This document shows, one piece after another, positions 1-64,000 of a DNA stretch of 64,000 nucleotides. Within the stretch, counting starts at the first letter, position 1. Every line of letters starts with the position of its first letter. The DNA comes from Chloroflexota bacterium. GTDB lineage: Bacteria > Chloroflexota > Anaerolineae > UBA2200 > JACIWT01. Made by a program: the position numbers and the translations under genes. The notes beneath the pieces are model-generated. The model was not told where the DNA came from. It made no database searches and was given only the letters and a program-made list of their open reading frames with translations. Location: positions 80,248-144,247 of the forward strand of contig JACIWT010000005.1 of the NCBI GenBank assembly GCA_014360825.1. The letters run 5' to 3'.

Positions 1-184
1 TCATCTGGAGATAGGTGATCTTGTGTCGCGGTCGCAAGTCAGATGGGTCCGTGTTGTACCATTGAACAGGGAAAATCCACCATCCCAGAACCACGAGTCC
101 GATGAGCAGGCCCAACACGAACGCGATGATGGTCTCCGTCGTGATCCGTCTGCGAATGTTGTTGAGCAGGTCATTGGTTCCCAC
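1..184 (-). CDS. Truncated single-pass membrane protein, N-terminal 61 residues
   Basis: The gene runs off the left edge, so only its start is present. A GTG start at 184-182 follows a strong ribosome binding site (AGGAGGTG on the minus strand, 5 bases upstream). The visible protein starts with about 20 polar residues (VGTNDLLNNIRRRITTET), then one hydrophobic helix (IIAFVLGLLIGLVVLGWWIF), then PVQWYNTDPSDLRPRHKITYL. The pattern of one helix followed by a P-x-x-W/Y...DP-x-x-LR...Y-L motif is one I associate with short conserved Chloroflexi membrane-anchored proteins of unknown function. Overlapping frames in the same stretch have no ribosome binding site. The family assignment is weak, but that this is a gene is likely. 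Confidence 0.6.
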   Translation of the reverse strand, partial: MGTNDLLNNIRRRITTETIIAFVLGLLIGLVVLGWWIFPVQWYNTDPSDLRPRHKITYLQM

Positions 185-264
185 GATTCACCTCCTGGAT
201 GTTGCCCTTGTGCCGTAGAGCACGGCGACCACTGGTGAGTTGCCACTATGATATTGACACATAT

Positions 265-293
265 ATTCTACCATAAATCAGGTCTGAACGCAA
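265..293 (-). promoter_or_regulatory. Putative sigma-70 promoter for the truncated membrane protein gene
   Basis: On the minus strand, a -35 box TTGCGT (293-288) and a -10 box TAGAAT (270-265) are separated by exactly 17 bases. It points toward the gene starting at 184. The -10 matches consensus at 5 of 6 positions, the -35 only at 3 of 6. Confidence 0.4.
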
Positions 294-350
294 GTAACCT
301 TCCTAACACGAGGTTGGCAACAGCAGAGAATTCCGGGGTGGTAACTTACA

Positions 351-379
351 TTGACAAGCACTCAGTGCTGCAATAGAAT
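351..379 (+). promoter_or_regulatory. Strong sigma-70 promoter with a palindrome in its spacer
   Basis: A perfect -35 TTGACA (351-356) and a -10 TAGAAT (374-379) are separated by 17 bases, ahead of the acetyltransferase gene starting at 446. Within the spacer is a 13-base palindrome, AGCACTCAGTGCT (357-369), which would place a bound repressor between the two boxes. The half-site resembles part of the CIRCE half-site (TTAGCACTC), but the nine-base CIRCE gap is missing, so it is probably a different operator. Confidence 0.7.
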
Positions 380-445
380 AACCCCGAAGAGGGGCACTTT
401 TCGCAGAGGAACGTGCGAATGGACTGTTAGGGTGAGGATGAGCCT

Positions 446-1444
446 TTGATTACGCATCGCATCACGGGGGCCTCAAAATCAGATGGATTACGGCCATTGG
501 ACTTGAGCCGGGATCTAAGGCCTTTAGCCGACCTGATTGAATTCGCCTTTGGGGCCGAACTGGACCAGACGGGCAACCAAATCACGCGCGAGATCCGTAG
601 TCTGGCTCCCTTTGGTCCCATCCTGTCCGTTTTCAACCTTCTCAACGCTCCTCTAAGTGATATGCTCAACGGGTTCGTGTGGGCGGAGGACCGGCGCTTG
701 GTCGGGAATGTTACGGTAACTTTACAGCGGCGCGGCGTATGGATGATCAGCAACGTGGCCGTTTACCCAGAATACCGTGGACGGGGCATTGCTCGTCAAC
801 TAATGGAAGCGGCACTGAACCTCATTGAAGAGCGCGGTGGACACACCGTTCTCTTGCAGGTACGAAGTGACAACCAGGCTGCCCAGACGTTGTATAAGCA
901 TCTGGGCTTCACGTGCTATGAGACGACGGTAGATTTGTCCGGCCAGATACCGGCTATGGAAACAAAGCCCGAATTCCCCGCCGGCACCGTTCTGCGCCCA
1001 GAGCGGGCGGGCGACTGGCAGCAGTTGTACGACTTGTATTTGGCTACTACCTCTCCCTCGTTTCGTAAATATCATCCGGTCTCGCCAAGGGCATTCCGCC
1101 GGCCCTGGGGAAGTGGCATCGTGGAGGCTCTGGGCGACTGGTTGACCGGTGGTGGTCACTGGAGGCTGGTTGTGGAGAGGGATGGTCGCGATATCGTAGC
1201 CAGCCTGAGTGTGAGCGCCACATCGGAGGGGGTGCAGCGCTTGCGTCTGCTCGTCGCCCCATCTGAATGCGGCAGCCTGGAAAGCGCGCTGGTGGACGAG
1301 TCACTGCGTCGGCTGCGCCCGTGGGCCGGCACGCGAGTTGCCTGTACGGTGCCAGCGAGTCATACCGCAACCCTGGAGGCACTGAAGAGGCGGGGCTTCA
1401 GCGAAGTCCGCCGCCTCGATCAGATGGCCCTGGAAATATTCTGA
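446..1444 (+). CDS. GNAT family N-acetyltransferase, probable tandem-GNAT protein
   Basis: This is a 332-residue soluble protein. Residues about 60-155 are a typical GNAT domain: a central beta strand SNVAVYP, then the acetyl-CoA pyrophosphate-binding loop R-G-R-G at about 111-114 followed by the helix IARQLMEAAL, and a late N-x-A-A-x-x-L-Y-x-x-L-G-F motif. GNAT enzymes move an acetyl group from acetyl-CoA to an amine; the substrate cannot be read here. The C-terminal half (about 175-332) lacks an intact RGRG loop but ends in a GFSEVRR-like strand, which suggests a degenerate second GNAT fold. The start is TTG, chosen because GGTGAGG lies 8 bases upstream; the nearby ATG at 438 runs into a stop after three codons. 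It is transcribed alone from the promoter at 351-379. Confidence 0.85.
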   Translation: MITHRITGASKSDGLRPLDLSRDLRPLADLIEFAFGAELDQTGNQITREIRSLAPFGPILSVFNLLNAPLSDMLNGFVWAEDRRLVGNVTVTLQRRGVWMISNVAVYPEYRGRGIARQLMEAALNLIEERGGHTVLLQVRSDNQAAQTLYKHLGFTCYETTVDLSGQIPAMETKPEFPAGTVLRPERAGDWQQLYDLYLATTSPSFRKYHPVSPRAFRRPWGSGIVEALGDWLTGGGHWRLVVERDGRDIVASLSVSATSEGVQRLRLLVAPSECGSLESALVDESLRRLRPWAGTRVACTVPASHTATLEALKRRGFSEVRRLDQMALEIF

Positions 1445-1568
1445 CCAGCAGCAAAGCGACCTTTGCGGACATCTCCCAACTGTCAGGGAGCAGAGAGCCG
1501 AAACCGATACGCCTGACCCACGTATAGCACTCAGAAGAACATTCGTGGCAGGGAAAGGAGTTCCCATC

Positions 1569-1952
1569 ATGCGGAAAGTACTGGCACAGTGGATTATCTA
1601 CACGTTGGCGCTCTGGGCGGCAGCGAAATTCGTGCCGGGCATCCATGCCGGCGGAGACTGGACCGTCTTAGTAGCAGTGGCACTCATCTTTGGCTTGGTC
1701 AACGCTCTTTTCCGTCCCATCCTGACGCTGCTTTCGTGTCCCCTCCTGATCCTGACTTTGGGCCTGTTTACTCTGGTGATCAATGCTGTTTTGCTCCTTT
1801 TAGCCTCGATGATCGCCGAAGCCCTCCATATACCTTTCTATGTGGACGGATTCGTCCCGGCTTTCTGGGGAGGGTTGGTAGTGGGTATTGTGAGCGTGGT
1901 GCTCAGCCTGGTGTTTGGCGAAGACAGAGAGGCAAAGCGGCGCCGCCATTAG
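1569..1952 (+). CDS. Four-helix membrane protein, phage holin family (PF04020-like)
   Basis: The protein is 127 residues, small and very hydrophobic, with four predicted membrane helices and a basic tail (REAKRRRH). The pattern A-x-K-F-V-P-G-I near residue 20 and the G-L-V-N-A-L-F-R-P-I-L segment between helices 2 and 3 fit the widespread family annotated as 'phage holin family protein' or mycobacterial four-TM holin-like. That family is chromosomal and of unknown role, and a real phage link is not implied. ATG at 1569 is preceded by AAAGGAG at 1554-1560; an in-frame upstream start at 1545 would lie inside that site. It stands alone and converges with the next gene. Confidence 0.8.
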   Translation: MRKVLAQWIIYTLALWAAAKFVPGIHAGGDWTVLVAVALIFGLVNALFRPILTLLSCPLLILTLGLFTLVINAVLLLLASMIAEALHIPFYVDGFVPAFWGGLVVGIVSVVLSLVFGEDREAKRRRH

Positions 1953-1975
1953 GGCAGAGTCGCTGGTGGCTGGCC

Positions 1976-2004
1976 AAAAGGAAAGCCGGGAGTGAATCCC
2001 GGCT
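1976..2004 (-). terminator. Rho-independent terminator of the gene at 2019-2957
   Basis: An 8-base-pair stem (AGCCGGGA / TCCCGGCT, 1984-1991 and 1997-2004) has a 5-base loop. On the minus strand it is followed by TTCCTTTT. It lies just beyond the stop of the minus-strand gene ending at 2019. It could also slow plus-strand transcription from the convergent gene, but the plus-strand tail is poor in T. Confidence 0.65.
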
Positions 2005-2018
2005 GTACTTCCTCTCTC

Positions 2019-2957
2019 CTATCGGCCGAAGAGCGATTTCCACCCCCCATTCGCCCTTCCGTTGTTGAGCATACGGGTCAAGCCCCGCATGGCAATGACA
2101 ACTACCGCCACGCCGGTCAGGATGAAGAGCAGCCCGCGCAGGGGCCGGGGGATGAACTGCAGAGTGAGATACCATACGAACTCTGGAAACGGTTGCACGC
2201 GGTAGAGATGGGTGAGCAAGTAAGCGATGCCCAAACTCAACCACACTCCACCCAAGACGAAAAAGGCCAACCATCGAGCAGACTGCTGCAGCAGGGCGGT
2301 CGTTTTCCCTGTGGCAATCCGCCGGATCCGGGGCACGGGGGAGAGTACATCTACCCGCGGCAACAGGGCGCTTTCTTTGACCAATGCCTCTGCTTCTTGC
2401 CTCTCTGCCGGAGCGATCACGGGCGGCAGATAGGGGTGCCCGAGGAGCCGGGTGTTTTCCTCTTCGCACAGCACGTAGTCAGCCGCATGCCTGATATCCC
2501 GGGCCACCGGGAACCCGCCGATTTCGGGCTGGTGTCCGCCGAATAAATCGCTCATCGTGCGCTCGCCTAACACTAAGACTGGCCGACACCCAACTGTGTA
2601 AGCCAGGTTCACATCTTCGGGTTGATCGCAAATCAGGTAGCACTCGGGCAAGCGCAGGTCCAGTTGTTCCGCTGCTTCTGAGAGAAGGCCGGGTTGTGTA
2701 CCCCAGCAGGCGCACTGATCCTCAACCGAATGCGGGCAATAGACTACCGCGTCCATTCGGCCGCCACCAGCCGACAGGCGCTCCAGTAGTTCTCGGGTGC
2801 TCTGGCCATCACCGTCTGGCCCGCGATGGGTGGGGTCGAGCAGGATGGAGAAAAGCCCGCTCTGCGACAAAAGCCGCACGGCCTCTACGCTCTCCTGGGC
2901 CGGACCCTCGCCTGGCTTGGTGAGCAGACACTCTTGCTTGATGAACACTGCCCTCAT
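2019..2957 (-). CDS. Degenerate GmhB/HisB-like HAD protein with two C-terminal membrane helices
   Basis: The protein has 312 residues. Residues 1-165 align by eye with histidinol/heptose-bisphosphate phosphatases of the HAD superfamily. The zinc-loop pattern C-P-H...C-A-C near residues 75-85 is kept, followed by QPGLL..AAEQLDL and an ICDQPEDVNLA stretch matching the family's third motif. The catalytic motif I is lost, however: the place where families read VFLDRDGVL reads VFIKQECLL, so both aspartates are gone (K and E instead). The C-terminal part has two membrane helices (about 228-255 and 280-300) and a short basic tail. It is therefore probably a membrane-anchored pseudophosphatase, perhaps a binding or regulatory protein. 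It is monocistronic with a terminator at 1976-2004. The ATG at 2957 has AAAGGA upstream. Confidence 0.65.
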   Translation of the reverse strand: MRAVFIKQECLLTKPGEGPAQESVEAVRLLSQSGLFSILLDPTHRGPDGDGQSTRELLERLSAGGGRMDAVVYCPHSVEDQCACWGTQPGLLSEAAEQLDLRLPECYLICDQPEDVNLAYTVGCRPVLVLGERTMSDLFGGHQPEIGGFPVARDIRHAADYVLCEEENTRLLGHPYLPPVIAPAERQEAEALVKESALLPRVDVLSPVPRIRRIATGKTTALLQQSARWLAFFVLGGVWLSLGIAYLLTHLYRVQPFPEFVWYLTLQFIPRPLRGLLFILTGVAVVVIAMRGLTRMLNNGRANGGWKSLFGR

Positions 2958-3083
2958 CTTCGTCCTTTATCCTCGCGTCAGATAGATTGAACCCCATTGG
3001 CTGGCCATATATTACCACCTTTTGTGCTCTAACGTAAAAACGCTCAGATGGCATGGAAAGTTGCATGGTCGGGCCTCCGCTTT

Positions 3084-4265
3084 TCACTTCCGGAGTATTT
3101 CCTCTGCAAAACTCGTGCCGAATCCCAGGGGTTTGACGCCCAACAATTCGGCTATCGTCTGCCCCAGGTCGGCGAAAGTGGGCCGTGTTCCCACGTTCAC
3201 ACCGGGCCGGATGGGAGCACCATACAGGAGCACGGGCACGTACTCCCGGGAGTGGTCGGTGCTGGGTGTGGTGGGGTCATTGCCGTGATCGGCGGTGAGC
3301 ACCAGCACGTCTTCGGGGTGCATCGCGCCCGTGATCTCGGGCAGGCGACGGTCCACCGCTTCCAATGCATCGGCGTAGCCACGCGGGTCGTTGCGATGGC
3401 CGTATAGCATGTCGAAGTCCACCAGATTGGCGATGATGAGTCCGGCCTGGTCCTGGCGCATAAATTCCACAATCGCATCTATCGCGGCCATGTTATTACC
3501 GCTGTGGTTGGACTGTGTGAGGCCCTGGTTGGCGAATATATCCTCGATCTTGCCTACGCCCATCACCTCCAATCCGGCTTCGCAGACATGGTCGAGCAGG
3601 GTTGGCCCGGGCGGAGGTGCGGAGAAGTCCTTACGGCGCTCGGTGCGCACGAAATGACCTGGCCGCCCTACGAATGGTCGGGCGATGACCCGTCCGACGT
3701 TGTGCTCGCCGGTCAGCAAGTCGCGGGCGATGCGACTCATGCGGTATAGTTCCTCGATGGGCACGATGTCCTCGTGGGCGGCGATCTGGAAGACGCTGTC
3801 GGCGGAGGTGTAAACGATGGGCCAACCCGTGCGCATGTGCTCTGCCCCTAAGACCTGGATGATCACTGTCCCCGAAGCGGGCACGTTGCCCAGTGTGGGT
3901 CGGCCGATGCGACGTTCGAACTCTGCGATGAGGTGAGGTGGAAAGCCGTGCGGGTATGTGGGCAATGGAGTCGGAGAGTAGAGGCCGGCCAGTTCCCAAT
4001 GGCCGATGGTGGTATCCTTGCCCGCCGAGGCCTCGGCCATGCGCCCGTAGGCTCCCAATGGTTTCTCCACCGGGGGCACCCCCTCGATCTCGAGGATGTT
4101 GCCCAGACCCAGGCTGCCCATATTGGGCAAATGCAAACCCCCGACCGCCTTGGCTGTGTTCCCCAATGTATTGGATCCAACGTCGCCGTACTGGTCGGCG
4201 TCGGGCAATTCACCCACCCCGACGCTATCGAGCACAACGAATATCACACGTCTGACTTTGGTCAT
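3084..4265 (-). CDS. deoB: Phosphopentomutase
   Basis: DeoB interconverts (deoxy)ribose 1-phosphate and 5-phosphate in nucleoside salvage, in the cytoplasm. At 393 residues it has normal family length. The N-terminal metal-binding motif [14 protein letters not shown] is intact, followed by [11 protein letters not shown]. The conserved C-terminal metal site [21 protein letters not shown] is also intact, as expected for the alkaline-phosphatase-like fold. The frame is open upstream to 4388, but ATG at 4265 ([13 protein letters not shown]) matches the family start and leaves a 64-base divergent intergenic region facing trpS. A PfkB sugar kinase two genes away is consistent with sugar or nucleoside salvage, but the two are not in one operon. 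Confidence 0.95.
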
Positions 4266-4329
4266 CTTTCGTCTTTGCACCTGCTGCTTTTTGTGGTAAA
4301 CTTCCCACCAAATTTGGGAGGAGGCATCG

Positions 4330-5310
4330 ATGAAAAAGGGCCGAGTTTTCTCCGGTGCCCGCCCGACGGGCCGCCAACACTTGGGCAACTACCTGGGAGC
4401 CATCCAGAACTACGTCGCTCTCCAGGAGGACTACGACTGCATCTACTGCGTGGTGGACCTGCACGCTCTAACCACGCTGCGTGAAACCGAAGCGCTGAGA
4501 GAGAACACCTATGACATGGTGTTAGACTGGCTCGCCGCAGGTATGGACCCTAAGCGCAGCATCATCTTCGTCCAGTCTCATGTTCCCCAGGTGACAGAAC
4601 TGCACACTATCCTCTCGATGGTCACACCCTTAGGCTGGCTGACCAGGCTACCCACGTTTAAGGAAAAGGTCCGCCAGCAACCGGATAACGTGAACTATGG
4701 TCTGGTGGGCTATCCGGTGCTGATGGCCGCCGACATCACCCTCTACAAGACCAATGTGGTCCCAGTCGGTGAGGACCAATTGCCCCACCTGGAATTCACG
4801 CGCGAGATCGTGCGCCGCTTCAACCACCTTTTCGGTGAGGTGCTCGTGGAACCGGAAGCCAGGCTTACCGAGACACCGCGCGTGCTGGGCATAGATGGTG
4901 TGAATAAAATGAGCAAGTCGCTCAACAATCACATTGAACTGGCTGCCGAGCCCGATGAGATCCGCCGCCGGGTGATGAGCATGGTCACCGACCCGGCCCG
5001 CCAGCGCCGCACCGACCCCGGTCATCCAGAGATTTGCAACGTACAGCAATTGCACAGATTATACACCAATGCCGCCCGCGTTGCGGAGATTGACCAGGCC
5101 TGTCGCCGCGCCGGGATCGGCTGCGTCAAGCATAAAGAGGAATTTGCCGAGTGCCTGATCGCGGCTCTGGCTCCTTTCCGTGAACGCCGGGCTCAATTGG
5201 CCCGCGACCCCAACTTAGTATGGGATATCCTGTCCGATGGTGCCAAGCGCGCCCGCGTCATAGCCACTGAGACCCTAACCCAGGTCAAGGCGGCAGTGGG
5301 CCTGCCATAA
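4330..5310 (+). CDS. trpS: Tryptophan--tRNA ligase
   Basis: This class I aminoacyl-tRNA synthetase charges tRNA-Trp with tryptophan. Its 326 residues match the usual bacterial TrpRS size. The HIGH-type signature is present as [13 protein letters not shown] (residues about 11-23) and the KMSKS loop as [14 protein letters not shown] (about 194-207). Other TrpRS landmarks include [10 protein letters not shown] and [17 protein letters not shown]. The ribosome binding site GGGAGGAGG is close upstream of ATG 4330. It diverges from deoB; a TTGCAC/TAAACT pair at 4275-4302 (16-base spacer) is a possible promoter. Its 3' end overlaps the convergent sugar kinase gene by 26 bases. Confidence 0.96.
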
Positions 5311-6175
5311 AGCGCGCGCCCGGAACCTGAATGACGCCTTCCGCCAGGCTGGCTCCGGCTTCCAGGGCAGCCGCCACATCGCCTGTGGCCAGCCACTGGA
5401 CGATGAAAGCGGCGGCAAACGCATCCCCAGCCCCGGTGGTATCTGCCACCGGGACTTTTCTTGCCTCGCGGCAATGTACTCCTGTCCGCGTCCCGGCGAT
5501 TGCACCTCCCGAACCCAGCTTCAGGGCTACCAAGGGAAAACGCTCCAGGAGAGCCTCCAGTACGTCTTTGGGCTCTTCTGCGCCGGTCAGCACTCGTCCT
5601 TCGTGCAGGTTGGGGAAGAAAAGGTCCACCCCGGCCGCTAAACGATAGAAGGCATCGCTCCCCAACTCCGAGAGATAGCCGTAAGACGACGGGTCCAGGG
5701 AAAGCAACCCGCCCCTCTTTTTGACATAACGCATCGCGGTCAGTGCCGCTTCCCGCGGCTCATCCTCGAAGAAGGAGTAGGCGGTGACATGAAGCAGCCT
5801 TGCCTGGTCGAGCAGGCGGTAGTCCAGATCGTCTCGGCACAGGGTAGAGGTGGCACCCCGGGCCACGAACATAGTCCGCTCACCGGTCTGGTCCACCAGG
5901 CACATAGTAACGCCCGTCGGCTTTTTGGCTCGCGCCACAGCGGTGCAGACGCCTTTGGCGCGTAGGTCATCCACGATCAGCCGGCCCAGGATGTCATCGC
6001 CCACTTTCGCTATCAACCCGGCCTGGCCGCCACAGCGTGCCACCCAAACGGCAAAGTTCGCCGCCGAACCGCCCGGTGAGATAGTCGCTTGCACAAAACA
6101 ATCGGTGCCGTAGCGGATAGGCGATCTGGTCTGGCACACGATATCCAGCAGGGCATCCCCAAGCGCGACGATCAT
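5285..6175 (-). CDS. PfkB family carbohydrate kinase
   Basis: The protein has 296 residues and the ribokinase/PfkB fold. The N-terminal GDALLDIVC and GGSAANFAVWVARCGGQAGLIAKVGDD match PfkB signature 1. The C-terminal DTTGAGDAFAAAFIVQWLA matches signature 2, including the catalytic aspartate of the GAGD anion-hole motif. It phosphorylates a sugar or nucleoside with ATP; the exact substrate (ribose, fructose, a ketodeoxy acid or other) cannot be decided. The ATG at 6175 is chosen because AAGGA lies just upstream, because it gives the family start MIVALGDALLD, and because it sits 18 bases from a strong -10 box. Its last 26 bases overlap the end of trpS tail to tail. Confidence 0.9.
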   Translation of the reverse strand: MIVALGDALLDIVCQTRSPIRYGTDCFVQATISPGGSAANFAVWVARCGGQAGLIAKVGDDILGRLIVDDLRAKGVCTAVARAKKPTGVTMCLVDQTGERTMFVARGATSTLCRDDLDYRLLDQARLLHVTAYSFFEDEPREAALTAMRYVKKRGGLLSLDPSSYGYLSELGSDAFYRLAAGVDLFFPNLHEGRVLTGAEEPKDVLEALLERFPLVALKLGSGGAIAGTRTGVHCREARKVPVADTTGAGDAFAAAFIVQWLATGDVAAALEAGASLAEGVIQVPGARFMAGPLPP

Positions 6176-6193
6176 ATTCCTTCCCCGGTGGCA

Positions 6194-6222
6194 AGTATAG
6201 GGTATCGTCAGCCCGGCGTCAA
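6194..6222 (-). promoter_or_regulatory. Sigma-70 promoter of the PfkB kinase gene
   Basis: On the minus strand, TTGACG (6222-6217) and TATACT (6199-6194) are separated by 17 bases. The -10 box ends only 18 bases before the ATG at 6175, so the leader is about a dozen bases long. Confidence 0.75.
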
Positions 6223-6318
6223 CTTGCAGAAACACCCGGGTTATGAGTTTCTCTAGACAATGGGAAGTACGAGATAGCCAAGGGATGAGAGAGCGTTCGC
6301 TGGTAGTGGAGCCACAAC

Positions 6319-6350
6319 AAAAAGGCCCGCCCCAAGCATGGCGCGGGCCT
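6319..6350 (-). terminator. Rho-independent terminator of the LivK-like gene
   Basis: An 8-base-pair stem (AGGCCCGC 6323-6330 / GCGGGCCT 6343-6350) is followed on the minus strand by TTTTTGTTG. It lies about 20 bases past the stop codon at 6369 and closes the long minus-strand gene series. Confidence 0.85.
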
Positions 6351-6368
6351 GCTGATAACTCCCCGGGC

Positions 6369-7505
6369 TCAAGGGGCCGGATACACCTGCACGAAATCGC
6401 CGTTCTCCACCTTGAAAATGTACACGTGCTGCTCGCGCAAATCGCCCTTGCTGTCGTAGGTTATATGTCCCACCAGGGTGTTGAAGTCCAGGCTGCGAAT
6501 GGCATCGGCCACCCGCGCAGCATCGAAGGTCTTTGCGCGCTGGACGCCCTCGGCGATCACCGCCAACGCACTGTATCCGGCAATGCTGTAAGTGCCAGGG
6601 TTGCGCTTCTCCAGAGCCTGATAGTCCTTCCACCATCGAGCGTCGGCAACGACATCGGGGTCTGGGGTGATGCCACTCACATAGACTCCTTCGGCTGCCC
6701 GCCCCGATCCGTCAATGAATTCGTATAGGAAGCAGCCGTCGCTGGCCATGAAAGTCGCCGTCAAGCCAGCCTCACGCAACTCTGGTAGGAGCACGTAGCC
6801 CTCGGTCTCGTATCCGGCCAGGAAGACGGCATCGGGCTGCAGTTGGGCGATCTGTTGCACCGCCTTTACCTGAGTTGGGGCGGCCTCTTCGATCTCGATG
6901 GTCGCTGCCGGTTCGATACCCAGGTTGCGCAGCGCCAACACCATTTGATCCTTCAGCCCACGACCGTACTCGTTGTTGGCGTAGACGAGGGCGATGCGCT
7001 TAGCGCCCAGGGTCTCCACCAGGAAACGAGCATCCACCGGGGCCTGGGCGGCATCGGTGGCGTTCACCCGGAAGAAATTGGTGTAGCCTTTCTGGGTGAT
7101 GGAGACGTCGCTGGCCGTTGGTGTAACAACGATGATGGGCAGGTCTTTGTAGATTTCCATTGCGGCGAGGGTCTGGCCACTATTGTAATGTCCCACTACT
7201 CCGATCACCCTCTCGCCGCGGTCGATGGCTTCCTGCACCTGGCGCGCTACTTCTACCGCCACATCGGAATCGGCCTCATCGTCCAGGGCGATCACCTTGA
7301 CCTCATAGCCCAATAGGCCCCCTGCCTTGTTGAGGTGGTCGGCCATCAGGTTCACGCCCCCGACCACGGTCTGGCCGCCATCTGCTTGCCAGCCCGAGAG
7401 GGGTGCGGCTACGTAGACGATCACTTGCCCTTTGGGCTTTTGCTGACAAGAAGGCATCAGGATCAGCATCAGAACGCTCAGATAAAGGATTGTTCGCTTC
7501 CACAT
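6369..7505 (-). CDS. LivK-like ABC transporter substrate-binding lipoprotein (periplasmic-binding-protein type 1)
   Basis: The 378-residue protein has a lipoprotein signal peptide: a basic start MWKRT, a hydrophobic core, and the lipobox LMPSC with Cys at about 20. The mature part fits the branched-chain amino acid/Leu-Ile-Val binding family: VYVAAPLSG near the start, GGVNLMADHLNKAGGLLGYEVKVIALDDEAD, GVVGHYNSGQTLAAMEIY, and FFRVNATDAAQAPVDARFLVE. It should bind an amino acid or other small solute outside the membrane. No permease or ATPase genes adjoin it, so it may be an orphan receptor or work with a transporter elsewhere. It is the last gene of the minus-strand series, 55 bases after the coiled-coil membrane gene, and has a good terminator. 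Confidence 0.85.
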   Translation of the reverse strand: MWKRTILYLSVLMLILMPSCQQKPKGQVIVYVAAPLSGWQADGGQTVVGGVNLMADHLNKAGGLLGYEVKVIALDDEADSDVAVEVARQVQEAIDRGERVIGVVGHYNSGQTLAAMEIYKDLPIIVVTPTASDVSITQKGYTNFFRVNATDAAQAPVDARFLVETLGAKRIALVYANNEYGRGLKDQMVLALRNLGIEPAATIEIEEAAPTQVKAVQQIAQLQPDAVFLAGYETEGYVLLPELREAGLTATFMASDGCFLYEFIDGSGRAAEGVYVSGITPDPDVVADARWWKDYQALEKRNPGTYSIAGYSALAVIAEGVQRAKTFDAARVADAIRSLDFNTLVGHITYDSKGDLREQHVYIFKVENGDFVQVYPAP

Positions 7506-7560
7506 CGTGTTACTCCCTGAACACTGGCCAAAGGCTCCTATGATGTGCCATTGGCCTTGG

Positions 7561-8406
7561 TCAATTCTCGCCGGAAACTATGATGGGACCAGGGGTCCCG
7601 TGCTGGTATACTTGTTCCATACTGGATACGATATCCTGCAGGGCCTGGATTTGGTCAGCGATGTCCTGGGCCAGACGCCTGCTGCGGGAACTATCAATAT
7701 CTTGCGCCCCCAGGAGCTGCAATTGGGAATAGACCATGCCCAGTGCACTCAAGGATGTTTCCAGTTGGTACTCGGCTCGCTCCATCACGTCTTGCAGTTT
7801 GCGAAGGTTATCTAGTTGTCCTTGCTTGGCTTGGATGGCCTGTTCGATCTGGGCACGCACGGCCGGGTCATTCTCTCGCTGGGCACGGATCCGCAAGGCA
7901 GTGATCTCGCCGGGCAGGTTGCCCAAATCGCGTTGCACCAGCGTGTCGGCCAGGTATTCATCCATCCCCTTGGCGAGTCGGTACATATTGGCGATCCAGT
8001 CGGTCACGCCTGCCGTGGTATCACGCAAATGGTCCCGCAACACGCCTGGTTTGCGTCCCTGCACAAAGGACTCGATACGGGCGCGATACTGCAGGGCTTT
8101 TTCGATTTTTTCCCGGTAGGCAGGTGTGCGGATAGCGGCGGGGTTGAAACGCTGGCGCAACATGTTGGCTACCACCTGCTGGCCAGTTCGCTCGTCGGTC
8201 AGGCTGGTGATGACGATGAGGGATTCGCTCACGCCTCCCAACGCTAGCCAGTACCAGGGTTGCCACCAGGGGAGGGGCTGTGGGAACAGGAAGAACAGCA
8301 CGATGAACGTGGCAATGGTAACCGCGCTCTCCCAGCGGAAGAAAGCATGCTCCAGCATAGCCCGGAAGGTGCGTTGTCTGAGTTCGTCCTGCTTCAGGGT
8401 GCTCAT
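7561..8406 (-). CDS. Coiled-coil membrane protein of unknown function in the VWA operon
   Basis: The protein has 281 residues. After about 28 polar residues come two closely spaced membrane helices (TIATFIVLFFLFPQPLP and WYWLALGGVSESLIVI). A long, strongly helical, heptad-rich cytoplasmic-type region extends from about residue 75 to the end (for example AQIEQAIQAKQGQLDNLRKLQ). I do not recognise a named family. The ATG at 8406 is preceded by CGGAG; the frame is open further upstream, but that region overlaps the VWA gene and reads like its shadow. It lies 41 bases after the solute-binding/VWA gene and is probably co-transcribed. A membrane-plus-coiled-coil protein could be a partner for PspA or the VWA protein, but that is inference only. 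Confidence 0.7.
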   Translation of the reverse strand: MSTLKQDELRQRTFRAMLEHAFFRWESAVTIATFIVLFFLFPQPLPWWQPWYWLALGGVSESLIVITSLTDERTGQQVVANMLRQRFNPAAIRTPAYREKIEKALQYRARIESFVQGRKPGVLRDHLRDTTAGVTDWIANMYRLAKGMDEYLADTLVQRDLGNLPGEITALRIRAQRENDPAVRAQIEQAIQAKQGQLDNLRKLQDVMERAEYQLETSLSALGMVYSQLQLLGAQDIDSSRSRRLAQDIADQIQALQDIVSSMEQVYQHGTPGPIIVSGEN

Positions 8407-8447
8407 GATCACTCCGTTTTTCCTGCTCTGTGTCACCGGAAGATAGC

Positions 8448-10112
8448 CTAGAAGTACGTGGACAGAATCTTGTAAAGTTGGCCGATGGTCTCCGGATCGC
8501 CGCGTCTGGCTTGACCACCAGTGGCTTCGGCGATCTCCTGCAGTGTCGCCATGTCCGCATCGTCGCCATAGGCAATACAGAAGACGACCACGGGGACCCC
8601 GCTCTGGTTTCCCCTCCGCATTTTGTCCACCAACCGGGGGAGCGTCCACCGGGAGTTATTCTCTTTGCCATCGGTCATCACCACGATGGCATTGATGCGC
8701 TCTGAATCGCCAAGCATTTGCAGTTGCGAGTAGGCGAACTCAACCGCATCCAATAGCGCCGTATCACCGCCTGCCTCGAGGGCCTGCACTTGTTCCACCA
8801 AAGCGGCGCGGTTTCTGCGCATCTCATCCAGCAGCAATAGATGCGTGACTTCGGAAGAGAATTTGATCAGGCCCACCCGTTCCTCTGGCCCGCGAATCTG
8901 ATCCAGGAAGACCAAGAGCCCTTCCTTGGCCTGTGCTAACTTCTCGCCCTCCATGCTGCCGGAGACATCTGCCACCAGGTACACGTTGGTCTTGCGCTTG
9001 GTGTAGTACCAAGCATCGCGGACGACCTGCACCACCGCGGGGCTGGGAACCTGCAGCGTGGTTTGAGGCTGTGTGGGGTCCACGCCGTTCGCTGCGGTGA
9101 TAGGAGAAGAAGGATCGTCTAAGGCGATGGTCAGGTCGGTGGGTCGGTAGCCGAAAGATAAGATGCGCATCTGGACATCGTGGGAGAGCAGGAATGAAGA
9201 TAGGACGCGGAAAGCCTGACGCTGACCGATGGTCACCCCCGGCTTTTCGAGCAGGGCCAAGGGGTGGTCTTCCCACATGGTCCCTTCGATCGGGTAAATG
9301 GCCACGAGTTTGTCGCGACTGCGCTGGTTGAAATAGATGACCAGTTGCTCTTGGGCAACGAAGGCGTCCAGGTACTCTCGCCCCCGGCTGAGCACTTGTT
9401 CGATGATGGCCCATTCGCCCTCGCCGTAGTAGCGTACTGTCCGCTCCAGCGCGCCGACGTAGTTCAGTGTGGCTGGGGCTGTAACATCCTCTTCGCTCAG
9501 TCCACGGGTTTTCTCCGCCCCGGCGTAGAATTGGGCTAAGGTGGCCAGAAGGCCGCTCGCTGAGGACGTGCTGGGATGACTCCACCGGAACTGGGGGTCA
9601 CTTTGGGCCCGGGCCAGTATGTCCCCCCATCCCAGCGCTTTGTCGGGATAGCCGAGGGAACGCGCCACATCCTCCCACATGGCGATCACCACTGGGCTGA
9701 CGGCATAGCGAACGGTTTCGCCGACCAGGGGCAATTCGTTACCCTGGGCGTACCAGGCATCGTCCAATTGGCTCAGCCAGATGGAAGAGTCTGGGCTGAC
9801 CACGTCCAACTCACCGCGCAAAGCCTGGCTGAGCATAGTATCTGGGTCGAGCCTGGTAGCCTGAATTCGGATCGGCTTGCCGTCTGGGGTGCGTGGTCTC
9901 GTGCGCTCGAAGTCAGTAACCAGGGTCTCGAAAAGCGCTGCCTTCTCGGGGGTGTAACCCACCCGTAGTGTGACCTCGTTCCCGCTGCTCGGGGTGATCC
10001 GATTGTATAGCAGAAAGCCAGCGGCTACCATCAAAGCGAGCAAGGACACGAAGCCAACGAGAGAAGCAGCGAGGCAACCGCACTCAGATCTTTGCGTTCT
10101 TCGTGGGTTCAC
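8448..10112 (-). CDS. Membrane-anchored solute-binding and VWA domain protein
   Basis: The protein has 554 residues. An N-terminal helix (about 12-36) anchors it. Residues about 46-345 form a family-1-like extracellular solute-binding domain (LRVGYTPEKAALFETLVTDFERTRP near its start; DVVSPDSSIWLSQL; an internal hinge region). Residues about 372-554 form a VWA domain with an intact metal-ion-dependent adhesion site: D-V-S-G-S at 382-386, the threonine in GGDTALLDAV near 451, and D481 in MTDGKEN. The architecture matches proteins annotated as 'substrate-binding and vWA domain-containing'. It should sit outside the membrane and combine ligand sensing with metal-dependent protein binding. The start is GTG with GGAGGGA upstream. 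It lies 10 bases after the paralogous solute-binding gene. Confidence 0.85.
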   Translation of the reverse strand: MNPRRTQRSECGCLAASLVGFVSLLALMVAAGFLLYNRITPSSGNEVTLRVGYTPEKAALFETLVTDFERTRPRTPDGKPIRIQATRLDPDTMLSQALRGELDVVSPDSSIWLSQLDDAWYAQGNELPLVGETVRYAVSPVVIAMWEDVARSLGYPDKALGWGDILARAQSDPQFRWSHPSTSSASGLLATLAQFYAGAEKTRGLSEEDVTAPATLNYVGALERTVRYYGEGEWAIIEQVLSRGREYLDAFVAQEQLVIYFNQRSRDKLVAIYPIEGTMWEDHPLALLEKPGVTIGQRQAFRVLSSFLLSHDVQMRILSFGYRPTDLTIALDDPSSPITAANGVDPTQPQTTLQVPSPAVVQVVRDAWYYTKRKTNVYLVADVSGSMEGEKLAQAKEGLLVFLDQIRGPEERVGLIKFSSEVTHLLLLDEMRRNRAALVEQVQALEAGGDTALLDAVEFAYSQLQMLGDSERINAIVVMTDGKENNSRWTLPRLVDKMRRGNQSGVPVVVFCIAYGDDADMATLQEIAEATGGQARRGDPETIGQLYKILSTYF

Positions 10113-10122
10113 CGGTCCCTCC

Positions 10123-11307
10123 TCAACGCTCGGTCACATTGAGGTCAAACCAGCGCAAGAGCGCCAGCAAGACTTCGCGGTCGGGAGAACGCATCGCTGT
10201 GGTGCGTGGGACTACCGTCATGACCCCTTGACTGCTCCAGCGCTCGAAGAGGCTGTTCTCACCAGTCACCGGCACATCGGGGTTGGCCGGGCGCAGGCCA
10301 CGTTGCACGGCTAATTTCTGGATGTCTGGCTGGAGCAAATAGCGCTCGAACTCCAGCGCCGCATTCTTCTCCAGCGCGGTGGTCTCTTCACCCATCCAGA
10401 TGGTGTAAGGGAAATCGAACCAAGTGATGTACTCGGGATAGATGATGACCAGCGGATCGGCCCAGCGGGTCTGAATACCAGCCATATTGACCAAGAGATC
10501 GCTCTCCAGCAGTTGCCCACCGTCGCCCATCGAGTAGCCAAAGAGAGCCAGGTTTTCTACCGAATAGGCGCTCAGGCTGCTGAAGTCCGTGACGGCGTCC
10601 ATCAGTTCCTTGAGCCACTTTTGGAATTGGGGGTTGGTGATGTCCGCCACGTTGATGCTGGTTTTCTTATAGTATTCTCCCGCCGCTGCCACCATGGCCA
10701 CCAAGCCGCCGACGTTCTTATTGGGATTTGGCACCACCAGTTTGAAATAGCCCCATTCTGGTTTCCCGCCCAACTCTGGCCACCCGCCTTTGGCAGTGGC
10801 CGCGTCGTGAATGACGCTCCAGTTGATATCGCCGAACTTGGCACGGAGCACATCCGCACGACTGGCGTAAATTCCCCAGGCAAAGAGGGAGATGGCTATC
10901 GGGCGAGTACGGTACTCGCCGCCCGTTAGGAAAACATCCCGGCCGCGCTGCTCCTTGAACGTGGCATTGACCAACTCCACCAAGTAGCGGCTATCGGGGA
11001 TCCACACTGTGGGGAATGGCTCCATCTCCCCGCGTTCCCACCGGCTCATAGCGGTCAGACCGTCCATGGGGATCACGGTCACGCGGATGAGATTGCCCTC
11101 CAGTTTGTGTCCTTCGGCGTTGAAGCGGTTGGCTGCTTCCGTGACAAAGGGCTCCACAGGCAGAGCACATACCACTCGGATCTCCAATGTCTGAGGGCCC
11201 TGGATCAAAGGCTCTACTCCGCCCGCACGGCGTAGGTATAGCCCCACGGCGACAACGCCAAGTGCGACTAACAGCACCAGTAAGAAAATAATCCGCGTTC
11301 TATTCAT
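10123..11307 (-). CDS. Membrane-anchored extracellular solute-binding protein, paralogue of the VWA-fused one
   Basis: The protein has 394 residues: a short basic start (MNRTR), one membrane helix (IIFLLVLLVALGVVAVGLYL), and then a solute-binding domain. Similarity in plan to the neighbour's N-terminal half is visible: LEIRVVCALPVEPFVTEAANRFNAEG at the start, FPTVWIPDSRYLVELV (cf. DVVSPDSSIWLSQL), and GKPEWGYFKLVVPNPNKNVGGLVAMVAAAGEYY. There is no VWA domain. The ATG at 11307 was chosen over an in-frame upstream codon at 11361 because AGAGGT lies 9 bases before it and the signal anchor then starts immediately. It lies in the same operon as the VWA gene, with a dedicated promoter at 11441-11470. 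The ligand is unknown, and no ABC permease or ATPase adjoins it. Confidence 0.8.
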   Translation of the reverse strand: MNRTRIIFLLVLLVALGVVAVGLYLRRAGGVEPLIQGPQTLEIRVVCALPVEPFVTEAANRFNAEGHKLEGNLIRVTVIPMDGLTAMSRWERGEMEPFPTVWIPDSRYLVELVNATFKEQRGRDVFLTGGEYRTRPIAISLFAWGIYASRADVLRAKFGDINWSVIHDAATAKGGWPELGGKPEWGYFKLVVPNPNKNVGGLVAMVAAAGEYYKKTSINVADITNPQFQKWLKELMDAVTDFSSLSAYSVENLALFGYSMGDGGQLLESDLLVNMAGIQTRWADPLVIIYPEYITWFDFPYTIWMGEETTALEKNAALEFERYLLQPDIQKLAVQRGLRPANPDVPVTGENSLFERWSSQGVMTVVPRTTAMRSPDREVLLALLRWFDLNVTER

Positions 11308-11440
11308 AATGTGTACCTCTTCATTCGCTCCGGCGGCGGGAAAAGTCACCGAGGTGCGCAATGGGCTGCTCTGGTGAAAGAGCGGGTCAACCAGACCCCT
11401 CGGTAAACGCGCCGAAAGCCAAGCGCCACTTCTCGCGCAG

Positions 11441-11470
11441 ATATTACAACTTGCCCAAGTCCCACGTCAA
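11441..11470 (-). promoter_or_regulatory. Sigma-70 promoter of the solute-binding/VWA operon
   Basis: On the minus strand, TTGACG (11470-11465) and TAATAT (11446-11441) are separated by 18 bases. It sits directly after the stop of the small membrane gene (11478) and leaves a leader of about 125 bases before the ATG at 11307. The downstream block can therefore be expressed separately from pspA. Confidence 0.6.
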
Positions 11471-11477
11471 ATCAGAC

Positions 11478-11699
11478 CTACAGACGTACCTCGCGGTCAC
11501 GCAGGAGGAAATAGGCCAATAAACCGAAAGGCCAGGTGAACCAGGCGATCAGCGCCCACAGGCATCCTGCCTTGCCACGCTTCTCCGAATCAGTGTACAC
11601 CCACAGGGTGCTGCCGATCATGAGCGCAAAAAAGGCGAGCCAGAGCAATCCAAAGCAGCAGAGTCCGAACGTGCCCGTCCAGTCGGGTGAACGATACAT
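11478..11699 (-). CDS. Small two-helix membrane protein (phospholipase D N-terminal-like)
   Basis: The protein has 73 residues with two membrane helices and a charged hairpin between them (YTDSEKRGKAGCLWALIAWFTWPFGLLAYFLLRDRE). The pattern W-V-Y-x-D-x-x-x-R-G...W-x-x-x-x-x-x-x-W-P-x-G-L-x-x-Y-x-x-x-R is that of the PLDc_N/'PLDNc' small membrane family, often encoded beside stress and PspA-like genes. A very clear ribosome binding site GGGAGGA stands ahead of the ATG. It lies 66 bases downstream of pspA and is likely in its operon. The function is unknown. Confidence 0.75.
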   Translation of the reverse strand: MYRSPDWTGTFGLCCFGLLWLAFFALMIGSTLWVYTDSEKRGKAGCLWALIAWFTWPFGLLAYFLLRDREVRL

Positions 11700-11765
11700 G
11701 GTTTCCTCCCAGTTTCAGTGGCGGAGAGCGCCCGCCTATGGGACGCTCTCCGCGGGGTGCAAGCC

Positions 11766-12440
11766 TTACTTGAGGCCCAGGCGTGTCTTGCGCTCGGCCA
11801 ACTGGCGATCGATAGTGTCTTTCTCCAAAGCCTCGGCCATCTGGTTGTCCAGTCGCTTGGCGTCAATTTCGCCCTGCGCGGTGGCCTTGTCCAACCGGCG
11901 CTGGATCTCATCCCGAATTTCCTGGATGCCAGCCTCGCTCACGGTAACACCGCCCACGCCCTCCACGACCTTGTGGGTGAGTTCTTTGGACTTGGCCAAG
12001 TCGAGCATAGCCTGCAATTCGGATCGCTCTTGCTTGGCTTCGGTGAGTTTGGCCTCCAGTTTGAGTTTGGCATCGAGGAGTTTCTGGTATTCGGCCTCGG
12101 TGCTCTGCCACTGCGCCTTGTAGGTGTCGGCCAATCTCTGGATGGTGTTCAGGCGATACTGGGCTGCTGCGGCCAGGTCATCCTTGCCCTGTCGCAGGAA
12201 GAGGTCAATGTTTCCATCCAGATCCTTAGCCTGAGCCTGGAGTTCCTCGTGCTTCCGCTTGAGCGTCTTGGCCTCGCCGCCTACCGTGGCTGCGGCATCC
12301 TCCAAGGCTTCGAGGTTGTCCTCGACCTTGCGGATGTATTCATCCACCACGGCCATGCTGTTGGCGCGCAGCGCCCGGCTGACCAGATAGTTCAGATTGG
12401 CGGAAATCAAGGTTCCGACCCTTTCCAGTAGTGATGACAT
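11766..12440 (-). CDS. pspA: PspA/IM30 (ESCRT-III-like) family protein
   Basis: The 224-residue protein is almost wholly helical and coiled-coil. MSSLLERVGTLISANLNYLVSRA is the amphipathic membrane-binding helix 0/1 that starts PspA/Vipp1 proteins. A long hairpin of charged helices follows (VDEYIRKVEDNLEALEDAAATVGGEAKTLKRKHEEL, interrupted here only by register changes). Family members oligomerise on stressed membranes and protect the proton barrier. The region around 160-175 (VVEGVGGVTVSEAGIQEI) is glycine-rich and less typical. AAGGAGG precedes the ATG. It is transcribed from a probable promoter at 12493-12521. The neighbourhood (small membrane protein, solute-binding/VWA proteins, coiled-coil membrane protein) suggests an envelope-stress module. 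Confidence 0.85.
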   Translation of the reverse strand: MSSLLERVGTLISANLNYLVSRALRANSMAVVDEYIRKVEDNLEALEDAAATVGGEAKTLKRKHEELQAQAKDLDGNIDLFLRQGKDDLAAAAQYRLNTIQRLADTYKAQWQSTEAEYQKLLDAKLKLEAKLTEAKQERSELQAMLDLAKSKELTHKVVEGVGGVTVSEAGIQEIRDEIQRRLDKATAQGEIDAKRLDNQMAEALEKDTIDRQLAERKTRLGLK

Positions 12441-12492
12441 TTCCCGTTCCTCCTTACCTGATAGTGGAGATTAACTCTCCTTTTCACGATTC

Positions 12493-12521
12493 AATATAGC
12501 ACAGATCGCCTTTCGTTTCAC
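12493..12521 (-). promoter_or_regulatory. Probable promoter of pspA
   Basis: On the minus strand, GTGAAA (12521-12516) and TATATT (12498-12493) are separated by 17 bases, with TG one base before the -10 (extended -10 type). It lies 50 bases ahead of the pspA start. The -35 matches 4 of 6 consensus positions. Confidence 0.45.
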
Positions 12522-12603
12522 GACATCCAGCCGACAGATAACCGACAAGTGACCGTCTTCCCCCATTTGCCGGGGGTCGTCATCCTGAATGGAGAGCATT
12601 CCT

Positions 12604-13968
12604 TCATCGGCTGACCAGTTTGTAACCTCGCCCGCGTATCGTGATCAGGTACTTGGGGTTGAGCGGGTCGGGCTCGATCTTCTGACGCAGTCGGCCGATC
12701 AGTTTCTCGATGCGGGCGTCGTCCACTTGGTCAATGTAACTCTCGCCCCACACCGCCTCCACGATGCTGTATTTGTCACAGATTTTGTCCATGTTGCCGT
12801 AGAGCAGGAGCATCAGCCGGAACTCCAATTCAGTGAGCGGGGGCACCAATTCGCCGTCCACATACACATCGCCGGCCTCCACGTCCAAGCGCACCCCGCG
12901 AGGCCTATCGCGGCGGGCCAGTCCTTGCCGCTCCACAAAAGCAGTGAAGAGCGGGGAAAGCGTCTGGTTTTCATTTATCAGGATATGCTTTTCCCGCAGT
13001 GCGGCTTTTGCTTGGGGAGTGGCCTCGCCGGTCCCCATAACCAGCGCCAAGAGGGATAATTGCTCGTCCTCGCTGAGGTCGCTCCACAATTTGGCGCACT
13101 CGGTGCGGACATTGATGTCACCGTGCAGTTTTTCTCGCACGGCCTCGTAGTGGATCTCATCCGTGCCACGGATATGGCGCGCCTCCTCTTTGGCTGCGAT
13201 GGTGGCCTGATAGGTTGCATCCAATAGCCCAGGGTGACCACCTGCCGTGCGGATGATGAACGCGATGTCCTGTTCTTTGAGTTTTGGGTCGGTCGGACGA
13301 GCCCGATCGGCTAAGTACAGGCGAGCGTCGCCCTCACTAAGCGGAGCCAGATAACGGGTGTGGTGAGAGAAGAGTTCGCAGAACTCATCGGTCTCCCGTC
13401 CAGCACGCAATTGGGGGAGCGGGTACGCTGTCGCTGTTACATAGGAAAGGGTCCGGGCGTAGCGATCCTTCAGGGCGCGGAGGTTCAGGAAGATGCGGGC
13501 ATCTAACTGCTGGAAAACGGCATCGAACTCGTCGAAGAGGAACACCACTTGCCGGCCCAATCCTTCGCCCAATGCGAGGAGGCTCTCGTTGAATCGCAGG
13601 GGCACCACGAATTCGCTGCTGGGATTGACCACCTGGGCATGGGCATCGCGGATGCGTTCTACGAGCGATGCGTCGGCGCCGGCACCCTCAAGTGCTCGAG
13701 TGAGGTCGCGCAACACAAGTTCGTAGAACCCCTGCTCGCTCGTGCCCAACATAAAGTTGAGGTCCACATAGGTGAAAATGAACTCTCCTGCAGATTGGCC
13801 CAGGTAGGTGGCTTGCACATCGGGGCGGCACAGGCTGCGTAAGAGCGCCGACTTCCCGATGTTGCTCACTCCCACGATCGAACAGCAATGACCCTCTTGC
13901 ACACAAGACATAATGTAGGCAATGTCATCCTTGCGGGTTACGGATGGGATGGGATGGATGGAGGTCAT
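12604..13968 (-). CDS. STAND-like ATPase with C-terminal OmpR-type winged-helix DNA-binding domain
   Basis: The protein has 454 residues. The N-terminal half is a P-loop ATPase: Walker A GVSNIGKS at 33-40, Walker B VVFLFDEFD near 141-149, then a helical region resembling the MNS/STAND and archaeal-ATPase type (AGGHPGLLDATYQATI). The last 95 residues are an OmpR/PhoB winged helix (LTELEFRLMLLLYGN..., YIDQVDDARIEKLIGRLRQKIEPDP, YLITIRGRGYKLV). There is no receiver domain, so it is not a normal response regulator; ATP binding probably controls DNA binding or oligomerisation. AGGAGG precedes the ATG. It lies 45 bases after the MFS gene and just upstream of pspA, so it may regulate the envelope module. 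Confidence 0.8.
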   Translation of the reverse strand: MTSIHPIPSVTRKDDIAYIMSCVQEGHCCSIVGVSNIGKSALLRSLCRPDVQATYLGQSAGEFIFTYVDLNFMLGTSEQGFYELVLRDLTRALEGAGADASLVERIRDAHAQVVNPSSEFVVPLRFNESLLALGEGLGRQVVFLFDEFDAVFQQLDARIFLNLRALKDRYARTLSYVTATAYPLPQLRAGRETDEFCELFSHHTRYLAPLSEGDARLYLADRARPTDPKLKEQDIAFIIRTAGGHPGLLDATYQATIAAKEEARHIRGTDEIHYEAVREKLHGDINVRTECAKLWSDLSEDEQLSLLALVMGTGEATPQAKAALREKHILINENQTLSPLFTAFVERQGLARRDRPRGVRLDVEAGDVYVDGELVPPLTELEFRLMLLLYGNMDKICDKYSIVEAVWGESYIDQVDDARIEKLIGRLRQKIEPDPLNPKYLITIRGRGYKLVSR

Positions 13969-14013
13969 GTCTTATATCCTCCTACGAGTGATGGCTCCTC
14001 GCACGTCCCTCGT

Positions 14014-15198
14014 TCACGAAATGCCAACGGCGTCCAGACAAAGAGTCTCTCGCGTCCGCCAGGCTACGGGCAATGCCGCCAGCGCGGGCAGGGCGGCCAC
14101 GATGAAAAGCGGCTCTATGCGTCCCATTACGTGATACAACGTCAGCGCCGTCGCAGGTCCGGCGAAGATCACCAAGTCAATGGCCGCGTCGAAGGCTCCT
14201 AATGCCGTTGCCGCGCTCTCCGGTGGGGTGATGTCGGCCATCATCACCGAACTCAGCAGAAAAGTGGCGCTAGCGCCCAGACCAAATAGCGTGTACCAGC
14301 CCACCATCGCGACCAGGCTATTTGACAGAGCCAATCCGACGCAGGATAACATTACCAGCAACTGTGCCAGAATGACAAAGGGCCGTCTTCCCCAGCGGTC
14401 AGAACAGCGACCCACCAGCAGTGAGCCAGCGGTGAAGGCCGTTGCCTCTCCGACCAGGATCAGGCTGATCTGCCACGGCGCGAAGCCCAAGGATTGGGCT
14501 TTGGTGGGCAAGAAGGAGGCCAGGATAGGGAAAGCGAAGTTGTCCACCGCCCCGAACAGGGCGAAAGCATAAACCCGTCGCTGGCGGAAAAGTTCTCCTA
14601 GTTGTTGCCATCGCCCAGTCACACTGGCCACGGGCCCAGCACGGACACTCGCATAAAGTACGAGACAGGCCAAGAAGGAGAGTATGGCATCTATCACGAA
14701 CGGCATGCGTAGCCCGTAGAGCGATAGCCAACCGCCGATAGCCGGAGCCACAATGAACGAAAGCCCCTGGCTGGAGCGCAGCACACCGAAGAAAGTGCCG
14801 TGTCGCCCCGCCGAGATCTCGGCGGTCAGTCCCAGGAGGGCAGGCAAAGCAATGGCATCGGCTACGCCGCCGAGGATGCGCAGTGCCAGCAGTCCCTGCC
14901 ACGAACCGACAACCGCACAGCAGAGTGAGGATAGCCCACCCAGCGCTGCCCCACCCACGAGAACAGTGCGGCGGCCATAGCGGTCGGCCAGCGCCCCGCT
15001 GAAGAACTGGAAGAGCACCAACGTCATCAGCGCTGCCGATAGGGTAGCGGCCATCGCCGCCTGGTCTGCTCCCAGTTGGGCGGAGAGATGGGGCAATACG
15101 GGCACTCCAACCTGAGTGCTCAGAAACAGTATGAAACTGGTGAGAGCAATGGCATAGATCGAGGTCCCTGCCATACGCCCTTGGGATTTGGTCTCCAT
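14014..15198 (-). CDS. MFS transporter, drug/sugar efflux type
   Basis: The protein has 394 residues with about twelve membrane helices. It carries the MFS motif A ADRYGRRTVLVGG after helix 2 and its repeat RCSDRWGRRPFVI after helix 8. Plain MFS exporters with this pattern move drugs or small metabolites by proton exchange; the substrate is not readable. The ATG at 15198 follows AAAGGAT by a very short gap, and ATG at 15174 (MAGTS) is a possible alternative start. It begins 11 bases after the TPR gene, and so is probably co-transcribed with recJ and the TPR gene. Confidence 0.85.
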   Translation of the reverse strand: METKSQGRMAGTSIYAIALTSFILFLSTQVGVPVLPHLSAQLGADQAAMAATLSAALMTLVLFQFFSGALADRYGRRTVLVGGAALGGLSSLCCAVVGSWQGLLALRILGGVADAIALPALLGLTAEISAGRHGTFFGVLRSSQGLSFIVAPAIGGWLSLYGLRMPFVIDAILSFLACLVLYASVRAGPVASVTGRWQQLGELFRQRRVYAFALFGAVDNFAFPILASFLPTKAQSLGFAPWQISLILVGEATAFTAGSLLVGRCSDRWGRRPFVILAQLLVMLSCVGLALSNSLVAMVGWYTLFGLGASATFLLSSVMMADITPPESAATALGAFDAAIDLVIFAGPATALTLYHVMGRIEPLFIVAALPALAALPVAWRTRETLCLDAVGIS

Positions 15199-15209
15199 AT
15201 CCTTTGTTC

Positions 15210-16646
15210 TCAAACACCACTGGTCAGGCGCTTGATGTGCGACCGGACATCGCCCCACACCCGCTGGATAGATTGACTCGTCTGGTCCATCAGTTGGCGA
15301 GGGACAAGTGCCTTGGCTCCCGCCTCACCGCGGGTGGTAGCCTGGAAGCCATACCAACGCCCGCATTGGAAGCAGTGATCCTGGTCTTGTCGGGAGATGA
15401 AGCCACACCCGGCACAGCGGTAAACCGTCTCTTGGGAACGGGCAGAGGCCAGTGCCGTGCGATAGGTGTCCTGTGCCGCCTGGTAATCTTTGGCAGCCTC
15501 GTAGATTGCGCCTAAGCGCTCATGCGCTTCCAGCAGGTCAGGGCTGCGGCGCACGGCCTCCTGTGCTTGGGCTAACACTTCGTCCTGCACTCCCTCTATC
15601 TCGAACAGTTTGCTGAGGGTCAGATTGTAGCGGCCATCATTCGGGTGGCGGCCTGCGGCGTCACGCAGGACCTGGATGACGGTCCACGATTCGCCCAGGT
15701 CAGCGCAGACCGTTAAGAGCCGCTCCTCCAGGGCATACGAAAAGCCCAACCAGATGCCCCTCAACCAAGTCTCGAGCGCCATGCGGGGTTGGTCCTGCTG
15801 GTAATAGGCGTCACCCAGGCGTGTGTAGAGAGAGCAGTCGTGGGGGGAGAACTGCATGGCCAGTTGATAGTCGCTAATAGCCTCGTCGAGGCGGTCGAGT
15901 TGAAAGTGGTCATCGCCATGACGGGAGAAAAGTTCTGACAGCGTCTCCGCGTTTTCCCCGGCCTTGAGGATGCGCAGTTGCTCAATGGCCTCGCGCTCCA
16001 TCTTGAGACGGCGGTAGATGGCGTAGAGATAATAGTGTGTTTCCAGGTTGTTGGGGTCGAGTTCCAAGGCGCGCTGAAAATGGAAGATGGCTGGGGCTGT
16101 CTCTCCGAGTTGGAAAAGGACGGTAGCCAGGCTTACCGTGGCCTGCAGGTTGTCTGGTTCCAGGCGCACTGCCTTCTCGTAATGCGCTTTGGCGGAGCGG
16201 AAGGCGTGGTCGGCTTCGGCAAGCCAACCCAGGCGCAGATGGGCTTGTACATGCAAAGGCTTCAGTTCTTGGTTCCAATCCCAATCCATGGCGGAGGTCA
16301 GAAGCTCGCGCGCTGCCTCGTACTCGCCGCGATCGAAGGCTGCCATGCCCTGGCGAAAATGCTCATCCGCCCGGCGCAGGCGGAAGGTGAGGATATCCGA
16401 AAGGGTGCCGGCGATAAAGCCTTTGAACGTGCTGCGATCGGGTTCCTCGCCAGCCGGCGGCAGGCTGAAGGCCTGGCGCAGACGGGCGCTGGCGATCCGT
16501 GCCCCGCGGGCCAGGCGTCCTGGTGAGGTCCCGATGCTGCGCAGGAAACCGGCAATGGGGCTCCAGGCTCTTCCCACGATGTAGCCGAGGGTGAAGGCCC
16601 CCAATAGGGTGAGCACATCGGCCACAAGATTCAGATTCTCTCGCAT
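15210..16646 (-). CDS. LapB/YciM-like TPR protein with N-terminal helix and C-terminal zinc ribbon
   Basis: The 478-residue protein has three parts: an N-terminal membrane helix (LVADVLTLLGAFTLGYIVG, about 7-26), a chain of tetratricopeptide repeats (about 95-405, for example AHLRLGWLAEADHAFRSAKA and LETHYYLYAIYRRLKMEREA), and a rubredoxin-like zinc ribbon with C411-x2-C414 and C425-x2-C428 (YRCAGCGF...HCFQCGRW). This order is exactly that of LapB/YciM, which in enterobacteria controls LpxC turnover and lipopolysaccharide synthesis. Chloroflexi are generally thought to lack lipopolysaccharide, so the role here must differ, perhaps in recruiting a membrane protease. GGAAAGGA precedes the ATG. 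It lies 18 bases after recJ in one transcription unit. Confidence 0.75.
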   Translation of the reverse strand: MRENLNLVADVLTLLGAFTLGYIVGRAWSPIAGFLRSIGTSPGRLARGARIASARLRQAFSLPPAGEEPDRSTFKGFIAGTLSDILTFRLRRADEHFRQGMAAFDRGEYEAARELLTSAMDWDWNQELKPLHVQAHLRLGWLAEADHAFRSAKAHYEKAVRLEPDNLQATVSLATVLFQLGETAPAIFHFQRALELDPNNLETHYYLYAIYRRLKMEREAIEQLRILKAGENAETLSELFSRHGDDHFQLDRLDEAISDYQLAMQFSPHDCSLYTRLGDAYYQQDQPRMALETWLRGIWLGFSYALEERLLTVCADLGESWTVIQVLRDAAGRHPNDGRYNLTLSKLFEIEGVQDEVLAQAQEAVRRSPDLLEAHERLGAIYEAAKDYQAAQDTYRTALASARSQETVYRCAGCGFISRQDQDHCFQCGRWYGFQATTRGEAGAKALVPRQLMDQTSQSIQRVWGDVRSHIKRLTSGV

Positions 16647-16664
16647 AGAGGTCCTTTCCGGGCT

Positions 16665-18368
16665 CTACTGAGCGGCCCGCATATCTCTCACTACAAGTTC
16701 GATGCGCTGCTCGTTGTTCCACTCGCCGCCCCGCGCCTCGTAAACCACATCTACCCGCGGCGCGAGTTCCGCGGCCCGTTCGCTCTGGCGAAAGGCTATC
16801 GCATCCCACACCACCCGTCCGTCGGTGAGGATGAGTTTGAGGTGCGACTCGCCGACCACTTTCGCTTCGCGCACGGTAACCCCCTCGCTCAGGAAAAGCG
16901 GTCGCGGATTGCCACTGCCAAAGGGCTCCATCTGGTCAATCAGGCGCAGGGTATCCCAATTCAGGTTGGTGAGGGGTATCTGGGCATCAATATCCAATGT
17001 CGGTTGCAAATCCACATCGGCCAGCGCCTCGGCGGCGAGATCTTTCATCCTGGCGGCGAATTCTGGCAGATGACGGCTCTCCAGCGTGAAGCCGGCAGCA
17101 GCCGAATGCCCGCCGTGTCGCAGGAGCAAGTCGGCGCAGCGATCCAAGGCGTGAGTGATATGGAACTCGGGGATGCTGCGCGCCGAGCCCTTGCTGAGTT
17201 CGTCGCCCTGTTCGAGGACCAAGGTGGGGCGATAGAATTGTTCCGTAAGACGCCCGGCTACCAATCCCGCCACGCCCGCTCTGTACTCCCGTCCCGCCAG
17301 GATGAAGATGCGCTCGCTCTCTGGCAAGGCCAACACTTCCTCCGTCGCCCGCTCGATGAGCATCTGCTGCACTTCTTGGCGTTGGCGGTTCACTTCGGTT
17401 AAGGTTGCCGCCAGCGTGGCCGCTTCTTCTGGATCTTCGGTGGTGAGCAGCCGGTAGGCGGCCACCGCATCCTCCATCCGCCCGGCGGCATTGATGCGCG
17501 GGGCCAGAACATAGCCCACGGTCCAGGCATCCACCTGACCTGGCACCAGCGACGCTGCTGCGAGAAGCGCCTTGAGGCCGGGGCGCTGTGAGGCGTTCAG
17601 GCGTTCCAACCCACGGCGCACCAGAGTGCGGTTCTCCCCTACCAGTGGGGCCAAGTCGGCGATGGTGCCCATAGCCACCAGGTCCAGCAAATCCTCCTCG
17701 GATATCTTCCGCCTTGCGCCCGGCAAAGGCACCTGAGAATGGGCGCGCAGGAGGGCCTGGGCGAGTTTGAAGGCCAATCCTACCCCCGCCAGTTGGGAGA
17801 AGGGGTAGCGCACACCGGTCCGTTTGGGGTCCACCACGGCCACCGCAGGCGGCAGTTCAGGGCCCACAGCGTGATGATCCGTGATGATGACTTTCATTCC
17901 CAGACGGTTTGCCAAAGCCACCTCACGCACCGAGCGCACGCCGCAATCCACGGTAACCAGCACTCCGACGCCGCGGTCAGCCAATTCGCGTATCGCTGCG
18001 TCGTTCAGGCCGTAGCCCTCGCGTTCGCGATGGGGGATGTAGGGCTGGACGTTGGCCCCCAGTGCATCGAGGGTCTGGACCAGGAGGGCTGTTGCCGCCA
18101 CGCCATCGGCATCGTAGTCGCCGTAGACAGCAATCGGTGAGCCGGTGCGGATGGCTTGGCGCAGGCAGGTGACGGCCTGGCTCATATCAGGCAGGCGGAA
18201 GGGATTATCGTCTGGAAGCCTTCCGGCGACGAAAGACTGCACATCGTCTGGCTCTACTATCCCCCGGTTGTAAAGGAGTTGGACGATGAGAGGTGACAGG
18301 TCAGGAAAGCGACCGAAATGAGATTCTGGTGCGGGCGGCAAGAACCGCCAGCGATGGGTCTGCTTCAT
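16665..18368 (-). CDS. recJ: Single-stranded-DNA-specific exonuclease RecJ
   Basis: RecJ degrades single-stranded DNA 5' to 3' in recombination and mismatch or base-excision repair. At 567 residues it has standard length. The DHH-phosphoesterase motifs are present: YGDYDADGVAATALL, LVTVDCGVRS, and the diagnostic IITDHHAVG. The DHHA1 part contains GGHSAAAGFTLE (GGHxxAAG motif), and a C-terminal OB-like domain follows. It is the first gene of a long minus-strand series driven by the near-perfect promoter at 18422-18450; GGAGAG lies 10 bases before the ATG. Confidence 0.95.
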   Translation of the reverse strand: MKQTHRWRFLPPAPESHFGRFPDLSPLIVQLLYNRGIVEPDDVQSFVAGRLPDDNPFRLPDMSQAVTCLRQAIRTGSPIAVYGDYDADGVAATALLVQTLDALGANVQPYIPHREREGYGLNDAAIRELADRGVGVLVTVDCGVRSVREVALANRLGMKVIITDHHAVGPELPPAVAVVDPKRTGVRYPFSQLAGVGLAFKLAQALLRAHSQVPLPGARRKISEEDLLDLVAMGTIADLAPLVGENRTLVRRGLERLNASQRPGLKALLAAASLVPGQVDAWTVGYVLAPRINAAGRMEDAVAAYRLLTTEDPEEAATLAATLTEVNRQRQEVQQMLIERATEEVLALPESERIFILAGREYRAGVAGLVAGRLTEQFYRPTLVLEQGDELSKGSARSIPEFHITHALDRCADLLLRHGGHSAAAGFTLESRHLPEFAARMKDLAAEALADVDLQPTLDIDAQIPLTNLNWDTLRLIDQMEPFGSGNPRPLFLSEGVTVREAKVVGESHLKLILTDGRVVWDAIAFRQSERAAELAPRVDVVYEARGGEWNNEQRIELVVRDMRAAQ

Positions 18369-18421
18369 AAGCGCTGTGCTCTCCGGGACAAAAGATGCAG
18401 AACGTCCATTTGCTGGTGGGG

Positions 18422-18450
18422 ATTATAAGTCAGGAGGGGGAGCCTGTCAA
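18422..18450 (-). promoter_or_regulatory. Consensus sigma-70 promoter of the recJ operon
   Basis: On the minus strand, TTGACA (18450-18445) and TATAAT (18427-18422) are separated by exactly 17 bases, a full consensus match in both boxes. The expected transcript start is about 47 bases before the recJ ATG at 18368. Confidence 0.85.
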
Positions 18451-18471
18451 CGGGGCGGGTTGTCTCTGGCG

Positions 18472-18790
18472 CGCCTGCGCTGGCGTGACCACTTTATGCT
18501 CATCTGCAGTAGCACTGCGAGTCGCCCTGGCAACTGCCGCTGATGTGGAGGTGCGCGGCAGTACAACTGCCGCTGAACGATGGGTGCGCTGGCGAGGCCT
18601 GACGACTCCTTATGTTCTCCTGCAGTAGCACTGCGAGTCGCCCTGGCAACTGCCGCTGATGTGGAGGTGCGCGGCAGTACAACTGCCGCTGAACGATGGG
18701 TGCGCTGGCGAGGCCTGACGACTCCTTATGTTCTCCTGCAGTTGCACTGCAGGTCGCTTTGGCAACTGCCGCTGAACGATGTGTGCGCTG
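18472..18790. repeat. Tandem array of 116-base hairpin-rich units, non-coding
   Basis: Two complete units begin with CTGCAGTAGCACTGC at 18504 and 18620 and are nearly identical over 116 bases. A third begins at 18736 and lacks 33 bases; a fragment of a preceding unit occupies 18472-18503. Each full unit carries two copies of CAACTGCCGCTGA 33 bases apart and the hairpin GCGGCAGTACAACTGCCGC (8-base-pair stem, 3-base loop). The unit start is also palindromic (in unit three CTGCAGTTGCACTGCAG). A 116-base period does not keep a reading frame, so the open frames here are not genes. The array fills most of the 576-base gap between recJ and the bactofilin gene. Confidence 0.9.
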
Positions 18791-18873
18791 GCGTGACTTG
18801 GCGATGATCGGGCGCGTAGCAGTTCTGCTGCACACTGTTAAGCGCACTGAAGGGGAGATTTGTACGAATACAA

Positions 18874-18901
18874 CACGGCTTGGCTGGATGGCCAAGCCGT
18901 G
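18874..18901 (-). terminator. Strong hairpin, probable terminator of the bactofilin operon
   Basis: A perfect 11-base-pair stem (18874-18884 with 18891-18901) has a 6-base loop. It lies 45 bases past the stop of the minus-strand bactofilin gene. The minus-strand tail TTGTATTCGT is only moderately T-rich, so termination may be partial or factor-assisted. Confidence 0.5.
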
Positions 18902-18944
18902 CTCACTGTCCCCCAAAATCGCGTCTGCCCCCAGGGCTCCGCCC

Positions 18945-19370
18945 TTAACTGGCGGCCGTCTCGCTTTCTGGTTTCTCGCCTGCAGAGCCCTCGGGCATAA
19001 ATGGTTCGGCTTCTTCTCCTTCCATCACGCTCTTGCCGCGGAAGAGCCCGCCCTCGTCAATGAGGAGCGAGGTAACTTTGATATCGCCCCACACGCGACC
19101 AGTGGACATAATCTCCAATCGCCCCACAGCATCAATGTTGCCCTTGACGGCACCCCACACCTGAACGCCGTGCGCGCTGATATCGGCCAGCACCTTAGCC
19201 GTCTCTCCAATAATGACGTTGCCGTCCGTCTCAATGGCTCCTTCAAAGAAACCGTCCACACGGACGTTGCCCTTGGCTTTCAATCGGCCATTGAAAGTGC
19301 TGTTGGGGCCCAGGACGTTCTCTATTTTCCCGCTTGCGGCTAAGGCCGCAGGTTTCTCTCTTCCAAACAC
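18945..19370 (-). CDS. Bactofilin family cytoskeletal protein
   Basis: The protein has 141 residues. The core (about 15-115) is a right-handed beta-helix of short repeated strands typical of bactofilins (DUF583): IENVLGPNSTFNGRLKAKGNVRVDGFFEGAIETDG, then VIIGETAKVLADISAHGVQVWGAVKGNI and RLEIMSTGRVWGDIKV. The disordered N-terminus and the acidic, proline-containing tail also fit. Bactofilins self-assemble into nucleotide-free filaments at the membrane and often guide cell-wall enzymes. The start is GTG at 19370 with GGGGAG upstream, inside the end of the peptidase gene. It lies 12 bases after an M23 peptidase gene, the same pairing known from cell-shape loci such as Helicobacter ccmA with csd genes. 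Confidence 0.9.
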   Translation of the reverse strand: MFGREKPAALAASGKIENVLGPNSTFNGRLKAKGNVRVDGFFEGAIETDGNVIIGETAKVLADISAHGVQVWGAVKGNIDAVGRLEIMSTGRVWGDIKVTSLLIDEGGLFRGKSVMEGEEAEPFMPEGSAGEKPESETAAS

Positions 19371-19382
19371 GCGGCTTCTCCC

Positions 19383-20432
19383 CTACTCCACGGTGTATAG
19401 GGGTTGTGTATCGAACAGTTTCAGGTATTTCATTGGGTCCACGGGTTGTCCGTCCAAATGGATCTCATAATGCACGTGGGGGCCGGTAGCCCGACCGGAT
19501 TTGCCAGATAAAGCGATCACATCCCCGGCTTTGACCCGGTCCCCTTTCTCCACCAGGTTATAACTATTGTGGGCGTAGATCGTGGTGAAGCCCATCTCGT
19601 GTTCGATTTCCACGACCCAGCCAAAGGTGCCCCGCCATCCGGAGAAGGTCACGATCCCGTCTTTGGTGGCGTGGACCTCAGTGCCATAATTCACTGGTAT
19701 ATCAATGCCTTTGTGGAATTCCAGTTTTCCGTCTAAACGCCGATAGCCGAAACCGGAACTGATCTTGCGGCTGGAGACCGGCCACGGATGCGGCGCTGCA
19801 GCCAAGAGGCGCAATTGGTGCTCCAGCGTGGCGTGATCGTGGCGCATCGCTGGGTCCACCGCTTCCATGCGCCGGAGTACTTCGTCACGCAGCGCTTGCA
19901 GTTCCTGTAGCCGGGACGGAAGGGCAACTTGTATGCCAATGAGTTCCTCGCTGCTCTCTATTGCGGCGGCCATGCTGCGGTTCGACAAAGCGAGAGCCGT
20001 CCGACCACCTACGGCAGTGGGATCAGATACCTCCGAAAGACGGTTGGAGCGAATATCCGGGATGGACACATCCGCTGGAGTGGGTGAGGGGACAGGCAGC
20101 GGTGCCACAGACAGTTCTGGCAAGCCCAAAATAGAGCGTATTTCTTCGCTCAGCCTTTCCACTCCTGCCAACTCGGTGCGGAAATCTTCCACTTGCCACG
20201 ATAGGCTACGCACCTCTTCCTGCTGGGTCAAGATGGTGAGGCGCAGCTCTTTCTCCCGGGCGCGCTCCATCTCTGCCTGTCGCTGGAATTTCCGCAAGTC
20301 GTGCGCCAACTCGTAATAGCGGGCAGCAAGAAAAGCCCCGCCAACGCCGAGCGACAAAAACAACGTTAGCAGCACGGGTAGAATCCACAGGGGAATATTT
20401 AGGGTGATGGGTGCCCGTCGAGAGTGGGGCAC
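19383..20432 (-). CDS. M23 family metallopeptidase (LytM/peptidoglycan endopeptidase)
   Basis: The protein has 349 residues. It has an N-terminal membrane anchor (ITLNIPLWILPVLLTLFLSLGV interrupted by glycine turns), then a coiled coil (about 35-95, LRKFQRQAEMERAREKELRLT), a linker, and a C-terminal M23 domain. Zinc ligands appear as H in FHKGIDIP with its following D, and as the H-x-H of GPHVHYEIHLDG; GRATGPHVHYE is the family signature. It should cut peptide cross-links in peptidoglycan outside the membrane. The start is GTG at 20432; no clear ribosome binding site is seen, so the exact start is uncertain. It is first in the operon with bactofilin, about 150 bases after a strong promoter. 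Confidence 0.88.
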   Translation of the reverse strand: MPHSRRAPITLNIPLWILPVLLTLFLSLGVGGAFLAARYYELAHDLRKFQRQAEMERAREKELRLTILTQQEEVRSLSWQVEDFRTELAGVERLSEEIRSILGLPELSVAPLPVPSPTPADVSIPDIRSNRLSEVSDPTAVGGRTALALSNRSMAAAIESSEELIGIQVALPSRLQELQALRDEVLRRMEAVDPAMRHDHATLEHQLRLLAAAPHPWPVSSRKISSGFGYRRLDGKLEFHKGIDIPVNYGTEVHATKDGIVTFSGWRGTFGWVVEIEHEMGFTTIYAHNSYNLVEKGDRVKAGDVIALSGKSGRATGPHVHYEIHLDGQPVDPMKYLKLFDTQPLYTVE

Positions 20433-20589
20433 AACAATGAGAGTAACGGATTGATTCGTTTTTCTGCGGAGTGCGATAGTTGGTAACCTCCGGACTCTCA
20501 GCCGGCCGGGCGGGCCGTTTCCAGAGAAAATATGATATTTGGTGAAAAGGACTTGCCGGGCGAGACGTCAGTTTAGGTTGCCACTTACC

Positions 20590-20618
20590 ACTATACTACA
20601 AGCCGGCAGATTTGTCAA
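20590..20618 (-). promoter_or_regulatory. Consensus-like sigma-70 promoter of the M23/bactofilin operon
   Basis: On the minus strand, TTGACA (20618-20613) and TATAGT (20595-20590) are separated by 17 bases. The leader to the GTG at 20432 is about 150 bases long and contains an unused GGAGG near 20487. Confidence 0.8.
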
Positions 20619-20627
20619 CTGCGCATT

Positions 20628-20641
20628 GCGCGCTTGCGCGC
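20628..20641 (-). other. GC hairpin after the polyprenyl synthase gene
   Basis: A 14-base palindrome, GCGCGC-TT-GCGCGC, lies just past the stop at 20646 and just ahead of the -35 box at 20618-20613. It may mark the 3' end of the upstream operon's transcript; there is no T-run, so it is not a classical terminator. Confidence 0.35.
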
Positions 20642-20645
20642 TCTA

Positions 20646-21620
20646 TTAGTATCCTCGCTCCACTACATAATTGGCCAGAGAACGCAGTATCTGGCGTGAG
20701 CCGTTGTCGGGCAGTGTGGCTAATGCCTCCTGACTTTGGCTGGCGTGGACTCGTGCCTCTGCCAACGCGGCCTCGATGCCACCCGAGGAGCAAACTGCCC
20801 CTATTGCCGCTCGCACGCTCTCTTCGTCCCGCTGGCCAGAAAGAACAGCGTGGACCACTGTATCACCTTTGACCTCTTCCAGGTAGTAGATAGCCGGCAG
20901 GGTTACCAGACCCTGGCGGAGGTCGCTGCCGGCGGGTTTGCCCAATCGCGCCTCGTCGCCGGTGAAGTCCAGCACATCGTCCGCCATCTGAAAGGCTATC
21001 CCCAACTCCCATCCATAATGGCGGAGGGCGGCGATCTGCTGCTCTCCTGCCCCAGCGAGGATGCCTGCCATCTCCGCTGTCGCAGCGAACAGCGAGGCTG
21101 TCTTGGCCTCGATGCTGCGGTAATAGTTTTCCCGGTGGCTGTAACGCCCCTTGTTGGCGACCATTTGCTTTATCTCTCCAGCGCACATCGTGCAGAGAGT
21201 TTCGGCAAAGACTTTGAGGATGCAGGGAAGTCCCAATTCTGCTATCAGTAAGGCAGCCTGGGCCAGGAGGTAATCGCCGGCCAGCACAGTTGCCCCCGTT
21301 GGCCAGATCGTGTGGAGCGTCTGATAGCCCCGCCGCAAGGGAGATTCATCCACCACGTCGTCGTGTATTAGCGTAGCAGTGTGCAGCATCTCCACTGCAA
21401 TCGCCAGACGGTAGAAGGGCTCCATAGGAGAGGCAAACATCTGCCCGACGAGGAGCACCAGCGCTGACCGCAGCCGTTTGCCGCCATCCAGCGGTCGGCG
21501 GAGCATCGAGTTCAGCGGCTCCTCCACTTTCGCCAGCATCTCATGTAATGAGTGCTCCACCCGCTCCATTTCCGAGCGGATGGGTTCCAACAAGGGAATG
21601 AGCGCTAACGCGGTTTTCAT
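20646..21620 (-). CDS. Polyprenyl diphosphate synthase (trans, IspA/HepT family)
   Basis: The protein has 324 residues, the normal length for long-chain trans-isoprenyl diphosphate synthases. The first aspartate-rich motif is LIHDDVVDES (DDxxD) and the second is MADDVLDFTGDE (DDxxD). The family signature GGKRLRSALVLLVGQ near residue 47 binds the diphosphate. It extends an allylic diphosphate with isopentenyl diphosphate units, probably to make a quinone side chain; product length cannot be read with certainty. Its ATG overlaps the stop of the radical SAM gene (ATGA, 21617-21620), so translation is coupled. It is the last gene of the prenyltransferase operon. Confidence 0.92.
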   Translation of the reverse strand: MKTALALIPLLEPIRSEMERVEHSLHEMLAKVEEPLNSMLRRPLDGGKRLRSALVLLVGQMFASPMEPFYRLAIAVEMLHTATLIHDDVVDESPLRRGYQTLHTIWPTGATVLAGDYLLAQAALLIAELGLPCILKVFAETLCTMCAGEIKQMVANKGRYSHRENYYRSIEAKTASLFAATAEMAGILAGAGEQQIAALRHYGWELGIAFQMADDVLDFTGDEARLGKPAGSDLRQGLVTLPAIYYLEEVKGDTVVHAVLSGQRDEESVRAAIGAVCSSGGIEAALAEARVHASQSQEALATLPDNGSRQILRSLANYVVERGY

Positions 21621-22960
21621 CCGTTACCCTCCCACGGATTGGAAAATGGCCGTGATGGACCAACCAAGCCTGGTGTGGGAGCACATTCTTGCCCGACGTT
21701 ATTCCCCAAACCCACCGAAGGGTGATCGGATGAGTGGAGGAAACAGGAGGGGTCTTCAGACAGGTAGTCGCCGGTGGTGGCCAAGGCCCGCCCTCGACAG
21801 CCGCCACATAAGCGTCGGTACTGGCACTCACCGCAGCGTCCTTTCAGGCGTTTCTCTCGCCCTCTCAGGTCTTCGAGGACTGGAGATGTGGCCCAGATGG
21901 TAGAGAAGGGCGTCTGGCGCACATTGCCGCAACTCACCTCAATGAAAGGGCAGGGCCAGACTTCGCCGTTAGGCTTGATGTAGATGAAGCCACGTCCTGC
22001 GGAGCAGCCGTGAAAGACCGTTTCCGCCAGACGCAGGAGCAAGCCGCCGCGGATGCCAGCCCCTTGCAGCAAGAAGGGCCAGTATTGGGGCCCGGCCACA
22101 GGCTCCATGATGGCCCGAGTAGTGCGCTGTGCCCGGGCCATGAAGCGGATCAGACGCTCGTTGGCGCCCAGGTCTAGTGCCGCTTCCCCGATGCCTCGGC
22201 CCCGCCCCACAGGCACCAGTTGGTACATCAGGAGAATGCCTGTCCCCAACTCATCCACGAGGGACATCAGGGGTTCCATCTGATCCATGTTGTATTCCAT
22301 CGCCGTGATGTTTATGTGCAGGAGGATGCCGGCCCGGCGCAGGGCGCGCATCCCCTGCAAAGCGGCCTCGAAGGCGCCGGGTGGGCCGCGCACGAAGTCA
22401 TGGGTTGCGGCATCGAAGCCATCCAGGCTCACGGCGGCGATCACCACACCGTAGCGACGCAGGCTGTGGGCTAGCGCATCGTCAATGAGAGTGGCATTGG
22501 TCGCCATAGTATTGGTGAAACCCAGGGCCTGGGAGTAGGCCAACAACTCGAAGAGGTCGTGGCGCACCAGCGGCTCGCCGCCGGTGAAGGCCATCATGCG
22601 AAACTCCCCCACCTCGGCGAGTTGATCCAGAAGGCGTTTGGCCTCGTCGGTGGTCAATTCATCGGCTGCGGGCTTCCCGCTCGAAGCGTGGCAGTGGATG
22701 CAACGCAAGTTGCAGGCCGTGGTCATCTCCCAGACAGGGTGGGCCGGGAAGCCAATGCAACCCATGCCTCGGGAACCGGCGGCCCCGGGGAGGCATTTGA
22801 AGCCGTAGGTGATGAACCAGCGCGGTAATTCCCGCCAGCGGGATAGTGTGCCTACGTATAACGCGCTCGCTGCTTGTCGGAGGATCAGGCTGGGTGGCCA
22901 CCAGAAGGGGCGCACCTTGCGCCCAGGCCTGTTCCCCCACTCTTGTAACCATTCGTCCAT
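21617..22960 (-). CDS. Radical SAM/SPASM protein, NirJ/AhbC-D-like
   Basis: The protein has 447 residues. The radical SAM cluster motif is CNLRCIHC (about residue 82), with WEMTTACN before it and FTGGEPLVRHDLFEL after. The C-terminal SPASM cluster region contains HGCSAGRGFIYIKPNGEVWPCPF, GNVRQ..FSTIW and CGECQYRRLCGGCRGRA, ending in GDYLSEDPSC. This arrangement resembles the haem d1/alternative haem rSAM proteins NirJ, AhbC and AhbD, though PqqE-like peptide modifiers share it. It lies between a UbiA-type prenyltransferase (4-base gap) and a polyprenyl synthase (4-base overlap), which suggests a prenylated cofactor rather than a peptide. A 70-residue hydrophobic/basic N-terminal extension precedes the core. 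Confidence 0.8.
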   Translation of the reverse strand: MDEWLQEWGNRPGRKVRPFWWPPSLILRQAASALYVGTLSRWRELPRWFITYGFKCLPGAAGSRGMGCIGFPAHPVWEMTTACNLRCIHCHASSGKPAADELTTDEAKRLLDQLAEVGEFRMMAFTGGEPLVRHDLFELLAYSQALGFTNTMATNATLIDDALAHSLRRYGVVIAAVSLDGFDAATHDFVRGPPGAFEAALQGMRALRRAGILLHINITAMEYNMDQMEPLMSLVDELGTGILLMYQLVPVGRGRGIGEAALDLGANERLIRFMARAQRTTRAIMEPVAGPQYWPFLLQGAGIRGGLLLRLAETVFHGCSAGRGFIYIKPNGEVWPCPFIEVSCGNVRQTPFSTIWATSPVLEDLRGREKRLKGRCGECQYRRLCGGCRGRALATTGDYLSEDPSCFLHSSDHPSVGLGNNVGQECAPTPGLVGPSRPFSNPWEGNG

Positions 22961-22964
22961 GTGC

Positions 22965-23870
22965 TCAGGTTATGAAGGTGAAGATATAAGCCGCCGTGGT
23001 GCCCAAATTCACTGCCAGGTTGGCGGCGCATAGCCTCTCCAGAGCCGACCGATCCCGCCAGCGCCCGCGCATCACCTGCACGACCAGGATCAGCGAGAGA
23101 AATAAAACGGGCAGATAGAACCACAAAGCCCGTGCGGGCACGCCGTGACCGAGGGAAAACAACACCGCTGCCCCACTTCCCAGACCGGCGAGACCATACA
23201 AGCGGGAAGCCCACTCTCGCCCCAGACGCACTGTCAGGTTCGTCTTCCCTGCCGCCAGGTCGGCGGGATAATCGGGAGATTCGTTGAGCAGTATCACGTT
23301 GAAGATGGTGAGGCCGATGGGAACCGCCAACCAGTGTATCAGCGGTGTTATCTCCCCCGTTTGCAGGTAGTAGCCCACCGCCACTGGCAGCCAGCCGTAG
23401 CAGAAGGCGATCCACAACTCTCCCCATCCCCTGCTCACCCAGCGCAGCGGTCGCGTCGAATAGAAGAACCCACCCACCATGCCCAAGAGACCCAAGGGGA
23501 TGGTCCACGGGCCCGTCCGGTAGCCCAGTTGGAGGATCAGCCCCACCCCACCGGCTAACAGCAGACTCACCAGTGACGCCCGCAGGGCGGCGTGGCGAGG
23601 GAGGAGGCCACGCTGCACCACTTGTGAGCCTCCGGAGAAGCGGCTAGGCCCCCTGCCAAGAGAATCCTCCACGTAATCCCAGTATTCTCCGGCGTAGTAA
23701 GTGGCCAGCATGACGAGTACCACGCCCAGCACGCCCCAGGCAGCGATATCCCAGCGAAAGGTTCCTTGTCGCCAGGCCAACACCCCGCCCAGGATAAATG
23801 GTAGCACGCCTACCGAGTGAAATGGCGGGCGGGAAAGGGCCAGCCAGGCACGCAAATTCTTAGCCACCAC
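22965..23870 (-). CDS. UbiA-type prenyltransferase (MenA-like)
   Basis: The protein has 301 residues with about eight or nine membrane helices. The first aspartate-rich motif appears as YYAGEYWDYVEDS followed by GGSQVVQRG, and the second as NESPDYPADLAAGKTNLTVRLG, typical of 1,4-dihydroxy-2-naphthoate polyprenyltransferases and relatives. It would attach a polyprenyl chain to an aromatic acceptor in the membrane, using the product of the polyprenyl synthase in the same operon. Menaquinone synthesis is the simplest reading; a haem-type acceptor is possible given the radical SAM neighbour. The start is GTG at 23870 with GAGGGAT upstream; GTG 23867 is possible. Confidence 0.85.
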   Translation of the reverse strand: MVAKNLRAWLALSRPPFHSVGVLPFILGGVLAWRQGTFRWDIAAWGVLGVVLVMLATYYAGEYWDYVEDSLGRGPSRFSGGSQVVQRGLLPRHAALRASLVSLLLAGGVGLILQLGYRTGPWTIPLGLLGMVGGFFYSTRPLRWVSRGWGELWIAFCYGWLPVAVGYYLQTGEITPLIHWLAVPIGLTIFNVILLNESPDYPADLAAGKTNLTVRLGREWASRLYGLAGLGSGAAVLFSLGHGVPARALWFYLPVLFLSLILVVQVMRGRWRDRSALERLCAANLAVNLGTTAAYIFTFIT

Positions 23871-23917
23871 AAATGCCCATCCCTCTAGTGAAGTGATTTC
23901 ACCCGCGGGACGAAAAC

Positions 23918-23946
23918 TTGCCTACCTCTGCCTTTTCTCATAGAAT
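23918..23946 (+). promoter_or_regulatory. Sigma-70 promoter of the small membrane protein gene
   Basis: TTGCCT (23918-23923) and TAGAAT (23941-23946) are separated by 17 bases, 50 bases ahead of the ATG at 23996. Confidence 0.65.
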
Positions 23947-23995
23947 GGTCGCAGTCTGAAGGAAACGAGAGTGGTCAGTTTGGTGGAGCATGGTC

Positions 23996-24373
23996 ATGAA
24001 GCGTTCGACACGACTGTGGAGTGGGCTTCTCGGGGAACTGACGGCCTTCTCTATATTGACTGCGTCCATTGTGTGGTTGTGGAAAGATAACTCGCTTCTT
24101 TTCATAGTCGTGCTGGTCGAGAGCCTAACCGCACTTCTTCTCTGGCACGACCGGTACGATCTGTGCTTCTTCCTGGTCATCGCCGTGCTGGGATCGCTGG
24201 CGGAAGTGGTGTTCGTGCACTTCGGCGTCTGGCGCTATACCAATCCCACCCTCCTGGGCATCCCCCTATGGTTCCCTCTGGCTTTCGGGACGTCCGGTCT
24301 GATCGGTGAGCGACTGGTTCGCAGTCTCATCAAAATGTGGGAACTGCTCCGTCACAGGCAAGGACTCGAATGA
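23996..24373 (+). CDS. Small four-helix membrane protein of unknown function
   Basis: The protein has 125 residues with about four membrane helices (LLGELTAFSILTASIVWLW; SLLFIVVLVESLTALLLW; LCFFLVIAVLGSLAEVVFV; PLWFPLAFGTSGLIGERL). The motif AEVVFVHFGVWRYTNPTLLGIPLWFPLAFG is characteristic in layout of a conserved but unnamed membrane family; I do not recognise a function. Two ATGs lie six bases apart. The one at 23996 is 7 bases after GGTGGAG, whereas the one at 23990 is too close to it. It is monocistronic and divergent from the prenyltransferase operon. Confidence 0.7.
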   Translation: MKRSTRLWSGLLGELTAFSILTASIVWLWKDNSLLFIVVLVESLTALLLWHDRYDLCFFLVIAVLGSLAEVVFVHFGVWRYTNPTLLGIPLWFPLAFGTSGLIGERLVRSLIKMWELLRHRQGLE

Positions 24374-24430
24374 TGGGCTGGCACTTGGATGCGTGGCCTT
24401 GCTCTTCAGCGGGATGGCGAAGGAGCGCTT

Positions 24431-24616
24431 TCAGCCCCCTGCTTTCAGGGCCTCCTTTATTCTCGCCAGCGCTTCCAGGGAGTAGAGATTGCACACTCCT
24501 CTCTTGGCTGTTGGTTCGATCCCCAGTTCTTTGATCGCCTTCTTGACCTTGGCTTCGGGAACCCCTAACTCCTTGGCGATATTGCCCGCCGAGAGAAGGT
24601 CTTTTTTCTCCGCCAT
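24431..24616 (-). CDS. Small helix-turn-helix protein
   Basis: The protein has 61 residues. AGNIAKELGVPEAKVKKAIKELGI is a clean helix-turn-helix of MerR/winged-helix type, followed by a short wing-like VCNLYSLEALARIKEAL. The sequence fits a family of very short cytosolic DNA-binding-like proteins with no sensor domain. The frame is open to 24724, but ATG 24616 has a strong AGGAGG 9 bases upstream and a promoter further up, so the short form is right. Target unknown. Confidence 0.75.
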   Translation of the reverse strand: MAEKKDLLSAGNIAKELGVPEAKVKKAIKELGIEPTAKRGVCNLYSLEALARIKEALKAGG

Positions 24617-24666
24617 GTGTGAATGCCTCCTCGTTGGATTGACATTTCCTAATGTTGTTTGAGGGG

Positions 24667-24695
24667 AGTATAGCGTGAATTCGCTGATTGTGCAA
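24667..24695 (-). promoter_or_regulatory. Sigma-70 promoter of the small HTH gene
   Basis: On the minus strand, TTGCAC (24695-24690) and TATACT (24672-24667) are separated by 17 bases. The spacer and its flank contain a direct repeat, AGCGAATT, twice within 21 bases, which could bind the HTH protein itself. Confidence 0.6.
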
Positions 24696-24749
24696 TTCGC
24701 TGTTTTATGGCCTGGGGCATTCACGCGAGGAGCCTAATGTGCTGTGGCT

Positions 24750-25343
24750 CTATCGCCCTGCGATATAGTAGCGCATGATCGGTCGGGTCTCGGAGCGCCG
24801 CAGCACTTCCACGAACCCAGCCTTGCGGAAGGCAGACGTCAGACCAGTGTAGGCGAAAGCGTCGGGCATGCTGGCCCTCTTCGGTTCCACCGGATACCCC
24901 TCGACAATCGTGGCCCCATTCTCCCCGGCGTATTCGACGGCGGCCCGCAATAACTTCGCCGAAACACCCCGGTGCCTGTACAACTTGGCCACGAAGAAGC
25001 AGACGATGGACCAGACGGGCTGATCGTCCACCCTCTTCAGCACCCGAGACCGCTCCAGAGCGGGGAACCTTTCCCGTGGGGCCACAGCGCACCAGCCGAT
25101 GGGTTGCTCATCCGCATACGCGAGAAGGCCGGGGACTTCGCCCGAATCCACGATCGTCTTCATCGCCTGCTTGTTGCCACCGCCTTTTTGCTTCTCGAAT
25201 TCAGAGCGCGTGAGCCGCCACCACATACACCAGCAGCCGCCACAGGCTCCCCGGGGGCCGAAGAGGGCTTCGAGGTCCGCCCAGCGCTCGGGTGTGAGGG
25301 GGTGGAAGTGTAGAGTTGGCGGCGATGGCGTTTTACAAGGCAT
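24750..25343 (-). CDS. GNAT family N-acetyltransferase with N-terminal GGCWC motif
   Basis: The protein has 197 residues. An N-terminal segment contains the unusual GACGGCWCMWWRL cysteine/tryptophan motif (about 32-44) that marks a particular GNAT subgroup. The GNAT core follows: IGWCAVAPRERFPAL, then VWSIVCFFVAKLYRHRGVSAKLLRAAVEYA with the acetyl-CoA loop R-x-x-G-V, and a C-terminal AFRKAGFVEVLRRSETRPIMRY. The acceptor is unknown. ATG 25343 is chosen because upstream codons in the open frame read as non-coding; the ribosome binding site is weak (GAGAAA). Confidence 0.82.
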   Translation of the reverse strand: MPCKTPSPPTLHFHPLTPERWADLEALFGPRGACGGCWCMWWRLTRSEFEKQKGGGNKQAMKTIVDSGEVPGLLAYADEQPIGWCAVAPRERFPALERSRVLKRVDDQPVWSIVCFFVAKLYRHRGVSAKLLRAAVEYAGENGATIVEGYPVEPKRASMPDAFAYTGLTSAFRKAGFVEVLRRSETRPIMRYYIAGR

Positions 25344-25491
25344 GACTTTTCTCAAACGGTTTGTTGCAGAATCCTTTTTCGCTTTGCCTGAAATGATGCC
25401 CAGCAGTTTTGTGCTTTGCGAAGTATAAGGAGTTTGAGCGAACGAGGCGGACTGCAAAATACAGAACAGCCTCCAATGCGTGGTTTAACCA

Positions 25492-26235
25492 CTAAGCCCT
25501 CTTTAGAATCTCCAAAAATCGTTGCACTACGCCAGCCGGGTTCTCGAAGCATTCACTGGCATCAAAATGCTCGACAACGAGTATTCCATGAGCACGAAAG
25601 AGTCGATCTCGCTCGTGATCCTCAGCGGTGCGAGAGGGAGGATGAAATGGCTCACCATCCACCTCCAGAATGCCCCACTTGCCCTCGCAGCAAACTAAGA
25701 AGTCTGCTTCGCGATTCCGTCGGTTTTCGAGAGAACCAAGGCGAGCCTTGCAGTTGGGAAGGAAGAGAACGCCTGCTTGATCGAGCGCCTTTGCGATTCG
25801 GATTTCGCTTTCGGAGCGGAAACGCAAGTTGCTCCACATCCTGGCTGATATAGCCTCAACGGCTTGATTGTGCACACCCCTGCCACGCGCGATCTCTAGC
25901 AACTCACTGCGCCAGTCGGGATCAATGTCAATGAGTTCTGCTTTGGGAGTGAAGTGCTTTATGTAGGTATCTTCGGGTAACACAGCGTTGAGAGCTCGGG
26001 TGATAGCCTTTGTAATCGGGTGGTGGTCGTTGCAAAGGATATCATAAGCAGCACGAGGGCCTGTCAGAGTGATGTGTAAAGCGTAATGAACCTCGTCACC
26101 TACATACCAGGTGTCACCAGACTCCCAAACATCTAAGGAGCAGGAAAGTAGAACACTAGCTGCATCTTCTTCCTGCCCCTCAATTAAGAAACGAGCTGCA
26201 CTCGCAAGAAGTTGGTCACTGGACGAGAGTTGCAT
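25492..26235 (-). CDS. DUF559-like (Vsr-fold) nuclease domain protein
   Basis: The protein has 247 residues. The N-terminal 130 residues are of unknown fold. The C-terminal part matches the DUF559/very-short-patch-repair-like endonuclease family: E-I-R-I-A-K-A-L near 145, D178 in READFLV, E191-V-D193-G in ILEVDGEPFH198, and a helix with ERDRLFRAHGILVVEHF. These are the positions of the active-site acid pair, so it may be catalytically competent. A strong AAGGAGG precedes the ATG. A promoter lies about 215 bases upstream. It may be a stand-alone DNA-processing or defence gene; no methylase is adjacent. Confidence 0.72.
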   Translation of the reverse strand: MQLSSSDQLLASAARFLIEGQEEDAASVLLSCSLDVWESGDTWYVGDEVHYALHITLTGPRAAYDILCNDHHPITKAITRALNAVLPEDTYIKHFTPKAELIDIDPDWRSELLEIARGRGVHNQAVEAISARMWSNLRFRSESEIRIAKALDQAGVLFLPNCKARLGSLENRRNREADFLVCCEGKWGILEVDGEPFHPPSRTAEDHERDRLFRAHGILVVEHFDASECFENPAGVVQRFLEILKRA

Positions 26236-26449
26236 TTCCCGTGCCTCCTTTGCGTCTTTATCGAGTAGGGGCTAACAGGACGCAGGCGGTGTCCATCTGA
26301 ACTCCTAAATGACCCATCTGGGCGATTCGTCATTGATACGCATTTGCGGGCGTTTGACGTGCCCTTCGCTATGGTATTGCTCATCTTTCCTTGGGGGTTT
26401 CAGCTCATCATCAAGCAAACCGCTATCTCTACACCCTGACTTTACATAG

Positions 26450-26478
26450 ATCATATCACAGAATCTCCCTTGGGTCAA
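26450..26478 (-). promoter_or_regulatory. Putative promoter of the DUF559-like nuclease gene
   Basis: On the minus strand, TTGACC (26478-26473) and TATGAT (26455-26450) are separated by 17 bases. It would give a leader of about 205 bases before the ATG at 26235; the leader contains no convincing gene. Confidence 0.55.
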
Positions 26479-26583
26479 TGCAAACGACCAACAGCCTCAT
26501 CCACCGGGTCGACAATTGATGCTCTGCCAAGGCGCCTCACTGCGGACCCGCCCCCTCTTCTCTCCCACCAAAACATCTCGCTG

Positions 26584-26612
26584 TTGCCTGATATCCCAGA
26601 TTGGGCTATAAT
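26584..26612 (+). promoter_or_regulatory. Sigma-70 promoter at the head of the glycan locus
   Basis: TTGCCT (26584-26589) and a perfect TATAAT (26607-26612) are separated by 17 bases. It is followed by a small inverted repeat GCTAA..TTAGC (26616-26627) that abuts the ribosome binding site of the aminotransferase gene. The gap 26236-26640 (405 bases) otherwise holds only the opposed promoter at 26450-26478. Confidence 0.75.
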
Positions 26613-26640
26613 GACGCTAACTTTAGCGAGGAGGTGGGCG

Positions 26641-27744
26641 GTGACCAACGTTCCCTTCGGCAACCTGCGCTTGCAGTACGACTCGATGCGTGAGGAGATT
26701 GACTCCGCCCTCCAGCAGGTGCTCGATAGTGGCTGGTTCATCCTGGGCCAGCAGGTGGCTGCCTTCGAGGAGGAATTCGCCGCCTACGTGGGCGCTCGCT
26801 ATGCCATCGGCGTCGGCAACGGCACCGACGCCCTGCAACTGGCAGTGATGGCCCTCGACATCGGCCCCGGCGACGAGGTGCTCACCGTCCCGCTGACCGC
26901 TTGCTTCACCGCCCTGGCCATCTCCGCCACCGGCGCAACTCCCACCTTCGTGGACATCCAGCCCGATAGTTTCAACATGGACCCGGAGCAGATCGAGGCC
27001 AAGATCACGCCGCGCACCAAGGCTATCATGCCCGTCCATCTCTACGGCCAGCCCGCAGATCTCGATCCTATCATGGAGATCGCGGAGCACCGTGGACTGT
27101 ATGTGATCGAGGATGCGGCCCAGGCCCACGGGGCGGAATACAAGGGCCGGCGGGTGGGGAGCATCGGCCACATCGGCTGCTTCAGTTTCTATCCCAGCAA
27201 GAACCTGGGGGCATACGGCGATGGAGGTCTGTGCGTGACCAGCGACCCGACCCTGGCTGAGAGGCTGCGGCTCCTGCGCAACGGCGGCCAGTCGAAGCGC
27301 TATCATCATGAGATGCTGGCTATCAACAGCCGGCTCGATGAGATGCAGGCAGCCTTATTGCGCGCCAAGTTGCGCCACTTGGATGAGTGGAACGACGCGC
27401 GGCGGCGCATCGCCCACCGCTACGATGAATTGCTGGCCCACAGCCCGGTGACCACGCCCGTGGAGATGGCTTACGGCAAGCACGTCTATCACCTCTACGT
27501 GGTGCGCTCTCCCGCCCGGGATCGCTTGCAAGCCCATCTGGAGGCGCACGGCGTGGGCACGCAGGTGCACTACCCCATCCCGCTGCACCTCCAGGGATGC
27601 TACCGGTTCCTGGGCGGCAAGCGCGGCGATTATCCGGTGGCCGAGCGGGCGGCCGAGGAGATCCTCTCGCTGCCCATCTACCCTGAACTGACCGATGAGC
27701 AGGTGGAGTACGTGGCCGAGGTGATCCACCGCTGGGTCCCGTAG
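26641..27744 (+). CDS. DegT/DnrJ/EryC1/StrS-family sugar aminotransferase
   Basis: This is a 367-residue PLP enzyme that makes an amino-sugar nucleotide from a keto-sugar nucleotide. Family landmarks are in order: VPFGNLRLQYDSMREEI, GVGNGTDALQLA (PLP phosphate site), PVHLYGQPADLDPI, VIEDAAQAHGAEYKG (PLP aspartate), and SFYPSKNLGAYGDGG with the Schiff-base lysine at about 185. GTG at 26641 follows GAGGAGG by 7 bases and gives the family N-terminus VTNVPF; the frame stays open to 26470 but lacks a site there and would include the promoter. It is the first gene of the plus-strand glycan locus. Confidence 0.93.
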   Translation: MTNVPFGNLRLQYDSMREEIDSALQQVLDSGWFILGQQVAAFEEEFAAYVGARYAIGVGNGTDALQLAVMALDIGPGDEVLTVPLTACFTALAISATGATPTFVDIQPDSFNMDPEQIEAKITPRTKAIMPVHLYGQPADLDPIMEIAEHRGLYVIEDAAQAHGAEYKGRRVGSIGHIGCFSFYPSKNLGAYGDGGLCVTSDPTLAERLRLLRNGGQSKRYHHEMLAINSRLDEMQAALLRAKLRHLDEWNDARRRIAHRYDELLAHSPVTTPVEMAYGKHVYHLYVVRSPARDRLQAHLEAHGVGTQVHYPIPLHLQGCYRFLGGKRGDYPVAERAAEEILSLPIYPELTDEQVEYVAEVIHRWVP

Positions 27745-27762
27745 ATTGGAGTCAGGAGCGAT

Positions 27763-28497
27763 ATGTCCAAAAGCATCAGCGTCTTTTTCCCGGCCTACAA
27801 TGATGGCGGCACCATCCCCAGTATGGTGCTCACCGCGATTATGACCCTGCGCCAGTTGACCGATGACTACGAGGTGATCGTGGTCAACGATGGGAGCCAG
27901 GATTACACCGGAGAGGTGCTGGCCGAACTGGCGCAACACTATCCCGAACTGCGGGTCATCACCCATGAGCGAAACCGTGGCTACGGTGGGGCCTTGCGCT
28001 CGGGCTTCGCCAACGCCACGAAGGAACTCATCTTTTACACCGACGGCGACGCCCAATACGACGCCCGCGAACTGGCCATCCTTTACCCAAAGATGACTGA
28101 CGATGTGGACATCGTGCAGGGCTACAAGATCAGCCGCTCCGACCCCTGGTACCGCACCCTCATCGGGCGCATCTATCACTGGACGGTGAAGATCGCCTTC
28201 GGCCTCAAGGTCCGCGACGTAGACTGCGATTTCCGCCTCATACGCCGTCGCGTCTTCGACAAAGTGAAACTGGAATCCAACTCCGGCGTGATCTGCGTGG
28301 AGATGGTGAAGAAGATCCAGGATGCCGGGTTCAAGTTCGCCGAAGTGCCCGTGCACCACTATCACCGCGCCTATGGCAAGTCGCAGTTCTTCAACTTCGG
28401 GCGCATTGCACGGGTGGGGATAGATCTCACCAGACTGTGGTGGCAACTGGTCGGCTCGCGTATTGTGCGCCGCCCCGCCGAGACTGCGAAGCCATGA
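27763..28497 (+). CDS. Glycosyltransferase family 2 (dolichol-phosphate-sugar synthase-like)
   Basis: The 244-residue soluble GT-A fold protein starts SVFFPAYNDGGTIPSMV and contains EVIVVNDGSQDYTGEVL, the metal-binding FYTDGDAQYDARELAIL and DVDCDFRLIRRRVFD, as in polyprenyl-phosphate mannosyl/glucosyl synthases. It probably loads a sugar on a lipid carrier, which is the donor for the GT39-type integral membrane transferases encoded after it. A GGAG site precedes the ATG. Its stop codon overlaps the start of the next gene (ATGA, 28494-28497). Confidence 0.92.
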   Translation: MSKSISVFFPAYNDGGTIPSMVLTAIMTLRQLTDDYEVIVVNDGSQDYTGEVLAELAQHYPELRVITHERNRGYGGALRSGFANATKELIFYTDGDAQYDARELAILYPKMTDDVDIVQGYKISRSDPWYRTLIGRIYHWTVKIAFGLKVRDVDCDFRLIRRRVFDKVKLESNSGVICVEMVKKIQDAGFKFAEVPVHHYHRAYGKSQFFNFGRIARVGIDLTRLWWQLVGSRIVRRPAETAKP

Positions 28498-30518
28498 TAG
28501 GATCCCGGCCCCTCCGCGAAGCCTCTACGTGGAAGTCCGCCATTCGATGTTTGCCCCTGATCCTGATCCTCGTTTTGGCTGCTGTCCTGCGCTTCGGCCA
28601 GCCCGGCATCGCCGAGTTCAAGTTCGACGAGGCCGAGGCGTGCTCATATGCCCAGCGCATTGCGACGGGGCAAGAATTTCCACTGGCCGACGGCAATATG
28701 TCCTTCGGCCTTCCAGACCCGGCGCTGGACGTGTATCTCTACGCTCTGCCCCCGCTGTTCTCAGACAACCCCCTCGCCGCCGTTCTCTTTGTGGCTGGCC
28801 TGAACCTGCTGGCGGTGGCAGGCACTTATCTTTTGGCAGAGCGGTTCTTCAACCGGCGGGCCGCCCTCTTCGCGGCCCTTTTCTATGCCGCCGCTCCCTG
28901 GGCGGTGATCTACGGGCGCAAAGCCTGGGTGCACGTCCAGCCGCTTCTGACCGTCCTGATGCTCTGGTTCCTGTGCGAGGCCGTATGTGGGAGGGCTTTC
29001 CAGAGCCCGAAGCAGCGCCAGTCCCGGGCAATCGCCGGCTTCCTGTTCCTGCTCGGGCTCCAGGGACAAACGCATCTGCTGGCGGTGCTCTTTCTCCCCG
29101 CCGCGGCGCTGAGTCTGCTCGTTTTCCGTAAACGCATCGCCGGACGGCCATTCTGGTTGGGCCTGGGGCTGGCCATCGTGGTATCGCTGCCCTATCTGGC
29201 ACACATGTTCTCGCAGGTATCCGCCGCCCAGGCAGCCATAACACGTAGCCCGCTGGGTGGCAGGTGGCAAGTGGATGCCCAAGCCTGGCGCTTTGTCACC
29301 TGGATTGCTTCTGGCTTCAACCTGGAGGCGTTGCTGGGGGTGTCGGCGGGGCGATTCGCATGGGTCTCTCAAGCCCTGTTGTATATCCATTATGTGATAT
29401 CTGCATTTCTGGTGCTCGGCGTGGCACTGGCTGCCCGGGCGGTTTGGCGGCGCGAAGAGGGTTGGGAGGCATACCTTATCGCCCTGCTCTGGCTCTTTGG
29501 CCCGCTCCTGCTCTTGACGGTGCGCCCGGCGCCGGTTTACCTGCATTATATGACCGTGCTCTTCCCGGCGGTTTTTCTGGTGCTGGGGTTGGCTGCCGAC
29601 TGGGTGGCCGGGCATTCTCGGGCTGTGGCTATAGTGACCTTTGCCGTAATCCTCTTGCTGGCAGGCACGCAGGCGTTCGCGGTGTGGTCTCTCTACGACC
29701 ACGTGCGCGCCTATGACACAAGCGGCGGCTTCGGTGTGCCTCTGGAGACATGGCTGGCTGCGCGGGAGGCAGCCTTGCGCGCGGCGCAGGAGATTGGGGC
29801 GAGCCAGGTGGCTGTCGTGACCGAGGGCACGGTGCCCTATTGGGAAGAGTGCCCCGCTATCCTGAATTGCTTGTTGCGGCCGGAAGTGGAGCCGCGCTTC
29901 TTGGGGCGGGGTGGGGTGAGCGCTTTGCTGCTTCCGGCGGGCCAGCCGCTCGTTTACCTGACCACGCGAGATGACCGCGCTATCCAAGAGGTGCTGGAGA
30001 CATGGGGCGACGTTAACGCGCAGGTGCCGCTGCCCGGTGATGCTGGCGCTTTGTCGGTCTATGTGCTCCCGGCCCAACCCTTGGAGGAAATCTTAGCCCG
30101 GCCTGCCGTCCCGCTGGGGGTTCGCTTTGCCAATGGCGCGGTGCTAATGGGCTATGATGGGCCGGACGTTGTTACGCCGGGGGAGACCCTTCGGCTCGCC
30201 ACATATTGGACATTTCGCGGGCTCAGCGGCGAAGTCGGCGCGGCAGACTACACCGCCTTCCATCACCTAATGGATGCGGAGGGGCGGAAGTGGGGTCAGC
30301 AGGATGGCTTTGGTCTGGCCAGCGCCGACTGGCGCGAGGGTGATGTGCTGGCGCAGTTCTACGACGTCCCAGTCAGCCCCGATGCACCGCCAGGGGATTA
30401 CTGGCTGTGGGTGGGACTGTACTCCTTACGCGATGGAACCCGGGTCGCTGTACTCGATGAAGCGGGCTCCCCGATGGAAGACCACGTGGCACTGGGCCCG
30501 TTCCACGTCGGTCCGTGA
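28494..30518 (+). CDS. GT39-type integral membrane glycosyltransferase (GT-C)
   Basis: The protein has 674 residues. Residues 1-430 hold about ten membrane helices with the GT-C catalytic acidic pair after helix 1 (AEFKFDEAEACSYA) and the dense P/Y/W external loops typical of ArnT/PMT-2 proteins. The C-terminal 240 residues are a soluble external domain. Such enzymes move sugar from a polyprenyl-phosphate donor to protein or lipid on the outside of the membrane. The start overlaps the GT2 gene by four bases, so the two are translationally coupled and probably act in series. Confidence 0.88.
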   Translation: MIGSRPLREASTWKSAIRCLPLILILVLAAVLRFGQPGIAEFKFDEAEACSYAQRIATGQEFPLADGNMSFGLPDPALDVYLYALPPLFSDNPLAAVLFVAGLNLLAVAGTYLLAERFFNRRAALFAALFYAAAPWAVIYGRKAWVHVQPLLTVLMLWFLCEAVCGRAFQSPKQRQSRAIAGFLFLLGLQGQTHLLAVLFLPAAALSLLVFRKRIAGRPFWLGLGLAIVVSLPYLAHMFSQVSAAQAAITRSPLGGRWQVDAQAWRFVTWIASGFNLEALLGVSAGRFAWVSQALLYIHYVISAFLVLGVALAARAVWRREEGWEAYLIALLWLFGPLLLLTVRPAPVYLHYMTVLFPAVFLVLGLAADWVAGHSRAVAIVTFAVILLLAGTQAFAVWSLYDHVRAYDTSGGFGVPLETWLAAREAALRAAQEIGASQVAVVTEGTVPYWEECPAILNCLLRPEVEPRFLGRGGVSALLLPAGQPLVYLTTRDDRAIQEVLETWGDVNAQVPLPGDAGALSVYVLPAQPLEEILARPAVPLGVRFANGAVLMGYDGPDVVTPGETLRLATYWTFRGLSGEVGAADYTAFHHLMDAEGRKWGQQDGFGLASADWREGDVLAQFYDVPVSPDAPPGDYWLWVGLYSLRDGTRVAVLDEAGSPMEDHVALGPFHVGP

Positions 30519-30572
30519 GGGGGTTTGCGGAACTGAGTGGGGCGTGATGCGTCTTAATGGATGGAGGTGAGT

Positions 30573-31724
30573 GTGGCTGAGTTCTGGACTACGCGACGGC
30601 TGCGAATTCTGCTGGCTGTAGGAGTGCTCCTTGGGCTGTTTCTCATCGCCTACAATGCTCGAGGGGCCCTCTTGCCATTTTTCTTTGGCGCAATCATTGC
30701 TTATATTATCCTCCCGCTGGTGAACGCGCTCCACCGGGGTATCGGGCGCCTTTGCCCTTTCTTAGGGCGCTATGCCCGCCACCTGGCGATCCTGGTTACC
30801 TACCTCATCATCTTGCTGGGGATTATCATAGTGCTGGCCTTCGCCATCCCTGCCATCGCTGCCCAGATCAGCCTGTTGGGGCGCAGCCTGCCGCTCTATG
30901 CTGCTATGTTTCAACAATTTTTGGAAGAGCATGGCCAGGAGTGGCTGTTACAATATCAAAAGCGTATCCCGCTCGATATCCAGAAATCCCTCCAAGATTA
31001 CCTGCAGAACCTGACCCAAACCCTGTTCTTGGTGATGCAGCAGGGCATTCTGCGGGCCGCGGGCGTCTTCCGGGCCACGATCAGCGTGGTATTCGCCACC
31101 CTGCTTGTTCCGGTGTGGATGTTTTTCGTCCTGCGAGACGAACAGAGAATAAGCCGGTCTATCTATAATGCCTTGCCCCCGGCCTATCGCGCAGATCTAC
31201 AATGCATCCAGACACTCGTGGATCGCACGTTCAGTTCGTTCCTGCGCGGGCAGTTAGTGCTCTGCATATCGGTAGGGGTGATGGCGATGGTCATCCTGGT
31301 GATCCTGGATGTGGATTTCGCCCTGTTATTGGGCATCCTCGCGGGTATCCTGGAACTTGTGCCCAACTTGGGCCCTGTCTTGGGCGCGATACCGGCGGTT
31401 CTTGCGGCTCTGCCCGATTCGCTGGGCAAAGCAATCGCCGTCATCATCGCCTTCCTGATTGTCCAGCAGGCGGAGAACCTGATCCTCGTGCCCCGAGTGA
31501 TGGGGAGAAGCGTGCGGTTGCACCCGGCCATCGTGATGATGGTTTTGGTCGTCGGCGGTGCGTTGTGGGGAGTGTGGGGCCTGCTGCTGGCCGTGCCAGT
31601 TACCGCACTGACCCGCGACCTGTTACGCTATGCCCGGCACCGGCTTTCCGATGAGGGTGTCTCACCCGAACAGGCCCTGAGACTCGCGTCTGGCATTGAC
31701 CTGCCAGCACAGAATTCTCATTGA
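30573..31724 (+). CDS. AI-2E family transporter (PF01594)
   Basis: The protein has 383 residues with about eight membrane helices. The family pattern is clear: LLPFFFGAIIAYIILPLVNALHR early, an amphipathic stretch (QEWLLQYQKRIPLDIQKSLQDYLQNLTQ), LLGILAGILELVPNLGPVLGAIPAVLAAL, and GRSVRLHPAIVMMVLVVGGALWGVWGLLLAVP. Members include TqsA and Na+/H+ antiporter-like proteins; the transported solute is unknown. The in-frame ATG at 30561 lies within the ribosome binding site GGAGGTGA, so GTG at 30573 (5 bases after GGAGG) is the better start. The hydrolase gene follows 12 bases after the stop. Confidence 0.88.
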   Translation: MAEFWTTRRLRILLAVGVLLGLFLIAYNARGALLPFFFGAIIAYIILPLVNALHRGIGRLCPFLGRYARHLAILVTYLIILLGIIIVLAFAIPAIAAQISLLGRSLPLYAAMFQQFLEEHGQEWLLQYQKRIPLDIQKSLQDYLQNLTQTLFLVMQQGILRAAGVFRATISVVFATLLVPVWMFFVLRDEQRISRSIYNALPPAYRADLQCIQTLVDRTFSSFLRGQLVLCISVGVMAMVILVILDVDFALLLGILAGILELVPNLGPVLGAIPAVLAALPDSLGKAIAVIIAFLIVQQAENLILVPRVMGRSVRLHPAIVMMVLVVGGALWGVWGLLLAVPVTALTRDLLRYARHRLSDEGVSPEQALRLASGIDLPAQNSH

Positions 31725-31736
31725 GGAGGAATGCGA

Positions 31737-32588
31737 ATGAAGCACGAAGAGAGCAGTTTTCAGAGCGCCGATGGATTGCGTTTGTACTACCAGACCTGGC
31801 AGCCCGACGGATCGCCGGTCGCCCGTCTGGTCATCGTCCACGGCCTGGGCGAGCACAGCGGGCGCTACGGCAATGTGGTGGACTATTTCGTCCCGCGGGG
31901 CTATGGGATTTGTGCCCTCGACCTCCGCGGACACGGGCGTTCGGAAGGCCCACGCGGTCACGTCCAGGATTTCGCGCACTACGTGGAGGATTTGCGCCGC
32001 TTCGTGGGATTGGTGCAGGGTAGCCAGCCGGACGTGCCCACTTTCATGGTCGGCCACAGCCTGGGCGGGTTGATCGCCCTGTCCTATGGCCTGTGCCATC
32101 CGGAGGGACTGCGGGGCATGGTCGTCTCCTCGCCGTGGATTGAGGCAAACGCAGCCGAATTGCCCCCCGTCCAGAGATTCCTGTCCGCGCTCTTCGCCAA
32201 ACCCCTGAGCGCACTTCTCCCGACCCTGCCGATGCACAATGGCCTGAACCCCAACTATCTCTCCCACGACCCGGCCGTGGCCGGGGCCTACGAGGCGGAT
32301 CCCCTGGTGCACCATACCATCACGCCCCGCGCTTTCACCGAGATCGTGCGTGCCGCAGCGGATGTGGTGGAAAACGCTGGGGATTTCCGCCTCCCCATCC
32401 TGCTTCTGGTGGCGAGTGGTGACAAACTGGTTCTGCCCGCTGCCACGGTCGAATTCTTCGGCCGATTGCGGGTGGAGGATCGGACCCTCAAGGTATATGA
32501 CGGCTTCTACCACGAACTGTTCAACGAGGTGGAGAAGGCAACCGTCCTGCGGGATGTGGGAGCGTGGGTGGAGAAGAGGGTGAGATAA
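31737..32588 (+). CDS. Alpha/beta hydrolase, monoacylglycerol lipase/lysophospholipase type
   Basis: The protein has 283 residues. Typical features are VIVHGLGEHSGRY with the oxyanion-hole HG, CALDLRGHGRSEGPRGH, nucleophile elbow GHSLGG (about residue 105), an acid in VASGDKLV and the late histidine in FYHELFNE, which complete the triad. The lid region and PRGHV match serine aminopeptidase S33/monoglyceride lipase proteins. It would release fatty acid from monoacylglycerol or lysophospholipid. Two ATGs lie six bases apart; 31737 is 7 bases from GAGGAGG, and 31731 is too close. Confidence 0.9.
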   Translation: MKHEESSFQSADGLRLYYQTWQPDGSPVARLVIVHGLGEHSGRYGNVVDYFVPRGYGICALDLRGHGRSEGPRGHVQDFAHYVEDLRRFVGLVQGSQPDVPTFMVGHSLGGLIALSYGLCHPEGLRGMVVSSPWIEANAAELPPVQRFLSALFAKPLSALLPTLPMHNGLNPNYLSHDPAVAGAYEADPLVHHTITPRAFTEIVRAAADVVENAGDFRLPILLLVASGDKLVLPAATVEFFGRLRVEDRTLKVYDGFYHELFNEVEKATVLRDVGAWVEKRVR

Positions 32589-32764
32589 CAACCTGCGGAA
32601 TTGTTGAGTGAGATCTCACCTCGTTCGATTTGGACCCTCGTAGATAGGCCCGCAAAACGGTAGGGGCGGGTTTCAAACCGCTCTTTATTTTCCCCCTTTT
32701 GCGCCAAATACGGTATACTATGCTCCACCGGGGCCAGAACACTTGTGCCCCGGCGCGAGTGGAG
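32589..32764. other. Intergenic region ahead of lepA with palindrome and repeat-like fragment
   Basis: It contains a perfect 12-base palindrome GTGAGATCTCAC (32608-32619) and a stretch GTAGGGGCGGGTTTCAAACC (about 32661-32680) that looks like half of a longer inverted repeat. A TATACT at 32714-32719 looks like a -10 box, but no matching -35 stands at 16-18 bases. Confidence 0.4.
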
Positions 32765-34564
32765 ATGGATCAAAGTCACATCCGCAATTTCTGCATCATC
32801 GCCCACATTGACCACGGCAAGAGCACCCTCAGCGACCGGCTGCTGGAATATACCGGCACCATCAGTCCGCGCGAGATGTCCGAGCAGGTGCTCGACCAGA
32901 TGGACCTGGAGCGCGAGAAGGGCATCACCATCAAGGCCAAAGCCGTGCGCATGTTCTATCGCGCTCAGGACGGGCAGGAATACGAACTCAACCTGATTGA
33001 CACGCCCGGCCACGTGGACTTCACCTACGAGGTCTCGCGGGCGTTGGCTGCCTGCGAGGGAGCCATCCTGGTGGTGGACGCCAGCCAGGGCATCGAGGCT
33101 CAGACCTTGGCCAACCTCTACATGGCCCTCGACCACGACCTGACCATCATCCCGGTGGTCAACAAGATAGACCTGCCCGCTGCCCGCCCCGACGAGGTGG
33201 CCCAGGAGATCGACAACCTGATCGGCATCCCTGCGGCGCAGGTCATTCGGGCCTCCGCTAAAGAGGGCATCGGCACGGTGGACGTGTTAGAAGCCATTGT
33301 CCGGCATATCCCTCCGCCCCGGGGCATGGTCCGCGAACCACTGCGTGCCCTGATCTTCGACTCCCACTATGATGCTTACAAGGGGGTGGTGGCCTACGTG
33401 CGTGTGGTGGACGGCGTCCTCAAGACCGGCGAGCCGCTGAAACTGATGTCCAACAACGTGCCGGTGGAGGCGGTGGAGATCGGTGTCTTCCGCCCCAAGA
33501 TGACGCCGGTGGAGCAGTTGTCGGCCGGCGAGGTGGGCTACGTGGCCACCGGACTCAAGGACGTGCGCGAGGCCTCGGTGGGCGACACCATCACCAGCCT
33601 GAACCAGCCCGCCGCCCAGCCGCTGGAGGGCTATCGCCCGGCCAAGCCTATGGTCTTCGCCGGACTCTACCCCGTCGAGGGCGAGGACTACAATCTGTTG
33701 CGCGATGCCCTGGCCAAGTTGCGCCTGAACGACGCTGCCCTGGTCTATGAACCGGAGACCTCCCAGGCCCTCAAGTTCGGCTTCCGCTGTGGTTTCCTCG
33801 GCCTCCTGCACATGGAGATCGTGCAGGAACGGCTGGAGCGCGAATACGGCTTGAACCTCATCGCCACTGCTCCCAGCGTGGCCTACCGGGTGCGCAAGCG
33901 CGATGGCCAGATCATCGAGGTGGATAACCCTGCTGAGTTGCCACCAGAAGGGGAAATCGAGGAAATCGCCGAGCCCTGGATGCGCATCAGCATCTTCACC
34001 CCCGCCGAGTACATTGGACCCATCATGGAGTTGGTGACCAACCGGCGCGGCGAGTTCGACAAAATGGAGTACCTGGACGAAAAACGGGTGCTGCTCACCT
34101 ATTTCATCCCTCTCTCCGAGATCATCGTGGACTTCTACGATCAGTTGAAATCGCGCACACGAGGTTATGCCTCCTTGGACTACGTCTTCGCCGAGTACCG
34201 CCCCGGTGATCTGGTCAAGATGGAGGTGCTGGTGAACGAGCAGCCCCTGGATGCGCTCTCGGTCATCGTGCACCGCGACCAGGCCTACGCCAAGGGCAGC
34301 GTGTTGGTGCGCAAACTCAAGGAGGTCATCCCCTCCCAACTCTTCGCTGTGCCCATCCAGGCGGCGGTGGGCAAGCGGGTGATCGCTCGGACCACGATCA
34401 AGGCCCTGCGCAAGGACGTGCTGGCGAAGTGCTACGGCGGGGATGTCACGCGCAAGAAGAAACTGTTGGAGAAGCAAAGGGCCGGCAAGAAGCGCCTCAA
34501 GAGATTTGGCAACGTGGAGATACCGCAGGAGGCGTTTATGGCGGTGTTGAGGTTGAGCGAATAG
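32765..34564 (+). CDS. lepA: Elongation factor 4 (LepA) GTPase
   Basis: LepA is a ribosome-binding GTPase that eases stalled or misplaced ribosomes. The 599-residue protein is of usual length. GTPase motifs are intact: AHIDHGKST (G1), the [15 protein letters not shown] effector region (G2), DTPGH (G3), NKIDLP (G4) and SAKEG (G5). LepA-specific features follow, including [31 protein letters not shown]-like segments, and the C-terminal [27 protein letters not shown] at 32765 gives the family start [21 protein letters not shown]; a longer in-frame start at 32699 is unlikely. It carries its own terminator downstream, so it is a unit by itself within the glycan locus. Confidence 0.96.
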
Positions 34565-34580
34565 CGGGAGTTTGGACGTG

Positions 34581-34613
34581 TCCCCGCGCCGGTGATGCGG
34601 AGGGGCGCGGGGA
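34581..34613 (+). terminator. Probable lepA terminator
   Basis: A 10-base-pair GC stem (TCCCCGCGCC 34581-34590 / GGCGCGGGGA 34604-34613) is followed by TTTATGTTGT, 17 bases past the lepA stop. Confidence 0.65.
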
Positions 34614-34641
34614 TTTATGTTGTATCAAAATCAGTAAGTCT

Positions 34642-34670
34642 TTGCCAATCAGTCTATCTGGCATTATAAT
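34642..34670 (+). promoter_or_regulatory. Sigma-70 promoter of the second glycan block
   Basis: TTGCCA (34642-34647) and a perfect TATAAT (34665-34670) are separated by 17 bases, 30 bases ahead of the flippase-like gene at 34701. Confidence 0.8.
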
Positions 34671-34700
34671 AGAAGTCTAAAGGAAAGGAGCATCCTTGCA

Positions 34701-35681
34701 ATGAAAAAAGCCCGGTTCTGGATCGGAATCGTCATCAGCGTCCTCTGCTTGTATCTGGCCACCCGGGGGATAGACTTCGCCACGGTACTCTCAGCCCTGC
34801 GGCAGGTGAATCTGTGGTGGCTCTTACCTGTGCCCCTCCTTCTGCTGGCGTCACTGGTGGCGCGTGCCTACCGCTGGCAAGTGCTCTTCTATCCCCTGCA
34901 GGGCTTGCATTTCGGTCGCCTCCTGAATGTGATCAATATTGGCTACTTGGTCAGCAATATCTTCCCCTTCCGGGCCGGGGACCTGGTACGATCCTACCTG
35001 ATTGCCGAGTTGGAGAAAGTGAACGTGGGCCGCGCACTATCCACGGTAATCGTGGATCGGGTGATGGATACGCTGACCATAGTGGCCTTTCTAGCGGCAC
35101 TCATCCCCTTCGTGCCGCTCTCTCCGGCACTGATGCAATCTGGCCGCGTGGTGAGCGTGGTCGCCATTGGGGTGATCTTAGTGCTGATGGTCCTCTCGTG
35201 GCAGAAGGAGCGGGCCATGGCACTGGTGAGCGCCGTATTGCGACGCACGCCGCTGAATAAACCGAGCATCTATGAATTTATCGCCTCTGGCCTCGATGGC
35301 CTGGCGGTCCTGAGGTCGCCGCGACAAGGCCCCGGCCTGATCGCCTCCTCCCTTCTGATCTGGGCACTGCTGGCACTCATGATGTATTGTGGCACACTTG
35401 CCTTTGGCCTATCAGTGCCTTTCGCTGCTGGGGTGGCGGTGATAGTTTTCACTTCGCTGGGGATGACCGTCCCCTCGTCGCCGGGCTACATCGGCGTCTT
35501 CGAGGCTCTGACGGTGGTCGCGTTAGGCCTGTTTGGCGTGGAGGAGGGAGTTGCATTGACCTACGCGCTGGTCATGCACGCCCTGAACTATGTATTGTTC
35601 GCCATCTTTGGCCTGTTCGGCGCATGGAAGGAGAGCATCTCCTACGAACAACTGCGGGAGAAAGTCGCCGAGGCAGGTTGA
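34701..35681 (+). CDS. Flippase-like membrane protein (UPF0104/lysylphosphatidylglycerol synthase TM region)
   Basis: The protein has 326 residues with about eight helices. It matches the family annotated as 'lysylphosphatidylglycerol synthase transmembrane domain/flippase-like': RAYRWQVLFYPLQGLHFGRLLNVINIGYLVSNIFPFRAGDLVRSYLI early, with its R-A-G-D/E-x-x-R motif, then ALSTVIVDRVMDTLTIVAFL, and late SSPGYIGVFEALTVVALGLFGVEEGVALTYAL. The C-terminal synthase domain is absent. In glycan loci such proteins are thought to help move lipid-linked sugars across the membrane, but this is not settled. It is first in the second plus-strand block. Confidence 0.87.
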   Translation: MKKARFWIGIVISVLCLYLATRGIDFATVLSALRQVNLWWLLPVPLLLLASLVARAYRWQVLFYPLQGLHFGRLLNVINIGYLVSNIFPFRAGDLVRSYLIAELEKVNVGRALSTVIVDRVMDTLTIVAFLAALIPFVPLSPALMQSGRVVSVVAIGVILVLMVLSWQKERAMALVSAVLRRTPLNKPSIYEFIASGLDGLAVLRSPRQGPGLIASSLLIWALLALMMYCGTLAFGLSVPFAAGVAVIVFTSLGMTVPSSPGYIGVFEALTVVALGLFGVEEGVALTYALVMHALNYVLFAIFGLFGAWKESISYEQLREKVAEAG

Positions 35682-35723
35682 GGGCATGTTATCAGTGCAA
35701 TTAGCGAAGGAGGCAATGCGCCA

Positions 35724-36764
35724 ATGGGGGCGCGAAAGGTATTGATAACCGGCGGGGCCGGTTTTGTGGGTTGCAATCTTGCCGACACATTACTGCGCCG
35801 AGGAGATGAGGTGATCCTCTTCGACAACCTCTCGCGGAGGGGCGTGGAGCGAAATGTGGAATGGCTGCGCCAGCGCCATGGATGCGGTTTCCGCCTGATG
35901 CGCGCCGATGTGCGTGATGCCGAGGCATTGGCCCAGGCAGCGGCGGGCACGGACGTGATCTTTCACCTTGCCAGCCAAGTAGCCGTTACCACTTCGGTCG
36001 CCGACCCACGCACCGACTTTGAGATCAACGCCCTGGGGACGTTTAACGCCCTGGAGGCAGCCCGCGCGGCGAAGACCAACCCCATCTTCGTCTTCGCCTC
36101 GACGAACAAGGTGTATGGCAGCATGGAAGATGTGGCTGTGGTCGAACGCGACTCTCGCTACGAGTACCGCGATTACCCAGAGGGCATCGCCGAAGACCGG
36201 CCACTGGATTTCCACTCACCCTACGGCTGTTCGAAGGGCGCTGGCGATCAATACGTGCGCGATTATCATCGCATTTACGGCTTGCCCACCATCGTCTTTC
36301 GCATGAGTTGCATCTACGGCCCGCGCCAGTTTGGCACTGAAGACCAAGGCTGGGTGGCGCATTTCATCATCTCCGAAGTGATGGGCCGACCCATCACCAT
36401 CTATGGCGATGGCAAACAAGTGCGCGACATCCTCTGGGTAGATGATCTGGTGGCCGCTTTCGTTTCTGCCGTGGAGCACATCGAAATTACTGCCGGGCAA
36501 GTCTATAATATTGGCGGCGGCCCAAAAAGGGCGATGTCTATCTGGGCGGAGTTTCACCGTATTCTGGCCTCGCTATTGGGTCGGCCAGTCGAGGCTGCAG
36601 CCTGGGGCGATTGGCGCCCTGGTGACCAGCCCGTCTACATTAGCGATACCCGCAAGGCAGCCCGTGATTTCGGCTGGCAACCCACCGTCTCAAAAGAAGA
36701 AGGGATCCAGCGCCTTCTGGAGTGGGTACAAGACAACCGGACATTGTTCGAGGAGCAGCCGTGA
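35724..36764 (+). CDS. NAD-dependent sugar-nucleotide epimerase/dehydratase, CDP-tyvelose 2-epimerase-like
   Basis: The protein has 346 residues and the extended SDR fold. The NAD-binding loop is GGAGFVG (residues 10-16), followed by FDNLSRRG, the HLASQVAVTTS strand, and the catalytic Y-x-x-x-K in SPYGCSKGAGDQYVRDY. The stretch YGPRQFGTEDQGWVAHF is characteristic of CDP-paratose/tyvelose 2-epimerases, though UDP-glucose 4-epimerases are close relatives. It makes a modified nucleotide sugar for the glycosyltransferases nearby. AAGGAGG lies 10 bases before the ATG. Its end overlaps the next gene's GTG start. Confidence 0.9.
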   Translation: MGARKVLITGGAGFVGCNLADTLLRRGDEVILFDNLSRRGVERNVEWLRQRHGCGFRLMRADVRDAEALAQAAAGTDVIFHLASQVAVTTSVADPRTDFEINALGTFNALEAARAAKTNPIFVFASTNKVYGSMEDVAVVERDSRYEYRDYPEGIAEDRPLDFHSPYGCSKGAGDQYVRDYHRIYGLPTIVFRMSCIYGPRQFGTEDQGWVAHFIISEVMGRPITIYGDGKQVRDILWVDDLVAAFVSAVEHIEITAGQVYNIGGGPKRAMSIWAEFHRILASLLGRPVEAAAWGDWRPGDQPVYISDTRKAARDFGWQPTVSKEEGIQRLLEWVQDNRTLFEEQP

Positions 36765-37927
36765 AGATCCTCTTTGTGCTCACCTATTATCGCCCCCACG
36801 TCAGCGGGCTCACCATCTACGTGCAGCGCCTGGCCGAGGCCCTCGCTGCCCGAGGACATCGCGTTACCGTATTGACTTCGCAGTACGATCGGGCTCTGCC
36901 TGCCGAGGAGAAAATGGATGGGGTGCGCATCGTCCGCGTGCCAGTCTGGTTCCGCATCAGCAAAGGCTGCATTATGCCACGCTTCCCCTTGTACGCCCAC
37001 CGACTGATCGCCGAGCATGATGTGCTGAGCGTGCACCTCCCGCAGTTCGAGGCCAGCCTATTGGGCTTCCTGGGGCGCTTTGTCACTCGCCGGCCGGTCA
37101 TCCTCACCTACCACTGTGATTTGCAACTGCCGCACGGCCTGTTCAACCGGTTCGTGGACAAAGTAGTTTTCGTGAGCAACTGGATCGCTGGCCAATTGGC
37201 CGACCGCATTGTGGCCTATACCCAGGACTATGCGGAACACTCACCTTACCTGTCGCAGTTCCTGGAGAAGGTGCGGGTGATCCCCCCTCCGGTACGGATG
37301 CCAGCGGTGGATCCGAAGGGTCGTGCGGCTCTGTGCCAGGCATACGATTTGAACGGACGGGTGGTGATTGGTTTCGCCGCCCGGGTGGCCGCCGAGAAGG
37401 GCGTCGAGTACCTTCTGAGTGCTCTCCCGCTCATCCGGGAGCGCATTCCCAACGCCTATTTGTTGTTGGCCGGGCCATATCAAGATGTGCTCGGTGAAAA
37501 CGCCTATTTCCGCAAGTTGGAGCCCCTCATTCAGGCGAACCAAGGCTATCTGAAATTCCTGGGCGTGCTCGACCCGCAGGAGATGGCAAACTTCTTTTCT
37601 GCCATTGATGTACTGGTGGTTTCCAGCGTGAACTCCACGGAATCCTTTGGTCTGGTGCAAGTGGAGTCCATGCTTTGTGGGACGCCGGTGGTGGCGAGCA
37701 ATTTGCCCGGCGTGCGCCAGCCAGTGTACATGACCGGCATGGGCCAGGTAGTGCCCATCCGCGATCCGGTCGCCATCGCCGATGCGGTGGTGGAGGTGGT
37801 CCAGCATCGGGAGAGGTACGTGCGCCCACGCCGGGAAATCGAGGCTATCTTCGACCTCGAAGTTACCCTACGGGAGTACGAGGAGCTCTTCGCTGCAGAG
37901 ATGGAGAGGGTCAGCGGGCGTGCCTGA
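36761..37927 (+). CDS. Glycosyltransferase family 4 (GT-B)
   Basis: The protein has 388 residues. The N-terminal KILFVLTYYRPHVSGLTIYVQRLAEALAARGH is the glycine-rich acceptor loop of GT4. The C-terminal donor site contains GRVVIGFAARVAAEKGVEYLL and the E-x7-E motif ESFGLVQVESMLCGTPVVASNLPGV (two stretches). It uses a nucleotide-sugar donor, probably to extend a lipid-linked glycan. GTG start at 36761 overlaps the epimerase stop by four bases (GTGA), so the genes are translationally coupled. Confidence 0.92.
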   Translation: MKILFVLTYYRPHVSGLTIYVQRLAEALAARGHRVTVLTSQYDRALPAEEKMDGVRIVRVPVWFRISKGCIMPRFPLYAHRLIAEHDVLSVHLPQFEASLLGFLGRFVTRRPVILTYHCDLQLPHGLFNRFVDKVVFVSNWIAGQLADRIVAYTQDYAEHSPYLSQFLEKVRVIPPPVRMPAVDPKGRAALCQAYDLNGRVVIGFAARVAAEKGVEYLLSALPLIRERIPNAYLLLAGPYQDVLGENAYFRKLEPLIQANQGYLKFLGVLDPQEMANFFSAIDVLVVSSVNSTESFGLVQVESMLCGTPVVASNLPGVRQPVYMTGMGQVVPIRDPVAIADAVVEVVQHRERYVRPRREIEAIFDLEVTLREYEELFAAEMERVSGRA

Positions 37928-38720
37928 GAACCATCTGCGGCGGCTATTGCGAGGCATGCCGCCGTTTTTGGCGCTATTGCGAAGCATAGAGGCTCGGTTA
38001 CTCGATGGCTGGCCGTGGGAGCGACCCATCCTGGACCTGGGGTGCGGTGACGGTTATTTCACTAGCACCGTCTTCGACCGGCCCGTGGAGATGGGTGTGG
38101 ATCCCTCCTCGACAGCCCTTTCCGATGCCCGACGACGGGGGATACACCGACTCTTGGCACAAGCCAGCGGGACGGCGCTGCCCTGTGCCGATGGAGCCTT
38201 CGCCACGGTGTTGGCGAACTGCGTCATCGAGCACATTCCTGACGTGGATGGGACATTGACGGAGATCGCACGGGTGCTACGACCTGGGGGCACCTTTGTT
38301 ACCACCGTGCCCACTGACCGCTTTACCGGTGCGCTTCTGGGCACCAGACTCTTCGGCGAGCGCTACGGGCGGTGGTGGAACCGCCGGTCAGTGCATTACC
38401 ATTTGGATGCACCCCGGGTCTGGCGAGAGCGGCTTCATCGTGCGGGTTTGCGCGTCGTGCGCGAAGAGCGGTATTTCTCGCCGCAAACAGTAGTGGTCTT
38501 TGAGTTATTCCATTACTTGTCGGTGCACACTTTGTTGTTGAAACCGCTGATAAGGCGGAGGGTGCTCTGGCCAGATGGGCCAGGGGTCCGGCTTACCGAG
38601 CGCATCCTATACGCGCATTATTTGCGGGATGCTCCCCAGGACGGGGTGAATCTGCTGTTGGTTTGCCGGAAAGATGCGGAGGAGAGGACGACATTAGAGC
38701 GGCGGGAATCGACTTTCTGA
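37920..38720 (+). CDS. Class I SAM-dependent methyltransferase
   Basis: The protein has 266 residues. Motif I is ILDLGCGDGYFTS (about 38-50); the SAM acid follows in MGVDPSSTAL. Motif IV is VLANCVIEHIPDVDGTLTEIARVLRPGGTFVTTVP, with the UbiE/bacterial type-11 pattern. The C-terminal third contains a hydrophobic stretch (FELFHYLSVHTLLLKPL) that may touch the membrane. Acting beside GT4 and an epimerase, it may methylate a sugar. GTG at 37920 overlaps the end of the GT4 gene by eight bases and has GAGAGGG upstream. Confidence 0.85.
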   Translation: MPENHLRRLLRGMPPFLALLRSIEARLLDGWPWERPILDLGCGDGYFTSTVFDRPVEMGVDPSSTALSDARRRGIHRLLAQASGTALPCADGAFATVLANCVIEHIPDVDGTLTEIARVLRPGGTFVTTVPTDRFTGALLGTRLFGERYGRWWNRRSVHYHLDAPRVWRERLHRAGLRVVREERYFSPQTVVVFELFHYLSVHTLLLKPLIRRRVLWPDGPGVRLTERILYAHYLRDAPQDGVNLLLVCRKDAEERTTLERRESTF

Positions 38721-38739
38721 TGGTGGGAGGTGGCACACA

Positions 38740-40770
38740 TTGACCACGCGGCGTGAGGCACGAAACGCACTGATGAGCATCTTAGCCCTGGGGTTCGCGT
38801 TGGTGGCTCAGGTTCGCTTGCAAAGCGAGTTCGTGGTAGATGGAGCCATTTTCTACCTCGCTGCTGTCTTCCTTTTCTTGTGGAGCACAGGCAGTGAACG
38901 CAAATCCCCAATCTATGCACCATCCGCCCAGCCATTCGCTTTAGAAGAACCTGCGCCTTTCGCCGATATAATCGGCACGCGGCGCATCGCAGCGATCGCC
39001 TGCGTTTTCGCGGCTTTATATGCCTTCGTCCATTCCGGCCACAATCAGTTCACGCGCAACGGCGTGCTGGCCTGGTGGTTGGCTTGCGGCCTATTCCTCT
39101 ATGCCTTCTGGCAGCGCGAGGACGGCCGGTGGCGCGAACGCCTGACAGAATGGCGGGCGCGGCTGGGCGCCTCCGCTTGGCATATCACCATCCGGTGGCC
39201 CGTCGTAGCCCTCATCCTCATTATGTTGCTGGCGGTCTTCTTCCGCGTCTATCGCCTGGATGCCACCCCCGCAGAGATGACCAGTGACCACGCGGAGAAG
39301 TTGTTGGACGTGAACGATGTGCTGAACGGGATGAGGCCCATTTTCTTCCCCCGCAACACGGGCCGCGAAGCCATGCAGTTCTACTTAACGGCATTCCTCA
39401 TCCGCGTGTGTGGCATTCCTTTTGGCTTTATGGCGCTCAAAGTCGGGACGGCTATCGTGGGCATCCTGGCGGTGCTGGTCACATTCTTTCTCGCGCGCCT
39501 GTTGTTCAACGAGAAAGTGGGCCTGCTGGCCAGCCTTTTCATGGCCACTTCCAAGTGGCACGTTTCTATGAGCCGCATCGGACTACGTCATCCCTTCGGC
39601 CCACTGTGGACGGCGCTGCCCATGCTCTTCGTTTTCCGCGCCATGCGATACAACCGACGCAACGATTTCCTCCTGGCCGGCTTCTTCCTCGGGGCGGGCT
39701 TGCACACTTACATCCCGATCCGTGTGGTCCCCCTCCTGATCGTGATCGTCTTAACGATCCACCTGCTCATTCACCGGCGGGTCTGGGCAGCGGGCATAGG
39801 CAAGTACGTACAGAATAGCATTCTCCTGGTCATAATGTGCGCCCTGGTTTTCCTACCGTTGGGCCGTTATATGTTGGAGGAGCCAAAGATGTTCTGGTCC
39901 CGGGTGCTCACGCGCTCGACGGATGCCGAGCGTGCGATTCCGGGGCAGGGGGGAAAGATATTTCTCGACAACGTGAAGAACGGCTTTCTGGCGTTCAATG
40001 TGAAGGGCGATGTGGTGTGGCTTGCTCAGGTGCCAGGCAAGCCCCTGTTGGAGGTAGTGGCGGGGGCGCTGTTTGTCCTCGGGCTGGCCTATCTCCTTTT
40101 CCGGCTGTTTCGTTTCGGTGAACCGATGGGCGGGTATTTGCTCGTCTGCTTATTTGTGATGTTGCTCCCATCTACTCTCAGCATTGCTTTCCCTGGCGAG
40201 AACCCCAGCGCAGTGCGTATGGGCGGGGCTATCCCCTTCGTCTTCGCCATCGTGGGAGTGCCTTTGGTGGTTGTAGTATGGCAAATCCGGCGCTTTCTGG
40301 TGTGGAGAGCGGGCCTGCTCGTGGGGGCAGCCATCATGCTTCTGTTGGGGATCTACTCGGCGCAGCGCGACTACAAGCAGTATTTCGTTGAGTATGACCA
40401 GCACTACCGCCAGTCTTCCTGGAACACCTCCGAGATCGGCGGGGTGATACGGGATTTCGTGAACTCGGTGGGCGATATGCAACACGCCTTCGTGAAATCG
40501 TGGCCACATTGGGTGGACAATCGCAACGTGGGCATCGTTGCCGGCAACGTTCACTTCGACACGCCAGCCAACGTGTTCATGGACATCCACGAAGCGGCAG
40601 TCTACATCGGTGATCCCAACAATATGCTCTATATTCTCCACCCTGATGATGCGGAGAGTCTGGCTTGGTTGGAGGAGAATTTCCCCAACGGTCAGGTGCG
40701 GCTTTACAGGTCCAAGACGCCGGGCAAAGACTTCGTCATCTACTTCGTGCCTGGCCAGCCAGTGCGGTGA
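38740..40770 (+). CDS. GT39-type integral membrane glycosyltransferase
   Basis: The protein has 676 residues with a dozen or so membrane helices. The GT-C acidic site after the relevant helix reads DATPAEMTSDHAEKLLDV; LLFNEKVGLLASLFMATSKWHVSMSRIGLRHPF is a typical ArnT/PMT-2 cytoplasmic-helix region. The soluble C-terminal tail (about 540-676) is external. It lies 19 bases after the methyltransferase and starts at TTG with GGGAGGTGG upstream. The acceptor (protein, S-layer or lipid) is unknown. Confidence 0.85.
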   Translation: MTTRREARNALMSILALGFALVAQVRLQSEFVVDGAIFYLAAVFLFLWSTGSERKSPIYAPSAQPFALEEPAPFADIIGTRRIAAIACVFAALYAFVHSGHNQFTRNGVLAWWLACGLFLYAFWQREDGRWRERLTEWRARLGASAWHITIRWPVVALILIMLLAVFFRVYRLDATPAEMTSDHAEKLLDVNDVLNGMRPIFFPRNTGREAMQFYLTAFLIRVCGIPFGFMALKVGTAIVGILAVLVTFFLARLLFNEKVGLLASLFMATSKWHVSMSRIGLRHPFGPLWTALPMLFVFRAMRYNRRNDFLLAGFFLGAGLHTYIPIRVVPLLIVIVLTIHLLIHRRVWAAGIGKYVQNSILLVIMCALVFLPLGRYMLEEPKMFWSRVLTRSTDAERAIPGQGGKIFLDNVKNGFLAFNVKGDVVWLAQVPGKPLLEVVAGALFVLGLAYLLFRLFRFGEPMGGYLLVCLFVMLLPSTLSIAFPGENPSAVRMGGAIPFVFAIVGVPLVVVVWQIRRFLVWRAGLLVGAAIMLLLGIYSAQRDYKQYFVEYDQHYRQSSWNTSEIGGVIRDFVNSVGDMQHAFVKSWPHWVDNRNVGIVAGNVHFDTPANVFMDIHEAAVYIGDPNNMLYILHPDDAESLAWLEENFPNGQVRLYRSKTPGKDFVIYFVPGQPVR

Positions 40771-40804
40771 GCGAGGCGCCGCCCACGAACGCTAAGGGTT
40801 TGCT

Positions 40805-43800
40805 ATGGATACGCAGCGCGATGTTGGTATGACAATTTGCAGACAAAACCGCTGCTTGGTGAGGGTGCGGGCTTTTTTCACCGACCAGCACCTCGCACAT
40901 TGGTTGCTCCTGCTTGCCATCCTCCTGGGAGCCTGGTTCCGTTTCACCGGAGTGAATTGGGATGAGAACCAGCACCTCCACCCCGACGAGCGGTTCCTGA
41001 CTATGGTGGAGACGAGCATCAGTCTGCCCAAATCATTGGGCGAGTATTTCGATTCCGCGAACTCGCCACTCAATCCGTTCAATCGTGGCCACACCACCTT
41101 TGTCTACGGGACGTTTCCCGTCTTCCTGGTCCGCGTTATCGGCGAGATGGTGGGCCAAACCGGCTACGATGAGATCACCATTGTGGGCCGGCTCCTCTCC
41201 GGCCTCTTCGACCTGGCCACGGTGTACGTCATCTATCTGATCGGGCGGCGGCTGTACGGGTCGTGGGTAGGGGCAGTGGGGGCACTGCTGGCAGCGGCCA
41301 CGGCCTTCAACATCCAACAATCCCACTTCTTCACTGTGGACACCTTTGCCACGACGTTGATAGCGGTCGCCCTTTACTATGCGGTCAGAATTTCGGAAGG
41401 CAGCGGTGTGGGTGATTTCATTGCCCTGGGGATCGCCTATGGGCTGGCGGTGGCCAGCAAGATCAACCTGGCCGTATTCGTGGCGATCATTGGCCTGGCC
41501 TGTGTGGTGCGGATATACCGCCAGTGGCAGAAAGGTCCGGAGCCATCGGTCCGACCACGCCCACTGCTGGAGTGGAAGCGCACCCTGGTCGGCTATGACA
41601 TCTCCCTGCGCCTGGAAGCGCCGAATTCGCCCACCCGGACGACGGAAGAGAGAACGCTCATTTCTCTGGTTACCCCTGCGTTGTGGTGGGCTATCTTTGC
41701 CGGCATCATTGCCGTGCTGGTTTTCCGCGTTGCCCAGCCCTATGCCTTCCAGGGGCCTGGATTCTTCAACTTCAAGTTCTCCAAGATGTGGCTGGACAAT
41801 ATGTCCTACGTCAGCAAACTGGTGAGTGGCCAGATAGATTACCCGCCCAGCCACCAGTGGACGGGGCGCACGCCCTACCTCTACCCGCTGCAGAACATGC
41901 TCCTCTGGGGGTTGGGGTTGCCTCTTGGACTGGCGGCGTGGGCAGGGGTGGTCATCGCCGCCTGGCAAATCTATAAGGAGCGAAATTTGGCGCATTTGTT
42001 GCCCGTCTCATGGATCAGCCTATTTTTCCTGTACCAGGGCGGCCAGTTCGTGAAATCGCTGCGCTACTTGGTGCCCATTTACCCTTTTCTGGCGCTGATG
42101 GCCGGGTGGCTGGTGGTCTGGTGTTGGCAGCGGGCCTTGGCTTGGTACCGGAAGGGTGGCTGGCGGCGCTATTTGCCCATCGCTGCCTTAGCACTGGCTC
42201 TCGTGGTGGTGGGCGGGAGCATCCTCTGGGCCTACGCGGTCACGCGCATCTACACCCGCCCCGTTACGCGCATCGCCGCCTCGCGCTGGATATACGAGAA
42301 CATTCCACCGGGGAGCCACATCGCCAATGAACACTGGGACGATGGCCTACCGCTACGAATAGACGGCAAGGATGGCTTCGGCGCGGGTTGGTATGTTGGT
42401 CACGAGATCCAGGGCTATGCGGAGGACGAGCCAGCCAAATTGGTCCAACTCGTGGACACGCTCGACGCTACCGACTATATCATGATCACCAGCACCCGAC
42501 TGTATAAGTCCATCCCCCGTCTGCCCATGCGCTACCCGATGATGACCCGCTATTACGAAAAACTATTTGCCGGGGAACTGGGCTTCGAACTTATCAAGAC
42601 CTTCACTTCTTACCCTAATCTTGGTCCCATTCAGTTCAACGACGATGAGGCAGAGGAGGTGTGGACGGTCTACGACCACCCCAAAGTGCTCATCTTCAAG
42701 AAGACGAGCGACTATTCCCACACGCGAGTGTACCAGATCCTCAGCGAGGGCATCCAGTGGGATGAGATCAAACGGCTGTGGCCCATCCAGGCGGGGTCGT
42801 GGAAAAACGGGTTAGTGTATGACGAACGTACTTGGGAAGTCCAGAAAACAGGTGGCACTTGGTCGAGCATTTTCAATCGCAATAGCCTCAGCAACAAGTG
42901 GCCTGTTCTCTTCTGGTTGCTTGCGGTCGAGGTCATCGGGCTATTGAGTCTCCCTCTGACTTACGCCTTTCTCCGCCACATGGCTGACCGGGGCTACATT
43001 TTCGCCAAGTCCCTGGGGATTCTGTCGCTCACTTGGGTCACCTGGATGCTGGTCAATTTCACGCCGCTGACCTACGAGCAGTGGACCATTCTCCTGGCTC
43101 TGTGCCTCCTCGCCGGTACGGGGGGCTATCTCCTCTGGCGACGAGGCGACGAGATCAGAGCGTGGCTACGTGTCAATCGGCGGACGTTGCTGATCGAAGA
43201 GGGGCTGTTCTTGCTCTTCTTCGTGGCTTTCTTGTTGGTCCGCTGGGGCAATCCGGACCTCTGGCATCCGGTGATGGGTGGCGAGAAGCCGATGGACTTC
43301 GCCTACCTGAATGCGGTCATCAAGAGCACGGAGTTCCCGCCCTACGACCCGTGGTATGCCGGCGGCTACCTGAACTACTATTATTTTGGCCAGATCATCA
43401 CCGCAACGCTGGTCAAACTCACCGGCATCGTGCCCTGGGTATCTTACAATTTGGCGCTACCCCTCTACTTCGCGCTGCTGGCAATGGGCGCTTTCACCGT
43501 GGCCTATAATCTGGTGGCAAGCCAACGTGCGAGTGTAGATGACCAGCAAGATAGGACGGCGCTCTTTTGCGGGCTGGCGGGAGCGCTTTTCGTCGCCGTG
43601 CTGGGCAATCTCTCAGAAGCGGGCTTGATTGCCACGGGGTTCCAGAGTTTCAGCGCCATCGGCGAGGTGAAAAGTGCCATCCCTGGCCTGAGTGGTCTGA
43701 TCCGAACACTCAATGGGCTCTGGCATTGGATTCGCCAGCCTCAGCCGTTTCCCTTCCGTCCCGAATGGCCCTACTGGAACGCCAGTCGGGTGATGCCCCA

Positions 43801-45406
43801 CGGGGAGATCAACGAGTTCCCGTATTTCACCTTCTTGTATGCGGACCTCCACGCCCATTTGATGTCGTTGCCTTTCACGGTGATGGTGTTGGGCATGGCG
43901 GTCAATCTGGTTCGAGAAGTTCGTTTGGGGGCGGCCACTGCAAGGTCCGGCGTAGGGAGAACCATCGCTGGTTGGCGGGCCTGGCTGCAGGCTCTCACCC
44001 ACCGCGTGGATTGGACAGAGGGGTTGGAATTGCTCGTCCTGGCCTTCGCTGTGGGGGCGCTGCGCTGTATCAACACCTGGGATTGGCCTACCTACCTGCT
44101 CGTCACCGCCCTCGCCTTGGGCATCCGCGAGTACGAACGGCGTGGCAGAGTGGATCTGGATGGTCTCGTCGCCTGGATCGTTCGCGCCGGTGTGGTGGCG
44201 GTCCTGAGCATTGCCCTGTACTATCCGTTCTGGCGATACTACGCTACTGGCTACACGGCCATCGAACTGTGGGAACACGAGCGCACTGCCCTGAGCGATT
44301 ATCTGACTATCCACGGTCTGTTCTTGTTTGTCATCGGCAGTTTTGTCTTCTGGAGCGTTTTCGGACAAAGGCGCAGTGGTGGCAGCATACGTATGCTCCG
44401 GTTATCAGTGAGGTTCTGGGATCGAATCCCGCGCTTGTGGTCCCTCTATGACGTCTTGGTGGTGAGGGGGCGGGAGTGGCTGGTGCCCTCTGCCTTGGCC
44501 TACGGGGTGCTCGTATTGGCGCTGCTCCTGGCGATGAAGGCCGGGATGTGGTTGTACTTGGTGATCCTACCATTGGGCGCGCTTTTCGTTGCGCTTATCC
44601 TGCGCGCCCGAGCCGACCCTCGACAGCGTTTTATGTGGGTGTTGGGGGCGCTTGCTTTGGCTTTGACCGTGGCCGTGGAGTGGGTCGTGCTGCGCGGCGA
44701 CATCGGGCGTATGAATACCGTGTTCAAGTTCTACCTGCAGGTGTGGGTCCTGTGGGGTATCGTAGCGGCGGCGGCACTGGACACGTTGGTCAAGGCTTCG
44801 TCGCGCTGGTCTCAAGAGGTGCGAACGGTCTGGTGGTGTATTTTCACGGTGCTTTTCATCTGCGCCGCACTTTATCCCTTGTATGCGACCCAGGCCAAGA
44901 TCCGCGACCGCTTCGACCCACAGCTTGGGTCGGGGCTCGACGGCATGGCCTATATGACCACCTCTCGTTACTATGACGAAAACCGTGAATTGGAACTCAA
45001 GTGGGATTATGAGGCCATCCAGTGGATGCTGGACCATATCCAGGGCTCGCCCGTCATTCTGGAGGCGAACACGCCACTTTATCGTTGGGGCTCGCGGGTT
45101 TCCATCTATACCGGCCTGCCCGCCACTGTGGGTTGGGATTGGCACCAGGCCCAACAGCGCTCGGTGATGCCGCGCGAAGTGGTGGATCACCGCGTCGCCG
45201 AGGTGCGTGAGACATACACGAATCCCAATGTCCAGGAAACCATGCGCCTGCTACAGAAATACGACGTCAGTTACATCTATATGGGCGAACTGGAAGAGGC
45301 GTACTATGGCACAGCAGCCACCGACAAGTTCGAGTATATGCGCTCGATGGGGCTATTGGAACTGGTCTATCACAACGAGCGAGTGCGCATATATCGGGTG
45401 CTGTGA
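40805..45406 (+). CDS. Giant GT39-DUF2298 fusion membrane protein, copy 1
   Basis: The protein has 1,533 residues. The N-terminal half (about 35-650) is a GT39-like membrane transferase: [13 protein letters not shown] carries the catalytic acid pair, and [35 protein letters not shown] is typical. From about residue 790 begins a DUF2298 (Chlor_Arch_YYY) domain: [29 protein letters not shown] (in two pieces), [44 protein letters not shown] and [18 protein letters not shown]. DUF2298 proteins are large archaeal and Chloroflexi membrane proteins of unknown function, probably GT-C fold. AAGGG precedes the ATG. The next gene starts 10 bases after the stop. Confidence 0.88.
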   Translation: [1533 protein letters not shown]

Positions 45407-45415
45407 GGGAGTGAG

Positions 45416-47389
45416 TTGAGATCCAAGCAACTTTCGGCTGCGTTGTTGCTCACTGTCGCCATTGCCTTTGCCCTGGCTGGGCAATACTACTTCCTGCAAA
45501 AGCGAGATTTCTTCTGGGATGCGGTAGCGCTATACTGCGTCGCGATCCTCGCCTTTCTCCTTCTCTCGCGCCGTCTGGAGAGTATATCCCAGGCCGACCG
45601 CAGCGAAGGCGAGGCCATCTGGTCACGGCTCTGGGTGGGGATGAGGGAGCGTCCCTGGCAGTCCGCTTGTCTCGCGGTGGCGCTGGTATCCACTGCTGCC
45701 ACCCTATACATCACCCAGATCGCCCGCGACCCCAATTACTGGTGGGCCTGGCGGCTCTGGCTGGTTAGCGTGGTCGCCTATGCCCTCGCTTTCGTCGAGG
45801 GTGTGCCTAAGTTCTCCTGGACAGCCCTACAGGCTCATCGTTACGAGGTGGTGGGTGTTTGTTTCCTGCTTCTGGCTGCCTTTCTGTTGCGGGTGGTCCA
45901 CTTGCAGAGTATCCCACAGAACATCGGCGGCGATGAGTGTTCCCAGGGGCTGGAAGCCATCCAGATGATAACGCCGGGATACCGAGGGAACATTTTTGCC
46001 ACGGGCTGGTTATCGGTGCCCCGTCTCTCGATGCTCTGGAATGCGCCGTGGATCAAGGTCTTCGGGCGGGAGGCATTTGGTCTGCGATTGCCCTGGGCGC
46101 TCGTGGGCACGGCAACTGTCTTGATGGTGTACCTGCTGATTCGCCGGCTGTTCCATCCTGGATGGGCGATGGCCACGAGCGTTCTGCTTGCTTGCTTCGA
46201 TTATCACATCCATTACAGCCGCCTCGGGTCGAATCAGATCGCCGACCCCTTGTTCACAGCAGCCGTTTATTATTTCCTGCTCCGGGCGGTGGAGGGGAAG
46301 CGGAGGCTGGATTGGGCTTTGGCCGGCATTGTGTTAGGGCTGTCTTGGTATTTCTATGCCGGGGCGCGGCTCACTACCGTCTTGGTGGTGATAACCCTGG
46401 CTTATTTCGCTCTCCGACAACGTGATTTTCTCTCCCAGCATCGGGATGGGCTATTCATCCTGGTGGTGGGGATGCTCATTGTCGGCGCTCCCCTGTTTGC
46501 CTGGTACTCTAAGCACCCGGACGAGTTCAATGGTCGGCTGAACTCGGTGGGCATTTTCCAGTCTGGCTGGCTGGACCGCGAAGTGCAGATCACCGGCAAA
46601 AGCAAAGCCTACCTGCTGTTCGACCAGTTTCGGCGGGCGTTTCTTTTCACCAATTATTACCCCGACCGGGTAGTATGGTACAATTCGCCGCGACCGCTGT
46701 TGCCCCTCGTCCCGGCGGCACTTTTCATGCTGGGTTTTGCCTACGCGGTGGCCCATGGCCTGGAACTGCCATATTTCCTGATCCTGGCTTGGTATATGAG
46801 CACTGTCATCTTTGGCGGCGCACTCACCGATTCACCGCCCTCGAGCCAGCGGCTGACGGGTCTGACTCCGGGGATCTGTCTCTTTCAGGTGGTGGGGCTC
46901 AGCAAGGTGTTGGAGTATATCCAAAAAATATGGCGGCTGCGACGTTGGGTCCGGCAGTTGGCAATGGTGGTTCTCATCGCTGCCATCGCCATTGCCAGCG
47001 CCCATTATTACTTCTTCACCTTCACGCCCCTGCGGGTGTATGGCAGCCCGCAGGCCGAGATCGCCACCGAGGTGGGCCGCTACCTGCGGGACCTAAATCG
47101 CGACCACTACGTGTATTTCTTCGGCCTGCCACGCCTGTTCCTGGGTTTCGCGACACTGCCCTACCTCGATCCGAATCTATGGGGGGAGGACGTACAGAAT
47201 CTGGCGCAGGTACAGCCGGATGCCTTGAGAAAAGATGCCGTGGTAGTATTTGTCTTCGTGCCCGAGCGCCTGGGTGATTACGAATGGGTGGTGAGCCAAT
47301 ACCCTGGTGGCTACGAGTGGCGCTATCACTTGCAAGGCAAGGGTCGGGAGCACGAGTTGCTTTTCATCCTCTATCAGATTGAGGCATAA
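45416..47389 (+). CDS. GT39-type integral membrane glycosyltransferase between the two giant fusions
   Basis: The protein has 657 residues with about twelve helices. The acid pair after an early external loop reads NIGGDECSQGLEAIQM. Then comes the ArnT/PMT-2-like stretch RLFHPGWAMATSVLLACFDYHIHYSRLGSNQIADPLF. A soluble C-terminal domain is external. The start is TTG at 45416, five bases after GGGAGTGAG. It lies two bases before copy 2 of the giant fusion gene, so these genes are certainly co-transcribed. Confidence 0.85.
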   Translation: MRSKQLSAALLLTVAIAFALAGQYYFLQKRDFFWDAVALYCVAILAFLLLSRRLESISQADRSEGEAIWSRLWVGMRERPWQSACLAVALVSTAATLYITQIARDPNYWWAWRLWLVSVVAYALAFVEGVPKFSWTALQAHRYEVVGVCFLLLAAFLLRVVHLQSIPQNIGGDECSQGLEAIQMITPGYRGNIFATGWLSVPRLSMLWNAPWIKVFGREAFGLRLPWALVGTATVLMVYLLIRRLFHPGWAMATSVLLACFDYHIHYSRLGSNQIADPLFTAAVYYFLLRAVEGKRRLDWALAGIVLGLSWYFYAGARLTTVLVVITLAYFALRQRDFLSQHRDGLFILVVGMLIVGAPLFAWYSKHPDEFNGRLNSVGIFQSGWLDREVQITGKSKAYLLFDQFRRAFLFTNYYPDRVVWYNSPRPLLPLVPAALFMLGFAYAVAHGLELPYFLILAWYMSTVIFGGALTDSPPSSQRLTGLTPGICLFQVVGLSKVLEYIQKIWRLRRWVRQLAMVVLIAAIAIASAHYYFFTFTPLRVYGSPQAEIATEVGRYLRDLNRDHYVYFFGLPRLFLGFATLPYLDPNLWGEDVQNLAQVQPDALRKDAVVVFVFVPERLGDYEWVVSQYPGGYEWRYHLQGKGREHELLFILYQIEA

Positions 47390-47391
47390 AG

Positions 47392-50300
47392 ATGGTTGAG
47401 GGTGGTATGAACGCGGGGAGATTCCATGAGGCATCGTATCCAGAAGAGCCGGATCTCTGGGAACAAATAGCCAGGTTGCGTGACCCGGCTGTGCGAGAGC
47501 GAGTGCTCTTGATCGCCTCGCTTGTCATCATCCTGTTGCTCGGGGCGTATTTCCGCTTCTTGGGTCGCAACTGGGACGAAGGGACGCTCTTGCACCCCGA
47601 CGAGCGCTTCATGGTGATGCTCACTGGGGCGATCCATCTGCCGAAGAGTTTCTCGGAGTATCTGGATTCTGCCAACTCTCCTCTCAATCCCTACACCCAT
47701 GGCTACGGCGGGTTGGTCTACGGCACACTGCCCATTTTCCTCACTCGCTGGGCCTATGAGGTGCTCAGTAAGTCCAACCCGGTGAATATCGAATTGGTGG
47801 GGCGCTTTGTCTCCGCCCTGTTCGACCTGGGCACCATCTATTTCGTCTACCTGTTGGCTAGAAAATTGTACGACCTGCGCGTAGGCGTCGTGGCGGCATT
47901 CCTGGCCGCTACCACGGTCTATCACATTCAGCAGTCCCATTTCTACGTGGTAGATATGGCGCTGGGCTTCTTCATTGTGGCCACGGCGTACTTCGCGGCC
48001 CGCGTTGCCGATGATGGCAACTGGCGAGATTTCTTGCTGATGGGCCTGTGCTATGGGTTGGGCGTGGCCTGCAAGATCAGTGCAGCGTTCTTCTTGCCGT
48101 TTATGTTGCTGGCCTGTGCCTTGCGCCTCTACCGCCGATGGAAGGATGCCGGAGAGGGGGAACCGCGCCCGCTGGTCTCCCTGCGACAGGTCATCGCTGG
48201 GTTGCGGGTCTCGGTCGAGGTTCGGCCGCTGGACGTGGCTGTTTCCACGAGGGTCAGGGGACTGATAGCCGTCGGTCTGGGTCTGATGGGTGCTGGGCTG
48301 GTGGCTTTCCTGGCCTTTCGCCTGGCGCAGCCCTACTCTTTTGAGGGCCCCGGCCTGTTTGACATAAAACCAACGATGTACTGGTTGAGCATGATGGGCC
48401 AGGCACAGCGCATGGCCTCGGGCCTGATTGACTGGCCCCCGAGCCACCAGTGGGCAGGTCGTACTCCACTATGGTTCCCGTTCAAGAATATGGTGCAGTG
48501 GGCGATGGGGTTCCCGCTTGGAGCCGCTGCGTGGCTGGGATGGGCCATCGCCGGGTGGGAGTTGTTACGTCGCCGCAAGTTCGTTCACCTCGTGCCCTTC
48601 ACTTGGGTGGGCTTCTGGTTCCTCTACCAAGGGTCCCAATTCGTGTGCAGCATCCGATATATGGTGCCCATCTATCCTTTTTTGGCTATGTTTGCCGCTT
48701 ATCTGGTGGTGAGAGTCTGGGATGCAGCGCGGGCGAAAGCGGCCTCGACCGGTGAGAAACGGCTCCGTCTCATTTGGATGGGTGTGGCAGCATCTTTGGG
48801 CCTCTTCGTGCTATTAGGCACCTTTCTGTATGCCTTCGCCTTCACCCGTATCTACACCCGCCGTTTGACCCGCGTGCAAGCCTCCAGTTGGATGTACGAC
48901 CACATCCCGCAGGGGTCCAAAATCGCCAGCGAGACCAGTTGGGATGATGCCTTGCCCTGGCGCGGCGTGGATGGCAAGGATGCCTATGGGACAGGGATGT
49001 TCGTCGGCGTGCAGATGCAACTTTACTCCGAGAACGACCCGCCTCTGCTCGAACAGACATTGGATTGGCTGGATATGGCCGACTACATCGTCTCCAGTTC
49101 CAACCGTGTGTACGGGTCGGTGATCCAGTTGCCCATGCGCTTCCCCTTTCAGATAAACTACTACAACCTGATGTTTCAGGAGAAATTGGGCTTCAAGATC
49201 ATCAAGGTCTTCACATCCTATCCCACACTGGGACCCATTCGCTTTGTGGATGACGAGGCGGAGGAGTCCTTCACCGTCTATGATCACCCGAAAGTCATTA
49301 TCTGGCAGAAGACGCCCGAATACTCCCGCGAGCGGGCGCGGGAACTGCTGGACGTGGTGGACTGGGATGCGGTGCGCAAACTGACGCCCATCGAGTTGCC
49401 ATCGTATAAGAACGGCCTGATGCTCACGGCGCAGCAGGCGAAGATCCAGCGCGAGGGTGGCACATGGTCGGCGATGTTCCACCCCGGCGATCTGGCCAAT
49501 AGGCTACCCCTGCTCGTCTGGCTTCTCGTTGTCGAGGTGGTGGGCCTGGCGGCGTTCCCATGGATGAATGCAGTGGGGCGGAACCTCCCCGACCGAGGCT
49601 GGGCCCTCAGCAAGGCGCTGGGCCTGCTCCTCTTGGCCTGGCTCTCGTGGATGCTGGTGAACACCGGCCTGTTTCGCTACACCCGCGGGACGATTCTCCT
49701 CTCACTATTTCTCACGGCAGCAGGGGCTGGGGCGTTGGTGTACTCTCGCCGCGATGGTTATCGCGCCCTCTGGCAGGAGAAGCGGCGCATCATCCTGTTG
49801 GAGGAGGTGGCTTTCCTGGCCTTCTTCCTCGGCTTCCTGCTCCTGCGCTGGGGCAATCCCGATCTCTGGCACGCCTGGCGCGGGGGCGAAAAGCCTATGG
49901 ATTTCGCCTACCTCAACGCGGTGATGAAGAGCAGCATCTTCCCACCCTACGATCCGTGGTTCGCCGGGGGCTACCTGAACTATTATTACTTCGGGCAGAT
50001 CATCGTGGGCACCCTGATCAAACTCACGGGCATCGTGCCCTGGGTGGCCTATAACCTGACTGTGCCGCTCCTGGCCGCACTCATTGCCATAGGGGCTTTC
50101 TCAGTGGCCTACAACCTGATGGCTGGCTGGGGCGAGCGACGGGCGGAGATCGCCGGTCTGGTGGCAGGGCTTTTCGTGGCCGTGCTCGGCAACTTAGGTG
50201 AGGCCGCGCTCATCGTGCGCGCACTGCGGAAACTCAACCAGGCGGAAATTCAAACCTCACTGCCCGTCCTGCGAGGCATCTATCAGACCCTGGGCGGGCT

Positions 50301-51999
50301 CAAAGAGGCGCTGGTCCATCACACCCCGCTGCCCATCGGACTGCAGGAGTGGTACTGGAACGCATCGCGGGTGATGGTCCATGGCGAGATCAACGAGTTC
50401 CCCTTCTTCACCATCCTCTACGCTGACCTGCACGCTCACTTCATCGCTCTGCCTTTCACGCTGCTGGCGGTTGGGCTGGCGCTGAACTACGTCCTGCCGC
50501 GGATCAATGGCTCAGACCGAAGCAGCGCCTGCCTGGACGACTGGGACGTATTGCGCCGCTGGCCCCAGGTGAGCCGTTGGGTTGAGGGGCTGAAGGCTCA
50601 GTGTGGCTGGTTGGAGCGAGTGGATTGGGCTGGGGTTGGAGAGGTGTTCCTGGCGGCGTTGACCGTCGGGGCACTGCGTTGCATCAATACCTGGGACTGG
50701 CCAACCTACCTGCTGGTAACAGTCGGGGCGCTGGCCCTGGGAGAATACGGACGGCGTGGGCGGATAGATGCGGAGGGCATCCAATCCGCGGGGCTCAAAG
50801 CGGTAGCGGTGGCTGTTCTTAGCGTATTGCTTTTCCGCCCGTTTGACGCCTACTACGGCGCGGCCTACACCGCCTTCGAGCGCTGGAAAGGGCCACGCAC
50901 TGGGTTCACCGAATATTTTCTCATTCACGGCGTCTTCCTCTTCGTTATTGTCTCCTGGCTGATCACCGAGTTCCTGCGCAGGACGGAATTTGGGCGGACG
51001 GTGCGTTTCTTCTCCCGCTGGTGGTATCGCCCGGCTCGAGCCTGGCATCTGTACTCTCGGGCGACCAATGCTTGGTTCCGACCAGGGGTTGTGGCGGGAC
51101 TCATTCTTCTCGTTGCCCTCAAAGGCATTGCGGCCCGGGAGTACGTGTATACCTTTGGGTTGCTCATCCTCGTCTTGACCCTGTCGTTGGGTCTGCGCCG
51201 CAATGCGGAGACGCGACGACGCACCCTCGTGTTCCTCATCGGCCTGGCGTTGTGCATCACGATGGCAGTGGAAGTGCTGGTACTCAAGGGCGATATCGGG
51301 CGGATGAACACGGTGTTCAAGTTCTACCTGCAGGTCTGGGTACTGTGGGGCGTGACGGCAGCGGCTTGCCTGGTGGACTTCTGGCCACATCTGGAGGGTT
51401 GGGAACCCGGGCTTCGCAATGCGTGGCGCGTGGTGTTCGCGGTCCTGGTCTTCTGCGCGGCGCTCTACCCTATCTTGGCCTCTAAGGCCAAGATCCGCGA
51501 TCGCTTCGACCCCAGCCTGGGACCGGGACTCGACGGCATGGCCTTCATGCAGACAGCCGTCTACAACGACGCCGGGCGCGACCTGCAACTCCACTGGGAC
51601 CAGGAGGCCATCGAGTGGATGCTGAGTAACGTCGAGGGCTCACCGGTGGTGGCCGAGGGTAACGCTGAGCCTTACCGCTGGGGCTCGCGGGTATCCGTTT
51701 ACACCGGGCTGCCGACCATTGTGGGCTACAACTGGCACCAGAAACAGCAGCGCCAGGTGGTGGGCCACGATGTGGTGGATCGGCGGCTGAACGACGTGCG
51801 CGAGTTCTACACCACAGCCGATGAAACCCGCCTGCGGGCGTTGATCCGCAAGTACAACGTCGAGTACATCTACTTCGGGGAGATGGAAGAGGCCTATTAT
51901 GGGCCAGAGGCTCGCGCCAGGTTCGAGGATATGGCAGAGCGGGGACTGTTAGAGTTGGTGTACCGAAACGAGCAGGTACAGATATTCCACGTGCGATGA
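47392..51999 (+). CDS. Giant GT39-DUF2298 fusion membrane protein, copy 2
   Basis: The 1,535-residue paralogue of the protein encoded at 40805-45406 has the same layout end to end. The GT39-like half has [11 protein letters not shown] and [28 protein letters not shown]; the DUF2298 half begins near residue 815 with [23 protein letters not shown] and has [13 protein letters not shown] and [18 protein letters not shown]. Near-equal lengths and shared blocks indicate gene duplication rather than independent fusions. ATG 47392 is two bases after the previous stop; ATG 47407 with GAGGGTGG upstream is an alternative. It ends overlapping the next gene by four bases. Confidence 0.88.
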   Translation: [1535 protein letters not shown]

Positions 52000-54434
52000 G
52001 GGACTTGCTGTCGGTCGCGAGTTGGTGGCTGGCATTTGAGGCGCTGGGGTTGGGGGCCCTACCCATCACCCTGCGCCTTTTCCGACCATTGCCTGAGCGG
52101 GGCTATGGCCTCTCGAAATTGCTGGGGCTGTTGCTGACCGGATACATCATCTGGATCGGCGGCAGTTTCGGCTTCCTGCGGTTGACGCGGGCCACGATCT
52201 TGACGGTGATCATCCTGGCGGCGCTCTATTGTCTGCGGCACACTGCTGAGGTCGTCGCCTTCCTTCGCCAGAACGTCCGCCTGGTCATCGTCACCGAACT
52301 GGTGTTCACTGTCTCCTTCCTGGCCTGGGTCCTCTACCGGGCCTATAATCCCGACATCGCCGCCACCGAAAAGCCCATGGAGTTCGCTTTTCTGAACGCC
52401 ATCGTGCGCGCAGGAACCGTGCCGCCACCTGACCCCTGGCTTTCGGGCTTCGCCATCAGTTACTACTATTTCGGCTATTTCCTGATGGCCCTACTGACCG
52501 TCCTGGCCGGGGTGAGGACTGCTGTGGCCTTCAATCTCATCGTGGCCACGCTCTTCGCCGCCACCATGAGCGGGGCGTTCAGCCTGGTGACGAACCTGGT
52601 GGCCTCATACCACGGCGGGATGAAACGCGCGCTGGCCTGGGGATTGGTGGGGGCTCTCCTGGTAACCGAGATCGGCAACGTGGAGGGTCTGTTGGAGGTG
52701 CTGCACGCCAGGGGGCTCGGCTCGCTTTCCTTCTGGCAGTGGGTGGACGTGAAGGGCCTGGCCGATGCGCCCGTGACCGGCGCGTGGTTTCCATCTGACG
52801 GTTGGTGGTGGTGGCGGGCCTCGCGGGTGATCCACGACCGGGATCTACTGGGGCGTTCGATGGAGGTCATTGACGAGTTCCCCCTGTTCAGTTTCGTCCT
52901 GGGCGACGTGCATCCCCACGTGCTGGCACTACCCTTCGTCTTGCTGGCATTGGCGCTGGGGTTCAGTACCCTGCTGAATGCAATGCAAGAGGCACCGGCG
53001 GACGCCACCGGCGTCCGTGCTCATATGGAGTCTCTTGTCCGACGTCAACTGGGCGATTTGCTGCTGGCCTGTCTCATCCTCGGCGGCCTGGGCTTCCTGA
53101 ACACCTGGGACTTCCCCGTCTATCTGTTGATCGTCGTAGCCTGCCACACCCTGGGACGGTTCTGGCGAGAAGGTCGGTGGCCCTGGGATGAAGCACTGGG
53201 TTTCGCGCTCCTCCTGGGGGTTGGTGGGGTCCTGCTATACCTACCCTTCTACATCGGCTTCCGCTCCCAGGCGGGGGGACTACTGCCCAATCTCATCAAT
53301 GGCACGCGGCTACACCAATACCTGATCATGTTCGGCCTTCTCATCTTCACCGCGGCGGGCTTTTTGTTGGTGCAGTTGGCTCACTTGGGGGTGCGAGTTG
53401 GGGTGCGGAAAGTGCTCCAACAAGTACTATGGTACCTTGTTATCTGTATCGGGGGGCCTGGGATGCTCCTCGGGGGGTTGGCGGCGGGGCTGGTTTTCAC
53501 TCCGCTGGGGCGCTCTTTGCTGCAGGAGGAAGTCGTGCGAGAGCAACTGGCCGGACGAGGGCTGGGTGAAGTGGCCCGCCAGGTTCTGGCCATGCGCCTG
53601 GGGGACCCCTGGCTGGCGCTATTTCTGGCCCTCGGCATCGCAGTGGGGATAACGTTGCTCGCCCGAAGCCGGGAGACGGGCGAGACTGGGACACCCCACG
53701 CCGCCGTTCTCTTCTGTGTTCTCCTGGTGGTCGTGGCGCTGCTTCTGTCGCTTGGAGTGGAGTTCGTTTACCTGCGGGACGCCTTCGGCACGCGGATGAA
53801 CACAGTGTTCAAGTTCTACTATCAGGCCTGGGTGCTGCTGGCAGTGGCGGCACCGGTGACTTTGGGTTATACGCTCGAGCACCTCCGGACAGGGGCACGA
53901 TTGGCATGGGGATTGTGCTGGGGAGTGCTGCTCGTCGCCCAGTTGGTTTATCCCCTGGGCGCGATCTGGGCCAAGGCGGGCGGCTTCGCCGGGAAACCGA
54001 CGCTGGATGGCACCGCCTTCTACCAGCAACTCCGCCCTGACGATTACGCCGCTGTGGAATGGTTGAACCGCAACGTCCGTGGCACCGTCTATATTGTAGA
54101 GGCGAACGGCCCCTCCTACAGCCCTGAGTTGCACAACATGGTCTCGGCGTTCACCGGGCTGCCCACGGTGTTGGGTTGGGGTTTCCACGAGTTGCAGTGG
54201 CGGGGCAACTACGCGGAACCAGGCCGCCGCGAGCCCGACATCGTTAGAATCTACCAGTCGGGCGACCCGAACGAGGTTTTGACGCTGCTGGACAAGTATG
54301 CGATAATGTACGTGTACGTGGGGGACCTGGAGCGCAGCAAGTTCGGCCTCTCGCCGGAGATGGCAGCGCGCTTCGGCCTGTTTATGGATCGGGTCTATTC
54401 TGGCGGGGGTGTGGCGATTTATCGGGTGCGGTGA
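51996..54434 (+). CDS. Stand-alone DUF2298 membrane protein
   Basis: The 812-residue protein corresponds to the C-terminal half of the two giant fusions but lacks the GT39-like half. Diagnostic blocks: YNPDIAATEKPMEFAFLNAIVRAG (in two pieces), PPPDPWLSGFAISYYYFGYFLMALLT, VIDEFPLFSFVLGDVHPHVLALP and TRMNTVFKFYYQAWVLLAVA. About fifteen to eighteen helices. This is the ancestral-looking single-domain form. Its ATG overlaps the stop of copy 2 (ATGA, 51996-51999), giving four co-translated genes in a row. An AT-richer island follows its stop. Confidence 0.88.
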   Translation: MRDLLSVASWWLAFEALGLGALPITLRLFRPLPERGYGLSKLLGLLLTGYIIWIGGSFGFLRLTRATILTVIILAALYCLRHTAEVVAFLRQNVRLVIVTELVFTVSFLAWVLYRAYNPDIAATEKPMEFAFLNAIVRAGTVPPPDPWLSGFAISYYYFGYFLMALLTVLAGVRTAVAFNLIVATLFAATMSGAFSLVTNLVASYHGGMKRALAWGLVGALLVTEIGNVEGLLEVLHARGLGSLSFWQWVDVKGLADAPVTGAWFPSDGWWWWRASRVIHDRDLLGRSMEVIDEFPLFSFVLGDVHPHVLALPFVLLALALGFSTLLNAMQEAPADATGVRAHMESLVRRQLGDLLLACLILGGLGFLNTWDFPVYLLIVVACHTLGRFWREGRWPWDEALGFALLLGVGGVLLYLPFYIGFRSQAGGLLPNLINGTRLHQYLIMFGLLIFTAAGFLLVQLAHLGVRVGVRKVLQQVLWYLVICIGGPGMLLGGLAAGLVFTPLGRSLLQEEVVREQLAGRGLGEVARQVLAMRLGDPWLALFLALGIAVGITLLARSRETGETGTPHAAVLFCVLLVVVALLLSLGVEFVYLRDAFGTRMNTVFKFYYQAWVLLAVAAPVTLGYTLEHLRTGARLAWGLCWGVLLVAQLVYPLGAIWAKAGGFAGKPTLDGTAFYQQLRPDDYAAVEWLNRNVRGTVYIVEANGPSYSPELHNMVSAFTGLPTVLGWGFHELQWRGNYAEPGRREPDIVRIYQSGDPNEVLTLLDKYAIMYVYVGDLERSKFGLSPEMAARFGLFMDRVYSGGGVAIYRVR

Positions 54435-54493
54435 GAGGAAGATAAGCGAGATGCCGCCTGATCTAAAATGTATGGTGTATAGGAGGAGCCAGT

Positions 54494-54736
54494 ATGTTGA
54501 CATCCTATATTCGAGCGGCGATGCGGAGGGCTAAGTACGAAATCCTTCCCGATGACGGCACTTTCTACGGAGAGATCCCAGGCTTCGATGGCGTATACGG
54601 TAACGCCGAGACCCTTGAAGCCTGCCGTGATGAACTAGAGGAAGTTTTAGAGGAATGGATTCTGTTCCGCGTTTCTCGGAATCTCCCTCTGCCGGTCGTT
54701 GACGGCATTGAGAAGATGAACCTAGTTTGGGGGTAA
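54494..54736 (+). CDS. HicB-like antitoxin-type protein without a HicA partner
   Basis: The 80-residue protein has the HicB/UPF0150 fold: a strand with P-D-D-G-T-F-Y-G-E-I-P-G-F-D-G-V, then N-A-E-T-L-E-A-C-R-D-E-L-E-E-V-L-E-E-W. There is no DNA-binding C-terminal extension and no HicA toxin gene on either side. AGGAGG precedes the ATG. It is the first gene of the AT-richer island and may be a leftover of a toxin-antitoxin pair or a stand-alone member. Confidence 0.8.
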   Translation: MLTSYIRAAMRRAKYEILPDDGTFYGEIPGFDGVYGNAETLEACRDELEEVLEEWILFRVSRNLPLPVVDGIEKMNLVWG

Positions 54737-54742
54737 GCGGAA

Positions 54743-55054
54743 TTGTCTTACAATCCCGTGTATAGTGCAAGGCCATTTACAGACTTCGCCTCTGTTAGAC
54801 CTGAAACACCTCTTGAGTCCCTCAACCTGAACTGGCGGGAACAAGATCTACCGGAGCGGGAAAGGACAAAACATGTCCACCGCCTCCACCCGTACCTTGG
54901 GAAGTTTATTCCCCAGTTGGCTGAGATCTTCCTGCCTAAGTTTAATCCAAAGTCAGTGTGTGATCCGTTCTGTGGCTCCGGCATTACGCTAGTAGAGGCC
55001 ACGGTTTTGGGCATTGATTCGGTAGGCTGCGATAATGAGGAGGTGATTGTGTAG
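54743..55054 (+). pseudogene. Truncated N4/N6-type DNA methyltransferase, N-terminal fragment
   Basis: The encoded protein is 103 residues. HPYLGKFIPQLAEIFLPKF and the SAM-binding motif DPFCGSGITLVEA (about 74-86) are those of DNA N4-cytosine/N6-adenine methyltransferases, ending with IDSVGCDNEEVIV and a stop. The catalytic [DNS]PP[YF] motif and the rest of the enzyme (normally another 150-250 residues) are absent and not found downstream. Either the gene lost its 3' part or it is one half of a split enzyme. It starts at TTG 54743, seven bases after the HicB-like gene; the ATG of the EVE gene follows its stop with no gap. Confidence 0.75.
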
Positions 55055-55921
55055 ATGAGAAACTTTTGGATTGTAACGGGATCGGAAACAAATTGGAGAC
55101 AAGCACTTATCTCCAGAGGGATCTGGGGACTTGAAGAGAGTAAACTTGACAAGGTTTATTGGCTAGCGATTGCACCCAATGATGTGATACTGTTCTATGT
55201 AAGTGGCAAAGTGAAGGGGATAGTTGGATATGGAATCGTCAGACGCAAGTTCTACCAAGATGTCCCTTTGTGGAATGCTGAGATAGAAGAAGGGCGTGTA
55301 AAGTGGCCTCTTAGGTTTGAATTCGACGTAGAGTTTCTTTTACCTGAAAACAGGTGGAAGGATAAAAAGATATCAGTACCTCGGGGAGGGGAATTCAGGC
55401 AACCGTTAATCCTCAAAGAAGGGGAAGAGGTAGAACCAATCATTCAGGCATTAAATCCCAACGTCTCTATGGAATTGCTGCGAGAAATTTCCATACTCCC
55501 TCCGCCCGTGAAAGTAGATTTTCTCTCCCCAACACACGAGAATATTAAAAACTTGTTGCTGGAAATTGGAAAATTGCAAGGCTATGTCGCAGATCTTGAA
55601 TTTCCGATGGGCACAGAGTGGTTAGATGTAACATGGAGGAGACTCCCAGAGTCTGTTCCAACATATGCTTTTGAAGTTCAAGTAGGCGGTGACCTGTATC
55701 ACGCAATGGGAAAATTAAAACATGCTTACGACATATGGAACAGCCGGATTTTCCTGGTAGCATCAGCCGATGCTTTGGGTGCTGTCAATAAATTGCTTTC
55801 GGGGACATTCCATGAAATACAACCCGTACTCAGATTCATTGAGGTAGGAAAGATTCAGAGTCTGTATCAATCTAAGCAGAATATTCATCAAATTGAGAAG
55901 GATTTAGGGTTAATCCCGTGA
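55055..55921 (+). CDS. EVE-domain protein with nuclease-like C-terminal domain
   Basis: The protein has 288 residues. Residues 1-140 are an EVE (PUA-like) domain: FWIVTGSETNWRQALISRGIWGLEE, NDVILFYVSGKVKGIVGYGIV, then KFYQDVPLW. EVE domains bind modified bases. Residues about 160-288 resemble a PD-(D/E)xK-type nuclease: HENIKNLLLEIGKLQGYVA, D191 in TEWLDVTW, and E207-V-Q209 in YAFEVQVGGDLYHAMGKLKHAYD. Together this would be a modification-dependent (type IV) restriction enzyme, but the catalytic lysine is Q, so activity is uncertain. Base use is clearly AT-richer than in flanking genes. Its ribosome binding site GAGGAGGTGA lies inside the methyltransferase fragment. Confidence 0.72.
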   Translation: MRNFWIVTGSETNWRQALISRGIWGLEESKLDKVYWLAIAPNDVILFYVSGKVKGIVGYGIVRRKFYQDVPLWNAEIEEGRVKWPLRFEFDVEFLLPENRWKDKKISVPRGGEFRQPLILKEGEEVEPIIQALNPNVSMELLREISILPPPVKVDFLSPTHENIKNLLLEIGKLQGYVADLEFPMGTEWLDVTWRRLPESVPTYAFEVQVGGDLYHAMGKLKHAYDIWNSRIFLVASADALGAVNKLLSGTFHEIQPVLRFIEVGKIQSLYQSKQNIHQIEKDLGLIP

Positions 55922-56012
55922 AGATAGGATTAATCTAATAGTTTGGTAGTGTTAAAGCGCGGGATTTACAGGCTCTGAAGTTTGATAAGATCTTTAGGAG
56001 TTGAGCAATCCG

Positions 56013-56264
56013 ATGATTTACGAAGTGCTATTCTTTGACGGATGGGGCACGATGCCAGCCTACTACCTGCTCGACGGTGTGGAAGGCGACACGCCAGAAC
56101 AGGCGCTGTCAGAAAATCTTAAACGAATCACTCAGCGAGTCAGACGCCAATTCGATTTGGACGAGGATGAAGTATCTGACGAGAAAATTCAAGGGACAAT
56201 CTACGTGTTGCGTGAGAATGGGTTGGTTTCGGTGCGAGACGTGGCGGGATTGCGCAGAGGATGA
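56013..56264 (+). CDS. Small acidic protein of unknown function
   Basis: The protein has 83 residues: MIYEVLFFDGWGTMPAYYLLDGVEGD, then a helical PEQALSENLKRITQRVRRQFDLDEDEVSDEK, and a strand IQGTIYVLRENGLVSVRDV. I do not recognise the family. The frame also opens at TTG 56001, but AGGAG ends immediately before it, which makes ATG 56013 (13 bases from AGGAG) only slightly better; the start is uncertain. It lies within the AT-richer island and may belong with restriction or toxin-antitoxin genes. Confidence 0.5.
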   Translation: MIYEVLFFDGWGTMPAYYLLDGVEGDTPEQALSENLKRITQRVRRQFDLDEDEVSDEKIQGTIYVLRENGLVSVRDVAGLRRG

Positions 56265-56270
56265 CGCAGT

Positions 56271-56554
56271 GAAATACAGCATCGAAGTAGCTCAAGAGGA
56301 TTTTGACATTCACGGCCTTACATCATGCAAAGAATCCTCAAGCTTATCTCGCATTCGCTTACAACCCGTTCATCACGCGTGAAGCCTACAGCCATCCGTT
56401 CACCGCTCAGATTATGGACATGGAAGCCGAGGTATTGATGGGCGGAGAGTTCTGGGATAAGATCGGTGGCGAGGGGACGTATACTGAGTTGCTGAATGTG
56501 ATAGCAGAAGTGAAGGAACAAACTCCCATTCGGTGCAAGAAAAAGACAAAGTGA
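56271..56554 (+). pseudogene. Remnant of a restriction endonuclease-like gene
   Basis: Two short frames overlap: VKYSIEVAQEDFDIHGLTS from GTG 56271, and from about 56320 in another frame NPQAYLAFAYNPFITREAYSHPF...EAEVLMGGEFWDKIGGEGTYTELLNVIAEV. The second is reminiscent of the C-terminus of type II restriction endonucleases of the TdeIII kind (A-Y-N-P, E-F-W-D-x-[IL]-G-G-x-G-T-Y-x-E-L-L). No long intact frame joins them, so this is probably a decayed gene. The family match is from memory. Confidence 0.5.
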
Positions 56555-56579
56555 AACTGTTGCTGAGGGAAATTTCAAC

Positions 56580-58319
56580 ATGACCACAACCTACGTTTTT
56601 GCCGAGAACACACGCGAGGATGCATCCCCCTGGGCCTGGCTGACCGTGGAGCGGGCCATCTACCTGGGCCTCGCCCTTCTGGCTGCGGCGATCCGGCTCT
56701 TTGCCCTGGGTCGCTGGCCGCTCTTAGATGGGGAGGCTGCTATCGCCCTCGCTGCCTGGCGGGCGCAAGGCGGCGGCTGGGCCTATGCGCCGGGTCTCAC
56801 CCCGCTCCTGGTCCACGGCAACGCGCTCCTCTTCTTCGCCTTCGGCGCCAGTGATATGGTGGCCCGGGTATTGTCTCTCCTCTGCGGCGTGTACCTGGTG
56901 GCCCTGCCCTACGCTCTGCGCAAGTCCCTGGGATCAAACGGCGCTATCGCTGCGTCGGCTCTCTTGGCCCTTTCCGCTTCTCTCATCTTCATCTCTCGCA
57001 CCGCCGACGGCGCGATCTTCGTGGTCGCCGCCGCCCTGGGGCTCCTGGCTGCCGTCTACAACTATACGGAGACGCGAGAAAGCGGCTATCTCTACCTGGG
57101 GGCCATCTCCCTGGCCCTGGGGTTGATGGCCGGGCCGGGGATGTATAGCGTGCTGTTGATCGTCACCCTGTTCGCCGTTTTCTTGTATTGGCGTGCCCGT
57201 GCGGGCGACGAGACTTGGGCCAGACTCGTGGCCGCCGGGCGCGAGGCAGCGGCGAGCGGAGCCTGGCGACAGCCCGTCCTCGTTGGCCTCGCCTTCCTCC
57301 TGCTCTGGGCGACGGCCTTCGCTCTGAACCCCGCCGGCATCCAGATGACCATTGACCAGTTCGGCCAGTGGCTGGGCCATTTCGCCCGCCCGACGGATCA
57401 ACCGTGGTACGCACACTTCACCTGGCTCTTGCTCTATGAACCCCTGCCCTTGATCTTCGGGCTCTATGGCCTGTATCTCGTCTTCCGCGAGCGGGATTTC
57501 GTCTCCACGTGCGCGGCGTTCTGGTTCGTCGTTGCCCTGGTGTTCCACTCTCTGCCCGGCTATCAGCGCCCGGAGTATTTCGTCCTCATCGTCGCGCCCC
57601 TGACCCTGCTGGCAGGCAAGGCGATCGGTCGGCTGGTGGATGAACTCGGAACCGAAGGCCTCAGCGCCGACGAATGGCTCCTCTTGGCCATCACCCTGGT
57701 GCTCCTGTTCGCCGCCAGGATACGATTGGGCGACTACCTGTTCACTATGCGCCGCGAGTATCTGTTGCGGGGCCTGGCTTTGTTATTGCTATTGGTCGCC
57801 AGTTACGCGCTGTTTTGGAATACCCTGGCCCAGCGGATATGGCGGGTGATACTTCTCTCGCTCCTGGCACTGACCCTGGCGCTGAGCGTGAAGGGCAGCG
57901 TGGATCTGAATTTCAAGTATGGCCGTGACCCCCGCGAACCTTTCGTCGCCGTGGCCACTTCGCCCGATGTCCTCAATTTGGTCCACTGGGTCGAGGAGAT
58001 CTCCCAGCGGCGTGCCAAAGACCCTCATGTCATCGGGGTAACGCTGCAGAAGGACCTGGAGATCCCCCTGGCTTGGTATCTGCGCGATTTCGCGGATTTG
58101 TCTTTCGCTAATAATCCCATCCCATCGCCGGCTACGCCAGTGGTCATCGCCCCGGCGGATGCTGGCAAGCCGGCTAAGTATCTGGGCCTGCGCTTCGCCC
58201 TGCGCACGCGCTGGACGCCCGGCTCTCTGTCGGCAGTGGACCGCGTGAAGTGGCTCCTCTGGCATGACGCGGTGGGTGGGCTATCCTATGAGAACGTCGA
58301 ACTTTGGGTTCAGAGGTAG
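56580..58319 (+). CDS. GT39-like membrane protein
   Basis: The protein has 579 residues with about eleven membrane helices (LGLALLAAAIRLFALGRWPLLDGEAAIALAAW, with the acid pair in D-G-E, then many ArnT-like helices). The C-terminal 140 residues are a soluble domain on the outer side. It resumes the glycan locus after the island and precedes the Agl23-like gene by 12 bases, so the two are surely one unit. GAGGG lies 9 bases before the ATG. The substrate is not readable. Confidence 0.8.
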   Translation: MTTTYVFAENTREDASPWAWLTVERAIYLGLALLAAAIRLFALGRWPLLDGEAAIALAAWRAQGGGWAYAPGLTPLLVHGNALLFFAFGASDMVARVLSLLCGVYLVALPYALRKSLGSNGAIAASALLALSASLIFISRTADGAIFVVAAALGLLAAVYNYTETRESGYLYLGAISLALGLMAGPGMYSVLLIVTLFAVFLYWRARAGDETWARLVAAGREAAASGAWRQPVLVGLAFLLLWATAFALNPAGIQMTIDQFGQWLGHFARPTDQPWYAHFTWLLLYEPLPLIFGLYGLYLVFRERDFVSTCAAFWFVVALVFHSLPGYQRPEYFVLIVAPLTLLAGKAIGRLVDELGTEGLSADEWLLLAITLVLLFAARIRLGDYLFTMRREYLLRGLALLLLLVASYALFWNTLAQRIWRVILLSLLALTLALSVKGSVDLNFKYGRDPREPFVAVATSPDVLNLVHWVEEISQRRAKDPHVIGVTLQKDLEIPLAWYLRDFADLSFANNPIPSPATPVVIAPADAGKPAKYLGLRFALRTRWTPGSLSAVDRVKWLLWHDAVGGLSYENVELWVQR

Positions 58320-58331
58320 AAAGAGGACTCT

Positions 58332-61300
58332 ATGCAAGGAGAAATCGGAAAAGAGACCACGACGCTTCAGAGATCTTTATGGGAGGTGGTGCGGCTGGAT
58401 TGGTGGCGCATCGCCCTCGTCATCATCCTCCTCGTCGGGATAGCGACCCGGCTCTGGGACCTGGGAGGCCGCTCCTACGACCACGACGAGAGCATCCACG
58501 CCTGGGAATCGTGGAAACTGGCCACAGGCCAGGGCTACATCCACAATCCCATCTACCACGGCCCCTTTGGTTATCACTTCACCGCCCTGCTCTTCCTCAT
58601 CTTCGGTATCACTGACTTCACGGGGCGGTTGGGGGCAGGCGTTTTCAGCATCGCGCTCTTGTTCATTCCCCTCCTGTTCCGCAAACAATTGGGGCGGATG
58701 GGCACGCTGGTGGCCTGCGCGCTGCTGGTCATTTCGCCGGTCCTGATGCACCGTGGGCGTTTCTTCCGTCACGACCCCTTTTTGCTCGTATTCGGGCTAT
58801 TGCTCATCTACGCTATTTTTCAGTACCTGGACAAGCCGCGCGATAAGTATATCTATCTGGCGGCCGCCTCGTTCGCACTGGCCTTTTGCAGCAAAGAAGT
58901 GGTGTTCATCTACGGTCTGATTATCGGCTCGTTCTTAGGACTACTGTTGTTGTACCGCTGGTCCAGAGCCCGCGGTCGTTCGCTCGTCAGTTTCCCCGAA
59001 TTCGATATGGCGCTCTTGCTCTTCACCCTGGTGTTGCCCTCACTTTCCCCGTTCGCCATGAAAGTGCTGGGGATTGACCCCATGCAACATGATTGGGCCC
59101 AAATCATGAACCTGCAGAGTGGAGCCTGGCGACCTGTCCTATTGAACCTGCTCGTTTTCCTGGCCTTTGTGGTGGCCTCGGCGGTAATCGGAATCTGGTG
59201 GAAACGTCGTCAGTGGCTGGCCTCAGCAGGCATCTACTGGGGCATTTGCATCACTCTCTTTACCACCATGTTCACAAACGGACAGGGGATTGCCACGGGG
59301 ATGATCGGCTCGTTGGCTTACTGGCTGTCGCAACAGCCCGTGCAGCGGGGCGGGCAACCCTGGTTCTATTACCTCCTCCTCATGCCTCTCTACGAGTTCC
59401 TGCCCATGCTCTTCGCCACGATCGGCACTTTCGCCTACGCGGTCAATGCCACCCGCGGCCGACAAGAGAGCGAGATGGAGCCGAAACGACGCCTCCGAGC
59501 ACCCGTGGAGGAAAGTGCACTTGGCGGTGGCACGATAGCCTTTGTGCCCTTCCTCATCTACTGGACGTGGATGAGCGTGGCGCTATTCAGTTGGGCCGGT
59601 GAGAAGATGCCCTGGCTGATGCAGCACTTGAGCGTGCCATTCATCTTCCTGGCGGCCTGGTACATCGGGCGGGTGCTGGAGAATACCGACTGGCAGGCGA
59701 TGCGAGAGAGGGGAGGGCTTATCTTCACCGCGCTCCTCCCGCTCGCTATATTCACATTTGTTATCCTCCTCGTGGCGCGGCCCTTCCGCGGGACCAGCCT
59801 GATGGAACTCGGCGAGACCTCACGCTGGCTGCTGGCGCTATTGATCTTCGTGGGTACGGCCTATGTGCTCTACCTCATAGGCCGCCGCCTGGGGCGCGCG
59901 AATGTATTTCGCGGCGCTTTCATCGTAACCTTGGTGCTCTTGGGCTTGTGCACCATGCGTTTCGCCTGGATGGCATCTTTCAAGAATGCCAATTATGCCA
60001 CTGAGTTCCTCGTCTATGCCGCGGCCACGCCCGATACGCGCCGGGTGATGGACGAATTGGAGGATATGCAAGCACGGCTTCAACTGGGCGAGAACTTGAA
60101 GGTGGCCTACGATGACGAGTCCAGTTGGCCCTTCGTCTGGTACCTCCGCGATTACAAGAACGCCCAGTTCTTCGGCAAGCAGCCGGCTGGCCCTCTGGAT
60201 GCGGATGTGGTCATTGTCGGGCCAGGCAACGAACCCGGAGTGAAACCCTACCTGGGCGACAACTACCTGCGCCGTGACTATCGCCTCATCTGGTGGCCGA
60301 TTGAGGACTACAAGGGCCTCACCCTCAGGAAGATCATCGAGTATGCCCGAGACCCGGCCAAGCGCCAGAGTGCCTGGAATATCATCTGGAACCGGAAGTA
60401 CGAGACTCCGGTGAGTTCTTGGACGTATGTGCATACCTTTGCTATGTACGTGCGCAAGGACTTGGCCGTGCGCCTGTGGGACTATGGGCCGGAAGTGGCC
60501 ACCGGCGAGATCAAACTGCCCGGCGAAGAGTACGACCAGAAGTGGGTGAGTATTGCGGCGGCCAGGGTCATTGGCTCACCTGGCTCGGCACCGGGACAAC
60601 TCATGTATCCGAAGGGCTTGGACATCGGTCCCGACGGCAATATCTACGTCGCCGACAGCCAGAACCACCGCGTGCAGGTGTTCAAGCCGAACGGCGAGTT
60701 CGTGCGCGTGATCGGCCAAGGACAGGGCAACGCCCCGGGGCAATTCCAGGAGCCATGGGGCCTGGCGGTGGATGATGAAGGTTACGTGTATGTGGCCGAT
60801 ACATGGAATCACCGCATCCAAGTGTTCGATGCGGATGGGAAATTCGTGCGCCAGTGGGGCGTGTTCGGCGATATGACCAGTTCGGGAGGTATCGTCTTCT
60901 ATGGCCCGCGCGACATCGTCATCGGCAAAGATGGCAACCTGTATGTGAGCGACACGGGCAACAAACGGGTGTTGAAGTTCGACCGGAAGGGCAATTCATT
61001 AGGCCAGTTCGGTGGCGCGGGCGCGCTCAGTGGCCAGTTCCAGGAGCCGGTAGGTCTGGCGGTGGACACGGATGGTAACTTCTATGTGGCCGATACTTGG
61101 AACCAGCGCATCCAGAAATTCGACCAGAACTTCGCTTATCTGACCGAGTGGTCCGTCTACGGCTGGGAAAGCCAGTCGGTGGTCAACAAGCCTTATCTTG
61201 CCACCGACCCGGAGGGGAACGTGTGCTGCACTATCCCCGAGAGCCATCGTATCGCCCGCTTTAGCCCGACAGGGCAACTGTTGACCGTCTGGGGCCAGTA

Positions 61301-61418
61301 CGGGGCCGATGCTACATCGCTGAACATGCCGACAGGCATCGCCATAGACGCTGTGGGGAACATCTACGTCTCGGATTCGGAGAACCATCGCCTGATGGTG
61401 TTCAGCGCAATGAAATAG
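58332..61418 (+). CDS. Agl23-like (TIGR03663) membrane protein fused to an NHL beta-propeller
   Basis: The protein has 1,028 residues. Residues about 20-560 are a TIGR03663-type GT-C protein: GRSYDHDESIHAWESWKLATGQGYIHNPIYHGPFGYHFTALLFL (several segments), FFRHDPFLLVFGLLLIYA, CSKEVVFIYG. The archaeal homologue Agl23 is described as flippase-activity-associated in S-layer N-glycosylation. The C-terminal about 745-1028 holds five or six NHL repeats (PKGLDIGPDGNIYVADSQNHRVQVF, then GLAVDDEGYVYVADTWNHRIQVF and so on), a beta-propeller expected outside the membrane. This domain union suggests that sugar transfer is coupled to binding a protein or glycan partner. GAGGA precedes the ATG. Confidence 0.85.
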   Translation: MQGEIGKETTTLQRSLWEVVRLDWWRIALVIILLVGIATRLWDLGGRSYDHDESIHAWESWKLATGQGYIHNPIYHGPFGYHFTALLFLIFGITDFTGRLGAGVFSIALLFIPLLFRKQLGRMGTLVACALLVISPVLMHRGRFFRHDPFLLVFGLLLIYAIFQYLDKPRDKYIYLAAASFALAFCSKEVVFIYGLIIGSFLGLLLLYRWSRARGRSLVSFPEFDMALLLFTLVLPSLSPFAMKVLGIDPMQHDWAQIMNLQSGAWRPVLLNLLVFLAFVVASAVIGIWWKRRQWLASAGIYWGICITLFTTMFTNGQGIATGMIGSLAYWLSQQPVQRGGQPWFYYLLLMPLYEFLPMLFATIGTFAYAVNATRGRQESEMEPKRRLRAPVEESALGGGTIAFVPFLIYWTWMSVALFSWAGEKMPWLMQHLSVPFIFLAAWYIGRVLENTDWQAMRERGGLIFTALLPLAIFTFVILLVARPFRGTSLMELGETSRWLLALLIFVGTAYVLYLIGRRLGRANVFRGAFIVTLVLLGLCTMRFAWMASFKNANYATEFLVYAAATPDTRRVMDELEDMQARLQLGENLKVAYDDESSWPFVWYLRDYKNAQFFGKQPAGPLDADVVIVGPGNEPGVKPYLGDNYLRRDYRLIWWPIEDYKGLTLRKIIEYARDPAKRQSAWNIIWNRKYETPVSSWTYVHTFAMYVRKDLAVRLWDYGPEVATGEIKLPGEEYDQKWVSIAAARVIGSPGSAPGQLMYPKGLDIGPDGNIYVADSQNHRVQVFKPNGEFVRVIGQGQGNAPGQFQEPWGLAVDDEGYVYVADTWNHRIQVFDADGKFVRQWGVFGDMTSSGGIVFYGPRDIVIGKDGNLYVSDTGNKRVLKFDRKGNSLGQFGGAGALSGQFQEPVGLAVDTDGNFYVADTWNQRIQKFDQNFAYLTEWSVYGWESQSVVNKPYLATDPEGNVCCTIPESHRIARFSPTGQLLTVWGQYGADATSLNMPTGIAIDAVGNIYVSDSENHRLMVFSAMK

Positions 61419-61442
61419 CGCGATTTGCAGAAAATCTGGGAT

Positions 61443-61478
61443 AGCAATATTGCTTTTTGTGGCGAATAGTGCTATAAT
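61443..61478 (+). promoter_or_regulatory. Sigma-70 promoter with palindrome over the -35 box
   Basis: TTGCTT (61450-61455) and a perfect TATAAT (61473-61478) are separated by 17 bases, about 56 bases ahead of the ATG at 61535. The palindrome AGCAATATTGCT (61443-61454) overlaps the -35 box and ends in TTTTT, so it might instead act as a weak terminator after the Agl23-like gene. Confidence 0.65.
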
Positions 61479-61534
61479 TTAGATGAGTGAAAATTCAATC
61501 GAGTTGGTCAGAGTCCACTCAAGGAGAGAGGGCT

Positions 61535-62464
61535 ATGAGACGAGCGCTGTGGCTCTCATTGGTTGCCTTCTTGTTGTTGACCGCGGGCTGCGGAGGGGCT
61601 CCCGTTCCTACTCCTACAGCCGGGCCAAGGCCTGTGGCCTCGGAAACACCCCCACCTGTCGTCGTGCCCACTTTGATGGAAGTGCTCCCCACACCCACAC
61701 CACTCCCACCTCCGCCGACGCCCACATTCGCCACACTCCCCACCGCCACACCAGCAGCGGGCCTCACCCCTGCGCCCACCAGTGGGATCGCCGAGGCCCC
61801 TATGATCGCCATACCCGCTGGGGAATTCATCATGGGCAATGACGCCGGAGACGATGATGAAAAGCCAGCCCACAAGGTCTTCGTGGACGCCTTTGAGATA
61901 GACCAGTTCGAAGTAACCAACGAGCAATTCCAAGCCTTTGTGGAACAGACCGGTTACGTGACGGAGGCGGAGAAGGCAGGTGAGAGCCATACTTGGCGCA
62001 CTTTTGCCGAGGGGAAGCCCAGACATCCGGTGGTCATGGTTACCTGGAACGACGCTGTGGCTTATTGCCAGTGGTGTGGCAAGCGATTGCCCACGGAAGC
62101 AGAATGGGAGAAAGCGGCGCGGGGTACCGAGGGGTTCATTTATCCGTGGGGCAACGAATGGGCTTTGGACAAGGCCAACACGGAGGAATCAGGCTATCGC
62201 GGCACCACCATCGTGGGCAGTTTCCCGGCTGGAGCCAGCCCTTATGGGGTGATGGATATGGCGGGCAATGTCGCCGAGTGGACGAGCGATTGGTATGACG
62301 CCTATCCTGGCAGCACCTTTACGTCGGCGTATTTCGGGAAGAAGTACCGGGTGATCCGGGGCGGGGGATGGTTCAGCGACTCACATCTGGTGCGCACCAC
62401 TGAGCGGAGTTGTAGCACTGTGGATCTGCGCAATGATGATGTGGGGTTCCGCTGCGCTCGGTAG
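61535..62464 (+). CDS. Secreted SUMF1/FGE-sulfatase-fold lipoprotein
   Basis: The protein has 309 residues. Signal peptide MRRALWLSLVAFLLLTAGC has a lipobox cysteine at 19, followed by a 70-residue proline/threonine-rich stalk. The rest is a SUMF1 domain: MIAIPAGEFIMGNDAGDDDEKPAHKVFVDAFEI in pieces, EVTNEQFQAFVE, RLPTEAEWEKAARG, PYGVMDMAGNVAEWTSDWYD, VIRGGGWFS and NDDVGFRCAR. The cysteine pair that formylglycine-generating enzymes use is absent (the GGSYLC-type motif reads GGGWFS), so formylglycine formation is unlikely. It is probably a surface ligand-binding or structural protein. AAGGAGAG precedes the ATG. Confidence 0.88.
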   Translation: MRRALWLSLVAFLLLTAGCGGAPVPTPTAGPRPVASETPPPVVVPTLMEVLPTPTPLPPPPTPTFATLPTATPAAGLTPAPTSGIAEAPMIAIPAGEFIMGNDAGDDDEKPAHKVFVDAFEIDQFEVTNEQFQAFVEQTGYVTEAEKAGESHTWRTFAEGKPRHPVVMVTWNDAVAYCQWCGKRLPTEAEWEKAARGTEGFIYPWGNEWALDKANTEESGYRGTTIVGSFPAGASPYGVMDMAGNVAEWTSDWYDAYPGSTFTSAYFGKKYRVIRGGGWFSDSHLVRTTERSCSTVDLRNDDVGFRCAR

Positions 62465-62510
62465 ATTGTCCAGTGCGCCGTTCGTCCATGAATGAATGCG
62501 AGGTAATCGT

Positions 62511-62849
62511 ATGAGACTATTGCGCTATAAAATCTTACTTAGAAAAGAACCCGAGGGTGGTTATACAGCAATAGTTCCTTCTCTTCCGGGCTGTGTCACC
62601 TATGGTGACACGGTAGAAGAGGCCAAAGAGATGGCAAAACAGGCTATCGAATTATACATAGAGAGTTTAAAGGAGCATGGTGAGGAAATACCAACGGAGG
62701 AAGAGACTTTAGAATATACCCTGACAGTAGAACCGTATCGTTCCGAAGCGACAATGAACTGCCTGAGAGAGTGGGAAGAAAGGGGGGATGACTATCGCGC
62801 GATGAGTTTGTCGGACATTGGCAAAGGAGGGTTTTCGGTTAATTTTTAA
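62511..62849 (+). CDS. HicB-like protein with C-terminal extension, no HicA partner
   Basis: The protein has 112 residues. The UPF0150/HicB core is KILLRKEPEGGYTAIVPSLPGCVTYGDTVEEAKEMAKQAIELYIESLKEHGEEIP. Beyond the core, residues about 75-112 add SEATMNCLREWEERGDDYRAMSLSDIGKGGF, not a typical ribbon-helix-helix. No HicA gene flanks it. ATG 62511 follows CGAGG. Base use is AT-richer than in the neighbours. It may be a stand-alone regulator or a remnant of a mobile pair. Confidence 0.78.
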   Translation: MRLLRYKILLRKEPEGGYTAIVPSLPGCVTYGDTVEEAKEMAKQAIELYIESLKEHGEEIPTEEETLEYTLTVEPYRSEATMNCLREWEERGDDYRAMSLSDIGKGGFSVNF

Positions 62850-62867
62850 CCACAAGGAGGAGGAAAA

Positions 62868-64000
62868 ATGTCTAAGAGGACGATCACCTGTCTGTTCCTG
62901 GTGCTCGCCGTGCTCTTGCTGGGCACGACGGTGGCGAGCGCCGCGCCTTCGCCACAGGCAGAGGTAACCTATACCGTCAAACTGGGTGACAACCTGTGGA
63001 CGTTGGCGAAGAAGTACCTGGGCAGTGGCACCGCCTGGCCAGCCATCATGGCGACCACAAACCAGAAGAACATCGAAGACCCGACTTTCGCTTACATCAC
63101 CAACGCTGACCTGATCCATCCCGGCTGGAAGTTGCTGATCCCCAGCGCGGAGGCAGCCACAGCCTTCCTGGCCACCTATGATCCGGGCAAACCCGAGTTG
63201 CTGTTCGGCAAGCGGGCTAAGGGCCAGTTGGTTGTCGGCTCCTGGTGGACGGCGGGCGGTGAGGCCGAGGGCCTGGCCGGGATGTTCCGCATCTACAAGC
63301 AGAAATACCCCGATGTCGAAATCGTGAACGCCACTGTGGCCGGAGGGGCGGGCTCGGTCTTCAAAGGTGTGCTGAAGACCCGTCTGATCGGTGGTGATCC
63401 ACCCGATACATTCCAGCTCCACGCTGGTCTGGAGGTCGAAGGCTACAGCCCGGAGAAGTACCTGCAACCATTGGATGACATCTATGCTTCTGAGGGCTTG
63501 GAGAAAGTCTTCCCGAAAGACCTGCTCACCCTGCTCAAGTACAAGGATCACTACTGGGGAGTCCCGGTCAACATCCACCGCTCCAATGTGCTATGGTACA
63601 ACAAGTCCCTCTTTGCGCAGGCTGGCGTGACGCCACCGACCACCTTCGATGAGTTCTTTGCGGTGTGCGAAGCGCTGAAGGCCAAGGGCATCCAGCCATT
63701 CGTCATAGGCACCAGTGGTGGCTGGGAGGCTCCGCACGTCTTTGAGGACGTTTTGGCTGGCACGCTGGGGGCCGAGAAGTACCGTGGCTTGTGGACCGGC
63801 GCGACCCCGTGGACGGACCCGGGCGTAACTCAAGCGCTGGAGTACTTCAAGCGCATGATGAGCTATGCCAATGCTGATCACCCAGCCCTCGACTGGGCCG
63901 CAGCCGCCCAGTACATCGTGGACGGCAAAGGCGCTATGTTCATCATGGGCGACTGGACCAACGGGTACTTCACCTCCAAGGCGTTTACCGATTACGGCTG
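62868..64000 (+). CDS. Secreted LysM plus ABC-type solute-binding protein, cut by the window end
   Basis: At least 377 residues are visible; the 3' part lies beyond the window. A signal peptide (MSKRTITCLFLVLAVLLLG, cut near VASA) is followed by a LysM domain (about 35-88): YTVKLGDNLWTLAKKYLGS, then IEDPTFAYITNADLIHPGWKLLIP. From about residue 115 there is a family-1 solute-binding domain, typical of sugar transport: GQLVVGSWWTAGGEAEGLAGMFRIY, DPPDTFQLHAGLE, VPVNIHRSNVLWYNKSLFAQAG and GKGAMFIMGDWTNGYF. LysM would hold the receptor on peptidoglycan or chitin-like glycan. AAGGAGGAGG precedes the ATG by about 5 bases. Confidence 0.85.
   Translation, partial: MSKRTITCLFLVLAVLLLGTTVASAAPSPQAEVTYTVKLGDNLWTLAKKYLGSGTAWPAIMATTNQKNIEDPTFAYITNADLIHPGWKLLIPSAEAATAFLATYDPGKPELLFGKRAKGQLVVGSWWTAGGEAEGLAGMFRIYKQKYPDVEIVNATVAGGAGSVFKGVLKTRLIGGDPPDTFQLHAGLEVEGYSPEKYLQPLDDIYASEGLEKVFPKDLLTLLKYKDHYWGVPVNIHRSNVLWYNKSLFAQAGVTPPTTFDEFFAVCEALKAKGIQPFVIGTSGGWEAPHVFEDVLAGTLGAEKYRGLWTGATPWTDPGVTQALEYFKRMMSYANADHPALDWAAAAQYIVDGKGAMFIMGDWTNGYFTSKAFTDYG

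Follow-up and report, generated by a model that had tools for sequence, protein, structure and literature searches.

PSP systems, of which pspABC-PspF, liaIHGFSR and the ydjFGHI operon of B. subtilis are described examples (surveys PMC11237479 and PMC9239133), place PspA beside membrane partners, a dedicated regulator and envelope-stress genes. Beyond a few model phyla these systems are poorly understood, and how PspA learns of damage is an open question. The locus analyzed here lies in a 64,000-nucleotide window from a Chloroflexota bacterium (contig JACIWT010000005.1, positions 80,248 to 144,247) and shows the same kind of arrangement. We consider it a probable PSP-type envelope-stress operon of Chloroflexota, in which a regulator (AAAreg) would act as the switch, PspA and a coiled-coil membrane protein (CC) would carry out repair, and two solute-binding proteins, one of them fused to a VWA domain (SBP and SBP-VWA), would form an extracytoplasmic arm together with a LivK-like lipoprotein (LivK).

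A preliminary description of the window had placed genes for SBP, SBP-VWA, the coiled-coil protein, the LivK-like lipoprotein, a small two-helix protein and PspA on one strand, and all six reading frames were confirmed in place on the minus strand (6369-12440). Read 5' to 3' on that strand, the order across 6369-13968 is AAAreg, pspA, the gene for the small 73-aa protein, SBP, SBP-VWA, CC and LivK, with intergenic gaps of 10-170 bp from pspA through LivK (Table 1). AAAreg, just upstream of pspA, belongs to the operon's unit, and the operator and promoter together occupy 12493-12547. The SBP gene probably starts at 11307, where there is a ribosome-binding site and an ATG, and not at 11361; for CC, the start moves from 8649 to about 8406. 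Beyond the terminator lies pfkB, which has its own promoter-like sequence. An internal promoter is also possible, as a scan found a consensus promoter-like site in the gap that separates the 73-aa gene from SBP. Upstream of the operon, the order RecJ-TPR-MFS-AAAreg (12604-18368) is kept in close relatives (L033, L034). Elsewhere in the window, the GC content drops locally to 0.49 at 54001-56000, compared with about 0.59 around it.

Table 1. Features of the operon, in window coordinates
Feature	Position	Strand	Basis
AAAreg, AAA ATPase with C-terminal OmpR/PhoB-type winged helix; predicted operon regulator	12604..13968	-	Trans_reg_C 60.3 bits
Operator, three TGTCGG/TGTCG direct repeats at 11-bp spacing	12519..12547	-	sequence pattern
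Extended -10 (TGCTATATT), hexamer 20 nt past operator	12493..12501	-	fixed position among triple sites
PspA, ESCRT-III-like membrane-repair protein, 224 aa	11766..12440	-	PF04012 2.8e-18
73-aa two-helix membrane protein, lineage-specific passenger	11478..11699	-	no family; one related gene
SBP, membrane-anchored, one N-terminal helix	10123..11307	-	weak SBP_bac_11/SBP_bac_8; hydrophobic helix 1-29
SBP-VWA, membrane-anchored fusion, intact MIDAS	8448..10112	-	Pfam; MIDAS alignment; AlphaFold/Foldseek
CC, two-helix membrane hairpin and helical bundle	7561..8406	-	no family; AlphaFold pLDDT 87.6
LivK/Peripla_BP_6 lipoprotein without transporter	6369..7505	-	PF13458 184 bits; lipobox Cys20
Terminator-like GC hairpin and T run (intrinsic), 3' of LivK, closing the operon	about 6317-6349	-	scan and sequence

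Synteny was counted at loci with at least 4.5 kb of DNA upstream of CC, 57 in the named set and 28 among relatives, the two sets overlapping. pspA stands upstream of CC on the same strand at 53/57 and 27/28 of these loci, respectively, while SBP-VWA is found upstream of CC at 32/57 and 24/28. In the named set, AAAreg precedes pspA within 9 kb of CC at 33 of the 57 loci, and the two layouts seen most often are pspA-SBP-SBP-VWA-CC-LivK, at 24 loci, and the pspA-CC dyad alone, at 23. With about 40% of loci being dyads, the SBP/VWA part is optional; the layout counts thus make pspA-CC the core, with CC and PspA as the minimal dyad and SBP, SBP-VWA and LivK as an extracytoplasmic add-on. CC is present in 36/60 relatives and in 165/298 genomes of the class; where the SBP match was strong (at least 339 bits), 95 of 108 genomes have CC, as against 70 of the 190 others. 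In the named collection, 208 relatives were found, and nearly all of the 80 listed titles are Chloroflexota/Anaerolineae MAGs, with one labelled Bacteroidetes. The whole order is kept in other Chloroflexota classes (L225, L226).

The neighborhood check proposed in the preliminary description found a cluster that recurs in dozens of species and not in this genome only. Its suggestion that the six genes form one system held up for the conserved set, but not for the small two-helix protein: a single similar gene was found (L098), and we rejected the 73-aa protein as a core member. The unity of the system is further weakened by the optional SBP/VWA part and by SBP-SBP-VWA sets that occur without PspA, either together with CC (L227, L228) or with LivK and without both CC and PspA (L209, L210, L212). 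The function of SBP/VWA pairs may therefore be distinct from that of PspA. At L214:5832-10445 lies a parallel module that also lacks PspA, in which SBP and SBP-VWA are joined by an uncharacterized 261-aa gene, another SBP and a different type of coiled-coil protein. Five loci (L054, L121, L122, L124, L150) have two tandem pspA-like genes ahead of the SBP genes.

The PspA of the window matches PF04012 (PspA_IM30) at 66.8 bits, against a cut-off of 33.9, and is the only PspA in the genome. Pfam matching of the operon genes found none of PspB, PspC, PspF, LiaI, LiaF or Toastrack, and neither CC nor the 73-aa protein matched a family in Pfam or NCBIfam. Gene linkage places CC, a membrane protein, beside pspA at the 53 loci counted above, and CC appears to be an undescribed family and a candidate PspA partner. 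Its AlphaFold model, a membrane hairpin followed by a helical bundle, matched nothing in the PDB at an E value of 0.001 or below and gave only weak hits to helical bundles. The possibility that CC is a PspA/ESCRT-III paralogue was ruled out by profile comparison (probability 0.3%), and no sequence similarity between CC and PspA was found. The Arg/Lys-rich N-terminus of CC suggests that the bundle is cytoplasmic.

SBP-VWA contains a VWA domain (67.3 bits) and an SBP_bac_11 domain (46.1 bits); the stand-alone SBP scores 21.0 bits for SBP_bac_11, below the Pfam cut-off of 25. The metal site reported earlier as intact (DVSGS 382-386) is borne out by the alignment, in which 49/49 aligned homologues share the MIDAS residues D382, S384, S386, T451 and D481, giving the complete DxSxS...T...D metal site of a MIDAS-type VWA adhesion/binding domain. 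Mean column identity across 23 species is about 60% for SBP and 56% for SBP-VWA. The AlphaFold model of SBP-VWA (pLDDT 86.5) shows a type II SBP followed by the VWA domain, and its Foldseek matches are type II SBPs and VWA domains, the top match being 6lkg, a protein with an SBP fold whose annotation describes a mediator of two-component signal transduction. The assignment of LivK as a LivK-like lipoprotein was likewise upheld (Peripla_BP_6, 184 bits), with an invariant lipobox Cys20 and amino-acid-binding SBPs such as 3ip5 as its nearest solved relatives. In another Chloroflexota class, an SBP-like (NMT1) protein fused to an OmpA-like domain, which is itself below the Pfam cut-off, adjoins SBP-VWA and two CC-like genes (L223:315-7097).

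Upstream of pspA, triple GTCR repeats were found in 26/84 sequences (0.00 expected from shuffles) and double repeats in 42 of 84 (2.35 expected), while no triple repeats were found upstream of SBP, SBP-VWA, CC, LivK or AAAreg. A -10 element (T-A-N3-T) occurs at one fixed position in 28/41 distinct triple sites, with any other position reaching at most 6, and lies within one base of the fixed position in 35-38 of the 41, depending on scoring. The consensus of the triple sites is GTCAGn6GTCrGn6GTCATGC followed by TGnTAnnAT, which has the 11-bp tandem repeats and fixed distance to the -10 of an OmpR/PhoB-type promoter. Across the 60 relatives, the strict operator pattern gave 22 sites versus 5 for the reversed control, and 13 of the 22 precede pspA. 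A chance origin of the operator was ruled out by the shuffles, the upstream regions of the other genes, the reversed-pattern control and the fixed -10 spacing. In the window genome, the sole perfect operator match is the pspA site.

In relatives, further operator sites precede other envelope genes: an NfeD-like/Band_7 (flotillin) pair, DUF4870, AIM24 and a Mur ligase. The operator is common to pspA and envelope genes, and the operator-bearing genes probably form an envelope-stress regulon; the tie to envelope stress and membrane repair proposed in the preliminary description is strengthened by this shared operator. The NfeD-like gene matched no Pfam family; its name rests on resemblance and on its Band_7 neighbor. 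The same -10 spacing was seen with the operator at L242, L245, L253, L255 and L256, the sites of the NfeD-like/Band_7 pair, DUF4870, the Mur ligase, AIM24 and an uncharacterized membrane protein. The window genome has a second site of five 11-bp repeats, with one mismatch and a -10, ahead of an ICMT-MacB operon (L230:1470-1580; G000:C4:47425-47461), and these genes for an ICMT/PEMT-type methyltransferase and a MacB-like exporter are likely regulon members. Two matches look like chance, one without a -10 (L238) and one inside a gene (L243), and at L239 and L258 the contigs end before the downstream genes. Relatives also carry signaling and PSP-partner genes around the core: ahead of pspA, a histidine kinase rich in GAF domains and a hybrid of receiver and kinase; between pspA and CC, a gene for either a Ser/Thr kinase or a TPR protein; and behind CC, NfeD together with Band_7.

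AAAreg has Walker A (GxSNxGKS) and Walker B (FLFDEFD) motifs, although its AAA_16 score of 26.4 bits is below the cut-off for that family. Among the 60 relatives, the operator is present in 15/28 genomes with an AAAreg orthologue versus 1/32 without (p about 1e-5), and at locus level in 30/41 versus 12/43, with the Fisher p-values weakened by the relatedness of the genomes, which are not fully independent. This co-occurrence suggests that AAAreg is an activator that binds the 11-bp repeats. One operator-positive genome (G019) had no detected AAAreg orthologue, so another OmpR-type protein might bind the operator. Together with the likeness of the repeats to pho boxes, and with the other OmpR-type regulators encoded in the genome, this genome could speak for an operator that serves a phosphate-type PhoB response regulator, placing the operon in a phosphate or general two-component regulon and not under AAAreg. 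We regard that as unlikely, given that the operator tracks the AAAreg orthologue, that AAAreg adjoins pspA and that the operator sites precede envelope genes, not phosphate genes. The solute-binding proteins could also feed ABC permeases encoded elsewhere and adjoin pspA by chance, and the genome does have at least three Peripla_BP_6/BPD_transp_2 transporter sets. These sets, however, have their own SBP genes beside the permeases: of five Peripla_BP_6 genes in the genome, three stand beside BPD_transp_2 permeases, one is part of a 1140-aa frame, and the one in the window lacks a permease. The earlier observation that the operon lacks an ABC partner was confirmed, as neither a permease nor an ATPase of an ABC uptake system was found in it. 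When 117 CC loci were scanned with a crude motif for ABC ATPases, only five candidates emerged and none was linked to SBP genes; the one closest to CC is about 1 kb away, at a dyad locus that has no SBPs. Two of the solute-binding proteins have uncleaved anchors, one of them bearing a VWA domain, and the gene arrangement is kept across classes, all of which makes uptake through distant permeases very improbable. Genes following LivK at L094 and L108, whose sizes hinted at an ABC set, were identified as clostripain-type peptidase and PfkB-type kinase families and set aside. The Peripla_BP_6 domain in the 1140-aa open frame (G000:C7:6847-7866) is perhaps part of a sensor protein.

In the envelope-stress operon that we favor, membrane or wall stress would lead AAAreg to bind the 11-bp repeats and turn on the operon, and PspA would coat the inner face of the membrane. 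CC, with its hairpin in the membrane and its bundle presumably in the cytoplasm, may anchor or control PspA in the way that PspC or SPFH proteins do in other systems. LivK and the two anchored SBP proteins would make up the extracytoplasmic arm, with the VWA metal site kept to bind a partner, perhaps the neighboring SBP, a wall polymer or a surface protein; an outside ligand or damage status could thereby tune PspA inside via VWA partner binding. A specific version, in which SBP-VWA and LivK read an outside ligand and signal through the CC hairpin to PspA, with AAAreg (possibly restrained by PspA, like PspF) setting the envelope regulon, is tentative and, in our judgment, rather doubtful. SBP, SBP-VWA and LivK are encoded within the operon, behind the stress operator, and have no operator of their own; they could therefore equally be induced effectors that hold a wall polymer, a surface protein or a toxic small molecule at the membrane surface via the VWA metal site while PspA and CC repair the inner face. 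The optional nature of the SBP/VWA module around a pspA-CC core and the SBP-OmpA-like fusion at L223 point the same way, and we give this effector role a reasonable chance, if short of even. Against it, the presence of three ligand-binding folds whose residues are highly conserved points to ligand recognition, and location in the operon is by itself no bar to sensing, since PspB/PspC and the Lia sensors are likewise encoded within the operons to which they belong. Both the sensor and the induced-effector readings of the arm fit. The class-wide Chloroflexota system offers a predicted regulator with a defined operator, a short regulon open to testing and a new family of candidate PspA partners, along with a possible role for transporter-less SBP-VWA proteins and a route to ask if an extracellular ligand tunes the PSP response.

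The promoter resembles PhoB/OmpR promoters in its CTGTCA-like repeats with 11-bp spacing upstream of the -10 and in the OmpR-type winged helix of the nearby regulator; it differs in that the AAAreg winged helix is fused to an AAA ATPase, not to a receiver domain, and in having 20 bp between the end of the last repeat and the -10. HptA of HptARS is a solute-binding protein used as a sensor. The operon shares with HptA/HptARS an SBP without a permease, but has no periplasm-facing histidine kinase and has VWA fused to one SBP. Literature searches found no VWA-PspA link; searches of the main texts of PMC11237479 and PMC9239133 revealed neither a VWA protein nor this arrangement, and the only mentions of solute binding that turned up in PMC11237479 concern another operon type. 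The likeness to PSP systems extends, in some Chloroflexota relatives, to two-component and Band_7/NfeD partners. In contrast to those systems, the Chloroflexota operon lacks a sigma-54 PspF, PspB/PspC, LiaF and Toastrack, and has instead a new 2TM coiled-coil partner, SBP, SBP-VWA, LivK and an AAA-OmpR regulator. It belongs with the PSP systems by its PspA and probably works like them, without their classical partners or regulator.
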